Positions 1 through 39,947 of a stretch of DNA of 39,947 nucleotides are shown one piece after another. Location of the stretch: contig CAIFEQ010000019.1 in the NCBI GenBank assembly GCA_903789495.1, positions 1-39,947 of the forward strand, written 5' to 3'. Origin of the DNA: an uncultured Erysipelotrichaceae bacterium (GTDB lineage Bacteria; Bacillota_I; Bacilli_A; Erysipelotrichales; Erysipelotrichaceae). Every line of letters starts with the position of its first letter. Positions within the stretch are counted from its first letter, which is position 1. The notes under the pieces were generated by a model that made no database searches, was not told the origin of the DNA, and saw only the letters and a program-made list of their open reading frames with translations. The position numbers and the translations under genes were made by a program.

Positions 1-29
1 GTTCATCATCCTGTTTCATCTGTCCGGCT

Positions 30-60
30 GGCGTCTGTTTCCGCATTTCGGACGCCTTTT
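30..60 (+). terminator. Rho-independent terminator of an upstream gene
   Basis: An 8-bp stem, GGCGTCTG at 30-37 pairing with CGGACGCC at 49-56 (one G-T pair), encloses an 11-base loop and is followed by four T. It ends a transcript coming from outside the window, so the Tat cluster that follows begins just after it. Nothing else is recognisable in bases 1-29. Confidence 0.6.
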
Positions 61-89
61 GGAATCACCGATAAGGAGGAGCTCACATC

Positions 90-1490
90 ATGAAATCAGA
101 AATGACCCGTCGAGATTTTCTCAAACTTTCCGGCGCAGTCGGTGCCACCGCGATTGCAGCCGGCGTGCTGAGCGGCTGCTCAACCGGCAGCAGCACAGCA
201 GCTTCGTCGTCCACTGCGACAGCGGCAACCGAAACATCTGCCGCGGCAAAGGAGATCAAGCCCATCCTGGGCAGCGTCGCACAGTCCAACTTCGTTCTCT
301 ATGATCCCGGTACAGGCGATGCAGACCGTTCGCGGATCTGCATCTTGAAGATGTATGGCAGTTCGCGTTCGGCTGATGTCCTGCCGGACACCAATACCGT
401 CTATCCCTATGCCGAGATGGGCTACCGGGCCTGCAACTGCTCTCCGCGCACCGGCTATTTCATTGACCAGGTACAGGCCCTGAGCGACGTGATTGACTGG
501 CTGAAGGAAAATGTCGAGGGTCTGGAAAAAATCGTTCTCTGGGGCAACAGCCGCGGCTGCAATCTGAATTCCGCCTATCAGCGGATTGCCGAAAACGGCG
601 CTGCCACCTTCCAGACGGACAAGATGTTCAAGAAGATTCCGGATATGACGCTTACGCCGGCTGATGCGATCATGCATTTTGATGCCAATCACGGCTTCAT
701 GGTCAATGTGCTGGCCTCCCTTGCTTCCAATCTGCTGGATGATGATTCCGTCATGCAGCGCGATCCGACCATGGATCCCAGCTCCGAAGCAAATGGCTGC
801 AACCCGGAAACCGGCGAAGCCCTCTACAGCGACGAATTCCTGCAGAAGACATGGAAGGCACAGGCCGAGCGCTACAACCGGCTGCTGCAGCGGGCGGTTG
901 ACCGCCAGGCCAAGATCGATGCCGGCGAAGGCATGTTCTCCGATGATGAGCCCTTCTGTGTCGTCATGGGCTTCGGCAATGTCAACAACTACCAGCTCTA
1001 TGAACACGACCGCCGCTTTTACAACTCCACCAAGAATGCCTGGCCGATTCTCCATCCGGATGGCACGATCACGGAAGAGGTCGTCAAGAGTCTGCACGGA
1101 CCGCAGAAGCCGGCCGCAAACTTTGAATCCATGAGCCGCTGCTACAACACGACAGTCAGTGAATTCCTCTATCTTGGCATGCATGTCGATGCCGATGAGT
1201 TCCACTATGATGCAACAACCCTCTATGGCGTCGATGACGACAACTTCTCCAGTGCCGACGGCAACTCCCGCTATATCAGCGTCCCGACGCTCTGCGTGGG
1301 CCGCACGGACGGCTCTGAATTTGAGGTTGCCGAATGGATTTATGAAAAGTCCATTGCGGCCAAGAAGGATATCGTCTTCATCGAGGGCATGACGCATGGC
1401 GGCAGTACCAACGATCCGGAGAAATACGGCGACGTCAATGCCCGTGAGGAAGGCTACGTCGACCAGTGGCTCCTGAACAATGTCCTTTAG
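90..1490 (+). CDS. Tat-exported lipoprotein, alpha/beta-hydrolase-like
   Basis: 466 residues. The N-terminus carries a textbook twin-arginine motif (TRRDFLK, Arg7-Arg8), a hydrophobic stretch and a lipobox ending LSGC at Cys30, followed by a Ser/Thr/Ala-rich linker to about residue 53. This predicts a folded protein exported by Tat and anchored as a lipoprotein outside the membrane. The mature part has a GNSRG nucleophile elbow (Ser154), a VGRTDGSE loop near residue 405 that could give the acid, and GMTHGG (His about 436), the order expected of a serine alpha/beta hydrolase. Substrate is unknown; an esterase or peptidase is possible. The start at 90 is set by AAGGAGG at 73-79. An in-frame Met at residue 5 is the only close alternative. 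The Tat translocase genes follow directly, so this is probably their dedicated cargo. Confidence 0.8.
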   Translation: MKSEMTRRDFLKLSGAVGATAIAAGVLSGCSTGSSTAASSSTATAATETSAAAKEIKPILGSVAQSNFVLYDPGTGDADRSRICILKMYGSSRSADVLPDTNTVYPYAEMGYRACNCSPRTGYFIDQVQALSDVIDWLKENVEGLEKIVLWGNSRGCNLNSAYQRIAENGAATFQTDKMFKKIPDMTLTPADAIMHFDANHGFMVNVLASLASNLLDDDSVMQRDPTMDPSSEANGCNPETGEALYSDEFLQKTWKAQAERYNRLLQRAVDRQAKIDAGEGMFSDDEPFCVVMGFGNVNNYQLYEHDRRFYNSTKNAWPILHPDGTITEEVVKSLHGPQKPAANFESMSRCYNTTVSEFLYLGMHVDADEFHYDATTLYGVDDDNFSSADGNSRYISVPTLCVGRTDGSEFEVAEWIYEKSIAAKKDIVFIEGMTHGGSTNDPEKYGDVNAREEGYVDQWLLNNVL

Positions 1491-1508
1491 GACAGACGGA
1501 GATGCTGT

Positions 1509-1772
1509 ATGTTTGCCAGAATCGGGGCTGGCGAGCTGATCGTCATTCTGATCATCGCTCTGCTGGTCGTCGGACCGGAGCGTCTGCCGGCTGCCGCCAG
1601 ATCTCTTGGCAAAGCCGCCGGCACGATGCGTCATTACATGAATGAAACCAATGAACAGCTGGCAGAAATCAACACCGAACTCAGCAAGCCGGAGCCCGCT
1701 GCAAAAACCGCTCCGGCTGAACAAGCGGAAACACCGGAATCGATTTCTGCCGATTCAGCTGCGGATCATTAA
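1509..1772 (+). CDS. Sec-independent translocase TatA/TatB-type subunit
   Basis: 87 residues: a very short N-terminus, one transmembrane helix (about 8-22), the conserved GPERLP hinge and an amphipathic helix, then a charged Pro/Ala/Glu-rich tail. This is the TatA/B architecture. The Glu after GP resembles TatB-type proteins (GPERLP), while the next gene has GPKALPE as in TatA, so a division of labour between the two is possible but cannot be proved from sequence. It starts 18 bases after the lipoprotein gene and lies in the same operon. Confidence 0.85.
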   Translation: MFARIGAGELIVILIIALLVVGPERLPAAARSLGKAAGTMRHYMNETNEQLAEINTELSKPEPAAKTAPAEQAETPESISADSAADH

Positions 1773-1793
1773 CACGGAAAGGAAATTGAGATC

Positions 1794-1997
1794 ATGTCAA
1801 GAATCGGACCTGTTGAACTGTTTGTCATCCTGATTATCGCCCTGCTGATCTTCGGCCCCAAGGCACTGCCGGAAATGGGCCGCAACATCGGCAGATCCAT
1901 TGCCGGCTTCAGAAAGGGCCTTTCCGACGGCGAAAATACGCCGGAAGCTGCGGCGGAAGCGTCGGCAAAGACGCATTCCTCCGGCAGCGCTGACTGA
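1794..1997 (+). CDS. tatA: Sec-independent translocase subunit TatA
   Basis: 67 residues with one N-terminal transmembrane helix (about 7-20), a FGPKALPEMGR hinge and an amphipathic helix ending near GKSIAGF-type residues (here GRSIAGFRKGL), the classic TatA pattern. TatA oligomers form the variable pore or membrane-weakening element that TatC recruits when an RR-signal substrate is bound. The tail is short and acidic to Ser-rich. AAAGGAAA upstream serves as ribosome binding site. The gene lies 21 bases after the first TatA/B-like gene and 12 before tatC. Confidence 0.9.
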   Translation: MSRIGPVELFVILIIALLIFGPKALPEMGRNIGRSIAGFRKGLSDGENTPEAAAEASAKTHSSGSAD

Positions 1998-2009
1998 TGT
2001 GAAAGCATC

Positions 2010-2795
2010 ATGTCAGTGACCAAAACCGACGCGGCCGGAACCCTGCCGGAAAGAAATCCGGCCGATCCGGCCCGGCCGCTGCTGGAACATCTGAAGGAAG
2101 CCCGCGGACGCATTCTGGCCGCCCTGGCTCTGTATGGCGTGCTGGCGGTGCTGTGCTTCCTGAATGTGCAGCCGGTTGTGGAGCATCTGCTGTCGCTGGC
2201 ACAGGCCTTCCACTTTGTCTATCTGACACCCTCTGAGCTGCTGATGTGCTATATGCGCCTGGCTCTTGTCCTCGCGCTGGCAGCCGATGCTCCGTTTATT
2301 GTCTATCAGGGATGGGCCTTTGCCAGACCGGCCCTCACGGAGCGGGAAAAAGCGGTGATCCGGCGCTGTCTGCTGGGTGGATTTGTCTTCTTTCTGCTGG
2401 GGATTTATTTCGGCTATCGGATCGTACTGCCGTTCATGCTGCGGTTTCTGGCGGAATACAACAGCCTTTCTTCGGTTTCCGCCAGCATCTCCGTCGACAG
2501 CTATATCAGTTTCGTGCTGAACATGCTGCTGGTCTTCGGCGTCATCTTCGAGCTGCCGGTGCTGACTGCCATGCTGGCAGGTCTAGGCATTCTGAAGCCG
2601 GCATATCTGATCAGGGCAAGAAAATATGCCATCCTGGTGATCTTCATCCTGGCTGCGGTCATCACGCCGCCGGATGTGGTTTCCCAGATCATGGTCGCCG
2701 TGCCGATGGTTCTGCTCTACCAGCTCAGCATTCTGATCTGCCGCTCGGTCAGCCGCGCCCGCGGCAACGCTCAGCAGCCCAATGCCGGGCAGTAA
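2010..2795 (+). CDS. tatC: Sec-independent translocase subunit TatC
   Basis: 261 residues with six hydrophobic segments, the expected TatC topology. Family signatures are visible: the N-terminal cytoplasmic LLEHLKEARGRI segment, the first-loop FARPALTEREK motif (Phe, Pro and Glu contact the RR signal peptide) and the PFMLRFL segment. TatC is the receptor for twin-arginine precursors. The ribosome binding site is weak, and the gene starts 12 bases after tatA stops, which suggests translational coupling. It is the last gene of the operon, followed at once by a strong terminator. Confidence 0.95.
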   Translation: MSVTKTDAAGTLPERNPADPARPLLEHLKEARGRILAALALYGVLAVLCFLNVQPVVEHLLSLAQAFHFVYLTPSELLMCYMRLALVLALAADAPFIVYQGWAFARPALTEREKAVIRRCLLGGFVFFLLGIYFGYRIVLPFMLRFLAEYNSLSSVSASISVDSYISFVLNMLLVFGVIFELPVLTAMLAGLGILKPAYLIRARKYAILVIFILAAVITPPDVVSQIMVAVPMVLLYQLSILICRSVSRARGNAQQPNAGQ

Positions 2796-2798
2796 TCC

Positions 2799-2835
2799 AG
2801 CGTTTCTTCCTGCGCTCAGGAGGAAACGCTTTTTC
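2799..2835 (+). terminator. Strong terminator of the Tat operon
   Basis: A 14-bp stem (2799-2812 with 2817-2830, one G-T pair) around a CGCT tetraloop is followed by TTTTT. It lies 4 bases after the tatC stop codon. Confidence 0.9.
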
Positions 2836-2853
2836 TGCGGCCACGGCACCAGT

Positions 2854-2884
2854 AAAAGCAAAGCCGAATCTGCTTTGCTTTTTC
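2854..2884 (-). terminator. Bidirectional terminator between tatC and the oxidoreductase gene
   Basis: A perfect 11-bp stem, AAAAGCAAAGC at 2854-2864 with GCTTTGCTTTT at 2872-2882, and a 7-base loop. Its A/T ends make it work on either strand. On the minus strand it follows the oxidoreductase stop codon by about 10 bases. Confidence 0.75.
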
Positions 2885-2892
2885 TGTTACCT

Positions 2893-3954
2893 TTAATTTC
2901 CGTATCGATCTTCTGTTTTCAGCAGGATGCCCTGCTGCCGGGCAGCTCTGCCGATCGCGTCGATCGTACAGGCGATATCCACCGCATCATCCAGGCCGAT
3001 CAGGTTACGACTGCGGTCATCCGTGACGAAGACCGATTCCGGCAGATCTTCCTGTATGATCTGCAGCCAGAACACCACATGCTGAACGGGATTTTCCGGC
3101 AGTTCCTGCTGCGGCACGGTCTGCCAGGCTCCGTCACCCAGTTTCCAGCGCACCTCATTCCGCATGACTTTGTCCTTTTCACGGGCCAGATAGCTGACCC
3201 GGATACAGCCTTTGGTGCCATTGACTTCGACACTTTTCGTCCCCGATGGACTGACCAGAGAGGTTTCAAAGACACTGAGCAGACCATTCGGATAATGCAG
3301 GATGGCGGCGGCCGTCTCTTCCCGTCCTTCCCGCAGCGCCGCTTCTGTCGTGCTGGCATAGCAGGCAGAAACCCGGTCCGGCCGGCCGAACAGATACTGC
3401 AGCACATGCAGCGCATGACAGCCCAGTTCCTCGACAGCGCCAGGCAGGCCGGCATCCCGGCCGTTCAGCTGCAGCAGCCGGATGGCATCATTGTTGGTGA
3501 TCCTGGCCCGGGCGGAAACAATCTGACCGATTTTCCCGCTTTCGATGAACTTCCGGACATAGATCTCCCCGTCATGTACCATCGGATCGGAAACGGCGAA
3601 ATGAACATGATTCTGCCGGACAGCCTGCCGGATGACAAAAGCCTCTTCTGCTGTCAGGCACAGGGGCTTTTCCACCAGAATATGTTTTCCCTTCTCTGCT
3701 GCAGCTTTGATGAAGAAGGCATGCCGGGCCGCCGGTACGGAGATGATCACGGCATCGATGTCCGGATCATTCACGATCTCTTCCCAGCCGGAAACGGCCT
3801 GACAGCCGATATGTGCGGCAACCAATTCCGAAAGTTTCCGTTCCTCATCCCATACAGATTTCACTTCACATCCCGGCTGCGAGGCAGCGATTCTGACGAA
3901 CTTCTCAGAATGGACGTGCCGGCAGCCGATCTCAGCAATTTTCAGTGTTTTCAT
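2893..3954 (-). CDS. Gfo/Idh/MocA family NAD(P)-dependent oxidoreductase
   Basis: 353 residues. The N-terminal Rossmann domain begins LKIAEIGCRHVHS, a variant of the family's GxGxxG turn, followed by the conserved VEKPL lysine motif near residue 95 that lies at the active site. The C-terminal half has EELGCHALHVLQYLFG, the position of the family's catalytic HxxD/H helix, and the beta-sheet domain follows. Members oxidise or reduce cyclic polyols and sugars; the substrate cannot be read from sequence. ATG at 3954 is preferred over the adjacent upstream GTG because AAAGG lies 7 bases before it. It is divergent from a LysR gene that may regulate it. Confidence 0.85.
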   Translation of the reverse strand: MKTLKIAEIGCRHVHSEKFVRIAASQPGCEVKSVWDEERKLSELVAAHIGCQAVSGWEEIVNDPDIDAVIISVPAARHAFFIKAAAEKGKHILVEKPLCLTAEEAFVIRQAVRQNHVHFAVSDPMVHDGEIYVRKFIESGKIGQIVSARARITNNDAIRLLQLNGRDAGLPGAVEELGCHALHVLQYLFGRPDRVSACYASTTEAALREGREETAAAILHYPNGLLSVFETSLVSPSGTKSVEVNGTKGCIRVSYLAREKDKVMRNEVRWKLGDGAWQTVPQQELPENPVQHVVFWLQIIQEDLPESVFVTDDRSRNLIGLDDAVDIACTIDAIGRAARQQGILLKTEDRYGN

Positions 3955-4092
3955 CACAGAACCTTTCTATGGAAGAACTGCTGTCTGAAACCATTGCTTA
4001 CCATCTGTTTGAGGAAATTACGATCCCTCAGCCGAAACGACAGGTTATGATAAGTCTGGAAAGGGATGGCAGTTTTCCTTCCCTGAAGATTT

Positions 4093-4980
4093 ATGGAAAT
4101 ACAATATCTGGCAGAATTCATCAGGCTGGCAGAAACCTGCAGCTATGTGGAAGCAGCCGACCAGCTGTACATCTCGCAGAGTTCGCTGACCAAACACATT
4201 CAGCGGCTTGAAAAGGAACTCGGGGTTCCGCTCTTTGACCGTTCCACCCGCTCCGTCCGGCTGAGTTCCTACGGGAAGGATTTCCTTCCCTATGCCAAAG
4301 CCATCTGTGCATCTTACCAGAAGGGCCTGGACAGGCTCAGCCATCAGATGGACAGGAATCAGAATACGCTGCGCATCGCAGCCATTCCGCCGATGAGTGC
4401 CTACGGCATTCCCGAACTGATTCAGCAGTTCGAGAAAAAGTATCCCCAGTGCACGCTGCATCTGTATCAGGAAACCAGTGAGACCATCTGGAAGATGATT
4501 GCGGACCACAGATGCGATATTGCCTTTGCCCATGACGTCAGCAATGAACTCCCGGAAGGCTTTGAAGCCGTCACATACACCAGGGATTACATTGTGGCAG
4601 CGATCTCTTCCGACAACCCCCTGTCGGCCCGGAAATCCATCAGCCTGGATGAACTGACCAGGGCCGGCGAACTCTACAGCCGCAGCAACTACGTGGAGGC
4701 TGCGGTCCGCACACAGATGCACACCTCCCGTTCCCTGCAGATCGCGGATTCGCATCTGGGCGGAGATGCCATCATCGACATCATTCACGACCGCAACAAG
4801 TTCTACCTGCTGATGAACAGACCCGCCCGGGCCGATCTGCGCCGCAGCCGGAACAAAGGCGTTTCCCTGGTGGCCATCCGGCCGAAGGTCTACAGCACCA
4901 TCCTGCTGCTGTATGCGTCCGGCGGGCAGAACGAATACGTGCAGAACTTCCTGCAGCTGGTCTTTCCTGACAGCGCCTGA
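4093..4980 (+). CDS. LysR-family transcriptional regulator
   Basis: 295 residues, normal for the family. The N-terminal winged helix-turn-helix is clear: MEIQYLAEFIRLAET, ADQLYISQSSLTKHIQRLEKELGVPLFDRS (about 20-52). A substrate-binding-like effector domain follows from about residue 90. The gene is divergent from the oxidoreductase gene across a 138-base intergenic region, the usual arrangement for a LysR regulator and its target. No convincing Shine-Dalgarno is seen before ATG 4093. The stop lies 3 bases from the end of the converging minus-strand operon, with no terminator in between. Confidence 0.9.
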   Translation: MEIQYLAEFIRLAETCSYVEAADQLYISQSSLTKHIQRLEKELGVPLFDRSTRSVRLSSYGKDFLPYAKAICASYQKGLDRLSHQMDRNQNTLRIAAIPPMSAYGIPELIQQFEKKYPQCTLHLYQETSETIWKMIADHRCDIAFAHDVSNELPEGFEAVTYTRDYIVAAISSDNPLSARKSISLDELTRAGELYSRSNYVEAAVRTQMHTSRSLQIADSHLGGDAIIDIIHDRNKFYLLMNRPARADLRRSRNKGVSLVAIRPKVYSTILLLYASGGQNEYVQNFLQLVFPDSA

Positions 4981-4983
4981 GCC

Positions 4984-5622
4984 TCAGAACTCCTGGTAGT
5001 AATGAATCTGATAACTGTCCGGTGCCGGTCTGGCAGCGGGCTTTTCGCTGTCATAGGGAATCTCCTTCTGCAGCCGGAAAAGCAGATAGAGACAGAACCA
5101 GCTCAGCCCGTACGGCAGAATCCAGGCGCCAAAGCCCAGGAAACCGGTCTGCTCGGTAATGGCAGAGACCAGCCCGGCCACCCCAAGAGCCGCCAGGCAC
5201 ACCAGAGCGGTCACCGCATTCTTGTGGAAACGCTCCGTGCAGTCGCGGTACTGTCTGACTTCCATCTTTGCCGGCGCTGTCATAAACGTGATGACATAAA
5301 CCGCCAGATGGGCAATGACAATGAGCGAGATGCCGTTCAGCAGACCCGGCCAGCGGCTGTGATTCAGCACGGAATCCTGCAGCCCTGCTGTCAGAAACAG
5401 CACAAAAGCACCGACGTACAGCAGACCGATCCGCCGCCGTTTCTGCCGCAGTTCTTTTGAGCTGAGTGCCGGGGTGTATCGTCTGCCCGTATAGACCCGT
5501 TCAATGTGCCGGCGGGCTGAACGGTCAAACCATTCCTTCTCAGCCCAGTCCTCGAAAAAACTGTGATAGGAAGAACTGTGGACGTATTCTTTTTCCTTAT
5601 TCTCCGTCCTGTTCATCATCAT
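4984..5622 (-). CDS. Four-helix membrane protein of unknown function
   Basis: 212 residues, not recognised. An N-terminal charged region of about 60 residues rich in Arg, Glu and Tyr precedes four hydrophobic segments (near 68-90, 97-118, 135-157 and 163-185), then a short polar tail ending in QEF. The start overlaps the end of the preceding hydrolase gene by 26 bases and begins with three consecutive ATG codons (5622, 5619, 5616), so translation is probably coupled. It is the last gene of the peptide-transporter operon. The context does not define its role. Confidence 0.7.
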   Translation of the reverse strand: MMMNRTENKEKEYVHSSSYHSFFEDWAEKEWFDRSARRHIERVYTGRRYTPALSSKELRQKRRRIGLLYVGAFVLFLTAGLQDSVLNHSRWPGLLNGISLIVIAHLAVYVITFMTAPAKMEVRQYRDCTERFHKNAVTALVCLAALGVAGLVSAITEQTGFLGFGAWILPYGLSWFCLYLLFRLQKEIPYDSEKPAARPAPDSYQIHYYQEF

Positions 5623-6535
5623 AGATCCGGTTCACCATGTACATGATCTTCACGCCGTTATGTTCCAGGGTCCGCTTGTATTTCCGATCCGGATCGGTCG
5701 CTTTGGGCAGATCGCTGGGCCGGGCCTGCTGACGCAGATAGACCGGCATGCCGTCATGGGTCTTTTCCGCATAGGTGTCATAGACGGTTTCCGCATCTTC
5801 CTGCAGCGGTACGCCCTCCTCTGCGTGGCCGCTGAGCAGATAGCGGAAGGCCTCGTAATACCGGTCCACCAGATCGGCGGAGAAGGTGCCAGGACCGCCA
5901 CACAGCGTGTCATAGTCCAGGCGCATCTTCATCATCTTTTCGACCATCTTGTAGCCATGTTCCGCCGTGTAGCGGCAGACATAGACCGCCGGCGAAAGTT
6001 CATCGCCGATGAACAGAATCCGGTGTGAGCGGTCCAGCCAGGCCAGCGAGGCCGGCGTATGGTTGCTGAAGGAGAAGGTCTCCAGATCCCGGCCGCCCAG
6101 ATGGAACAGATAGCCTTCATCGATGATCTGCACCGGATAGTCACGCGGGAAATCGATGCCGGCAAAGCTGGGGAACGGTGTGGTTCTCTTCTCATACGTG
6201 AAGGCATTCATATAGGCGCAGTCAAAGTAGCCATTGTTGGCCGTATGGTCAAAATGGAAGTGGGTATTGGCAATCCGGCGCACCGGCTTCTTCGTCAGCG
6301 TCTGGCAGAATTCCCGGATATTGCCGGCTCCATAGCCGCTGTCAATGACCAGGGCTTCGTTTTCCCCTTCCACCAAATAGGTGTGATCCCCATCACTTAA
6401 GATCATCCAGGTATTGGGATCGATCTGCGTCACTTTGCGGTAGGGTTCATCCATGCGCTGATAGGTTCCGTCTTCACTCTGAATCAGGACATTGTGCTTG
6501 CTGGAAAAATCAATTTCTTTTACTGGTGTATACAT
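5597..6535 (-). CDS. Metallo-beta-lactamase-fold hydrolase
   Basis: 312 residues. The fold's metal-binding signature THFHFDH is at about 91-97, preceded by the strand VIDSGYG (Asp65) and followed by a SNHTPAS loop (equivalent of the GHTPGS His) and LFIGDE, giving the expected set of two-zinc ligands. Such proteins hydrolyse thioesters, lactones, phosphodiesters or lactams; this one resembles glyoxalase II-like and lactonase-like members more than true beta-lactamases. The start at 6535 is chosen over an upstream extension because AGAGG lies just before it and the extension would overlap the ATPase gene. It follows the last transporter gene by 17 bases, so it may act on an imported compound. 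Confidence 0.85.
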   Translation of the reverse strand: MYTPVKEIDFSSKHNVLIQSEDGTYQRMDEPYRKVTQIDPNTWMILSDGDHTYLVEGENEALVIDSGYGAGNIREFCQTLTKKPVRRIANTHFHFDHTANNGYFDCAYMNAFTYEKRTTPFPSFAGIDFPRDYPVQIIDEGYLFHLGGRDLETFSFSNHTPASLAWLDRSHRILFIGDELSPAVYVCRYTAEHGYKMVEKMMKMRLDYDTLCGGPGTFSADLVDRYYEAFRYLLSGHAEEGVPLQEDAETVYDTYAEKTHDGMPVYLRQQARPSDLPKATDPDRKYKRTLEHNGVKIMYMVNRIYDDEQDGE

Positions 6536-6552
6536 GGCAGATGCCTCTTTTC

Positions 6553-7503
6553 TTACTGCAGTTCTTCGGCCCGGCAGCAGGAGACGAGATGTCCTTCCCG
6601 GATCTGTCTGAGCTGCTGAGCAGCCTGGCATTTCTCACAGGCATGCGGACAGCGCGGCGCAAACCGGCAGCCTGGCTTGGGATCAATCGGCGATGTCAGT
6701 TCGCCCTTCAGGGCAATCCGCTGCATCGGCTGATGGATATTGATGGTCGGGATGGCGGACAGCAGGGCCTTGGTGTAGGGATGCAGCGGATGCTCGAAGA
6801 GTTCCTCCGTTTCCGCCATCTCCACCATCTGTCCCAGGTACATGACGCCGATCCTGTCGGAGATGTGCCGTACGACCGACATGTCATGGGTGACGAAGAT
6901 CATCGTCAGCCCGTCTTCATCCTGCAGATCCATCAGCAGATTCAGGATCTGGGCCTGAATGGAGACATCCAGGGCAGAAACCGGTTCGTCACAGACGATG
7001 AATTCCGGATTCAGCGCCAGGGCCCGGGCAATGCCGACCCGCTGGCGGCGGCCGCCGTCCAGCTCATGCGGATAGGCATCATACAGTCTTTTCTCGATGC
7101 CGACCCGTTTCATGAGCCGGTCCAGTTCCTGCTCCGCTTCCGCCTTGGGCAGATGCCGGGAGACCCGCAGGGGTTCCCGGACCATCTGGGAGATCGTCAT
7201 CCGGGGATTCAGGGAGGAATACGGATCCTGGAAGATGATCTGCATCTTCTCGCGGACCTTCTTCAGATCCTTCCCTTCCACATCCGTGATGTCCCTGCCA
7301 TGGAAGAAGATCTGTCCGCCGGTCGGGCTCAGCAGATGAATGATCGTCCGGCCCAGGGTTGACTTGCCGCAGCCGGATTCGCCGACGATGCCCATCGTGG
7401 TGCCCTCCTCAATCGAGAAACTGACATCATCCACGGCATGCAGCGTACCGGCAGGAACGTCAAAATACTTAGAAAGGTGCTTTACTTCGACTGCTGTTTC
7501 CAT
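6553..7503 (-). CDS. Oligopeptide/dipeptide ABC transporter ATPase, OppF/DppF type
   Basis: 316 residues. Walker A GESGCGKST is at about 41-49, the Q-loop is in IIFQDPYSSLNPRM, and Walker B is VCDEPVSALD. The signature reads LDGGRRQR in place of LSGGQ, a variant found in this subfamily. The C-terminal cysteine-containing segment (KPGCRFAPRCPHACEKC) is the oligopeptide-transporter C-terminal region. It drives peptide import at the inner face of the membrane with the partner ATPase. ATG at 7503, with GGGGAGG upstream, overlaps the end of the OppD-type gene by 22 bases, so the pair is translationally coupled. Confidence 0.95.
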   Translation of the reverse strand: METAVEVKHLSKYFDVPAGTLHAVDDVSFSIEEGTTMGIVGESGCGKSTLGRTIIHLLSPTGGQIFFHGRDITDVEGKDLKKVREKMQIIFQDPYSSLNPRMTISQMVREPLRVSRHLPKAEAEQELDRLMKRVGIEKRLYDAYPHELDGGRRQRVGIARALALNPEFIVCDEPVSALDVSIQAQILNLLMDLQDEDGLTMIFVTHDMSVVRHISDRIGVMYLGQMVEMAETEELFEHPLHPYTKALLSAIPTINIHQPMQRIALKGELTSPIDPKPGCRFAPRCPHACEKCQAAQQLRQIREGHLVSCCRAEELQ

Positions 7504-8486
7504 TCCTGTATGCCTCCCCTGACTGGATGCACGCAGCGGCACATATGCCCCTGCGAGATTTCGGTTTCCGGAATGCCTTCTGCCGCCTGGCACTCGGCAG
7601 TGGCAAAGCGGCAGCGCGGACAGAAGCTGCAGCCCGGCGGCAGGCTGGAAGGATCCGGCGGCAGTCCCTCGATCGGATGCAGACGGCTTTCTCCCACCGC
7701 CATGCTGGGCAGGGAGAGAAACAGACCGATCGTATACGGATGGCTGGGATGATCAAAGATGTCTTCCTTTGTCCCGTATTCGATGATCTTACCCGCATAG
7801 ATGACCGCCACGTAGTCGCACATCTGCGCCACGATGCCAAGATCATGGGTGATCAGCAGCATCGAGGTCTGCAGCTTCTGCTTCAGGCCGTTGATCATTT
7901 CCAGGATCTGGGCCTGAATGGTCACATCCAGAGCCGTCGTCGGTTCGTCGGCCAGCAGCAGTTCGGGATTGCAGGCCAGAGCCATGGCAATCACGATCCG
8001 CTGCTTCATGCCGCCGGAAAGCTGATAGGGAAATTCGTGATAGCGCTGGCGGACGATGCCGACCGTCTCCAGCATCTGCATGGCTCTTTCGGCCGCTTCT
8101 TCCTTGGTGATTCCGGTGTTATGCAGCAGGATGGCTTCGGCGATCTGATCCCCGACCGTCATGACCGGGTTCAGGGCCGTCATCGGATCCTGGAAGATCA
8201 TCGAGATGTCCGAACCCCGGACCTTCCGCATGTCTTCTTCCGATTTTTCCAGCAGATTCTCCCCGTTCAGGGTGATGGAACCGCCGGTGACCCGGGACTG
8301 CTGCGGCGGCAGGATGCGCAGAATCGTCTTGGCAATGGTGGTCTTGCCGGCCCCGGTTTCGCCGACCAGTCCCAGGGTCTCCCCTTTGGTCATGCTGAAA
8401 CTGACACCGTTGACCGCATGAATCACCGTCTCGTCAGACGTATATTCCACATAAAGATCTTTCACACTGAGAAATGTCTTATCCAT
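7482..8486 (-). CDS. Oligopeptide/dipeptide ABC transporter ATPase, OppD/DppD type
   Basis: 334 residues. Walker [11 protein letters not shown]-loop [12 protein letters not shown], signature LSGGMKQR and Walker [12 protein letters not shown] are all intact. The C-terminal peptide-transporter motif with spaced cysteines ([17 protein letters not shown]) is present. ATG at 8486 is chosen because AGGTG lies 6 bases before it. A GTG 9 bases further upstream, directly after the permease stop codon, is the alternative. It forms the ATPase heterodimer with the OppF-type protein. Confidence 0.95.
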
Positions 8487-8495
8487 ATGCCGCAC

Positions 8496-9371
8496 CTACT
8501 TCTTCAGTTTCGGATCCAGGGCATCCCGCAGCCCGTCGCCGAACAGATTGACGGAAAGAACCGTGATGAAGATGAACAGACCCGGGAAGATGGTGCGCCA
8601 CGGATAGTTCATGATATAGTTCCGGCCTTCCGCCAGCATCGCACCCCATTCCGGTTCGGGAGGCTGCACGCCCAGGCCGATGACACTCAGGGAAGCAGCC
8701 AGAATGATGCACTGGCCGATGCCCATCGTGGTCGAAACGATCAGCGGACTGATCACGTTCGGCAGGATATGCCGGAACATGATCCGGGCATTGCTGAGGT
8801 TGATGGTCTGCGCCGCTTCGATGTACTCATCCCGGCGCACACTGAGAATCTGGCCGCGGATCAGCCGCACCCCGCCGGCAATGCCGCCGATGGCCAGGGC
8901 CAGGATGGTGTTGACATACCCGGTGCCCAGGGCCACGGAGATGATGATCGTCAGCAGCGTGGCCGGCACGGCCTGAATCACATCGCAGAGCCGCATGATG
9001 ATGTTGTCCACCGTGCCGCCGTAGTACCCGGCCAGAGAGCCCAGCACGATGGCCACAGCGGTCGAAAACAGCGAACTCAGCAGGCCCAGACTCAGGGAAT
9101 AACGGCTGCCGTACAGCAGACGGCTGAAGATATCCCGGCCCAGCGAATCCGTCCCCATGATATGCAGGCTGGAGGGAGCGGAATTGATATGCGAGAAATC
9201 CATTTCGTCATAGCTGTAAGGAGAAATGGTCGGCGCCAGGATCGCCACGAGGATCAGGATGGCCAGAACCACCATGCCGACTACCGCAGTCGGATTCTTC
9301 AGCAGCCGCCGGAACACCTGCGAGGAATAGTGTTTCGCCTTGGGTTCGGCTTTTAATGTCAGTTCAGACAT
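8496..9371 (-). CDS. Oligopeptide/dipeptide ABC transporter permease, DppC/OppC type
   Basis: 291 residues. A DppC/OppC N-terminal domain (first transmembrane helix near VVGMVVLAILILVAILAP) is followed by the binding-protein-dependent transport permease domain with about five further helices and the coupling-helix EAA-type region (YIEAAQTINLSNARIMFRHILPNV). IMGTDSLGRDIFSRLLYGSR is highly typical of DppC. The start at 9371 has a perfect GGAGGAG site and overlaps the DppB-type gene by 8 bases. It pairs with the next permease to form the channel. Confidence 0.95.
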   Translation of the reverse strand: MSELTLKAEPKAKHYSSQVFRRLLKNPTAVVGMVVLAILILVAILAPTISPYSYDEMDFSHINSAPSSLHIMGTDSLGRDIFSRLLYGSRYSLSLGLLSSLFSTAVAIVLGSLAGYYGGTVDNIIMRLCDVIQAVPATLLTIIISVALGTGYVNTILALAIGGIAGGVRLIRGQILSVRRDEYIEAAQTINLSNARIMFRHILPNVISPLIVSTTMGIGQCIILAASLSVIGLGVQPPEPEWGAMLAEGRNYIMNYPWRTIFPGLFIFITVLSVNLFGDGLRDALDPKLKK

Positions 9372-10326
9372 TGGCTTTTCTCCTCCGTTTCGGCGTGGCA
9401 ACATACTGATTCTTGATCCGCGGATCGACCACGGCGTAGATCACGTCGACCGCCAGCATGATCAGCGCGGTAATGATGGACAGAATGATGGTGCAGCCCC
9501 GGACAATCGGATAGTCACGGGCTGAAATGGCCGAGGTCAGATAGGTCCCGATCCCGGGGATGGAGAAGATCTGCTCGATGATGACCGTGCCGGCAATGCA
9601 GTGTCCGAAACTGCCGCCGATCACGGTGATCACCGGGATCAGACCATTCGGCAGTATGTGCTTCCAGATGATCTTCTTTTCCGTCTGCCCCTTGGCCCGG
9701 GCCGTAGTGACAAAGTCGGAGTTGATGACTTCCAGCATGCTGGACCGGGTCTGCCGGGTCAGCGTGCCGACGCCGTGAATGGAGGCCGCGATGATCGGCA
9801 TGATGTAGTACTCCGGACCGCCGACACCGAAGGACGGCAGCCAGCCGAGTTTCAGCGAGAACAGGATGATCATCATCAGCGACAGCCAGAAATCCGGAAT
9901 CGAGATGCAGATCATCGCAAACACGGAAGCCACGTGATCCTGCCACTGATTCCGATGCACCGCTGCCGTGATGCCCAGCGGAATGGCCGCCAGCGAACTG
10001 ATGATGATCGCCGTGACACCGATCTTCAGTGTCCGGGGCAGACGCTCCGCGATGTCCGCCGCCACACTGGTGCCGCGGAACCAGGACGTGCCCAGATCAA
10101 AGCGGATGAATGTGTTGTACATGAACCTTCCCAGCTGTACCAGATACGGATCCTCCAGACCCAGAGCGATCCGTTCCGCCAGGATCTGTTCCGGCGTAGC
10201 CTCGGAACCCAGCAGGATCTTCGCCGGGTCGCCGGGGATGAAGTACATGATCGTGAAGATCATGACCGCCGTAGCCAGCACCACGAAAATGGTCATGAAC
10301 AGTCTTTTGGCAATATATCTTCCCAT
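9364..10326 (-). CDS. Oligopeptide/dipeptide ABC transporter permease, DppB/OppB type
   Basis: 320 residues, six helices, beginning MGRYIAKRLFMTIFVVLATAV as in most DppB proteins. The GDPAKILLG periplasmic motif and the EAA-like coupling region (DFVTTARAKGQTEKKIIWKHILPNGLIP) are clear. It is the first permease gene, separated from the upstream binding-protein gene by a 61-base spacer holding a GC-rich hairpin. It forms the membrane channel with the DppC-type subunit. Confidence 0.95.
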   Translation of the reverse strand: MGRYIAKRLFMTIFVVLATAVMIFTIMYFIPGDPAKILLGSEATPEQILAERIALGLEDPYLVQLGRFMYNTFIRFDLGTSWFRGTSVAADIAERLPRTLKIGVTAIIISSLAAIPLGITAAVHRNQWQDHVASVFAMICISIPDFWLSLMMIILFSLKLGWLPSFGVGGPEYYIMPIIAASIHGVGTLTRQTRSSMLEVINSDFVTTARAKGQTEKKIIWKHILPNGLIPVITVIGGSFGHCIAGTVIIEQIFSIPGIGTYLTSAISARDYPIVRGCTIILSIITALIMLAVDVIYAVVDPRIKNQYVATPKRRRKANV

Positions 10327-10353
10327 AACACCACCTGACAGATAGAGAAAGAC

Positions 10354-10380
10354 AGCCGGCGGAAAAGCTTCCCGCCGGCT
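10354..10380 (-). promoter_or_regulatory. Intercistronic hairpin after the binding-protein gene
   Basis: A 9-bp GC-rich perfect stem, AGCCGGCGG at 10354-10362 with CCGCCGGCT at 10372-10380, sits in the spacer between the binding-protein stop and the first permease start. On the minus strand it is followed by TGTCTTTCTCT, a poor T-tract. It most likely protects the upstream message end or terminates only in part, raising binding protein over membrane components. Confidence 0.6.
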
Positions 10381-10387
10381 ACAGAGG

Positions 10388-12073
10388 TTATTCGTCTAAA
10401 TCGTAGAGACAGCCGCCGGCAATGATCGTCTTCCTGTTTGACAGAATGACATCCGTCATTTCCTTAGGAACGACGATGGAGGACTCCATGTTGACCAGGC
10501 CCATGGCATAGGCATTTTCAATGACATACTCATGCAGGGCATCCAGATTCTCCTGCGTGGAGGTTTCCTGATCCATGCAGGTCAGCAGCATCTCCTGTAG
10601 GGTCTCATCCTGTGCAAAGTTGATCGTCCCGTTCCAGCTGTAGCGCTTGGCATCCAGCGGCATGTCATAGCCGGCTGCGGTATAGGTATCCGTCGCCTCG
10701 TTGGTCAGCAGGATATCCCAGTTGTCCGGATCCTGAATGTAGCTGGAGAACACCGTGGATTCGACCGATTCGATCTCGACATTGATGCCGGCCTCCTGCA
10801 GCAGCGACAGGATCAGCGTGGCGGCATTGTTGGCATTGGTGGAGCTCTCGCACATCAGGGTCAGGGTTTCGCCGTTATACGAAGACTGACTCAGATACTC
10901 CTTGGCCTTGTCCAGGTCATAGTGATAGTAGTTGTCTTCGTTCTCCCAGTCTTCGTTGTACCCGATCGCCCAGTCGGCGGCCAGGTCATACATCACGCTG
11001 CCTCTGCCCTGGAAGACGGACTCCAGAATCGCTTCGTTGTTGATGGCATAATAGATGGCCTTGCGGAGATTGATATCTTCGGTGACCTTGCCTTCCGACA
11101 TGTTGCAGAACAGCGTCATGCTCAGGTTATCCGGTACGGTATAAACCCAGTATTCATCACTGTATTCTCCGCCTTCCTGGAATTTGGCCAGGTCATCCGT
11201 GCTGACCGATGCCGAGACATCGATGGTACCGTTGCCCAGCGAGATGGCCATCTGGGAAGCTTCGCTGATGATGTAGTAATGAATCTCCCTGGCGTTGGCG
11301 GCATTTCTCAGATGAATCAGTGACGGATCCGTCTGCCAGTAGTCATCTCTGGCGGTATAGACCGCTTCATAGCCGGAGGTATAGGAAGTCAGCACATACG
11401 GACCGCTGCCGACCGGATCCTGCGACATGCCGTCCGGGCTTTCCTCATAGGACTGCTGGGACACGATGTTCCATCTGCCGAAGATGGAATCCAGGTTGCC
11501 AAGCTGCAGCTTGTTCTTCAGATAGATCGTGGCTGTCAGTTCGCCCGTTGCTTCGACCGAAGAAATGTTGTTGATGGCTGTGATCTTGCCCGAAGCAGCG
11601 GCCTGTTCGTAGGAGAAGACGACATCCGAAGCCTTGATCGAATTGCCCTTGGAGTCGGTGATGTTGTCGTAGAGTTCGATGTCGATGCTCATGTAGTCAT
11701 CGGCGATGCTGTAATCCTTCATCAGGACGCCATAGACCTCATCGCCGATCACATCGGCCAGTGTTTCATAGATGCCCCAGAGCGCGTTGGTTCTGCCCAG
11801 GGAATTGCCCCAGGGCGCAAAGTCGCCGATGTCTGACGAGATGCCGACCGAAATCGAGTCGATCGTATCCGACTGCACTTCGGCAACCGTGCTGGCGGCA
11901 CTGATGCCGCTGGCATTTTCGCCGGTCTGGGCATCCACAGAGGATTCTGCCGTCTCGGAAGTACTGCTGGCTTCTGCGGAGGCACTGCTCTGCGAGCTGC
12001 CAGAGCCGCTGCATGCCGCCAGCATGGTCAGACATAGAGTTGATGCTAGAGCTTTAATCAGTCTGCTTTTCAT
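10388..12073 (-). CDS. Peptide-binding lipoprotein of the ABC transporter (solute-binding family 5)
   Basis: 561 residues. A lipoprotein signal peptide ends in the lipobox LAAC (Cys21), followed by a Ser/Ala/Glu-rich linker to about residue 75. The body matches family 5 binding proteins: YDNITDSKGNSIKASDVVFSYE, GSGPYVLTSY and LRKAIYYAINNEAILE. It captures peptides (or nickel or other family 5 ligands) outside the membrane and delivers them to the permease. ATG at 12073 is preceded by GGGAGGAAAGG. Longer upstream starts lack a signal peptide and are not used. Confidence 0.9.
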   Translation of the reverse strand: MKSRLIKALASTLCLTMLAACSGSGSSQSSASAEASSTSETAESSVDAQTGENASGISAASTVAEVQSDTIDSISVGISSDIGDFAPWGNSLGRTNALWGIYETLADVIGDEVYGVLMKDYSIADDYMSIDIELYDNITDSKGNSIKASDVVFSYEQAAASGKITAINNISSVEATGELTATIYLKNKLQLGNLDSIFGRWNIVSQQSYEESPDGMSQDPVGSGPYVLTSYTSGYEAVYTARDDYWQTDPSLIHLRNAANAREIHYYIISEASQMAISLGNGTIDVSASVSTDDLAKFQEGGEYSDEYWVYTVPDNLSMTLFCNMSEGKVTEDINLRKAIYYAINNEAILESVFQGRGSVMYDLAADWAIGYNEDWENEDNYYHYDLDKAKEYLSQSSYNGETLTLMCESSTNANNAATLILSLLQEAGINVEIESVESTVFSSYIQDPDNWDILLTNEATDTYTAAGYDMPLDAKRYSWNGTINFAQDETLQEMLLTCMDQETSTQENLDALHEYVIENAYAMGLVNMESSIVVPKEMTDVILSNRKTIIAGGCLYDLDE

Positions 12074-12130
12074 GATGATCCTTTCCTCCCTTAAACAACC
12101 TGATTGTGCTGCAAAACAACAGACAGAAAT

Positions 12131-12149
12131 GCATAGCATGTATGCATGA
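12131..12149 (-). promoter_or_regulatory. Candidate operator: perfect inverted repeat upstream of the peptide-transporter operon
   Basis: ATGCATA at 12131-12137 and its exact complement TATGCAT at 12143-12149 flank the 5-base spacer GCATG. The repeat lies 58-76 bases before the binding-protein start and about 35-50 bases downstream of the candidate -10 box. That fits a repressor operator or an RNA hairpin in the leader. Which protein binds is unknown. Confidence 0.45.
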
Positions 12150-12181
12150 AATTGTCATCAGATGAATGCTTCTTTACCCAG

Positions 12182-12210
12182 ATTATAGTAAACAAAATCA
12201 TACCGATTAA
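12182..12210 (-). promoter_or_regulatory. Candidate promoter of the peptide-transporter operon
   Basis: On the minus strand a perfect TATAAT (12182-12187) lies 17 bases downstream of a weak TTAATC -35 element (12205-12210), in AT-rich sequence unlike the surrounding coding DNA. It is the only good -10 between the binding-protein gene and the upstream permease terminator. Confidence 0.5.
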
Positions 12211-12328
12211 TTCTCATTCCTGTTCATATATTCTGTTTTGGAATATATGTGCCAGGTCCTTTGTTTCAGCCGCAGATTCCGTCCGCAAAGGACAGTTTTT
12301 TCTTCTCCGGAGCGGCCGGTGCCGGCCT

Positions 12329-12354
12329 GAAAAAAGCGGCCTTCCGACCGCTTT
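12329..12354 (-). terminator. Terminator of the M29-like/permease operon
   Basis: AAAGCGG at 12333-12339 pairs with CCGCTTT at 12348-12354 around an 8-base loop. On the minus strand the stem is followed by six T, about 30 bases after the permease stop codon. Confidence 0.8.
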
Positions 12355-12382
12355 CATGAAGAGAAAGGAGAGATTGATTCGT

Positions 12383-13675
12383 TCAGCTGAAGAGCTTCAG
12401 CGTCATGCTGCTGATGACACCGGCCAGAATGCTGGAGACTGCTGCGAAGAGAATCATCTTGCTGAATTCCTTCTGCTGCGTCTTTTCATCCGGGTTGACC
12501 ACGGAGGTCCAGCAGGAGAACACGTTGGCGCCGGCCAGAGACATCGGGCAGGTCATGCCGATATAGGCACCGGAACCGATGGCAGCCAGGCAGCGGAACA
12601 TATCGAGTCTGGTGCCGCCGAGGTTGGTGATGGTTTCTTCCACGGTCGAGAAGAGGATCGGAATCGGGACGGACATGGCATGCGTGAACATGGACAGGAT
12701 GCCGGAAATGGTACTGTATACGCCCGTCAGAACCGTGATATTCGGGATCAGGCCGATGATGTTGGCCAGGATCGTGATGCCGCCCAGGCTCTGCACGACA
12801 GAAGCGAGAATGCCGCTGCCGCAGACCATGATGACTGTGCTCCACTTGCTTCTGTCGATGACATCCTTCTGCGAGACACAGCCCGTCAGGATCATGATGA
12901 CCGACATGATGATGCCGACAAAGCCGATGTGCCACTGGAAGATGGCATAGAACAGGATATAGCCAACGAAGCAGGCCAGGCAGATCTTCTGCTTGTCAGA
13001 GAACGGCGGAATGTTCTGCAGGACTTCGACCTTCTTGATGGCATCCTTGTCAGATGTGGACGCATCCGTTCTGACATAGCCCTTGAAGACGAAGTAGTAG
13101 ATGATGGCCAGGATCGTGCAGACCAGCACATGGTTCCAGAAGAAGATCGGTGTCATTTCCGCCTTTTCCGTGAAGCCATAGCCTTCTGCCAGAGCCAGCT
13201 GTCCGGCCAGGTTGCCGCCCAGCGGAGTCATCCGGCCGGCGATGCCGCCCAGCATGGTCAGGATCATGGTGCATTCCTGATTGGCACCGATGAAGCCGGC
13301 AATCTCAATCGTGATCAGCGGAACCAGGGTCAGGGACAGCAGTGTCGTCGGCCCCAGCATGGCAAACAGCATGGTGAAGATGAAGGAGAAGATCGGCCAG
13401 ATGTTGGCTTTGACCGGCACCTTGGCCATGATCTTCTTGGCCAGCAGAGACAGCGTCTCAGACTTCGTCATGCACTGTCCGAAGAAGTTGATGCCGACCA
13501 GAGTCCAGAAGACGTTCAGGTTGATGCTGGAGTACATATCCTTGTCGGAGATGCCGCCGATCCGGGCCAGGATGATGGCAACCGCCAGAGCAAGAATACC
13601 GATGTTGATTTTCGCCTTATAGGCGACAAGAATGACTGCAATTAAAACAATCAGCGAGATAACTGAAAGATCCAT
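12383..13675 (-). CDS. Ion-transporter-superfamily permease, MatC/dicarboxylate-carrier-like
   Basis: 430 residues with about 11-12 hydrophobic segments. The N-terminal half (INIGILALAVAIILARIGGIS, then SINLNVFWTLVGINFFGQCM) resembles the MatC/DASS group of secondary carriers for malonate, dicarboxylates and related organic anions. The loop MLGGIAGRMTPLGGN resembles the substrate/cation-binding hairpin of the ion-transporter superfamily, and a second half-repeat has MCGSGILASVVQSLGGI. It follows the M29-like enzyme gene by 27 bases in one operon, so it probably imports that enzyme's substrate or a related compound. The exact substrate is unknown. Confidence 0.75.
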   Translation of the reverse strand: MDLSVISLIVLIAVILVAYKAKINIGILALAVAIILARIGGISDKDMYSSINLNVFWTLVGINFFGQCMTKSETLSLLAKKIMAKVPVKANIWPIFSFIFTMLFAMLGPTTLLSLTLVPLITIEIAGFIGANQECTMILTMLGGIAGRMTPLGGNLAGQLALAEGYGFTEKAEMTPIFFWNHVLVCTILAIIYYFVFKGYVRTDASTSDKDAIKKVEVLQNIPPFSDKQKICLACFVGYILFYAIFQWHIGFVGIIMSVIMILTGCVSQKDVIDRSKWSTVIMVCGSGILASVVQSLGGITILANIIGLIPNITVLTGVYSTISGILSMFTHAMSVPIPILFSTVEETITNLGGTRLDMFRCLAAIGSGAYIGMTCPMSLAGANVFSCWTSVVNPDEKTQQKEFSKMILFAAVSSILAGVISSMTLKLFS

Positions 13676-13702
13676 ATAGTTCCCCTTTGATAGCCTTTCT
13701 GG

Positions 13703-14860
13703 TTACTTGATTCTTTCCGGAATGCCAGGACGATCCGGATACTTCTTTTCGACTTCCCGGACAACCGGGTCATCCAGAGCGCACAGCCAGCCGTTGTCAT
13801 AGACCAGCGTATCGCCGACCGTCAGCGTGGCATGCTGGATGTCAGCGGTGATGTGCTGATAGTACGGGAATTTCTCATTGGCACCGGCAGAGCCTAAGTG
13901 GACATGCAGGTTATGATAGCTGGAATGATTGATGATTCTTCTGTAGAGCGGGCTCGGGCACTCATATTCCGAGATCTCCGCATTCGGATGAACGCCGAAG
14001 TGGAAGGTATCAAACTTCCAGATGCCGTCGCCGACCAGCGGTTCCAGTTTCTGGAGGTAGCGCTTGATCTTCACAGCCTCTTCGCCGCCCGTGATGTCCA
14101 CGATGCGGCTGTCCTTGACGTCGACCCGGACCAGATCCTTCCACTGAGGTTCAATCCCGATGTAGCGGGACCACCAGCTCAGCATCCGGTCAAAGTAATA
14201 GACGCCGTTGACTTCCGTGCAGTTGACCGGCGGATGAACCCATTCCGGCCAGAAGGTCACATGTCTCACCTGCTTGCGGTAGGAATCGTAAGGCAGGCCC
14301 GGAATCCCCGGACGTTTCTGCGGATCCATCGTATAGCCTTCCAGATGCGTGCCGTTGGGATCGGTCAGGACAAACTTGGACATGTGCTTCATGAACGGTG
14401 CTGCCGCCTGATGCCGGATGGTCGTCACCAGTTCTGAAGGAGTCTGGGCCCACTTGCTCATCAGCAGCGGTGCCGTGGTCGGGAAGACACGCACCATCCA
14501 GGTTTTGGCATCCTCGAAATGCCGGCGGAAGTTGCCCAGCTCGGTGGTCGTGATTTCAAACGACGTGCACAGCACCAGATCCGCTTCCTGCACCACACCC
14601 TTGAAGATCGGCGGATAACGCCAGTGTCCTTCCGGCTGCGGATCATCAATCCACAGAATCGAGCAGTGCGCGCCGCGGGACTGCACGACCGTCGCCATCC
14701 AGGATACAGCCTCTTCGTCGACCAGGTTCGGGCCGTCGTAGAGACCGTCTTTGTGCGCAACAACGACAACTTCCATGCCCGGCTTGACTTCTGCAACATT
14801 GTCAACCAGGTCGATCAGAGAGGTCATTGCTGCCTGGGGAATACCCACTTGAATCGCCAT
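13703..14860 (-). CDS. M29 aminopeptidase / NicX-like metalloenzyme
   Basis: 385 residues. The N-terminal domain has the VAEVKPGMEVVVVAHKDG and ADLVLCTSFEITTTELGNFR pattern seen in the leucyl-aminopeptidase M29 group, which also contains 2,5-dihydroxypyridine dioxygenase (NicX). The C-terminal region holds conserved His/Asp/Glu candidates for metal binding: DTFHFGVHPNAEISEYE and NLHVHLGSAG. I cannot decide between a peptidase, a ring-cleaving dioxygenase or another hydrolase. Its pairing with an organic-anion permease argues for breakdown of an imported small molecule. ATG at 14860 has GAGGTG 8 bases upstream. Confidence 0.6.
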   Translation of the reverse strand: MAIQVGIPQAAMTSLIDLVDNVAEVKPGMEVVVVAHKDGLYDGPNLVDEEAVSWMATVVQSRGAHCSILWIDDPQPEGHWRYPPIFKGVVQEADLVLCTSFEITTTELGNFRRHFEDAKTWMVRVFPTTAPLLMSKWAQTPSELVTTIRHQAAAPFMKHMSKFVLTDPNGTHLEGYTMDPQKRPGIPGLPYDSYRKQVRHVTFWPEWVHPPVNCTEVNGVYYFDRMLSWWSRYIGIEPQWKDLVRVDVKDSRIVDITGGEEAVKIKRYLQKLEPLVGDGIWKFDTFHFGVHPNAEISEYECPSPLYRRIINHSSYHNLHVHLGSAGANEKFPYYQHITADIQHATLTVGDTLVYDNGWLCALDDPVVREVEKKYPDRPGIPERIK

Positions 14861-14931
14861 AACTCTTTCACCTCATTTATTCATACGCACAGCATTTCCG
14901 GATTCATGCTGTTTCATATGCCGCTCCAAAT

Positions 14932-14945
14932 TTGATTAAGATCAA
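14932..14945 (-). promoter_or_regulatory. FNR/CRP-family operator, perfect consensus palindrome
   Basis: TTGATTAAGATCAA matches the FNR-box consensus TTGATNNNNATCAA at all ten fixed positions. It lies 72-85 bases upstream of the M29-like gene start. Regulation of the enzyme/permease operon by a Crp/Fnr-family protein is inferred; no such regulator is encoded in this window. Confidence 0.6.
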
Positions 14946-15364
14946 TGTAAGCCGTTTCTACAGAAACCGTAGCATACCGGTTATGTGAAAAAAATAATGG
15001 AAATCCTATTAAACATTTAATAAAATCTAACTTCCTCCGGAAGCCCTGTCCGAAGCGCCTTTTCCGGCCGCCGGAACAGGTCTCGGCAGTCAGAATCGAT
15101 TGTCACTTTTCCCCTTTCCGGCCGTCCTCCTGACCGTCTGACGGCCATCCTGTTGGTTGAAATTTCGGCATCAGCTTTTTCTCTTACTGCGGTCAATCCA
15201 TATATCCGAGTATCCACATATTATGATACGGATACAAAAGAAAAGACCAGGAGGAAGTCCAGTCAGAAGAACATATCTGCCAATGCCTGTGCCGGCGCCA
15301 CACTGCTGTTTCCTCTGCCGGCCCAGGAAACTGTTCTGAACAGGATTGTCTGAACAGATCATCG

Positions 15365-15386
15365 AAAACCGCTGCAGCGGTTTTTT
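15365..15386 (+). terminator. Orphan palindromic terminator
   Basis: A 20-base perfect palindrome with arms AAAACCGCTG and CAGCGGTTTT (15365-15384) ends in a T-run on the plus strand; its A-rich left arm also allows minus-strand function. No gene ends nearby on either strand, so it may close an unannotated short transcript in the 14946-15364 interval. Confidence 0.6.
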
Positions 15387-15589
15387 ATGCTGCAGCACTA
15401 TTTCTCAAACTGTGTCCCGAAAGTCAGGTTTTCTGGCTGCCGGCTTTCCGAAGTAAATCTGGTGCCAATGCCAGCCTGTAATTTTCTGCCGCGCAGGGCA
15501 TATCGGAGAATAAATGCCGTCTTTTCAGCAAACTGGCATATCGCACAATGATACGGTTTTATGAGTAATACAGCACTCGATCAGAGCCA

Positions 15590-17251
15590 TTAAAGGGAGG
15601 ACTTTCCCATGACAGCGATGTCACGGATTGCCTGGAGCGCCTGATCCAATTCAGCGTATGTGTTGTAAAAAGCAGGGCTGATGCGCACAGATGCACTTTG
15701 ATGGAAATGGCGATGCAGAGGAATAGCGCAGTGATGACCGGAGCGGACAGCAATTTTTTTCAGATTCAATACAGCAGAAATATCAGCAGCGGACATTCCT
15801 TCAATGGTAAAAGAGATGCATCCGGCATACTGCCGCGGCGATCCCAGGATTGCAGTGCCAGGTATTTCTGCCAATCCTCTGCGAAGATATGCAAGCATGG
15901 CATTTTCCCGTTTTTCTATCCATTCATGGCCGATCCGGCTGGAATAACGGAAAGCAGCCTCCAGGGCGATCGCACCGGCAAGATTCGGTGTTCCTGCTTC
16001 CCAGCCGGCAGGGGCAGCATAATAAAGCGGTTCATCAGCCTGAAATGCTTCGATTGTTCCGCCGCCTACAACCGGCGAAGATAATTCAGCAAGCACATCT
16101 TTGCGCATATAAAGAATTCCAATGCCGCTGCCGGACATGACTTTATGGCCTGAGAACGCATAACAGTCACAGCAAAGACTCTGCAGACTGCCGTGGGTAT
16201 GGCGGATGCCCTGGGCTCCATCAACCACAGTAAAAATTCCTGCCTCATGAGCTTTTCTGCAGATCGCTTCAACCGGTGTCAATGCTCCTGTTACGTTAGA
16301 ACATTGTGTAAAGGCAAGCAGAACCGTCGGCGGCCTCAGCAGGGCATCCAGAACATCCAGATCCAGATCTCCCTGTGCATTCACGGGTACCACTGCCAGG
16401 CTGGCGCCGGTTCTCTGGCAGAGTTCCAGCCATGGCAGATAATTGGAATGGTGCTCCATTTCCGTTGTGACAATTCGGTCGCCGCGATGAATTCTCGGCT
16501 GGAAGGCATAGGCGGCTGTATTAAGACCAGCAGTGGCACCGGCGGTAAAAATCAGCTCCTCTGGCGAAATGCCAAGCTGACCAGCCAGATACGTTCTGGC
16601 TGACTCATAGCCGCGGGTCGCTTTGTCCGCTCTTTGATAGATGCCGCGATGAACGTTGGCATAGCTGTCGGTATAGAATTGCGCTACAGCCTGCAGAACC
16701 TCAGCAGGAACCATCATGGTTGCCGCATTATCAAGATAAACAGGCATCTCCGGATCCCTGCTGAAACATGGAAAATCATTTCGGATCAATCGGACTTCAG
16801 CTTCATCCTGATCAGAGGGGGTCTGGGCCGGCAGAGCAGATGCCGGCAGCAGCCGCATCAGTTCTGCCGCCAGATCCGGCAGCGTACGCAGATAAGGAAT
16901 CCGTTCGGGGTCAAAGTGTACGTCAAAAGCCTTCTGCAGCGTAAAGAGCAGCTGCACCTTTTTATATAACGGCGTCGTTGAGGAACCGCAGCCGGTAATC
17001 ATTCCAGCCGCTTCCAGATCCCCGCCGCTGAGCTGATAGACGAACTGGATGCTGAGTTCTGCCAGCCGATCAATATCATTTTCGGCAGGGTCGGCCGTTT
17101 CAAAGATAGAGAATCGATGCAGAACATATGCACGCAGCGCTTTCTCCAGTTCCTGTGCGTTTTTCTCCTGCCAGGCAGTTTTAGCGATCTGCAGAGATCT
17201 CAGGGCAGCGGCAGTTTCCCTGCGTAAATATGCCTCTGCATCGGGACTCAT
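15590..17251 (-). CDS. Type II cysteine desulfurase (SufS/CsdA-like) with an N-terminal acyl-carrier-like domain
   Basis: 553 residues, about 140 longer than a normal SufS. From about residue 170 the class V PLP fold is complete: DNAATMMVP, EMEHHSN (His267/268), VVDGAQ (Asp344 and Gln for PLP), SGHK with the Schiff-base Lys370, and RSGHHCAIPL with catalytic Cys508, the group II form. The first 140 residues are helical; residues 95-135 (KKVQLLFTLQKAFDVHFDP...LRTLPDLAAEL) read like helices 2-4 of an acyl-carrier protein, but the DSL serine position is occupied by Leu. A GCGSS near residue 87-91 faintly recalls SufE's active site. ATG at 17251 has a perfect GGAGGTGAT site and overlaps the preceding gene by 4 bases (ATGA). 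It probably releases sulfur or selenium from Cys-like substrates; the partner is unknown. Confidence 0.8.
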   Translation of the reverse strand: MSPDAEAYLRRETAAALRSLQIAKTAWQEKNAQELEKALRAYVLHRFSIFETADPAENDIDRLAELSIQFVYQLSGGDLEAAGMITGCGSSTTPLYKKVQLLFTLQKAFDVHFDPERIPYLRTLPDLAAELMRLLPASALPAQTPSDQDEAEVRLIRNDFPCFSRDPEMPVYLDNAATMMVPAEVLQAVAQFYTDSYANVHRGIYQRADKATRGYESARTYLAGQLGISPEELIFTAGATAGLNTAAYAFQPRIHRGDRIVTTEMEHHSNYLPWLELCQRTGASLAVVPVNAQGDLDLDVLDALLRPPTVLLAFTQCSNVTGALTPVEAICRKAHEAGIFTVVDGAQGIRHTHGSLQSLCCDCYAFSGHKVMSGSGIGILYMRKDVLAELSSPVVGGGTIEAFQADEPLYYAAPAGWEAGTPNLAGAIALEAAFRYSSRIGHEWIEKRENAMLAYLRRGLAEIPGTAILGSPRQYAGCISFTIEGMSAADISAVLNLKKIAVRSGHHCAIPLHRHFHQSASVRISPAFYNTYAELDQALQAIRDIAVMGKSSL

Positions 17252-18798
17252 GCCGTAATCACCTCCAGGCCAATCATTCTGCCCAGCTGGACAATCTGTT
17301 CAAAACAGTCTCCATAAGCCAGGGGTATATGATTGCCGAACTGGATCTGCTTATCAAAGAAATCCTTGCCGTCCTTTACTTTGATGAAAACACCCAGTGT
17401 GCAGCTTGGCGCACCATAACCGCGGCCGCCGCAGATGGTCCCTTTTGCCACAAAGATCTTTCTGCAGGAAGGATCAATACGGCACAGCGTGACTGTCGTG
17501 CCGGCATCCTGGTTGAAATCATAGCGGAGCGTGGCACCAAAGCCGCTGCTTGTAAAGGGACGGATTGCATAATGCGCGAGCGGACTGTCAAAACCTCTGA
17601 AGTTGCGCTTGGGAACAGAGTGGTAACAGAAAATGGTGTTATCCGGATCATCGGCAAGAATTTTCCGTTTGCTTTCCATTTCCGTATCCAGCCCCAGCGG
17701 CCCGCTGGATTTCAGCTGCCCGGTAAGATGCCAGAGATGCGGATTCTGATTGGTATTGCCCATATAAGCAGGTGCCTGCAGAAAACCGGATAAGATCGCC
17801 ATGGCAACAACGGCAGACAGATCATATTCACAGGCAGAAGGAATGCCCATTTCACCCAGCAGGGAATGATTCAGGCAGAACGTAAAGCGCTCATTATTCA
17901 GCCGTCTGGTCGCACAGAGGTCAGGACAGGGGGCGGCAAACGCATTGCAGCCATAATAATCAAGAAGCCTGTAAATGGTTAAATGAGCACGAACTGACTG
18001 GAATACATCCTCGCGGGTCATATCGCATTCATCCGCACCGGCAATAAGTTCATCGGTCAGCCTGTTCATCGCTTCCACTTCCTCCGGGCCTGGATTAAGA
18101 CCGCGGCGGCCGGGAATGGTTGGATTTGTTTCCGTTTCGCCGATATGCGTCTGATCGATCAGTTCATGCGGATTGACAAAACGGAACTGAGTCCCCAGTA
18201 CACGGGTTACGGTTTCCAGGTCAATGAAATTATCCATGCAGCTGATGGTGCGGGCAGTGCCGTAACGAGGCGCGCAGAGGATTCTGAGTCTGCTCAGGAT
18301 TTTGCGCACACGCAGCACTTCCAGCATCTGCAGCGTATCATCCCAGTCCCGAAAAGCGTAGAACTCATAGCCTCTGGACAGCAGGGCTGCAGAAGTAATG
18401 GTGTGCGTAGCCCGTGTGGAAGGAAGAGACATCATGGGTTTGGTGGTCCTTTCAGCCAGCGCAAGCGCCAGATCGGACATGCGGGAAAGTTCGCCGAGCA
18501 GAAACAGATCCACATCTTCGCTGTCCTTCAGCATGGTCTCAATCATTTCCTCACTGACCAGGAACTCCTCGTTGCGGTCAATGCGGATCGGTTCCTTCAG
18601 CTGTACCTTATCGCCCAGGCGGCGGATGGTTTCTTCACTCTGCCGGATATATTTTTCGGCGTTGACCATATTGTCATATTCGCTTGTCAGCTGTTCCGGA
18701 GTACCGAAGCGGCAGGGTCCTTCGAAAACATAGTCATGATGCATGGTCATGTAAATCGGCTGAACAACAAGCTTCACGTCCCGGATGTTCTGAATCAT
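17248..18798 (-). CDS. L-fucose-isomerase-like protein (COG2407-like fold)
   Basis: 516 residues. The arrangement resembles the L-fucose/L-arabinose isomerase superfamily: two Rossmann-like N-terminal domains, then CEYDLSAVVAMAIL (Glu324 and Asp326), a region with a GN motif, and a C-terminal beta-rich part (SPLAHYAIRPF, then FGNHIPLAYGD near the end). The positions match metal-binding Glu/Asp/His of the family only approximately, so isomerase activity is uncertain. Cysteines are notable (CNAFAAPCPDLC, near 284-295). The start at 18798 is set by GGAGG 8 bases upstream; the 13-residue upstream extension is rejected. It is the first gene of a two-gene operon with the desulfurase and is divergent from a LysR gene. 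Confidence 0.55.
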   Translation of the reverse strand: MIQNIRDVKLVVQPIYMTMHHDYVFEGPCRFGTPEQLTSEYDNMVNAEKYIRQSEETIRRLGDKVQLKEPIRIDRNEEFLVSEEMIETMLKDSEDVDLFLLGELSRMSDLALALAERTTKPMMSLPSTRATHTITSAALLSRGYEFYAFRDWDDTLQMLEVLRVRKILSRLRILCAPRYGTARTISCMDNFIDLETVTRVLGTQFRFVNPHELIDQTHIGETETNPTIPGRRGLNPGPEEVEAMNRLTDELIAGADECDMTREDVFQSVRAHLTIYRLLDYYGCNAFAAPCPDLCATRRLNNERFTFCLNHSLLGEMGIPSACEYDLSAVVAMAILSGFLQAPAYMGNTNQNPHLWHLTGQLKSSGPLGLDTEMESKRKILADDPDNTIFCYHSVPKRNFRGFDSPLAHYAIRPFTSSGFGATLRYDFNQDAGTTVTLCRIDPSCRKIFVAKGTICGGRGYGAPSCTLGVFIKVKDGKDFFDKQIQFGNHIPLAYGDCFEQIVQLGRMIGLEVITA

Positions 18799-18963
18799 GA
18801 TTAATTCCTCCTTCTGAATGATCTGAAAATGAAGCATGGAACTCTGTTTTCAGTCTGCCATGCCGGAAAATAATTGAAAAACAGAAGTTTTGCGGTACTG
18901 CTACAGAATTTATGTTGGCGCGGAAGGCAAAGCAGACTATCTTGTTGATGAGAGGTTTTATCT

Positions 18964-19896
18964 ATGAATTTCAATAATCTGCAATATTTTCTTGTCACAG
19001 CGGAAGAGAAAAACATTACCAGGGCAGCCCGCCGGCTCCATGTTTCCCAGCAGTCGCTCAGCAGTCAGATCAGGCGCCTGGAAAAAGAGCTAGGCACAGC
19101 ATTGTTTGTCCGCGACAAGGAATTGATCCTGACGCCAGCCGGCGAATGCCTGCAGCAGGAAGCACGCATCATCCTTGCTGATTATCAGCGGCTGCTGAAG
19201 GAAATTGATGCCCTGAAGGGATACCGGCAGGAACAGCTGCGCATCGGGGTTTCTTATGCACATGCGTCAGCCATCATCAATCAGCTGCTGAAGAAGTTCC
19301 AGGCTGAACATCCGTTTGTTGAAATGAATGTGACAACAAGTTCCTCAAGTGCTCTGGAACAGGCTTTGGACAAAGATCAGCTGGATCTGATTTTTCTGCT
19401 GCTGCCGTCCTCCCTAAATGATGTAGAAATTACCGTTATCAGCAGAGAACCGATGTGGATTGCCGTACCGGAACCGATTCTGGCGAAACACTTCGGTTCA
19501 GCCTGGCAGAAGAAAAAAGAAGAGCTTTCAAAAGGCGTAAAGCTTGCTGTTTTCAAGGGCGAAGCCTTCATCCTGCATGGCCGGCAGGAACGTCAGAAAA
19601 TCGTCAGGGAATATCTGCTGCAGTGCTTTGAAAAAGCGCCTGACGTCATCCAGACCTATAATCGACAGACAGCGTTGCAGATCAGTGCCCAGGGAAAAGG
19701 AATTGCTTTTCTGCCCTTTGGCCAGGTTCCAGAGAGGGACAGCCAAAAGGGAAATCTTTCCTTTTTCCCATTAAAGGATGAAGCACTGCAGGATCGCTTT
19801 GCTTTGCTCTATAAGCGCGGAGCCGCTATGAGTCCAGCCGCACAGGCACTGGTTTCAGAAGTGCAGAAAACCGCTTTTCAGAATAATAAAAAATGA
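18964..19896 (+). CDS. LysR-family transcriptional regulator
   Basis: 310 residues. The N-terminal helix-turn-helix is canonical (MNFNNLQYFLVTAEEKNITRAARRL, VSQQSLSSQIRRLEKELGTALFVRD), followed by an effector-binding domain from about residue 88. GAGAGG lies 8 bases before ATG 18964. It is divergent from the isomerase-like/desulfurase operon with a 165-base intergenic region, so it probably controls that operon and itself. The effector is unknown; a sulfur-containing or sugar-linked metabolite would fit the neighbours. Confidence 0.9.
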   Translation: MNFNNLQYFLVTAEEKNITRAARRLHVSQQSLSSQIRRLEKELGTALFVRDKELILTPAGECLQQEARIILADYQRLLKEIDALKGYRQEQLRIGVSYAHASAIINQLLKKFQAEHPFVEMNVTTSSSSALEQALDKDQLDLIFLLLPSSLNDVEITVISREPMWIAVPEPILAKHFGSAWQKKKEELSKGVKLAVFKGEAFILHGRQERQKIVREYLLQCFEKAPDVIQTYNRQTALQISAQGKGIAFLPFGQVPERDSQKGNLSFFPLKDEALQDRFALLYKRGAAMSPAAQALVSEVQKTAFQNNKK

Positions 19897-20070
19897 TGGC
19901 CATCCAAACACTTTGGGGACAGGAAACTGATCCATGAAAATGGACGTTCTGCCGCTTTCCAGATTTCCCGCAGTTCTGGCCCCGGCCCCAGGATTGGTGT
20001 CTGGTTTCTCCCCCCCAAACTGTCTGGTTGCCCTTTTTCTTGTGCAGTCCTGGGCCGGCCGGGAATACAG

Positions 20071-20097
20071 AAAAAGCCGGATCGTCTGACCCGGCTT
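20071..20097 (-). terminator. Terminator of the amidohydrolase/DUF3100 operon
   Basis: AAGCCGG at 20074-20080 pairs with CCGGCTT at 20091-20097. On the minus strand the stem ends in five T, about 17 bases after the last stop codon. Confidence 0.8.
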
Positions 20098-20113
20098 GTC
20101 CAGCAGAATTGTT

Positions 20114-20599
20114 TCAGATCACGCCCATGATGGAGAGCACGATCTGGGCAATGATGGCGGAACCGATGTAGGTACCGACAAAGGCGAACAGAGAAACCAG
20201 CACAATGGCGACACCCTGCTGCTTGAAGGTATCCAGATCCTTGCCGACCGAGATGCCGGCATAAGCCAGGATCGGGGTGCACAGCGGCAGCAGACCGATC
20301 TTGTTGATGGATGCATAGGTGAACTCCGCACCCGGGAAGCCCGGGATGGTCATGACCATGGCCAGCAGGGAGATGTAGGCAATTGCCGGCATGTTGTGCT
20401 TGGCATGGTTCTTGTTGACGGCCGCCCAGATGGCCAGGCCGCCCAGCGAGATCAGCAGCAGCAGGAGCATGCCCGGAATGCCTTCGACGACAGAAACCGG
20501 ATCGCCTGCCTTGGCGGAATAGATGGCGTTGCCGATCGTGGCAATGATGCAGGAAACAACCAGAACCTTGATATTAACCAGCCAATCCTTCTTGCTCAT
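20114..20599 (-). CDS. Small membrane protein, partner of the DUF3100-type protein
   Basis: 161 residues with about five hydrophobic segments (near 9-28, 40-60, 72-90, 103-118 and 128-158) and very few charges outside the first 10 residues. It starts 2 bases after the DUF3100-type gene stops, so the two are almost certainly made together and may form one membrane complex. I do not recognise a family with confidence. It could be the second half of a split transporter. Confidence 0.75.
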   Translation of the reverse strand: MSKKDWLVNIKVLVVSCIIATIGNAIYSAKAGDPVSVVEGIPGMLLLLLISLGGLAIWAAVNKNHAKHNMPAIAYISLLAMVMTIPGFPGAEFTYASINKIGLLPLCTPILAYAGISVGKDLDTFKQQGVAIVLVSLFAFVGTYIGSAIIAQIVLSIMGVI

Positions 20600-20601
20600 G
20601 A

Positions 20602-21474
20602 TCAGGCAGCCTCCTCCGCTTTGTTCTTCTTATTCTTTCTGATGGGTACGCCATTGACGTAATGCTTGTTGTTCTTCGTAAAGGCCGTGTACATCTTCTC
20701 GCACATCGGAATGGCGATGAACAGGCTCATGTAGAGACCGTCCACCGAACTCAGCAGTTGCGAAGTGGCCGCATAGGCCTGCAGTTCTTCCGTCATCTCC
20801 GGATAGGCTTCCACCACGGCCGCCAGCGAAGCAGACATCATGGATGCTGAACCGGTGCCGCAGGCCATGGCCAGGGCATACGGATGGAACCAGCCTGTGT
20901 TGCACAGTACTGAGCAGAGAATGCCATAGAACAGTGTGCCCAGCACAGTCCCGGTGATATAGCCGCCCATGACGCCGACGCCTTCTTCAGAATCGAGGCC
21001 GTACTTGGAAGCGACAATGGCAATCGAACCTTCCCGGGAGATCGAGAACGAGCAGCCGATGCAGGCTCTGCCCATATGGAAGACATAGATGGCGATCGGC
21101 ATGGCCAGCACGGCCGTGCCCAGGTTGCCGAACTCCTGCAGCAGCAGGGCCGGCCCGGCCTTGACGATCTCACTCAGCTGCGGACCGATCGAAGAGCCGA
21201 CCTTGGCGCACAGCAGCATGACGCAGATGCCGATATAGCCGGAAGCGGTATCCATCATCTTGCGCGGCACCACCTTCATGATGCCCATGATGATGCCGAA
21301 GATCAGAACATACAGCATCGGGAACAGCGAGAAGGCCATGAATCCCAGATCGAATCGCTTGACCCCGATCAGCTCCGCGATGATCGACATCACGAAGCAC
21401 ATGACCTGGACCTTCCAGTCCGACCAGAATCCCTCCTCCTTCTGATCCTCCTGCTTGATTTCGTTTTCACTCAT
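20602..21474 (-). CDS. DUF3100-type membrane protein, putative transporter subunit
   Basis: 290 residues, about eight hydrophobic segments. The segment IAELIGVKRFDLGFMAFSLFPMLYVLIFGIIMG matches what I recall of the DUF3100 family. A conserved-looking IGCSFSISREGSIAIVASKYGLDSEEGVGVMGGYI loop and an ACGTGSASMMSASLAAV stretch could line a substrate path. Charged tails lie at both ends (Glu/Lys-rich N-terminus, Lys/Asn-rich C-terminus). No function is established. Placement between an amidohydrolase and a small membrane protein suggests import of the amidohydrolase substrate. Confidence 0.7.
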   Translation of the reverse strand: MSENEIKQEDQKEEGFWSDWKVQVMCFVMSIIAELIGVKRFDLGFMAFSLFPMLYVLIFGIIMGIMKVVPRKMMDTASGYIGICVMLLCAKVGSSIGPQLSEIVKAGPALLLQEFGNLGTAVLAMPIAIYVFHMGRACIGCSFSISREGSIAIVASKYGLDSEEGVGVMGGYITGTVLGTLFYGILCSVLCNTGWFHPYALAMACGTGSASMMSASLAAVVEAYPEMTEELQAYAATSQLLSSVDGLYMSLFIAIPMCEKMYTAFTKNNKHYVNGVPIRKNKKNKAEEAA

Positions 21475-21504
21475 TTGGAATCTTTCCCCTTTTCTTTCCT
21501 ATTG

Positions 21505-22821
21505 TTATTCGATATGACCCCAGTCGCGCAGATATTCTTCTTTCGTCATCTTCGGCTGGTAATCACCCTTGATCTGCAGGCCCTTGGCTGCTCCGTCTGC
21601 CAGCAGGTCGATGGCGGTGCAGATCAGTGCCTTGGCGGAGGTGACATAAGCCATCTCCTTGTCTTCAATCCGATAGTCCGGGCAGTGTGCCCCGCCGCTG
21701 GCCCCGCCGATATAGGCGTGTACCGTGGGCATCAGATGAGAGATATCGCCGGCATCCGTGGAACCGCCGCTGCCCTGGGCAATGCATTGACAGGCATCTT
21801 CGCCGAACAGCATGCACAGGTTGCGGTACATCACGTCCGCCAGTTCCGGATCCACGATCATCGGCAGATCGCCGGGCAGTTCCGTGATCTCACACTGGGC
21901 ACCGACTGCATAGGCACCTGCCTGCAGGGCCCGGTTGACCTTCGCGCTGGCATCCAGGATCGCCTGGACACTGGCGCCGCGGACATACGTCTCCAGCCGC
22001 ACATCGGCCGGCACGATATTCACCAGATCACCGCCCTTGGTGATGATCGGATGGACGCGGATATGATCTTCATCCCGGAAGGTCTCCCGCTGGGCATTGA
22101 TGGCCATCAGGCCGATGTTGGCCGCATTCAGGGCATTGATGCCGTTCCACGGTGCTCCGCCCGCATGGGCTTCCTTCCCGATATAGCGGATCAGCTTGCC
22201 GACAAAGCCGTTGGCGGATGAAGCCGCCGTGGCCTTGATCTTTTCGTCATGGGTAGAGGCCGTGTGCTGCATGACCATGATGTCCACATCATCCATGACG
22301 CCAAGCCGGATGAATTCCTGCTTGCCGCTCAGAAAGTGAATCTTTCCTTCCTTCCGCAGCTGATTGCGGTATTCCAGTTCCACATATTCTTCCGCCGGGA
22401 CCGCCATCAGTTCGATATCGCCATCCAGGTCATCCATCAGATGCGCTTCCTGAATGGCCCAGGCAACCCCGGTCAGGGCTGCCTGCATGCAGCAGTGTCC
22501 GCAGGCATGGGCTGCACTGGTCTTGGGATCCGCATCAGGATGTCCGGGTACCAGGACGGCATCCAGCTCGCCCATGATGGCCACCCGGAGCTTCGTAGTT
22601 CGACCCGGCAGGTTCGCTGTGACGCCGGTGATTGCGATGTTGTCCCTGTGTGCGATGTGCAGACTGTCGAGGAACGACTGGAACCTGGCGGCTGACCTGA
22701 ATTCCTTGTAGCCCAGTTCCGGTTCATGATAGACAGCTTCGCCATAGGCGATGATGTCTTCATGGTGCCTGTCGATTGCAGCGCAGGCATCCCTCTTCAG
22801 CTCTTCTTTTGATCTTGCCAT
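21505..22821 (-). CDS. M20 family amidohydrolase, AbgB-like
   Basis: 438 residues. The M20 peptidase fold is clear: GELDAV, then AHACGHCC (Cys and His metal ligands of the M20D type; the usual HACGHD is HACGHC here), PAEEYVE, the dimerisation domain with GKEAHAGGAPWNGINAL, and a final ASGGAHCPDYRI with the last metal-binding His. AbgB-like members cleave p-aminobenzoyl-glutamate and similar N-acyl amino acids in the cytoplasm. It is the first gene of a three-gene operon with two membrane proteins. A TATAAT (22877-22882) lies about 55 bases upstream. Confidence 0.85.
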   Translation of the reverse strand: MARSKEELKRDACAAIDRHHEDIIAYGEAVYHEPELGYKEFRSAARFQSFLDSLHIAHRDNIAITGVTANLPGRTTKLRVAIMGELDAVLVPGHPDADPKTSAAHACGHCCMQAALTGVAWAIQEAHLMDDLDGDIELMAVPAEEYVELEYRNQLRKEGKIHFLSGKQEFIRLGVMDDVDIMVMQHTASTHDEKIKATAASSANGFVGKLIRYIGKEAHAGGAPWNGINALNAANIGLMAINAQRETFRDEDHIRVHPIITKGGDLVNIVPADVRLETYVRGASVQAILDASAKVNRALQAGAYAVGAQCEITELPGDLPMIVDPELADVMYRNLCMLFGEDACQCIAQGSGGSTDAGDISHLMPTVHAYIGGASGGAHCPDYRIEDKEMAYVTSAKALICTAIDLLADGAAKGLQIKGDYQPKMTKEEYLRDWGHIE

Positions 22822-22876
22822 GTCTGTCCTCTTTCAGTTGATATTTCAATTGTTTCTGAAAATAATCAACGGGTTC

Positions 22877-22882
22877 ATTATA
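22877..22882 (-). promoter_or_regulatory. Candidate -10 box for the amidohydrolase operon
   Basis: A perfect TATAAT on the minus strand, 56 bases before the amidohydrolase start, in AT-rich DNA. No good -35 lies 16-18 bases upstream, so this is a tentative call. The remainder of 22822-23027 shows only homopolymeric A/T runs and no gene. Confidence 0.4.
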
Positions 22883-23027
22883 TCCAAAAAGACATCCGGA
22901 AAACCCACAAAAAAAACACGAATTCCGGCCCTTTTTGAAGTTTTTTCAAAAACTGCGTCTGCTTAGGGAACAAACCGGAATAAGTGTTTTCAGAAACGAT
23001 ACAGAATTTTTCTGTTTCTGTCTGAAG

Positions 23028-23363
23028 TCAGTGCTTCTTCATGGCCGACAGAATGATTCCGCCGAAAAAGGAGATGACCGAGCACAGAGCCAGGAAGACA
23101 ATGCCCCCGATGGTCTCGCCTTTCTGAAACAGCCGGATGGCCAGAAACAGGAAGACAAAGGCCATGACGCTGTAGAGGGTCTGATAGACCTGCAGACGCC
23201 GGCGCACTTCGGCCTGTACGGCCTTATCGGAAGCCCTTCTGCCGTCCAGCGGCACAGAATTGAAGGAGGCCGGTTTCTTCTTTTCGTCTGCTTCTTTTTC
23301 CTCCTCCTCATCGTCGCCCATGATGTCGCTGATGAGTTCTTTCAGTTCGCTGTCATATTTCAT
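23028..23363 (-). CDS. Small membrane protein with acidic N-terminal region
   Basis: 111 residues, not recognised. The first 35 residues are strongly charged (an EEEEKEADEKKK run), followed by an Arg-rich amphipathic stretch and two transmembrane helices (about 63-80 and 87-105). AGGAA precedes the ATG. It begins 15 bases after the pyrophosphatase-like gene stops and is probably the last gene of that operon. Two-helix hairpin proteins of this size are common and rarely characterised. Confidence 0.65.
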   Translation of the reverse strand: MKYDSELKELISDIMGDDEEEEKEADEKKKPASFNSVPLDGRRASDKAVQAEVRRRLQVYQTLYSVMAFVFLFLAIRLFQKGETIGGIVFLALCSVISFFGGIILSAMKKH

Positions 23364-23378
23364 GGCTGCATGTTTTCC

Positions 23379-25019
23379 TTACTGCTTCGTCAGAGCATCG
23401 GAAAGTCTGGGCACCAGCTGCTGCTTGCGGGAGATGATGTGGGAATCAAAGCCGCTGTGCTCGTCGATGACCGTCTCCAGGATCTGCGGCATGACGGTGC
23501 GCATCGGTCCGTCATAGACCAGGAAGGAACCGCCGCCCATGACATCGGTGAAGCACATGATCAGCAGATCCAGGTTCTGGCTCTTCTGTTTGGCCTCCAG
23601 GGTGCGGCGGAATTCCTTGAGAATCTTCTGCACTTCGGAGAGTTTCTTGTAGTTGGTCTGTCCGATGGCAACCCTGTAGCGGCCGATCTCGTAGTTCTTC
23701 AGATCCCGGTTCAGGATCTCTTCCGGGGTGCTGTCCATCAGGGCCACCGAAGCGCCCAGCAGATCCCGGGCATAGTCTTCGATCTTATCAATGCCGGCCA
23801 GTCCGGCCAGCCATTCTGCCATCCGGCGGTCCTGATCGGTCGTCGTGGTGGACTGGAAGCCCAGGGTATCCGAAAGGATGGCCGACAGCATCAGCCCGGC
23901 AATGCCTTTATCCGGCTGCAGTCCGGCTTCCTGATACATCCGGGCGATGATCGAGCAGGTGCAGCCGATGGTCTCATTCCGGTAGTACACCGGATAGCTG
24001 GTCTGCAGATCACCCAGATGATGATGATCGATGACGGCTACCAGATGGGCCTCTTCGATGTTCTTCAGGGTCTGGGTGCTGGTGGAATGATCCACCAGGA
24101 TCACCTGCCGGGGCTGGTAGTCCATCGTGTTGTAACGGCTGATGACGGCTCTGACATAGCCGTCGGCATCCAGCACCGGATAGTTGCGGTAGCGCTTGTT
24201 GGCCATTTTTGCGGCCACGTCATTGACATATTCGTTTTCCGAGAAGCACATGAGACTGGTGCTCATGACATTCTCGACATCATAGGACTCCGAAATCCGC
24301 CTCGCTGTCTGCATGGTAGTGAGCTGTGTTTCGATGATGGCACAGTGCTTTTCGGCTGCGTGGTCCTTTACCTTCTGATCCACATGCACGCCGCAGGTGA
24401 TGACCATGCAGGCAGTGCCCTGGTCGATGATCATGTGCTGCTTGTCGGCGCCCGAAGACAGAATGGTGATGCCGTCTGCCAGCACATAAGGGGCGGCCTG
24501 GGATTCCTCCAGCGTGATGATCGTGATGTCCCCGTTCTGATGGAACGGTTCGCTGGCCTGCACGATGGTGCCTTCGATGGTCTTGGCAATCTGTTCCAGG
24601 GTTGCGGTGGCGATCAGCCGCTGCAGCTCTTCCCGGCCCCTGAGCCGGAACTCGGAAAGATTGGACATCGTGCAGATGCCGATCGGTTTCTGCTGGTCAT
24701 CCAGCACGATCAGCGAGCGGTAGCCCTGGGTGATCATCGTCTCCCAGGCCTCATGAATCGTTGTGCCGGGTGTGATCAGAACCGGTTCTTCCAGATCCAG
24801 CTCGGCCAGGGTCAGCCGGGCATCCGTGAGCAGAAACGGTTCCTTTTCGGTTTCCCCGAAATAGCGGAGTGCAAACTTGGTCTCTTCATTCAGCGGCCCC
24901 TGGCGGCAGGCCAGCACCTGCTTCCCCTGCTGTTTCAGCAGTTCGGCCAGACTGATTGCCGCGCAGATCGAATCGGTATCCGGATTCCGGTGTCCGATGA
25001 TGCAGATCGGCTTTTCCAT
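23379..25019 (-). CDS. Putative manganese-dependent inorganic pyrophosphatase with CBS and DRTGG domains (DHH family)
   Basis: 546 residues. The DHH phosphoesterase core is split by an insert: GHRNPDTDS (9-17) gives the first metal motif, then a CBS domain, a DRTGG-like domain and a second CBS domain, then IDHHHLGD (DHH motif) and a SDTLGF metal Asp. The C-terminal DHHA2 domain ends with SRKQQLVP, equivalent to the SRKKQ substrate-binding motif of family II PPases. CBS-PPases of this type are known to be controlled by adenine nucleotides through the CBS pair. It hydrolyses pyrophosphate in the cytoplasm and pulls biosynthetic reactions forward. It lies 16 bases after the methionine aminopeptidase gene. 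Confidence 0.9.
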   Translation of the reverse strand: MEKPICIIGHRNPDTDSICAAISLAELLKQQGKQVLACRQGPLNEETKFALRYFGETEKEPFLLTDARLTLAELDLEEPVLITPGTTIHEAWETMITQGYRSLIVLDDQQKPIGICTMSNLSEFRLRGREELQRLIATATLEQIAKTIEGTIVQASEPFHQNGDITIITLEESQAAPYVLADGITILSSGADKQHMIIDQGTACMVITCGVHVDQKVKDHAAEKHCAIIETQLTTMQTARRISESYDVENVMSTSLMCFSENEYVNDVAAKMANKRYRNYPVLDADGYVRAVISRYNTMDYQPRQVILVDHSTSTQTLKNIEEAHLVAVIDHHHLGDLQTSYPVYYRNETIGCTCSIIARMYQEAGLQPDKGIAGLMLSAILSDTLGFQSTTTTDQDRRMAEWLAGLAGIDKIEDYARDLLGASVALMDSTPEEILNRDLKNYEIGRYRVAIGQTNYKKLSEVQKILKEFRRTLEAKQKSQNLDLLIMCFTDVMGGGSFLVYDGPMRTVMPQILETVIDEHSGFDSHIISRKQQLVPRLSDALTKQ

Positions 25020-25035
25020 ATGCTCCTCCTTGTTC

Positions 25036-25896
25036 TCAGTATGTCAGACTCTCATTGCCGTCTTCGGTAATCAGAATCGTGTGTTCCCACTGGGCACTGT
25101 CTTTGCCGTCCCGGGTGGAAACGGTCCATTCATTATAAGGATCAAGGACGACCGCCGCCTTGCCGGCGTTGATCATCGGTTCGATTGTGAAGACCATGCC
25201 CGGCACCAGCACCATGCCGGTGTGGGCCTTGCCGATATGGGCGACGAAAGGATCCTCATGAAAAGCCAGACCGACACCATGCCCGCCCAGTTCCCGGACG
25301 ACACTGTAGCCGCGGGAGTGGGCATAGCGGCCGATGGCCGCCCCGATATCCCCGACCGTGGCCCAGGGCTGAGCGGCCTGAATGCCGATTTCCAGGCATT
25401 TCTTCGTTTCCTCCACCAGCCGCCGGCGGGCTTCGGAAACTTCCCCGATCATGAACATCCGGGAAGCGTCCGCATAGTAGCCGTTATAGATGGTGGAAAC
25501 ATCCACATTGACGATATCCCCGTCATGGAGACGGCGGTGCCGGGACGGAATGCCATGGCAGACTTCCTCATTGATGGAGATGCAGACACTCTTGGGATAG
25601 CCCTCAAAGTGATACGGAGCGCAGATGGCTCCATGCGCATGCGTGAAGTCGACGACCAGATCATCGATTTCCTGCGTGGTCATGCCATCATGAATCTGCC
25701 TGCTGATCTCATCCAGCAGCGCGGTATTGATGGCACATGCCTTGCGGATGCCGGCGATGTGACCGGGCCGTTTGATCAGCTTCTCATCCGGCACTTCCTG
25801 GCCGCGTCGGCGGCATTCCTCCATCTTCTCCCGGACCGCTTCCGGAATCGGTTCCTTTGCAAAGATCTCCTCAGCCTCTGTCATGCGGTTATTCAT
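25036..25896 (-). CDS. map: Methionine aminopeptidase, type I
   Basis: 286 residues. A 40-residue charged N-terminal extension precedes the pita-bread fold. All metal ligands can be placed: two Asp in NVDVSTIYNGYYADASRMF, His in GGHGVGLAFHEDP, Glu in FTIEPMI and Glu in QWEHTILIT, with the substrate His in NEEVCHGIPS. It removes the initiator Met from nascent proteins. Its start overlaps the dUTPase stop codon by 4 bases (ATGA), so the two are translationally coupled. The extension is longer than in minimal bacterial MetAPs (about 250 residues). Confidence 0.95.
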   Translation of the reverse strand: MNNRMTEAEEIFAKEPIPEAVREKMEECRRRGQEVPDEKLIKRPGHIAGIRKACAINTALLDEISRQIHDGMTTQEIDDLVVDFTHAHGAICAPYHFEGYPKSVCISINEEVCHGIPSRHRRLHDGDIVNVDVSTIYNGYYADASRMFMIGEVSEARRRLVEETKKCLEIGIQAAQPWATVGDIGAAIGRYAHSRGYSVVRELGGHGVGLAFHEDPFVAHIGKAHTGMVLVPGMVFTIEPMINAGKAAVVLDPYNEWTVSTRDGKDSAQWEHTILITEDGNESLTY

Positions 25897-26411
25897 CCTT
25901 TCTGATCGGTGGAACCGAAGCCGCCATGCCGCACCCCGTCTGCCTGATCATTCTCCGCCCGGCCATAGGGCACAAAGATGCCCTGAATCAGCCCGGAGCC
26001 GGCCTCTACAGTCACAGACTTGCCATCCCGGCTGTCATTGGTCAGCTTGCAGAAGATGTGTCCTTCGTTGTCAGCCTGGCTGTAATCGCTGTCAATGACG
26101 CCGACGGTGTTGTTCAGCTGCAGGCGGTACCGGAAACCCAGGCCGCTGCGGGGAAACAGCATCAGGACATAATCGCTGCGCATCAGCACCCGGATGCCGG
26201 TCGGAATCAGGATCTGCTCCCCCGGCTGCAGCGTGAAGGTCAGCGGCGCATGAAAATCATACCCGGCTGAACCGGCCGTTGCCCGGGAAGGCAGCTGCAG
26301 ATGCTCGTAGACCTGCCGGGCTTCCGCTTCGGAAGCGGTCGGGAAAGTCTTCTGCCAGTCGGCAAGAAAACGTGCCGGACTGACTTTTTCAAAACGTGCG
26401 ATCGGTTCCAT
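25893..26411 (-). CDS. dut: dUTP diphosphatase, trimeric dUTPase family
   Basis: 172 residues. The five dUTPase motifs are present in order: AGYDF, PRSGLGF, GVIDSDY, SGLIQGIFVPY and the C-terminal GGFGSTDQKG, which closes over the active site. A roughly 35-residue N-terminal extension (DWQKTFPTASEAEARQVYEHL) is an addition to the core. It converts dUTP to dUMP and pyrophosphate, keeping uracil out of DNA and feeding thymidylate synthesis. The next operon gene but one is a pyrophosphatase. GGAGGT lies 6 bases before ATG 26411. Confidence 0.95.
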   Translation of the reverse strand: MEPIARFEKVSPARFLADWQKTFPTASEAEARQVYEHLQLPSRATAGSAGYDFHAPLTFTLQPGEQILIPTGIRVLMRSDYVLMLFPRSGLGFRYRLQLNNTVGVIDSDYSQADNEGHIFCKLTNDSRDGKSVTVEAGSGLIQGIFVPYGRAENDQADGVRHGGFGSTDQKG

Positions 26412-26463
26412 CCTTTTACCTCCCTATCATATTACACTTCCTGCGGCAGAAACCGCGGAGCTC

Positions 26464-26469
26464 ATTGTA
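26464..26469 (-). promoter_or_regulatory. Candidate extended -10 for the dut-map operon
   Basis: On the minus strand TGC-TACAAT forms an extended -10 (TGN before the hexamer), 53 bases before the dUTPase start. No convincing -35 is seen, which is usual for extended -10 promoters. Confidence 0.45.
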
Positions 26470-26519
26470 GCACGCCTGATTTCTTCTTCCTACCCTGCCC
26501 AGGCAGATACGCTTTATCT

Positions 26520-26525
26520 TATAAT
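26520..26525 (+). promoter_or_regulatory. Candidate -10 box for the ddl-deoD operon
   Basis: A perfect TATAAT on the plus strand, 28 bases before the ddl start codon and back to back with the dut promoter. The matching -35 region is weak. Confidence 0.45.
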
Positions 26526-26552
26526 ATGGAGAAGATAAGGAGACTGTTGGTC

Positions 26553-27770
26553 ATGAAACTGAATGTAGCGGTGTTTTTCGGTGGCAAGACGGTGGAACAT
26601 GAGGTGAGCGTCATTTCCGCCCACCAGGCCATGGAGGCCATGAATCCCGAAAAATATCATGTCATACCGATCTATATTTCCAAGGAACAGAAATTCTACT
26701 ATGGGGAAGCCCTGCGGGACATCCGCAATTACACCGATCTCAATGCCCTGATCCAGAAGTCCACCCAGGTCGTGCTGGCCAATGTGGACAATCAGGTCGT
26801 CATCAAGCCCGTCCGGGAGACCCTCTTCGGGAAGAAGGTGCTGGACACCGTCGATGTGGCGATTCCGGTCATGCATGGCACCAACGGTGAGGACGGCACC
26901 GTCGCCGGGTATCTGGAGATGCTGGGCCTGCCTTACGGTTCCCCGGATCTCTATGCCGCGGCCATCGGCCAGGACAAGGTCCTGCAGAAGTGCGTCCTGC
27001 ATGACTCCGGTCTGCCCATCACGGACTGGTTCTGGGTCTACAGCAATGAAATCGATGACCACCGGGAGGACGTGCTGAACAAGGTGCATCAGCTGAACTA
27101 CCCGGTGATCCTCAAGCCGGCCTGCACCGGTTCCTCGGTCGGCATTTCCATCGCCCATAACGATGAGGAATACCTGTCCTCCTTCGAGGAAGCGCGTCAG
27201 TATGACGTCAAGATCATTACCGAGAAAGTCGTCCGACCGATGCGGGAGATCAACTGCTCGGTGCTCGGCGACTGCTTCCACATGCAGGCCTCTGTGCTGG
27301 AGGAAGTCAACAAGGACAACAATGAAGAACTGCTCTCCTATGACCGGAAGTACCTGGGCGGCTCTTCTGCCAAGGGCAGCAAGTCCAAGGCTGCCCCTTC
27401 CAAGGGCATAGCCTCGACCGCAAGGATCCTGCCGGCCCCGCTGTCCGCAGAAAAGACAAAGGAAATTCAGAACTATGCCCTGCAGACCTTCAAGGTGCTG
27501 GGCTGCACCGGCGTGTGCCGGATCGACTTTCTGATGGATGCCGCGACCGAAACCGTCTATGTCAACGAGATCAACACCATTCCGGGTTCCCTGTCCTACT
27601 ATCTCTGGGAAGCTTCCGGCATGCCGTTCAGCGAACTGATGGATCATCTGGTGCAGATCGCCCTGGAACGGGCCAGACGGAAGTCCCGCATGACCTATTC
27701 CTATGACACCAACCTGCTGGCTTCCTACAATGCGTCCGGCGCCAAGGGAGCCAAGGGCACCAAGAAATAA
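26553..27770 (+). CDS. ddl: D-alanine--D-alanine ligase
   Basis: 405 residues, longer than typical (about 350-370). The N-terminus VAVFFGGKTVEHEVSVIS is the family's GGxSxEHEVSxxS motif. The ATP-grasp domain holds VILKPACTGSSVGISIA and CRIDFLMD...VNEINTIPGSLSYYLW, including the Mg-binding Glu/Asn pair. It joins two D-Ala for peptidoglycan precursors; the product is the substrate of the MurF-like enzyme encoded 3 kb away. Two basic Gly/Ala/Ser/Lys-rich insertions are unusual: one after KYLGGSSAKG and one forming the C-terminal tail. ATG at 26553 is set by AAGGAGA 9 bases upstream; longer upstream frames cross the dut promoter. Confidence 0.93.
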   Translation: MKLNVAVFFGGKTVEHEVSVISAHQAMEAMNPEKYHVIPIYISKEQKFYYGEALRDIRNYTDLNALIQKSTQVVLANVDNQVVIKPVRETLFGKKVLDTVDVAIPVMHGTNGEDGTVAGYLEMLGLPYGSPDLYAAAIGQDKVLQKCVLHDSGLPITDWFWVYSNEIDDHREDVLNKVHQLNYPVILKPACTGSSVGISIAHNDEEYLSSFEEARQYDVKIITEKVVRPMREINCSVLGDCFHMQASVLEEVNKDNNEELLSYDRKYLGGSSAKGSKSKAAPSKGIASTARILPAPLSAEKTKEIQNYALQTFKVLGCTGVCRIDFLMDAATETVYVNEINTIPGSLSYYLWEASGMPFSELMDHLVQIALERARRKSRMTYSYDTNLLASYNASGAKGAKGTKK

Positions 27771-27790
27771 GAGAAAAGGAGAACGCGATC

Positions 27791-28498
27791 ATGTCTACCC
27801 CTCATAACCGGGCGGAAAAAGGTGATTTTGCCAGGACCGTCCTGATGCCGGGCGATCCCCGGCGGGCTGCCTTCATTGCCGAGCATTTCCTGAAACAGCC
27901 AAGACTGGTGACCGACGTCCGCAATGTCTGCGGCTATACCGGCACCTACAAGGGCAGGCCGGTTTCGGTCATGGCCTCCGGCATGGGCATGCCCAGCATC
28001 GGCATCTATTCGTATGAGCTCTTCCGCTTCTATGATGTCGACAACATCATCCGGGTCGGTTCAGCCGGTGCCTATACCGATGACCTGCATGTCTTTGATG
28101 TCGTGCTGGCCACGGCGGCCTATTCCGAGTCTACCTATGCCCTGACCCAGAACGGTAAGGAGACGGCCCATGTCCTCTATCCGTCCCCGATGCTGAACCA
28201 GCGCCTGCAGAAGGCGGCGGCAGATCTGCACATTCCCCTGCACACCGGCACGATTCATTCCTCGGACATCTTCTACCACGACAGCGAGGACTACCTGGCG
28301 GGCGTTCGGGCCAACCAGTGCCTGTGTGTGGAAATGGAAAGCTTTGCCCTGTTCCATAACGCCAATGTGCTGCATAAGAATGCGGCCTGCATTCTGACCA
28401 TTTCCGACAGCCTGACGACCCACGAAGAAACGACGCCCGAGCAGCGGGAAACCTCCTTCACGCAGATGATGGAAATCGCTCTGGAAGCGGCCATCTGA
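27791..28498 (+). CDS. deoD: Purine nucleoside phosphorylase, DeoD type
   Basis: 235 residues, the normal size of hexameric DeoD. Family motifs: LMPGDPRRAAFIAE (phosphate binding), VGSAGAYTDDLHVFDVVLA, CVEMESFALF (ribose binding by the Met-Glu-Ser) and LTISDSL (catalytic Asp). It cleaves purine (deoxy)nucleosides with phosphate for salvage. It follows ddl by 20 bases with AAAGGAG upstream, so they share an operon although the pathways differ. Confidence 0.95.
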   Translation: MSTPHNRAEKGDFARTVLMPGDPRRAAFIAEHFLKQPRLVTDVRNVCGYTGTYKGRPVSVMASGMGMPSIGIYSYELFRFYDVDNIIRVGSAGAYTDDLHVFDVVLATAAYSESTYALTQNGKETAHVLYPSPMLNQRLQKAAADLHIPLHTGTIHSSDIFYHDSEDYLAGVRANQCLCVEMESFALFHNANVLHKNAACILTISDSLTTHEETTPEQRETSFTQMMEIALEAAI

Positions 28499-28514
28499 GC
28501 CCTCTGACGGCCTG

Positions 28515-28542
28515 CCGGACCATCCCTGGATGGCCCGGTTTT
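28515..28542 (+). terminator. Terminator after deoD
   Basis: CCGGACCATC (28515-28524) pairs with GATGGCCCGG (28529-28538), with one A-C mismatch, around a short loop and followed by TTTT. It separates the deoD operon from the tRNA promoter. Confidence 0.7.
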
Positions 28543-28582
28543 CAGGCGGTTCTGAGGGCCTGCCGGAAATTCCATTTCGGTA

Positions 28583-28611
28583 TTGCCATCCAAATTTCCG
28601 TATGGTATATT
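28583..28611 (+). promoter_or_regulatory. Promoter of the tRNA-Ser/Asp/Gly operon
   Basis: TTGCCA at 28583-28588 and TATATT at 28606-28611 are separated by exactly 17 bases. The -10 lies 37 bases before the first tRNA. Confidence 0.7.
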
Positions 28612-28647
28612 AATTAGGCACTGTGAATCAGCAGTCAATGGCAGACT

Positions 28648-28739
28648 GAAGAAGTACTCAAGAGGTCGAAGAGGTGCCCCTGCTAAGGGCATAGGTCGGG
28701 GTTCCCGGCGCGAGGGTTCAAATCCCTCCTTCTTCGCCA
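28648..28739 (+). tRNA. tRNA-Ser (anticodon GCU)
   Basis: 92 bases with encoded CCA. Acceptor GAAGAAG pairs perfectly with CTTCTTC; the anticodon stem TGCCC/GGGCA carries loop CTGCTAA with GCT at 28682-28684. A long variable arm (class II) and the T arm GAGGG-TTCAAAT-CCCTC are present. It reads AGC/AGU codons. Confidence 0.95.
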
Positions 28740-28746
28740 TTCAAGT

Positions 28747-28822
28747 GGTTCGGTGGTGTAGTGGCTAACATGCCTCCCTGTCACGGAGGAGATCGCGAGT
28801 TCAATCCTCGTCGGAACCGCCA
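28747..28822 (+). tRNA. tRNA-Asp (anticodon GUC)
   Basis: 76 bases with encoded CCA. The anticodon stem CCTCC/GGAGG carries loop CTGTCAC. The T arm is GCGAG-TTCAATC-CTCGT. The acceptor stem GGTTCGG/CGGAACC has a G-G mismatch at the sixth pair (28752 with 28813), otherwise paired. Discriminator G73 is correct for Asp. Confidence 0.93.
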
Positions 28823-28825
28823 TCC

Positions 28826-28899
28826 GCAGCTGTAGTTCAATGGTAGAACACCACCTTGCCAAGGTGGATACGGGGGTCCGATTCCCCTCAGCTGCTCCA
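28826..28899 (+). tRNA. tRNA-Gly (anticodon GCC)
   Basis: 74 bases with encoded CCA. Acceptor GCAGCTG/CAGCTGC is perfect; the anticodon stem CCACC/GGTGG has loop TTGCCAA; the T arm is GGGGG-TCCGATT-CCCCT. Only 3 bases separate it from tRNA-Asp, so the three tRNAs are processed from one transcript. Confidence 0.95.
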
Positions 28900-28908
28900 G
28901 CGCAGATG

Positions 28909-28931
28909 ACCGCAGTTTCTGCGGTTTTTTT
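28909..28931 (+). terminator. Terminator of the tRNA operon
   Basis: ACCGCAG and CTGCGGT form a perfect 7-bp stem around TTT, followed by a run of seven T. It starts 10 bases after tRNA-Gly. Confidence 0.9.
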
Positions 28932-29041
28932 CATGCCGCTGTGAGACAGAAGTGCCGGAATTGAAAACATTGTGTCAAAAATTATGTGATTTGACCACCG
29001 GTCAGATTTCCGTGCTATATTGTTCAGGAAAGGAGATTGAA

Positions 29042-29701
29042 ATGGCAGATATGCAGAATTCAGCATTCGCAAGTACAAAGGTTTACCCTCTGGACAGCGC
29101 CCACAGCGCACAGTCAACGGCTTATGCACTGGCGGAGTTTCTGGATGTCAAGAAGAATATGATTACGCAGACCATGCGGACCAAGGAAGGCTACCTGGTG
29201 CAGTGCAAAGGTGATGCCACCGCCGAGTGGACCAAATACATCGGTGCCGATGCCGCGGTTTCCGTCAGTCTGGAAGAAGACAAGGACGTCAGACGTCTGA
29301 AAGTCACCGTCGGGGCCGATAAGTGGCTGAACAAGGCCGGCATGATGGCGATGGGAATCTTCTTCTCCCCGCTGCTCTTCACCACCACATTCGGTGCTCT
29401 GCGGCAGGCCAGCCTCTATTCGGACATCTTCAACTTCATCTCGGACTATCTGGGCTCGGAGCCGATCGAAACGTATCATTCCGATTCGTTTGAGGAAGCG
29501 GTCAGACCGCAGCCGGATGAGGAACCGGGTCCGGATACCATCATCTGTCCTTACTGCGGGGCCGAGAACAAGGCAGGCGCGAAGTTCTGCCGTTCCTGCG
29601 GCGCCAGTCTGGAAAAGAAGGAAATCCGCTGCGAAAGCTGCGGGGCCGTCCTGGATGGCGACGAAACCTACTGTCCTTACTGCGGCCACAAGCTGAAGTA
29701 A
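29042..29701 (+). CDS. Zinc-ribbon protein of unknown function
   Basis: 219 residues. The last 53 residues contain eight cysteines in four CxxC knuckles (CPYC, CRSC, CESC, CPYC), a double zinc ribbon. The first 120 residues are a mixed alpha/beta domain with a LDSAHSAQSTAYALAEFL start and a hydrophobic stretch near 98-120 (AGMMAMGIFFSPLLFTTTFG) that may touch or enter the membrane. Between them lies an acidic linker. AAAGGAG precedes ATG 29042; the longer upstream frame is rejected because it starts in non-coding sequence after the tRNA terminator. Similar zinc-ribbon proteins are common in Firmicutes with no defined role. Confidence 0.75.
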   Translation: MADMQNSAFASTKVYPLDSAHSAQSTAYALAEFLDVKKNMITQTMRTKEGYLVQCKGDATAEWTKYIGADAAVSVSLEEDKDVRRLKVTVGADKWLNKAGMMAMGIFFSPLLFTTTFGALRQASLYSDIFNFISDYLGSEPIETYHSDSFEEAVRPQPDEEPGPDTIICPYCGAENKAGAKFCRSCGASLEKKEIRCESCGAVLDGDETYCPYCGHKLK

Positions 29702-29712
29702 GACTTGCCTGG

Positions 29713-29742
29713 GAGCAGCGTCCGCGCGCTGCTCTTTTCTTT
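29713..29742 (+). terminator. Terminator after the zinc-ribbon gene
   Basis: GAGCAGCG (29713-29720) pairs perfectly with CGCTGCTC (29727-29734) around a 6-base loop, followed by TTTTCTTTT. Confidence 0.85.
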
Positions 29743-29791
29743 TCCGCGGGGTTGCTCTAAAATTGAGGGTGTTTCAGGGAGGTACTGCGGA

Positions 29792-30007
29792 ATGAGCAAA
29801 GCGATGACAGTCATTGTCAAGACGCTCTTCTGGATTTTTCTGCCAATGACAATTCTCTGCATCTATTCCTGGTGGCGCGGCAACATCAATGCCTGGATCG
29901 CCTTGATCGGCTGCGCTGTGGTCACCGTCTATACATGGTTTCTGAAGAATCACTTTGCGGCGGAAAAATACGAAGAAAGAATGCGCCGCGAAGAGGAAGA
30001 CGACTGA
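29792..30007 (+). CDS. Small two-helix membrane protein
   Basis: 71 residues with two transmembrane helices (about 8-25 and 33-50) and a strongly charged C-terminal tail (KYEERMRREEEDD). GGGAGG lies 10 bases before ATG 29792; the upstream part of the open frame overlaps the preceding terminator and is excluded. It stands alone between two terminators, so it has its own transcript. No family is recognised. Confidence 0.65.
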   Translation: MSKAMTVIVKTLFWIFLPMTILCIYSWWRGNINAWIALIGCAVVTVYTWFLKNHFAAEKYEERMRREEEDD

Positions 30008-30013
30008 TCTCAT

Positions 30014-30038
30014 AAGAGGCTGAGAAAGCCTCTTTTTC
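30014..30038 (+). terminator. Terminator after the small membrane protein gene
   Basis: AAGAGGC and GCCTCTT form a 7-bp stem around TGAGAAA, followed by TTT, 7 bases after the stop codon. Confidence 0.8.
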
Positions 30039-30057
30039 ATGTTCCGGGCCAAACAGA

Positions 30058-30091
30058 AAACGGCAGAGACTCAGCTGAGATTCTGCCGTTT
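30058..30091 (-). terminator. Terminator of the two-component/MurF-like operon
   Basis: AAACGGCAGA (30058-30067) pairs perfectly with TCTGCCGTTT (30082-30091). The loop itself contains the palindrome CTCAGCTGAG. On the minus strand a TTTTCTGTTT run follows. It lies immediately after the MurF-like stop codon. Confidence 0.85.
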
Positions 30092-30092
30092 C

Positions 30093-31676
30093 TTAGCGGC
30101 TGTAGGCATCCGGCAGATCGTTCTCCAGCAGGATCGTATCGTCTTTGTCCGCATTCTGCCAGATCCAGCGGAAGGCCTCCTGAATGCTGTCGACCACCAG
30201 GATTGACGCCGGATCGAAGCCGGCATCCTGCAGACCGCGCAGGATCGGCTGAATCTGCCTGTCCCCGACCAGCAGAACCATATCGGCTTTGCCCTTCATC
30301 TGCGTGCCGAAGGTGTAGTTGATCTGTTCCTGCTGCTCGCCCAGCTCGATCATGCCCGGGGTGACGATGATCCGCCGGCCCGGCATGAAGGACAGCACAT
30401 CCAGGGCCATGGCCGCCCCGCTGGGATTGGCATTGAAGGCATCATCCAGGAAGCGGTAGCCGTTGATGTATTTCTGTTCCAGCCGGTGTTCCACCTGCTT
30501 CATCTGCTTCACGGCGGTGCGGATCCGGTTCCAGTCGATGTCCAGGGCCCGGGCCGCCGCGATGCCGGCCAGAATGTTCAGGATGTTCAGCCGGCCCAGC
30601 AGCCGGGTTTCCAGGTCATATTCCCCATCGGGAGCCTGCACGCGGAAGCGGCTGCCGAAGGCACCATAGGTGATCTCCACCGCCCGGTAATCCACGTCTT
30701 CGCGCTCAATCCCGTAGCGGATCAGCCGCACAGGATTGACCGGCTGATAAGCGCGGATCAGAGCATTGTCCCAGTTGAGGATTCCGGTTCCTCCCGCCGG
30801 CAGCAGTTCGATCATCTGCATCTTCTCTTTCGTGATGGCTTCCTGGGAACCGAAGGTTGCCAGGTGCTGGGGACCGATGGCCGTCACGATGCCGATGCTC
30901 GGCTCCACGAAGTGCATGAGCTCGGTGATGTCCCCGACATGATCTGCCCCCATCTCACAGACAAAGACCTGATGGACAGGCTTGAGCTGTTCCCGGATGG
31001 TGCGGGTAATGCCCATCGGGGTATTGTAGGAAGCCGGCGTCATCAGGGACAGATACTGTTCCGAGACGATAGCCTGCACGATGTTCTTGGTTGTCGTCTT
31101 GCCATAGGAACCGGTGATGCCGATGCGGATCAGATCCGGATTCTTCTGCAGCATGTTCCTGGCTTCCTGCAGGTATTTCTGATGTACGGCATGTTCGATG
31201 GGATCGGTGATCCAGGCCAGCGGCCAGACCAGCACCCAGGGCAGCAGCGAGGCCGCCCCGATGCCCAGGCCCAGCAGCCAGAGCGGCCGGAGACGCACAA
31301 ACAGAAGATTGAGCAGCAGGGCCAGCACTACCAGCACCGCACACTGCCGCTGCACCCGCCTGGTCAGTACCAGGGGCTTGATATAGACGGCCTTGCGCTC
31401 CTGCTGGATTTCCCAGAAGGCCAGCAGGGCCGTAACTGCAAGCAGCAGGTTCTGCCAGACCGGACCGGCCTGCAGCAGGCCTAGCAGGCAGAAGATCAGC
31501 GAAAGCACCAGCGGGATACGGGCCTGTTTCAGCACCTCCCCGCAATTCTTCTTCAGCCAGCCGGCATAGGAAGACAGCTCATACAGCGTCTGCTGGTAGA
31601 TCTGCAGCGCGTGCCGGCCCGGCACCACATACAGGGCGGCCAGCAGAACCACATACAGGATACGGAAAACGTTCAT
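30093..31676 (-). CDS. MurF-like Mur ligase with N-terminal membrane domain
   Basis: 527 residues. The first 155 residues hold four to five hydrophobic helices, absent from classical MurF (about 450 residues). The Mur ligase core follows: P-loop GITGSYGKTTTKN (187-198), VCEMGADHVGDI, the central-domain His/Glu region and a C-terminal domain with LDDAFNANPSG, typical of MurF (addition of D-Ala-D-Ala to the UDP-MurNAc-tripeptide). The membrane anchor suggests activity at the inner face near MraY/MurG. It overlaps the hydrolase gene by 4 bases (ATGA). A MurT-like or other amide ligase is a less likely reading; MurT's zinc-binding cysteines are not seen. Confidence 0.85.
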   Translation of the reverse strand: MNVFRILYVVLLAALYVVPGRHALQIYQQTLYELSSYAGWLKKNCGEVLKQARIPLVLSLIFCLLGLLQAGPVWQNLLLAVTALLAFWEIQQERKAVYIKPLVLTRRVQRQCAVLVVLALLLNLLFVRLRPLWLLGLGIGAASLLPWVLVWPLAWITDPIEHAVHQKYLQEARNMLQKNPDLIRIGITGSYGKTTTKNIVQAIVSEQYLSLMTPASYNTPMGITRTIREQLKPVHQVFVCEMGADHVGDITELMHFVEPSIGIVTAIGPQHLATFGSQEAITKEKMQMIELLPAGGTGILNWDNALIRAYQPVNPVRLIRYGIEREDVDYRAVEITYGAFGSRFRVQAPDGEYDLETRLLGRLNILNILAGIAAARALDIDWNRIRTAVKQMKQVEHRLEQKYINGYRFLDDAFNANPSGAAMALDVLSFMPGRRIIVTPGMIELGEQQEQINYTFGTQMKGKADMVLLVGDRQIQPILRGLQDAGFDPASILVVDSIQEAFRWIWQNADKDDTILLENDLPDAYSR

Positions 31677-32446
31677 ACGGAACGGCCATCCCCTTTCAGA
31701 AAGATATCCAGCACCCGGTTGAAGCGGTCTGCTTCGTTCCAGTAGGCATAGTGATCATCGCCGGTAAAGACGGCCAGTCCGGCATTGGGCATGCGTTTCT
31801 CCATCTCCCGGCCCATCCAGAGCGGCACGGCCTCGTCATACTCACCCCAGACCAGCAGGACCGGACAGGTGACCTGCTCCAGAAGCGGCGTCACATCGTC
31901 GTTGACCACCTTCACAAAGGTCGGCCGCATGACCCCCTTTGCATTGCGGTAGTCCTCGGAGCCGTACTTTTCCTGCAGCTGTTCCAGTTTTTCGTCCTGG
32001 TGCGTGGCCTGCAGGAAGGCCTTGCCCAGCTTATAGCCGCACTGGCGCAGCCGGGCGCGGCGGCTGACGGGCGGGCGGATGCCGGCCGCTCCGGTCAGGC
32101 ACATCTTGTAGACCAGGTCCGGATAGGCAGCCGCATAGCGGATGGCGATGCGGCAGCCGAAGGAATGCGCGATCAGGATCGGCTGACGGATTTCCTGCAG
32201 GGCGATGAAGTCGGCCAGAAAATCCCGGTAGTCGGGCACGCCCCAGGGTTCCGGGGGCAGACCGGATTCGCCGAAACCGGGCAGATCGAGATTATAGACA
32301 TGAAAAGACGGCGCCAGATGTGCCTCGACCTGTCCCATCATATCCTTGTTCTGTCCCCAGCCATGCATCAGGATCACATCCCGGCCCTGACCGGACTGCC
32401 GGTAAGCCGTGCGTACGCCGTGACAGTCGCAGAATTCCGTCCCCAT
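31673..32446 (-). CDS. Alpha/beta hydrolase
   Basis: 257 residues without a signal peptide. The oxyanion-hole region HGWGQN, the nucleophile elbow AHSFG (Ser in GxSxG-like AHSFGC), Asp in LLVWGEYDEAVP and His in GDDHYAYWNEAD give a complete catalytic triad. LDLPGFGESG is typical of the epoxide hydrolase/ester hydrolase group. Substrate unknown. It lies between the histidine kinase (22-base gap) and the MurF-like gene (4-base overlap), so a role in envelope lipid or wall metabolism is possible but not shown. Confidence 0.85.
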   Translation of the reverse strand: MGTEFCDCHGVRTAYRQSGQGRDVILMHGWGQNKDMMGQVEAHLAPSFHVYNLDLPGFGESGLPPEPWGVPDYRDFLADFIALQEIRQPILIAHSFGCRIAIRYAAAYPDLVYKMCLTGAAGIRPPVSRRARLRQCGYKLGKAFLQATHQDEKLEQLQEKYGSEDYRNAKGVMRPTFVKVVNDDVTPLLEQVTCPVLLVWGEYDEAVPLWMGREMEKRMPNAGLAVFTGDDHYAYWNEADRFNRVLDIFLKGDGRSV

Positions 32447-32468
32447 ATGCGGTTATTGTACTCCCATA

Positions 32469-33884
32469 TCAGTCTTTCCGGCCGGCTTCTGCCGGGCGGT
32501 TCTTCTTTTCCTTCTGGCGCTTCTCGTGGCGGCTGTGCTCGCGGTAGATCCGGAACTGCACGCCCTTGGCCAGGTTGGCCGCCTCCACCTTGTATCCGTA
32601 GGTTGTGACGACCTTATGCACGATCGAAAGCCCGAGGCCGAACTGGCCGTCGCTGCCCTTCTCATACGGGCGGAACATCTTGTCCATCGTGCCGGGATCG
32701 ATCGGTCTGCCGTCGTTGCCGATGATCAGTTCCTCCGGCTTCAGACGGATCCAGATCGTGTGTTCCGCATAGCGCAGGCTGTTGTCGACCAGGTTCTCGA
32801 CGACGGTGCGCCAGGGATCCTCTTCGCCATGGAAATACACGTCCGGCTGCAGGTCACAGTCAAAACTGATCTCCGGCCGGATGACCTTCAGGGACAGCAG
32901 GACATGATCGATGACTTCGTTCATGTTCAGATGATCCCCTTCCGGCGTCACATCCAGGAGATATCCCATCTTGTTCAGGGAGATCAGGCTCTGGACCTTC
33001 TTCTCCAGCCGGCTGGCATGTTCGTAGATGACATCGATGGACTTCTCCAGGGTCCCATAGGGATAGATGCCGTCTTTGATGCTTTCGCAGTAGGACTTGA
33101 TCGTGGCAATCGGGGTCTTCAGGTCATGCGAGATGTTCTGGATCATCTCCTGCTTTTCCTGATTCTGCTTCTTCAGTTCTGCCTGCATGTCCACCAGGGC
33201 ATCGGCCACCTGCCCGATCTCATCCCGCCGGTTGACGTTGAGCTCGGCGTTTTCCTCATTCTTGATCCGGGTGATGTAGGTGCGGATCTGGTTCAGGGGA
33301 TGGATCAGCGAGGCCACCCAGAGCAGCAGGAGCACGAAGAGGATCATCACCACGAACGTGTTGTTGTTGACGACATCATTCAGCAGCAGACCCCGGAACT
33401 GCTGTTCATAGGCAGACGGGATGCAGGAAACCAGGACCTCATGATCGCTGATCCGGCTCTGGCAGAACAGGATCACCACGTCTTCCGCAAAGTGCTTTTC
33501 GGCGGGGATGGTGACCGTGTAGTCGGAGATCTCCGTCGTGGCCTGGGCAGCCTGCGCGGCAATGGTCGCGAGGGACTGTTCCTCAAACTCCGCCGTGCCG
33601 AAAGAGGTCAGCTGGCCGGTGTCCAGGTCATAGATGCCCTGGATGATCCCGCTGGTGCGGTCATCCTGATAGGGAACGGTCTCCTGATCCTCTTCCAGAT
33701 AGTAGGCTGTGCACTGGTGCGTATAGTGCAGCATGTGGTACATCTCGGTTTCCGTGAAGGTCTGCACCGAGGGCACCATGAACAGGGATGAGAACACGGC
33801 AAAAATGCCGATCACCAGAACCACAATGGCGATCAGCTGCTGGGTCAGACTCAGTTCTTTCAGCCAAAGCCGCAGTCGTTTCAT
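32469..33884 (-). CDS. Sensor histidine kinase
   Basis: 471 residues. Two transmembrane helices (about 16-36 and 175-194) flank a 140-residue external sensor domain. A HAMP-like linker follows, then HisKA with the phosphorylated His253 in QNISHDLKTPIA and the HATPase_c domain (N-box ENLVDNSLRYAE, G-boxes GNDGRPI and GLGLSIVHKVV). The C-terminus is very basic. It shares a 1-base overlap with the response-regulator gene upstream. The sensed signal is unknown. Confidence 0.95.
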   Translation of the reverse strand: MKRLRLWLKELSLTQQLIAIVVLVIGIFAVFSSLFMVPSVQTFTETEMYHMLHYTHQCTAYYLEEDQETVPYQDDRTSGIIQGIYDLDTGQLTSFGTAEFEEQSLATIAAQAAQATTEISDYTVTIPAEKHFAEDVVILFCQSRISDHEVLVSCIPSAYEQQFRGLLLNDVVNNNTFVVMILFVLLLLWVASLIHPLNQIRTYITRIKNEENAELNVNRRDEIGQVADALVDMQAELKKQNQEKQEMIQNISHDLKTPIATIKSYCESIKDGIYPYGTLEKSIDVIYEHASRLEKKVQSLISLNKMGYLLDVTPEGDHLNMNEVIDHVLLSLKVIRPEISFDCDLQPDVYFHGEEDPWRTVVENLVDNSLRYAEHTIWIRLKPEELIIGNDGRPIDPGTMDKMFRPYEKGSDGQFGLGLSIVHKVVTTYGYKVEAANLAKGVQFRIYREHSRHEKRQKEKKNRPAEAGRKD

Positions 33885-34543
33885 CAGCCTAACCGGTAGC
33901 CGAATCCATAGATGGTATGGATGGTGAGGTTGGGCATCTTCTTGCGCAGACGCCGCATCGTATCATCCACCACCCGGTCACTGCCGAAGTAGTTCGTCTC
34001 CCAGACCTTGGACAGAATCTGTTCCCGGTTGAAAGCCGTTCCCCGGTTGTGTACAAACAGCATGAGCAGGTCAAATTCCTTGGTGGTCAGATCTACCGGC
34101 TGATCGCCGTCCATGACCACCCGCTTCTCTTCGTCGATCGTATAGCCGTCGACTTCCGTGATCATGTTCTGATCCTTGTAGGTCCGCCGCATCACGTTGT
34201 TCACCCGCAGCACCAGTTCCTTGGGCGAGAACGGCTTGGTGATGTAGTCATCACTGCCCTTCTCCAGACCGATGATCCGGTCGAATTCCTTGTCCCGGGC
34301 CGACATGAAGATCACCGGCACATCCGGATTGTGACGCCGGATATCCTCGATCAGATCAAAGCCGCTCTTGTCTCCCAGCATGATGTCGAGGATCCAGAGG
34401 TGCACATCCTCATCCCCGGTATGCAGGGCGGCCTCATCAAAGGTCAGGTAGGAACGGACTTCATACCCGTCTTTCTGAAGGTACTGCTTGACCAGCTCAT
34501 TCAGATCTTTTTCATCTTCTACTACTGCAATCACACGTTTCAT
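33884..34543 (-). CDS. OmpR-family response regulator
   Basis: 219 residues. The receiver domain has the acidic pair EDE (10-12), the phosphorylation site Asp53 in LWILDIMLGDKSG, a conserved Ser/Thr region (IFMSARD) and Lys in YITKPF. The C-terminal winged-helix DNA-binding domain ends HTIYGFGYRLG. It is the first gene of the operon, followed by its kinase, the hydrolase and the MurF-like ligase, and may control this operon. Confidence 0.95.
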   Translation of the reverse strand: MKRVIAVVEDEKDLNELVKQYLQKDGYEVRSYLTFDEAALHTGDEDVHLWILDIMLGDKSGFDLIEDIRRHNPDVPVIFMSARDKEFDRIIGLEKGSDDYITKPFSPKELVLRVNNVMRRTYKDQNMITEVDGYTIDEEKRVVMDGDQPVDLTTKEFDLLMLFVHNRGTAFNREQILSKVWETNYFGSDRVVDDTMRRLRKKMPNLTIHTIYGFGYRLG

Positions 34544-34583
34544 GCTGTGCCTCGGCCTCTATTCTACCATAAAGACCGGCCGG

Positions 34584-34610
34584 TAAAAAAAGGAAGGACA
34601 GCGCCTTCCT
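34584..34610 (-). terminator. Terminator of the cdaA-cdaR-glmM operon
   Basis: AGGAAGG (34591-34597) pairs with CCTTCCT (34604-34610) around a 6-base loop. On the minus strand the stem is followed by a run of six or more T. It lies 8 bases after the glmM stop codon. Confidence 0.9.
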
Positions 34611-34617
34611 GTCAGGT

Positions 34618-35955
34618 TCAGATCCCGTACTTCTGACGGACCAGATCGGCAACCTTGCCGGTCACCTGCTGGCAGAGTTCCGTGGTTTCCGCTTCGGCCA
34701 TGACCCGGATCAGGGGTTCGGTGCCGCTGGGACGGACCAGGATCCGGCCGTTGCTGCCCAGCTGCGCCGCGACTGCCGCCACCGCGGCCTGGACTTCGGC
34801 ATCCTGCATGACCACATTCTTGTCCTTTACCCGGACGTTGATCAGCACCTGCGGATAGATCTTCAGCCCTGCCGCCAGCTGGGCAGCCGTGCTGCCGGTA
34901 TCCAGCATCATCTGCAGATAGAAGAGTGCCGTGACCAGGCCGTCGCCGGTGGTCTCGTATTCCTTATAGATGATGTGGCCGCTCTGCTCGCCGCCCACCA
35001 CGTCATTGTCCTGACACATGCGTTCATAGACATACTTGTCGCCGACCTGCGTCTGCACCACCTGGATATCCTCTTCGGCCAGCGCCTTGCTCAGGCCGAG
35101 GTTGGCCATGGTGGTTGTGACCACGGTCCGGTTGTTCAGCCTGCCCTTGGCGGCCAGGTAGCGGCCGCTGGCATACAGCACATGATCGCCCGTGAGCAGG
35201 TTGCCTTCCGCATCGGCCATGATCATCCGGTCCGCATCACCATCAAAGGCCAGGCCGAGATCATAGCTGCCCTTCCGCATCTCTGCCTGCATCATCTCGG
35301 GATGCGTGGATCCGCAGCCGGTGTTGATGTTGAGCCCGTCCGGATCCCGATTGATGACGGTGAGGTCCGCACCCAGACGCTTCAGCAGCTCGGGGGCGGT
35401 GAAACAGGCACTGCCATGACACGTATCCGCCAGAATTTTGACGCCATGCAGATCGAGCGGGAAAATGCTCTGCAGCCAGGACAGGTAATGTTCCAGGCCC
35501 TGCGGATAGGGTACGATCCGGCCGATCGCTTCCCGCCTGCTGTAATCCAGCATCGTCCTGCCGTCGAGGTAGTCCTCGATCAGGTTCTCGATGTCGGCCG
35601 GCAGCTTGATGCCTTCCTTGGAGAAGACCTTGATGCCATTATCGTAGAACGGGTTGTGACTGGCCGAGACCATGGCAGCGCAGGCAAAGTCTTCCTTCGT
35701 CACCAGATAAGCCGTCATCGGCGTCGGGCAGTAAGAGGCCAGACAGACATCACAGCCCTGGGCTGCGATCCCTGCGGCCAGAGCCGCTTCCAGCATGTCG
35801 GAAGAACGCCTTGTGTCCTTGCCGATCAGGATGCGCTGTCTGCCGTTCTGACTGAAGTAGTAACCCAGGTAGCGGCCGACCTCAAAGGCCCGCTGCGCAC
35901 TGAGGCCGACATTGGCCTCGCCCCGGATTCCGTCTGTGCCAAAATACTTACCCAT
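34618..35955 (-). CDS. glmM: Phosphoglucosamine mutase GlmM
   Basis: 445 residues, the normal length. KYFGTDGIRG at the start, catalytic phosphoserine Ser99 in SASHNP, metal-binding DGDADR and the phosphate-binding RPSGTEPLIRV at the C-terminus are all intact. It converts glucosamine-6-phosphate to glucosamine-1-phosphate for UDP-GlcNAc synthesis. ATG at 35955 is preferred to an in-frame GTG seven codons upstream; it overlaps the cdaR stop by 8 bases. In other Firmicutes GlmM binds and restrains CdaA, and this gene order fits that model. Confidence 0.95.
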   Translation of the reverse strand: MGKYFGTDGIRGEANVGLSAQRAFEVGRYLGYYFSQNGRQRILIGKDTRRSSDMLEAALAAGIAAQGCDVCLASYCPTPMTAYLVTKEDFACAAMVSASHNPFYDNGIKVFSKEGIKLPADIENLIEDYLDGRTMLDYSRREAIGRIVPYPQGLEHYLSWLQSIFPLDLHGVKILADTCHGSACFTAPELLKRLGADLTVINRDPDGLNINTGCGSTHPEMMQAEMRKGSYDLGLAFDGDADRMIMADAEGNLLTGDHVLYASGRYLAAKGRLNNRTVVTTTMANLGLSKALAEEDIQVVQTQVGDKYVYERMCQDNDVVGGEQSGHIIYKEYETTGDGLVTALFYLQMMLDTGSTAAQLAAGLKIYPQVLINVRVKDKNVVMQDAEVQAAVAAVAAQLGSNGRILVRPSGTEPLIRVMAEAETTELCQQVTGKVADLVRQKYGI

Positions 35956-37363
35956 CGTTTGAACCGGTCCCTTCACTGTTCTCTGTATCGGTTGTACTGT
36001 CGCCTAAAACATTCAGGGTATAGGTGGACTCTGTCAGGGAGTAGTGCACCAGACCATCCGTCGGCTGCTCCACCTGCAGGGTAAAGTCCTGCACTCCTGG
36101 CTTGGCATCGGTCATGTCGACGTAGACCACGATATCATCAGCCGTGACGGCATCGATGTTCTCCTGGGTGCCGGTCACGATCACGCTTGTCGTGGTCTTG
36201 TTATCCGGCTGGGAGGTCTTGTAGTTGTTCACGTTGTTGCGGTAGGTGATCCGCACCCCGTCGACGGTCTTTTCGGTACTCTCGCCCAGCGTCACGTTCA
36301 TCGTGATCTGGTTGATGCTGCTGGAGGTTACGCCCGTCGGCAGGGTAATCGGCCGCAGGATCGTGGAATCCTTGGTGATGGTCGAGGCATTCAGTGTCAC
36401 CACTACCTGATCGATCTGGTTCAGCACGCTTTCCGGACCATAGATGGTCACGGTCTGCTGGTCCATGGTGATCGAAGAGATGGCCAGGCCGTCTGCCACT
36501 TCTCCGGTGACTTCCACCGCGATCGGCACCGTCTTGTTCGGTGAGGTGACCGGGACGGTGACCGTGACCGTTGAAGGTACGATATCGCACTCGACCGGCT
36601 GGCCGTCGGAATCATAGGCAACCAGCTTGGCTTCCTGCGTGAAGTCTGCGGTTACCCCGGTGACATCGATCAGGGCCTTGACGAAGGCAATCGAACTCAG
36701 CGTATCCGTCGAAGCCCGGACATTGACCTTGGTGTACTCAAACTCCGGGGTGCCCAGACTGTAGATGGCATCCATCTTGTCGGTATTGATGAAGTCATAG
36801 GACAGATCAAACTGCTGGGTAGTTTTCTTCTTGAGCGTCAGGATGACGTTGCTGGGATCGATCTTGACCGTCACGTTTTCGCCATAGCCCTGCGCCTGCA
36901 GGTGGACGTTGTGCGTGCCTTCGGTCAGACCTTCCAGATCCGCCACCACCGTGCCGTTGGAGTTGACGGCAGCGGTGACGGACGAGGCATCGCCGGAGAT
37001 GGTGATGTTCGCCGTTTCCGGCAGACCGCTCAGTTCGAAGGTATCCGAGTTATACAGGGCGGTGACCGTCACATTGCTCAGGTCACGGCTGGTCTGCAGC
37101 GAGGTCACATTCAGACTGGACTCGCTGTCATAGTTGCAGAAGGCAAAAAGCAGGAGTGCCAGCACGAAGGACACCAGACGGGCATGCTTGGTACTGAACA
37201 GTGTCTTGTCCAGGAAGGATGAGATCCCGCGGACGGCCCGCATGGTGAATTCTTCCACCCGCTGGCCGGTCGAGGCGACCCGTTTTGACTGATTGGCAAT
37301 CCGATTGGCAAGATCCGTCTTGCGCGCATCGGCACGGTTGTTCTTCTGCGTGCTGTCTGCCAT
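35948..37363 (-). CDS. cdaR: YbbR-domain protein CdaR, regulator of CdaA
   Basis: 471 residues. One transmembrane helix near 61-77 (ARLVSFVLALLLFAFCNYDS) follows a basic cytoplasmic N-terminus. Four YbbR-type beta-rich repeats follow outside (for example FELSGLPETANITISGDAS and repeated TVTVP/VTGTxENI patterns). CdaR modulates c-di-AMP synthesis by CdaA from the extracellular side. The N-terminal Arg/Lys-rich 60 residues are longer than in many CdaRs. It overlaps the cdaA stop codon by 1 base. Confidence 0.92.
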   Translation of the reverse strand: MADSTQKNNRADARKTDLANRIANQSKRVASTGQRVEEFTMRAVRGISSFLDKTLFSTKHARLVSFVLALLLFAFCNYDSESSLNVTSLQTSRDLSNVTVTALYNSDTFELSGLPETANITISGDASSVTAAVNSNGTVVADLEGLTEGTHNVHLQAQGYGENVTVKIDPSNVILTLKKKTTQQFDLSYDFINTDKMDAIYSLGTPEFEYTKVNVRASTDTLSSIAFVKALIDVTGVTADFTQEAKLVAYDSDGQPVECDIVPSTVTVTVPVTSPNKTVPIAVEVTGEVADGLAISSITMDQQTVTIYGPESVLNQIDQVVVTLNASTITKDSTILRPITLPTGVTSSSINQITMNVTLGESTEKTVDGVRITYRNNVNNYKTSQPDNKTTTSVIVTGTQENIDAVTADDIVVYVDMTDAKPGVQDFTLQVEQPTDGLVHYSLTESTYTLNVLGDSTTDTENSEGTGSNDG

Positions 37364-38928
37364 CAGTTGTCACCTCCTTTGTCACTGTCCTGGTCTTTCC
37401 TGCCATCCAGGATTTCAAAGGTCTTATCCAGCTGATCGGTGAAACCGACAATCTTGGAAATATCCAGCTTTGAGGTATCAAACTGCCGTTCCTGCTCGGC
37501 CATCTTTTCCTTGTCCATCAGCACCCGTTCCGGATTGCGGGGCGTCTGGGCCGGCCGGACCTCTTCGGTCGGAATACGGCTGCTGGTCTGCACATTGCGG
37601 TAATACGGACGGCTTTCCGGATCCGTCTGCACCGTCTTCTGGACAGAGGGCTGGGCCGGCTGTTCTGCCGGGCTGTCCGGCTGCGGCTCTTGTGCCTCTG
37701 CGGCCGGCGTGCTTTCCGGCTGGGCAGCGGCCTTGCGCTTTTCGGCCTCGAAGCGGTTGCCCGCGGCGTTGGCAGGGTAGCTCGGGGTGCTGTGTACTTT
37801 ATGATGCGGCATCTTGATCTGGGCCGCGTCTTCTTCCAGCTTGCGCAGATCCGTTTCCTTCGTGCTGCCGGCAAACGGCTCCGCCGGTGCTGTTCCGGCC
37901 GGCTCGGCAGGCTGCTCCGGTTCCTTCTCCGCCTGCGGCGGGGTGACCTCTTCCGCCTGGATCTTTTCCGTCTTGATGTTCTGTCTGCGCAGCGCCAGCT
38001 TGTTGATGATCAGGGCGCCGGTATTGCCGGTACGCAGCTTTTCTTCAGCAGGCTGCTGCGGGGCTGTTTCGGCCGGCTGTTCCGTTTCCGGCTTCTGCTC
38101 CGGCAGCCGGGGACCGCCGCTGTGCGGGGTGTTATGCACTTCGGTCTCTTCGCCGATGATGACCCGCAGCAGGTAGTCACGCAGCTGCTTGCGGTCCACC
38201 GGATAGATGCGGCCGTTTTCGGCAATGGAGACCGTGCCGGTCTCTTCTGAAACCACAATGGTCACGGCATCGGTGATCTCCGAGATGCCGATGGCCGCCC
38301 GGTGCCGGGCCCCATAGCGGCTGGGCAGATCCCGGGTGGTCGGCGGGAAGTAGGCGCTGGCACAGGCGATCTTGTCGCCCTGAATGATCACTGCCCCGTC
38401 ATGCAGCGGGGTCGAGGTGACAAACAGCGAAACCAGCAGTTCCACACTGACATTGGAATTGATCCGGGTGCCGGTGGCGACATAGTCATCCAGGGGATGC
38501 GACTGTTCGATGGAGATCAGGGCACCGGTCTGGTCCTTGCTCAGCATCATGGTGGCGGTGACGATCTGGTCCACCAGATGTTCCTTCTCATTGCCCGTCA
38601 GGGTGGTGATCTTCGAGAAGACACTCGACTTGCCCAGGCGTTCCAGCAGCGAGCGGATCTCAGGCTGGAAGATGATGATGATGGCCAGGAAGCCCCAGTT
38701 GACAAAAATATCGGCCATGTAGGCCACAGTCTTCAGACCGAGGACCTTGGCAATGCCGTCCACGATCAGAATGAAGATGATGCCCTTGAAAATCTGTATG
38801 GTACGGCTGTTCTGCCGGACAATTCGTATCGCATAATAAATGACCAGCCACATGATCAAAATATCCAGGAACGCAAAGACGATCGTACGGATATTCTCCA
38901 GGGTCAGCCCCATGTTATAACCTGACAA
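37363..38928 (-). CDS. cdaA: Diadenylate cyclase CdaA with long C-terminal extension
   Basis: 521 residues, against about 270-285 usual. Three transmembrane helices lie in the first 90 residues, then the DisA_N cyclase domain with the catalytic DGA (177-179) and RHR (208-210) motifs, making c-di-AMP from two ATP. From about residue 262 there is a ~260-residue low-complexity tail rich in Pro, Ala, Glu and Gln, ending in a more ordered acidic segment (LDISKIVGFTDQLDKTFEIL). A TTG start at 38928 is supported by AAAGGAG 9-10 bases upstream; ATG at 38913 has only a weak site. It leads the cdaA-cdaR-glmM operon. Confidence 0.93.
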   Translation of the reverse strand: MSGYNMGLTLENIRTIVFAFLDILIMWLVIYYAIRIVRQNSRTIQIFKGIIFILIVDGIAKVLGLKTVAYMADIFVNWGFLAIIIIFQPEIRSLLERLGKSSVFSKITTLTGNEKEHLVDQIVTATMMLSKDQTGALISIEQSHPLDDYVATGTRINSNVSVELLVSLFVTSTPLHDGAVIIQGDKIACASAYFPPTTRDLPSRYGARHRAAIGISEITDAVTIVVSEETGTVSIAENGRIYPVDRKQLRDYLLRVIIGEETEVHNTPHSGGPRLPEQKPETEQPAETAPQQPAEEKLRTGNTGALIINKLALRRQNIKTEKIQAEEVTPPQAEKEPEQPAEPAGTAPAEPFAGSTKETDLRKLEEDAAQIKMPHHKVHSTPSYPANAAGNRFEAEKRKAAAQPESTPAAEAQEPQPDSPAEQPAQPSVQKTVQTDPESRPYYRNVQTSSRIPTEEVRPAQTPRNPERVLMDKEKMAEQERQFDTSKLDISKIVGFTDQLDKTFEILDGRKDQDSDKGGDN

Positions 38929-38954
38929 AAGAGCGTGCTCCTTTCATCGAAACG

Positions 38955-38960
38955 ATTATA
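38955..38960 (-). promoter_or_regulatory. Extended -10 promoter of the cdaA operon
   Basis: On the minus strand TGG-TATAAT forms a consensus extended -10, 27 bases before the TTG start of cdaA. The region corresponding to -35 is an imperfect GC-rich inverted repeat (about 38971-38994), so a bound factor could be involved. Confidence 0.55.
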
Positions 38961-38993
38961 CCATAATGCCCTCTGGCGGACGCTTCTGCCGGA

Positions 38994-39020
38994 GGAGAAA
39001 AAAAGCTGCTGAGCAGCTTT
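38994..39020 (-). terminator. Terminator of tRNA-Thr
   Basis: A perfect inverted repeat, AAAGCTGCT and AGCAGCTTT around a single G (39002-39020), is followed on the minus strand by a run of T. It starts 11 bases after the tRNA 3' end. Confidence 0.85.
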
Positions 39021-39031
39021 GGATTGACAGG

Positions 39032-39105
39032 TGGTGCCGCTTGGCAGAATCGGACTGCCCGTTCATCCTTACCATGGATGCGTATTGCCACTATACTAAA
39101 GCGGC
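39032..39105 (-). tRNA. tRNA-Thr (anticodon GGU)
   Basis: 74 bases on the minus strand with encoded CCA. Acceptor GCCGCTT/AAGCGGC, D arm GTAT/ATAC, anticodon stem CATCC/GGATG with loop ATGGTAA, and T arm GGCAG-TCCGATT-CTGCC are all fully paired. Discriminator A is correct for Thr. It reads ACC/ACU codons. Confidence 0.95.
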
Positions 39106-39117
39106 CTGTGCTTGATC

Positions 39118-39146
39118 ATTGTATTAAAAAGAGCGGACAAAATCAA
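39118..39146 (-). promoter_or_regulatory. Promoter of tRNA-Thr, overlapping the end of maf
   Basis: On the minus strand TTGATT (39141-39146) and TACAAT (39118-39123) are separated by exactly 17 bases. The -35 covers the maf stop codon and part of the penultimate codon. The -10 lies 12 bases before the tRNA 5' end, so the leader is only a few bases long. Confidence 0.8.
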
Positions 39147-39724
39147 TACGTTTCCGCCTTTTCCTCCTCCAGGTCCCGCAGAATCGCATAGACCCGATGC
39201 AGGGGCAGACCGATGATGGAATACCAGTCGCCCTGCACCGCTTCGACATAGCGGCCGCCGATGCCCTGCACGGCATAGGCCCCTGCCTTGCCCATCGGTT
39301 CGCCAGTCGCCACATACTCGGCAATCTCCTGCTCGCTCATCGGCGCCAGGCGCACCTCCGCCACCGTCGTCTCCTGAATCGGCTCCGGACCGCCCAGGAC
39401 ACAGAGACCGGTGATGATCTGCTGGGATCGGCCCTGCAGCTGCCGCAGCATGTTTCCCGCCTCCGCCTCATCCTTCGGCTTGCCGAACTTCTTTCCGTCA
39501 TAGACCACGATCGTATCGCAGCCGATCACGATGGCCTGCGGATGCCGGGCAGCCACGGCACTGGCCTTGCGCCAGGCCAGCCGGGCGATCTCCTGCTGCA
39601 GATCTCCGGTCTCATCGATGCTCTCATCGATGTCCGCCGGATCGACGGTAAAGGCAAAGCCGGTCTTGGCCAGCAGTTCCCGGCGCCGGGGCGAAGAAGA
39701 AGCCAGTACGATTTCCTTTTTCAT
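39143..39724 (-). CDS. maf: Maf-family nucleotide pyrophosphatase
   Basis: 193 residues. The signature ASSSPRRRELL at the N-terminus, VIGCDTIVVYDGK (metal-binding Asp), the KPKDEAEA motif and GKAGAYAVQGIGGRYVE are characteristic. Maf proteins hydrolyse nucleoside triphosphates such as dTTP, UTP or modified bases, and in Bacillus affect septum formation. It starts alone, with TATAAT at 39744-39749 upstream. No terminator separates it from tRNA-Thr, so readthrough may add to tRNA expression. Confidence 0.92.
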   Translation of the reverse strand: MKKEIVLASSSPRRRELLAKTGFAFTVDPADIDESIDETGDLQQEIARLAWRKASAVAARHPQAIVIGCDTIVVYDGKKFGKPKDEAEAGNMLRQLQGRSQQIITGLCVLGGPEPIQETTVAEVRLAPMSEQEIAEYVATGEPMGKAGAYAVQGIGGRYVEAVQGDWYSIIGLPLHRVYAILRDLEEEKAETY

Positions 39725-39743
39725 AAACGGATCCTCAGCTGCT

Positions 39744-39785
39744 ATTATAGAGCAAATCGCTTTTATTTCCTGAATCTGCTATACT
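39744..39785. promoter_or_regulatory. Divergent -10 elements between maf and the nucleotidyltransferase gene
   Basis: On the minus strand TATAAT (39744-39749) serves maf. On the plus strand TGC-TATACT (-10 at 39780-39785) is an extended -10 for the truncated gene at 39826. Neither has a clear -35. Confidence 0.5.
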
Positions 39786-39825
39786 ACTGGCGTTTGGATC
39801 CACACGAAAGGAGTTCCTTATTTAC

Positions 39826-39933
39826 ATGTCTGAACCAGTACTGGTCATCCTGGCAGCCGGCATCGGCAGCCGTTATGGCGGCATGAAACAGATCGGGAGT
39901 TTGACAGTCAGGAAACAGAGTGAAAAGCGGTAA
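39826..39933 (+). pseudogene. Start of a sugar-nucleotidyltransferase-like gene, interrupted
   Basis: GAAAGGAG precedes ATG 39826. The first 23 codons give EPVLVILAAGIGSRYGGMKQI, the nucleotide-binding LAAGxGSRYGGxKQ motif of glucose-1-phosphate nucleotidyltransferase-like proteins. Right after KQI the family's expected DP(V/I)G continuation is lost: the frame reads GSLTVRKQSEKR and stops at 39931. Either the gene is broken by an insertion or rearrangement, or the last ~50 bases are an assembly join at the contig end. The remaining 14 bases are uninformative. Confidence 0.6.
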
Positions 39934-39947
39934 AGCCAGCAGCGATG

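Follow-up and report, generated by a model that had tools for sequence, protein, structure and literature searches.

ThiS/MoaD and TusA are small dedicated sulfur carriers that link a desulfurase to a specific enzyme, and the well-known ends of sulfur relays are Fe-S clusters, thiolated tRNA, thiamin, molybdopterin, lipoate or biotin, and a few antibiotics. Most of these end points are also listed in the abstract of PMC8300815. In the window, the 39,947-nucleotide stretch of DNA analysed here, a desulfurase gene and a fucose-isomerase-like gene had been interpreted in a sequence-only reading as a pair that transfers sulfur (or selenium) to a small molecule, possibly a sugar-derived one. Our analysis strengthened this interpretation without proving it, and we regard it as partly supported. 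A conserved unit, matched pairing of an isomerase-like protein with a small helical protein, an invariant cysteine, fold similarities and separation from the housekeeping Suf operon were observed. We consider it an even call that the window genes form a compact dedicated sulfur relay running from the desulfurase to an acyl carrier protein (ACP)-like carrier and on to the isomerase-like protein, most likely for sulfur chemistry on a sugar- or polyol-like compound. Below, ISO denotes the FucI/AraA-fold isomerase-like protein, SMALL denotes the helical protein of ∼140 amino acids, and L and G numbers designate the loci and genomes compared.

The open reading frames of the 553-amino-acid desulfurase, the FucI-like protein and a divergent LysR regulator were all confirmed at their positions. 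The desulfurase gene (15590..17251, complementary strand) was delimited by its open reading frame, Pfam matches and a SMALL HMM and encodes a SMALL-desulfurase fusion. Its class V/SufS-like domain (residues 171 to 537; 15641..16741) matched PF00266 with an E value of 3.4e-112 and 375.5 bits against a cut-off of 21.5, and scored 400.8 against the SufS subfamily model TIGR01979, below the cut-off of 475.1; the SufS of the genome's own Suf operon was also under this cut-off (420.7). Both catalytic residues that had been proposed were present. The PLP lysine, Lys370, lies in an SGHK motif (codon 16142..16144) and was a lysine in 34/34 aligned locus desulfurases, while the active-site Cys508 lies in an HHC motif (codon 15728..15730) and was conserved in 32 of the 34, the other two (L028 and L038) ending at contig ends. 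PADLOC matched the desulfurase domain only, as SspA/DndA. In a desulfurase tree, one node held 28 cassette sequences, the window copy among them, plus a single further sequence, and the genome's own SufS fell outside it; support for this node was weak (0.556), and the next node out (0.942) had two non-cassette enzymes among 31.

The separation of this desulfurase from housekeeping Fe-S assembly, also part of the sequence-only reading, was borne out. None of the nine window proteins scanned belonged to the SufBCD or IscU families, and a SufC-D-S-U-B operon is encoded separately in the window genome, at L060, with two SUFBD_core proteins, one NifU_N protein, one ABC protein and SufS. No match to SufE or SelD was obtained in the window genome, which is 94.8% complete. 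Carriage of selenium instead of sulfur would be favoured by G650, in which SelD lies ∼140 bases from the cassette desulfurase. Of 16 cassette genomes, however, no more than 9 had SelD above its curated cut-off, and since the other seven, the window genome included, had no match over this cut-off, selenium is not required; we consider its involvement highly improbable.

The N-terminal region of the desulfurase had been described as having a second half that resembles an ACP without its serine. This region is SMALL fused on, and the stand-alone-SMALL HMM placed the domain at residues 13 to 136 (16844..17215), with a blastp match of 3.7e-15 to the stand-alone L038 protein. AlphaFold2 predicted a helical structure with a mean pLDDT of 84.2, as opposed to a disordered one. 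Profile-profile comparison (hhalign) of the second half of SMALL with ACP gave a probability of 61% (E value, 8e-5), whereas none of 20 column shuffles exceeded 0.5% and a reversed alignment gave 0.1%, and by this profile the window residue at the serine position is Thr93, in keeping with the earlier description. The PF00550 profile did not match the window domain; of 27 SMALL proteins, 4 had E values of ≤1, the best being 0.015, which falls short of the profile cut-off. A Foldseek search with the SMALL model returned zero matches at an E value of ≤0.001, its top ranks being designed helical proteins that superposed poorly; ACPs gave TM scores (target) of 0.68, 0.59 and 0.77, though with E values of 0.55, 1.4 and 1.7. 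Overall, these comparisons pointed to a likely, but not decisive, similarity of SMALL to the four-helix ACP fold. Two features had been missed in the sequence-only reading, namely, that this domain occurs elsewhere as a stand-alone protein with an invariant cysteine and that the full cassette includes SufE.

Two other identities for the N-terminal region were discarded. A SufE domain was rejected, with no Pfam match and an hhalign probability of 0.1%. Matches from Acinetobacter baumannii and Azospirillum reached into the region and both adjoin encapsulin shell genes, but an encapsulin-cargo N terminus was judged unrelated in kind, the counterparts being Pro/Ser rich; no encapsulin families were detected among the window proteins scanned.

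SMALL column 93, the position of the ACP serine, held Ser in 41/44 covered copies, as it might if SMALL were a phosphopantetheine carrier in relatives and no more than a degenerate one in the window. This explanation is very unlikely: the DSL motif of the phosphopantetheine serine was absent from SMALL, window copy included; column 93 held Thr in the window, Asp in L035 and Ala in L095; no SMALL occurred among 31 PP-binding matches in 12 genomes; and the invariant residue is not Ser93 but the single cysteine, Cys88 (codon 16988..16990), which was kept in all 44 covered copies.

Comparison of loci indicated that the conserved cassette consists of ISO, SMALL, SufE and a SufS-like desulfurase. 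Of 32 main-branch ISO loci, 28 had flanks that could be used, and among these SMALL was present in 27, SufE in 26 and the desulfurase in 26, counts that are not independent because several loci are near-identical pairs. The loci left out (L049, L051, L058 and L059), in which the contig ends inside ISO, had no SMALL, SufE or desulfurase on their available sequence. Of ten further SMALL loci, all 10 had the ISO gene, 4 had SufE and 3 had the desulfurase. The pair of ISO and desulfurase is conserved far beyond the window genome. In Ellagibacter's family, 18 of 95 genomes carried ISO, and exactly these 18 carried SMALL; all 32 SMALL matches in this set were no farther than 1.8 kb from a match to ISO. 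Were the genomes independent, which does not hold, the chance of identical sets would be about 1 in 1e19. ISO and SMALL copy numbers rose together, with six and six in a Raoultibacter genome and two against three in G652. Gut commensals that carry the cassette include Eubacterium ramulus. When 392 Bacillota genomes were drawn, ISO was found in one and SMALL in one, both being the window genome. Rarity in the window's own family (3 full-length in 272 genomes) would suit chance neighbours, with an ordinary FucI homologue adjoining a second SufS, but the linkage and co-occurrence counts contradict this explanation, and we give it practically no credence.

Three types of fusion were detected: SMALL-desulfurase in the window, desulfurase-SufE in L046 and SMALL-SufE in L040. 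The cassette SufE had an invariant CQS in 26 aligned proteins and matched PF02657 at an E value of 2.2e-34 in L036. A distant ISO branch beside PTS genes (six loci) had a desulfurase in 5/6 loci and SMALL and SufE in 0/6 each, indicating that not every ISO requires SMALL. The LysR-family regulator (310 amino acids; 18964..19896, forward strand; open reading frame and Pfam) had been counted in a self-contained unit. Its divergent orientation stands, but its membership found no support, as it is not conserved with the cassette elsewhere; among the loci compared, matches were limited to L042 (two) and L023 (one), and a LysR-like open reading frame was also present in L097, which was read later. 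One regulator cluster was present in 21/28 main-branch loci, and its three tested members were of the PucR type.

The ISO gene (17248..18798, complementary strand) has an open reading frame extending to 18837 (529 amino acids), but a start at 18798 is preferred because an AGGAGG site (AGAAGGAGGAATTAATCATG) precedes this position and points there; residues 1 to 12 of the model also had pLDDT values below 50. The ATGA stop/start overlap with the fusion gene, read from the sequence, was confirmed at 17248..17251, and ISO and SMALL genes also overlap in L036, L038 and L046. Foldseek analysis of the ISO model returned 41 matches at an E value of ≤0.001, all arabinose/fucose isomerases (best, 6.2e-18), and the predicted structure was assigned to the FucI/AraA isomerase fold. 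This relationship was found by fold comparison only: a profile search against PDB sequences gave no match, and hhalign with individual sequences of AraA or FucI did not reach significance. PF02952, the L-fucose isomerase C-terminal domain, was detected at an E value of ≤1 in 17/31 ISO proteins (best, 4.1e-5) and not in window ISO by Pfam scan. A tblastn search of phage and plasmid records detected no ISO relative; a collection scan with a single isomerase sequence found nothing, while a three-row alignment as the query did find relatives. Glu337 and His503 aligned with isomerase metal ligands and the second acidic ligand appeared to be replaced by Gly360 or Asn361, a mapping made by motif and a nonsignificant alignment rather than coordinates; Asn361 also occurred in 5/6 ordinary FucI-like relatives.

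Seven cysteines are invariant in ISO. Cys42 and Cys308 were conserved in 54/54 ISO proteins and 0/6 ordinary FucI-like relatives, and His406 in 53/54 and 0/6, respectively. Together with the tendency of each ISO toward its own SMALL, and several such pairs without an adjoining desulfurase and SufE, this distribution is consistent with a relay that matures ISO itself, placing a persulfide or metal-sulfur centre on its cysteines, with the product of its sugar chemistry being sulfur free. We consider such maturation plausible but rather unlikely, as ISO has no recognised cluster-binding motif and four of the seven cysteines (Cys304, Cys321, Cys336 and Cys479) were general to the relatives (6/6), a distribution that led us to drop an Fe-S site built from all seven; Cys297 was present in 1/6. 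The neighbours of the cassette in some relatives (PTS EIIC/EIIB/EIIA, MFS_2, rhamnosidase and GH28) suit uptake and degradation and raise the prospect of catabolic flow, in which ISO would open a sugar that contains sulfur and this sulfur would be removed by the carrier, SufE and PLP enzyme. Sulfoquinovose isomerase was, moreover, the only NCBIfam family matched by 3/3 tested ISO relatives (best E value, 9.6e-12 in L055), but its cut-off is 700 bits and the best match scored 44. Retention of the SufS catalytic Lys and Cys fits sulfur release from cysteine, and we judge the catabolic direction improbable.

For the proposed relay, SufS chemistry suggests that the desulfurase domain would move cysteine sulfur to Cys508, from which it could pass to Cys88 on the fused carrier domain. 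Elsewhere, as fusions and gene order suggest, SufE probably acts between the separate desulfurase and the separate carrier. The carrier would then dock on its cognate ISO and transfer the sulfur; Cys42 or Cys308, both specific to the cassette, may be the point of entry. The most likely use would be sulfur chemistry on a substrate resembling a sugar or polyol, as faintly suggested by relatives that adjoin sugar transporters, PTS or pectin-type glycosidases. The conserved cassette suggests a new route of sulfur to a sugar-like target. A broader proposal, held tentatively and at less than even confidence, is a new kind of sulfur trafficking in which the ACP fold was repurposed to carry a cysteine persulfide. 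A SufS-like enzyme, whether or not aided by SufE, would load this carrier, which would be paired nearly one to one with FucI/AraA-fold enzymes that use the sulfur when gut bacteria metabolise sugar-like or plant-derived compounds anaerobically. A relay ending at a sugar-isomerase fold via an ACP-like cysteine carrier would, if true, bring both a further type of carrier and a further family of acceptors. Several substrates are suggested by the expansion of ISO/SMALL paralogues in some Eggerthellaceae, one genome having six pairs, and the window fusion offers a convenient one-polypeptide version for direct tests. No description of the cassette was found in the titles and abstract openings of open-access literature, and it is undescribed as far as could be found.

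Among known systems, the SufS/SufE and CsdA/CsdE relays share with the cassette a SufS-like enzyme with catalytic Lys and Cys and, in most cassettes, SufE. The cassette differs in its ACP-like cysteine protein, its FucI-fold partner and the lack of a detected SufBCD scaffold in the unit, and the window differs further in having its carrier and desulfurase in one polypeptide and no detected SufE. The family 2A encapsulin cargo desulfurase (NF041166) also has a SufS-like domain with a long N terminus, but the window protein scored 386 versus 800 bits, and the N terminus of the cargo enzyme is Pro/Ser rich in the two examples read. ISO shares the fold of L-arabinose/L-fucose isomerases and matches known ligands by motif at Glu337 and His503 but differs in the putative change of the second acidic ligand, a GPCR motif with Cys42, and ∼10% identity. 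It is a distant member of the same FucI-like group as the sulfoquinovose isomerase SftI (NF048012), for which window ISO scored 15 bits against the cut-off of 700. SMALL resembles ACP (PF00550) in its C-terminal half but lacks the DSL serine motif and has ∼60 additional N-terminal residues and an invariant cysteine five residues ahead of the corresponding column. If the relay reading is right, SMALL would be a small dedicated carrier like ThiS/MoaD and TusA, differing from the ubiquitin fold with C-terminal Gly-Gly and from the TusA fold in being ACP-like and helical with an internal cysteine.

The three ORFs proposed by the sequence-only reading were present at their places in the window: a 553-aa desulfurase (15590 to 17251, minus strand), a FucI-like gene ending at 17248 on the same strand and a divergent gene, identified as LysR by Pfam. 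The proposed ATGA overlap between the desulfurase and FucI-like genes was confirmed, as were both catalytic residues of the desulfurase, Lys370 and Cys508. A class V aminotransferase domain was detected by Pfam at desulfurase residues 171 to 537. No Pfam match at an E value of ≤0.1 was obtained for the FucI-like protein (ISO), whose gene, judged by its sequence, probably starts at 18798, downstream of an AGGAGG, instead of at 18837. A 385-aa ORF located downstream (13703 to 14860) had no Pfam or NCBIfam match.

Searching a species-level genome collection with the single ISO sequence yielded no match, and 37 loci were found once the query was an alignment of the window protein and two distant relatives. 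These loci were mostly from Eggerthellaceae or other Coriobacteriia (e.g., Ellagibacter, Gordonibacter, Raoultibacter, and Adlercreutzia), with a minority from Lachnospiraceae, Oscillospiraceae, and Eubacterium ramulus. Purpose-built HMMs identified four cassette parts: ISO, a protein of ∼140 aa (SMALL) that is fused to the desulfurase N terminus in the window, SufE, and a SufS-like desulfurase. The main branch comprised 32 loci, with usable flanks in 28; SMALL was present in 27 of these (exception, L042), SufE in 26 (exceptions, L038 and L044), and the desulfurase in 26 (exceptions, L039 and L044), counting the near-identical pairs L025/L026, L027/L028, L030/L031, and L041/L057. Conservation of the pair, on which the earlier proposal depended, extended well outside the window genome. 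The one SufE protein tested matched SufE in Pfam with an E value of 2.2e-34. Three types of fusion were detected, namely, SMALL-desulfurase (window), desulfurase-SufE (L046), and SMALL-SufE (L040), and the ISO and SMALL genes overlapped in L036, L038, and L046, as they do in the window. No description of the cassette was found in those parts of the open-access literature that were consulted. A separate A. baumannii record, NZ_CP104448 (L020; 4.1 Mb), is filed as a plasmid; its size suggests a chromosome.

SMALL was detected, in up to six copies, in 16 of the 19 whole genomes behind the loci. Ten further SMALL loci all contained an ISO gene, with SufE in four (five ORFs) and the desulfurase in three. 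Among 95 genomes of the Eggerthellaceae, the family of Ellagibacter, filtered at 90% completeness, SMALL and ISO occurred in the same 18, a test that is not independent because of relatedness among the genomes and because at least 8 of these 18 had sequences in the alignments used as queries. All 32 SMALL matches lay ≤1.8 kb from an ISO match, and the 2 of 35 ISO matches without SMALL on the same contig were fragments on contig C8 of genome G748. In L104, a truncated or frame-shifted SMALL gene (5970 to 6239) adjoined an intact ISO gene. When 392 Bacillota genomes, drawn evenly, were searched for ISO and for SMALL, each was found only in the window genome. Full-length ISO was present in 3 of 272 genomes of the window's family, two having the form of the second branch described below; one of these is a Solobacterium record. 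A search of 315 genomes from the order with the N-terminal region alone found it in one, the window's own.

Another SufS, in a SufC-D-S-U-B operon, and a class V enzyme adjoining ThiI are also encoded in the window genome; SufE had no match in this assembly, which is 94.8% complete. In a desulfurase tree, the window enzyme grouped with cassette enzymes, apart from the SufS of its own genome. The node containing it (support, 0.556) held 28 cassette sequences, its own among them and L037 and L095 being the same gene counted twice, and one other; the next node outward (support, 0.942) held 29 cassette sequences and two others. SelD scored above the cut-off in nine genomes. In one of them, the Ellagibacter genome G650, selD (C3:111774-112715) and the cassette desulfurase gene (C3:112856-114052) were ∼140 bases apart; in the remaining eight, the two were distant or on different contigs. 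Locus L134 of G650 encodes an 831-aa protein (6316 to 8811) with class V/SufS-like (170 to 548) and methyltransferase (630 to 773) domains, adjoined by a radical-SAM protein (5297 to 6349), and may be another unusual sulfur system.

The predicted model of residues 1 to 150 was helical with good confidence. Comparison with the two suggested folds pointed to a likely similarity to acyl carrier protein (ACP) and not to SufE: hhalign gave 61% (E, 8e-5) against eight ACPs of cassette-bearing genomes and 0.1% against SufE, with 0.1% for a reversed alignment and at most 0.5% for 20 column shuffles. Against solved structures, the top 26 of 34 listed profile matches were named ACPs (best E, 0.0059). 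In Foldseek, ACPs ranked 5th, 23rd, and 30th (TM by target length, 0.68, 0.59, and 0.77) with nonsignificant E values, below designed helical proteins that superposed poorly. The window protein lacks the ACP serine, as had been noted, and has Thr in this column. Ser occupies the column in 41 of 44 sequences, the other two exceptions being L035 (Asp) and L095 (Ala). The DSL motif was not found in SMALL, nor was SMALL among 31 PP-binding matches from 12 genomes. One cysteine was invariant in all 44 covered sequences (the truncated L104 copy lying outside coverage), followed nine residues later by an invariant lysine. From these alignments we infer that the working group of SMALL would be Cys88 and not phosphopantetheine. 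No convincing Pfam family was found for 27 SMALL members, and no NCBIfam family was found for the window protein or for the two stand-alone SMALL proteins compared.

The best-supported order of sulfur transfer would run from cysteine to Cys508 of the desulfurase, through SufE where present, to Cys88 of SMALL and then to ISO, each step being proposed on the basis of the fusions, the order of the genes, their matching copy numbers, and the conserved cysteines. The end acceptor could be the substrate or ISO itself. Raoultibacter has several SMALL-ISO pairs without an adjoining desulfurase or SufE and has both elsewhere in the genome, an arrangement that fits a shared sulfur supply with dedicated carriers. 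The carrier-desulfurase fusion of the window, in a genome where SufE was not found, fits direct transfer.

Neighboring genes in related loci, among them the PTS genes of the second branch described below, suggest a link to the metabolism of carbohydrates or plant compounds. In L102, from a Clostridiales genome (COT-073), a cassette ordered ISO-SufE-desulfurase-SMALL was flanked by an alpha-L-rhamnosidase and a GH28 enzyme (2 to 2389 and 13679 to 16546); L104 had a PfkB kinase and a xylose-isomerase-like protein, and L035 had MFS_2. The L098 locus had a confirmed molybdopterin oxidoreductase with a pyrogallol-hydroxytransferase-like domain. By reading of ORFs, L102 also has a putative ABC sugar transporter, and molybdopterin-oxidoreductase-like ORFs were common near Eggerthellaceae ISO-SMALL pairs (L095, L096, L097, L098, L099, and L101).

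The second branch (L018 and L052 to L056, L056 being identical to L017 over the 300 bases compared) had shorter ISO proteins, with a desulfurase in five of six loci and SMALL and SufE in none. PTS parts were identified by Pfam in L054 (EIIC-GAT, IIB, and EIIA) and by reading of ORFs in the others. A creatininase-HAD phosphatase fusion (L054:6768-8336) and a creatininase-family protein (L053:14397-15125) were detected near these ISO genes.

The predicted ISO model (pLDDT, 86.9; pTM, 0.90) gave 41 structural matches at an E value of ≤0.001, every one an arabinose or fucose isomerase. Fucose_iso_C matched weakly in 17 of 31 ISO proteins, and a sulfoquinovose isomerase match fell far under the cut-off. 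Residues that we take to be the AraA/FucI metal ligands, checked in the sequence, were partly kept. In 54 ISO sequences, cysteines 42, 297, 304, 308, 321, 336, and 479 were invariant, as were Asp339 and Asn361; Glu337 was present in 46. Six FucI-like proteins of the ordinary type, all from the window's family, served as controls. SMALL, SufE, and the desulfurase were not found at their loci, which is weak evidence because these span only ∼3 kb each. All six controls also had C304, C321, C336, C479, E337, D339, and H503, the C479 column being less certain because L013 had Arg in a two-sequence control alignment and Cys in the later six-sequence one. N361 was present in five controls and C297 in one. 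C42 (in a GPCR motif), C308, and H406 were each absent from all six and so mark the cassette ISO apart from ordinary FucI-like proteins.
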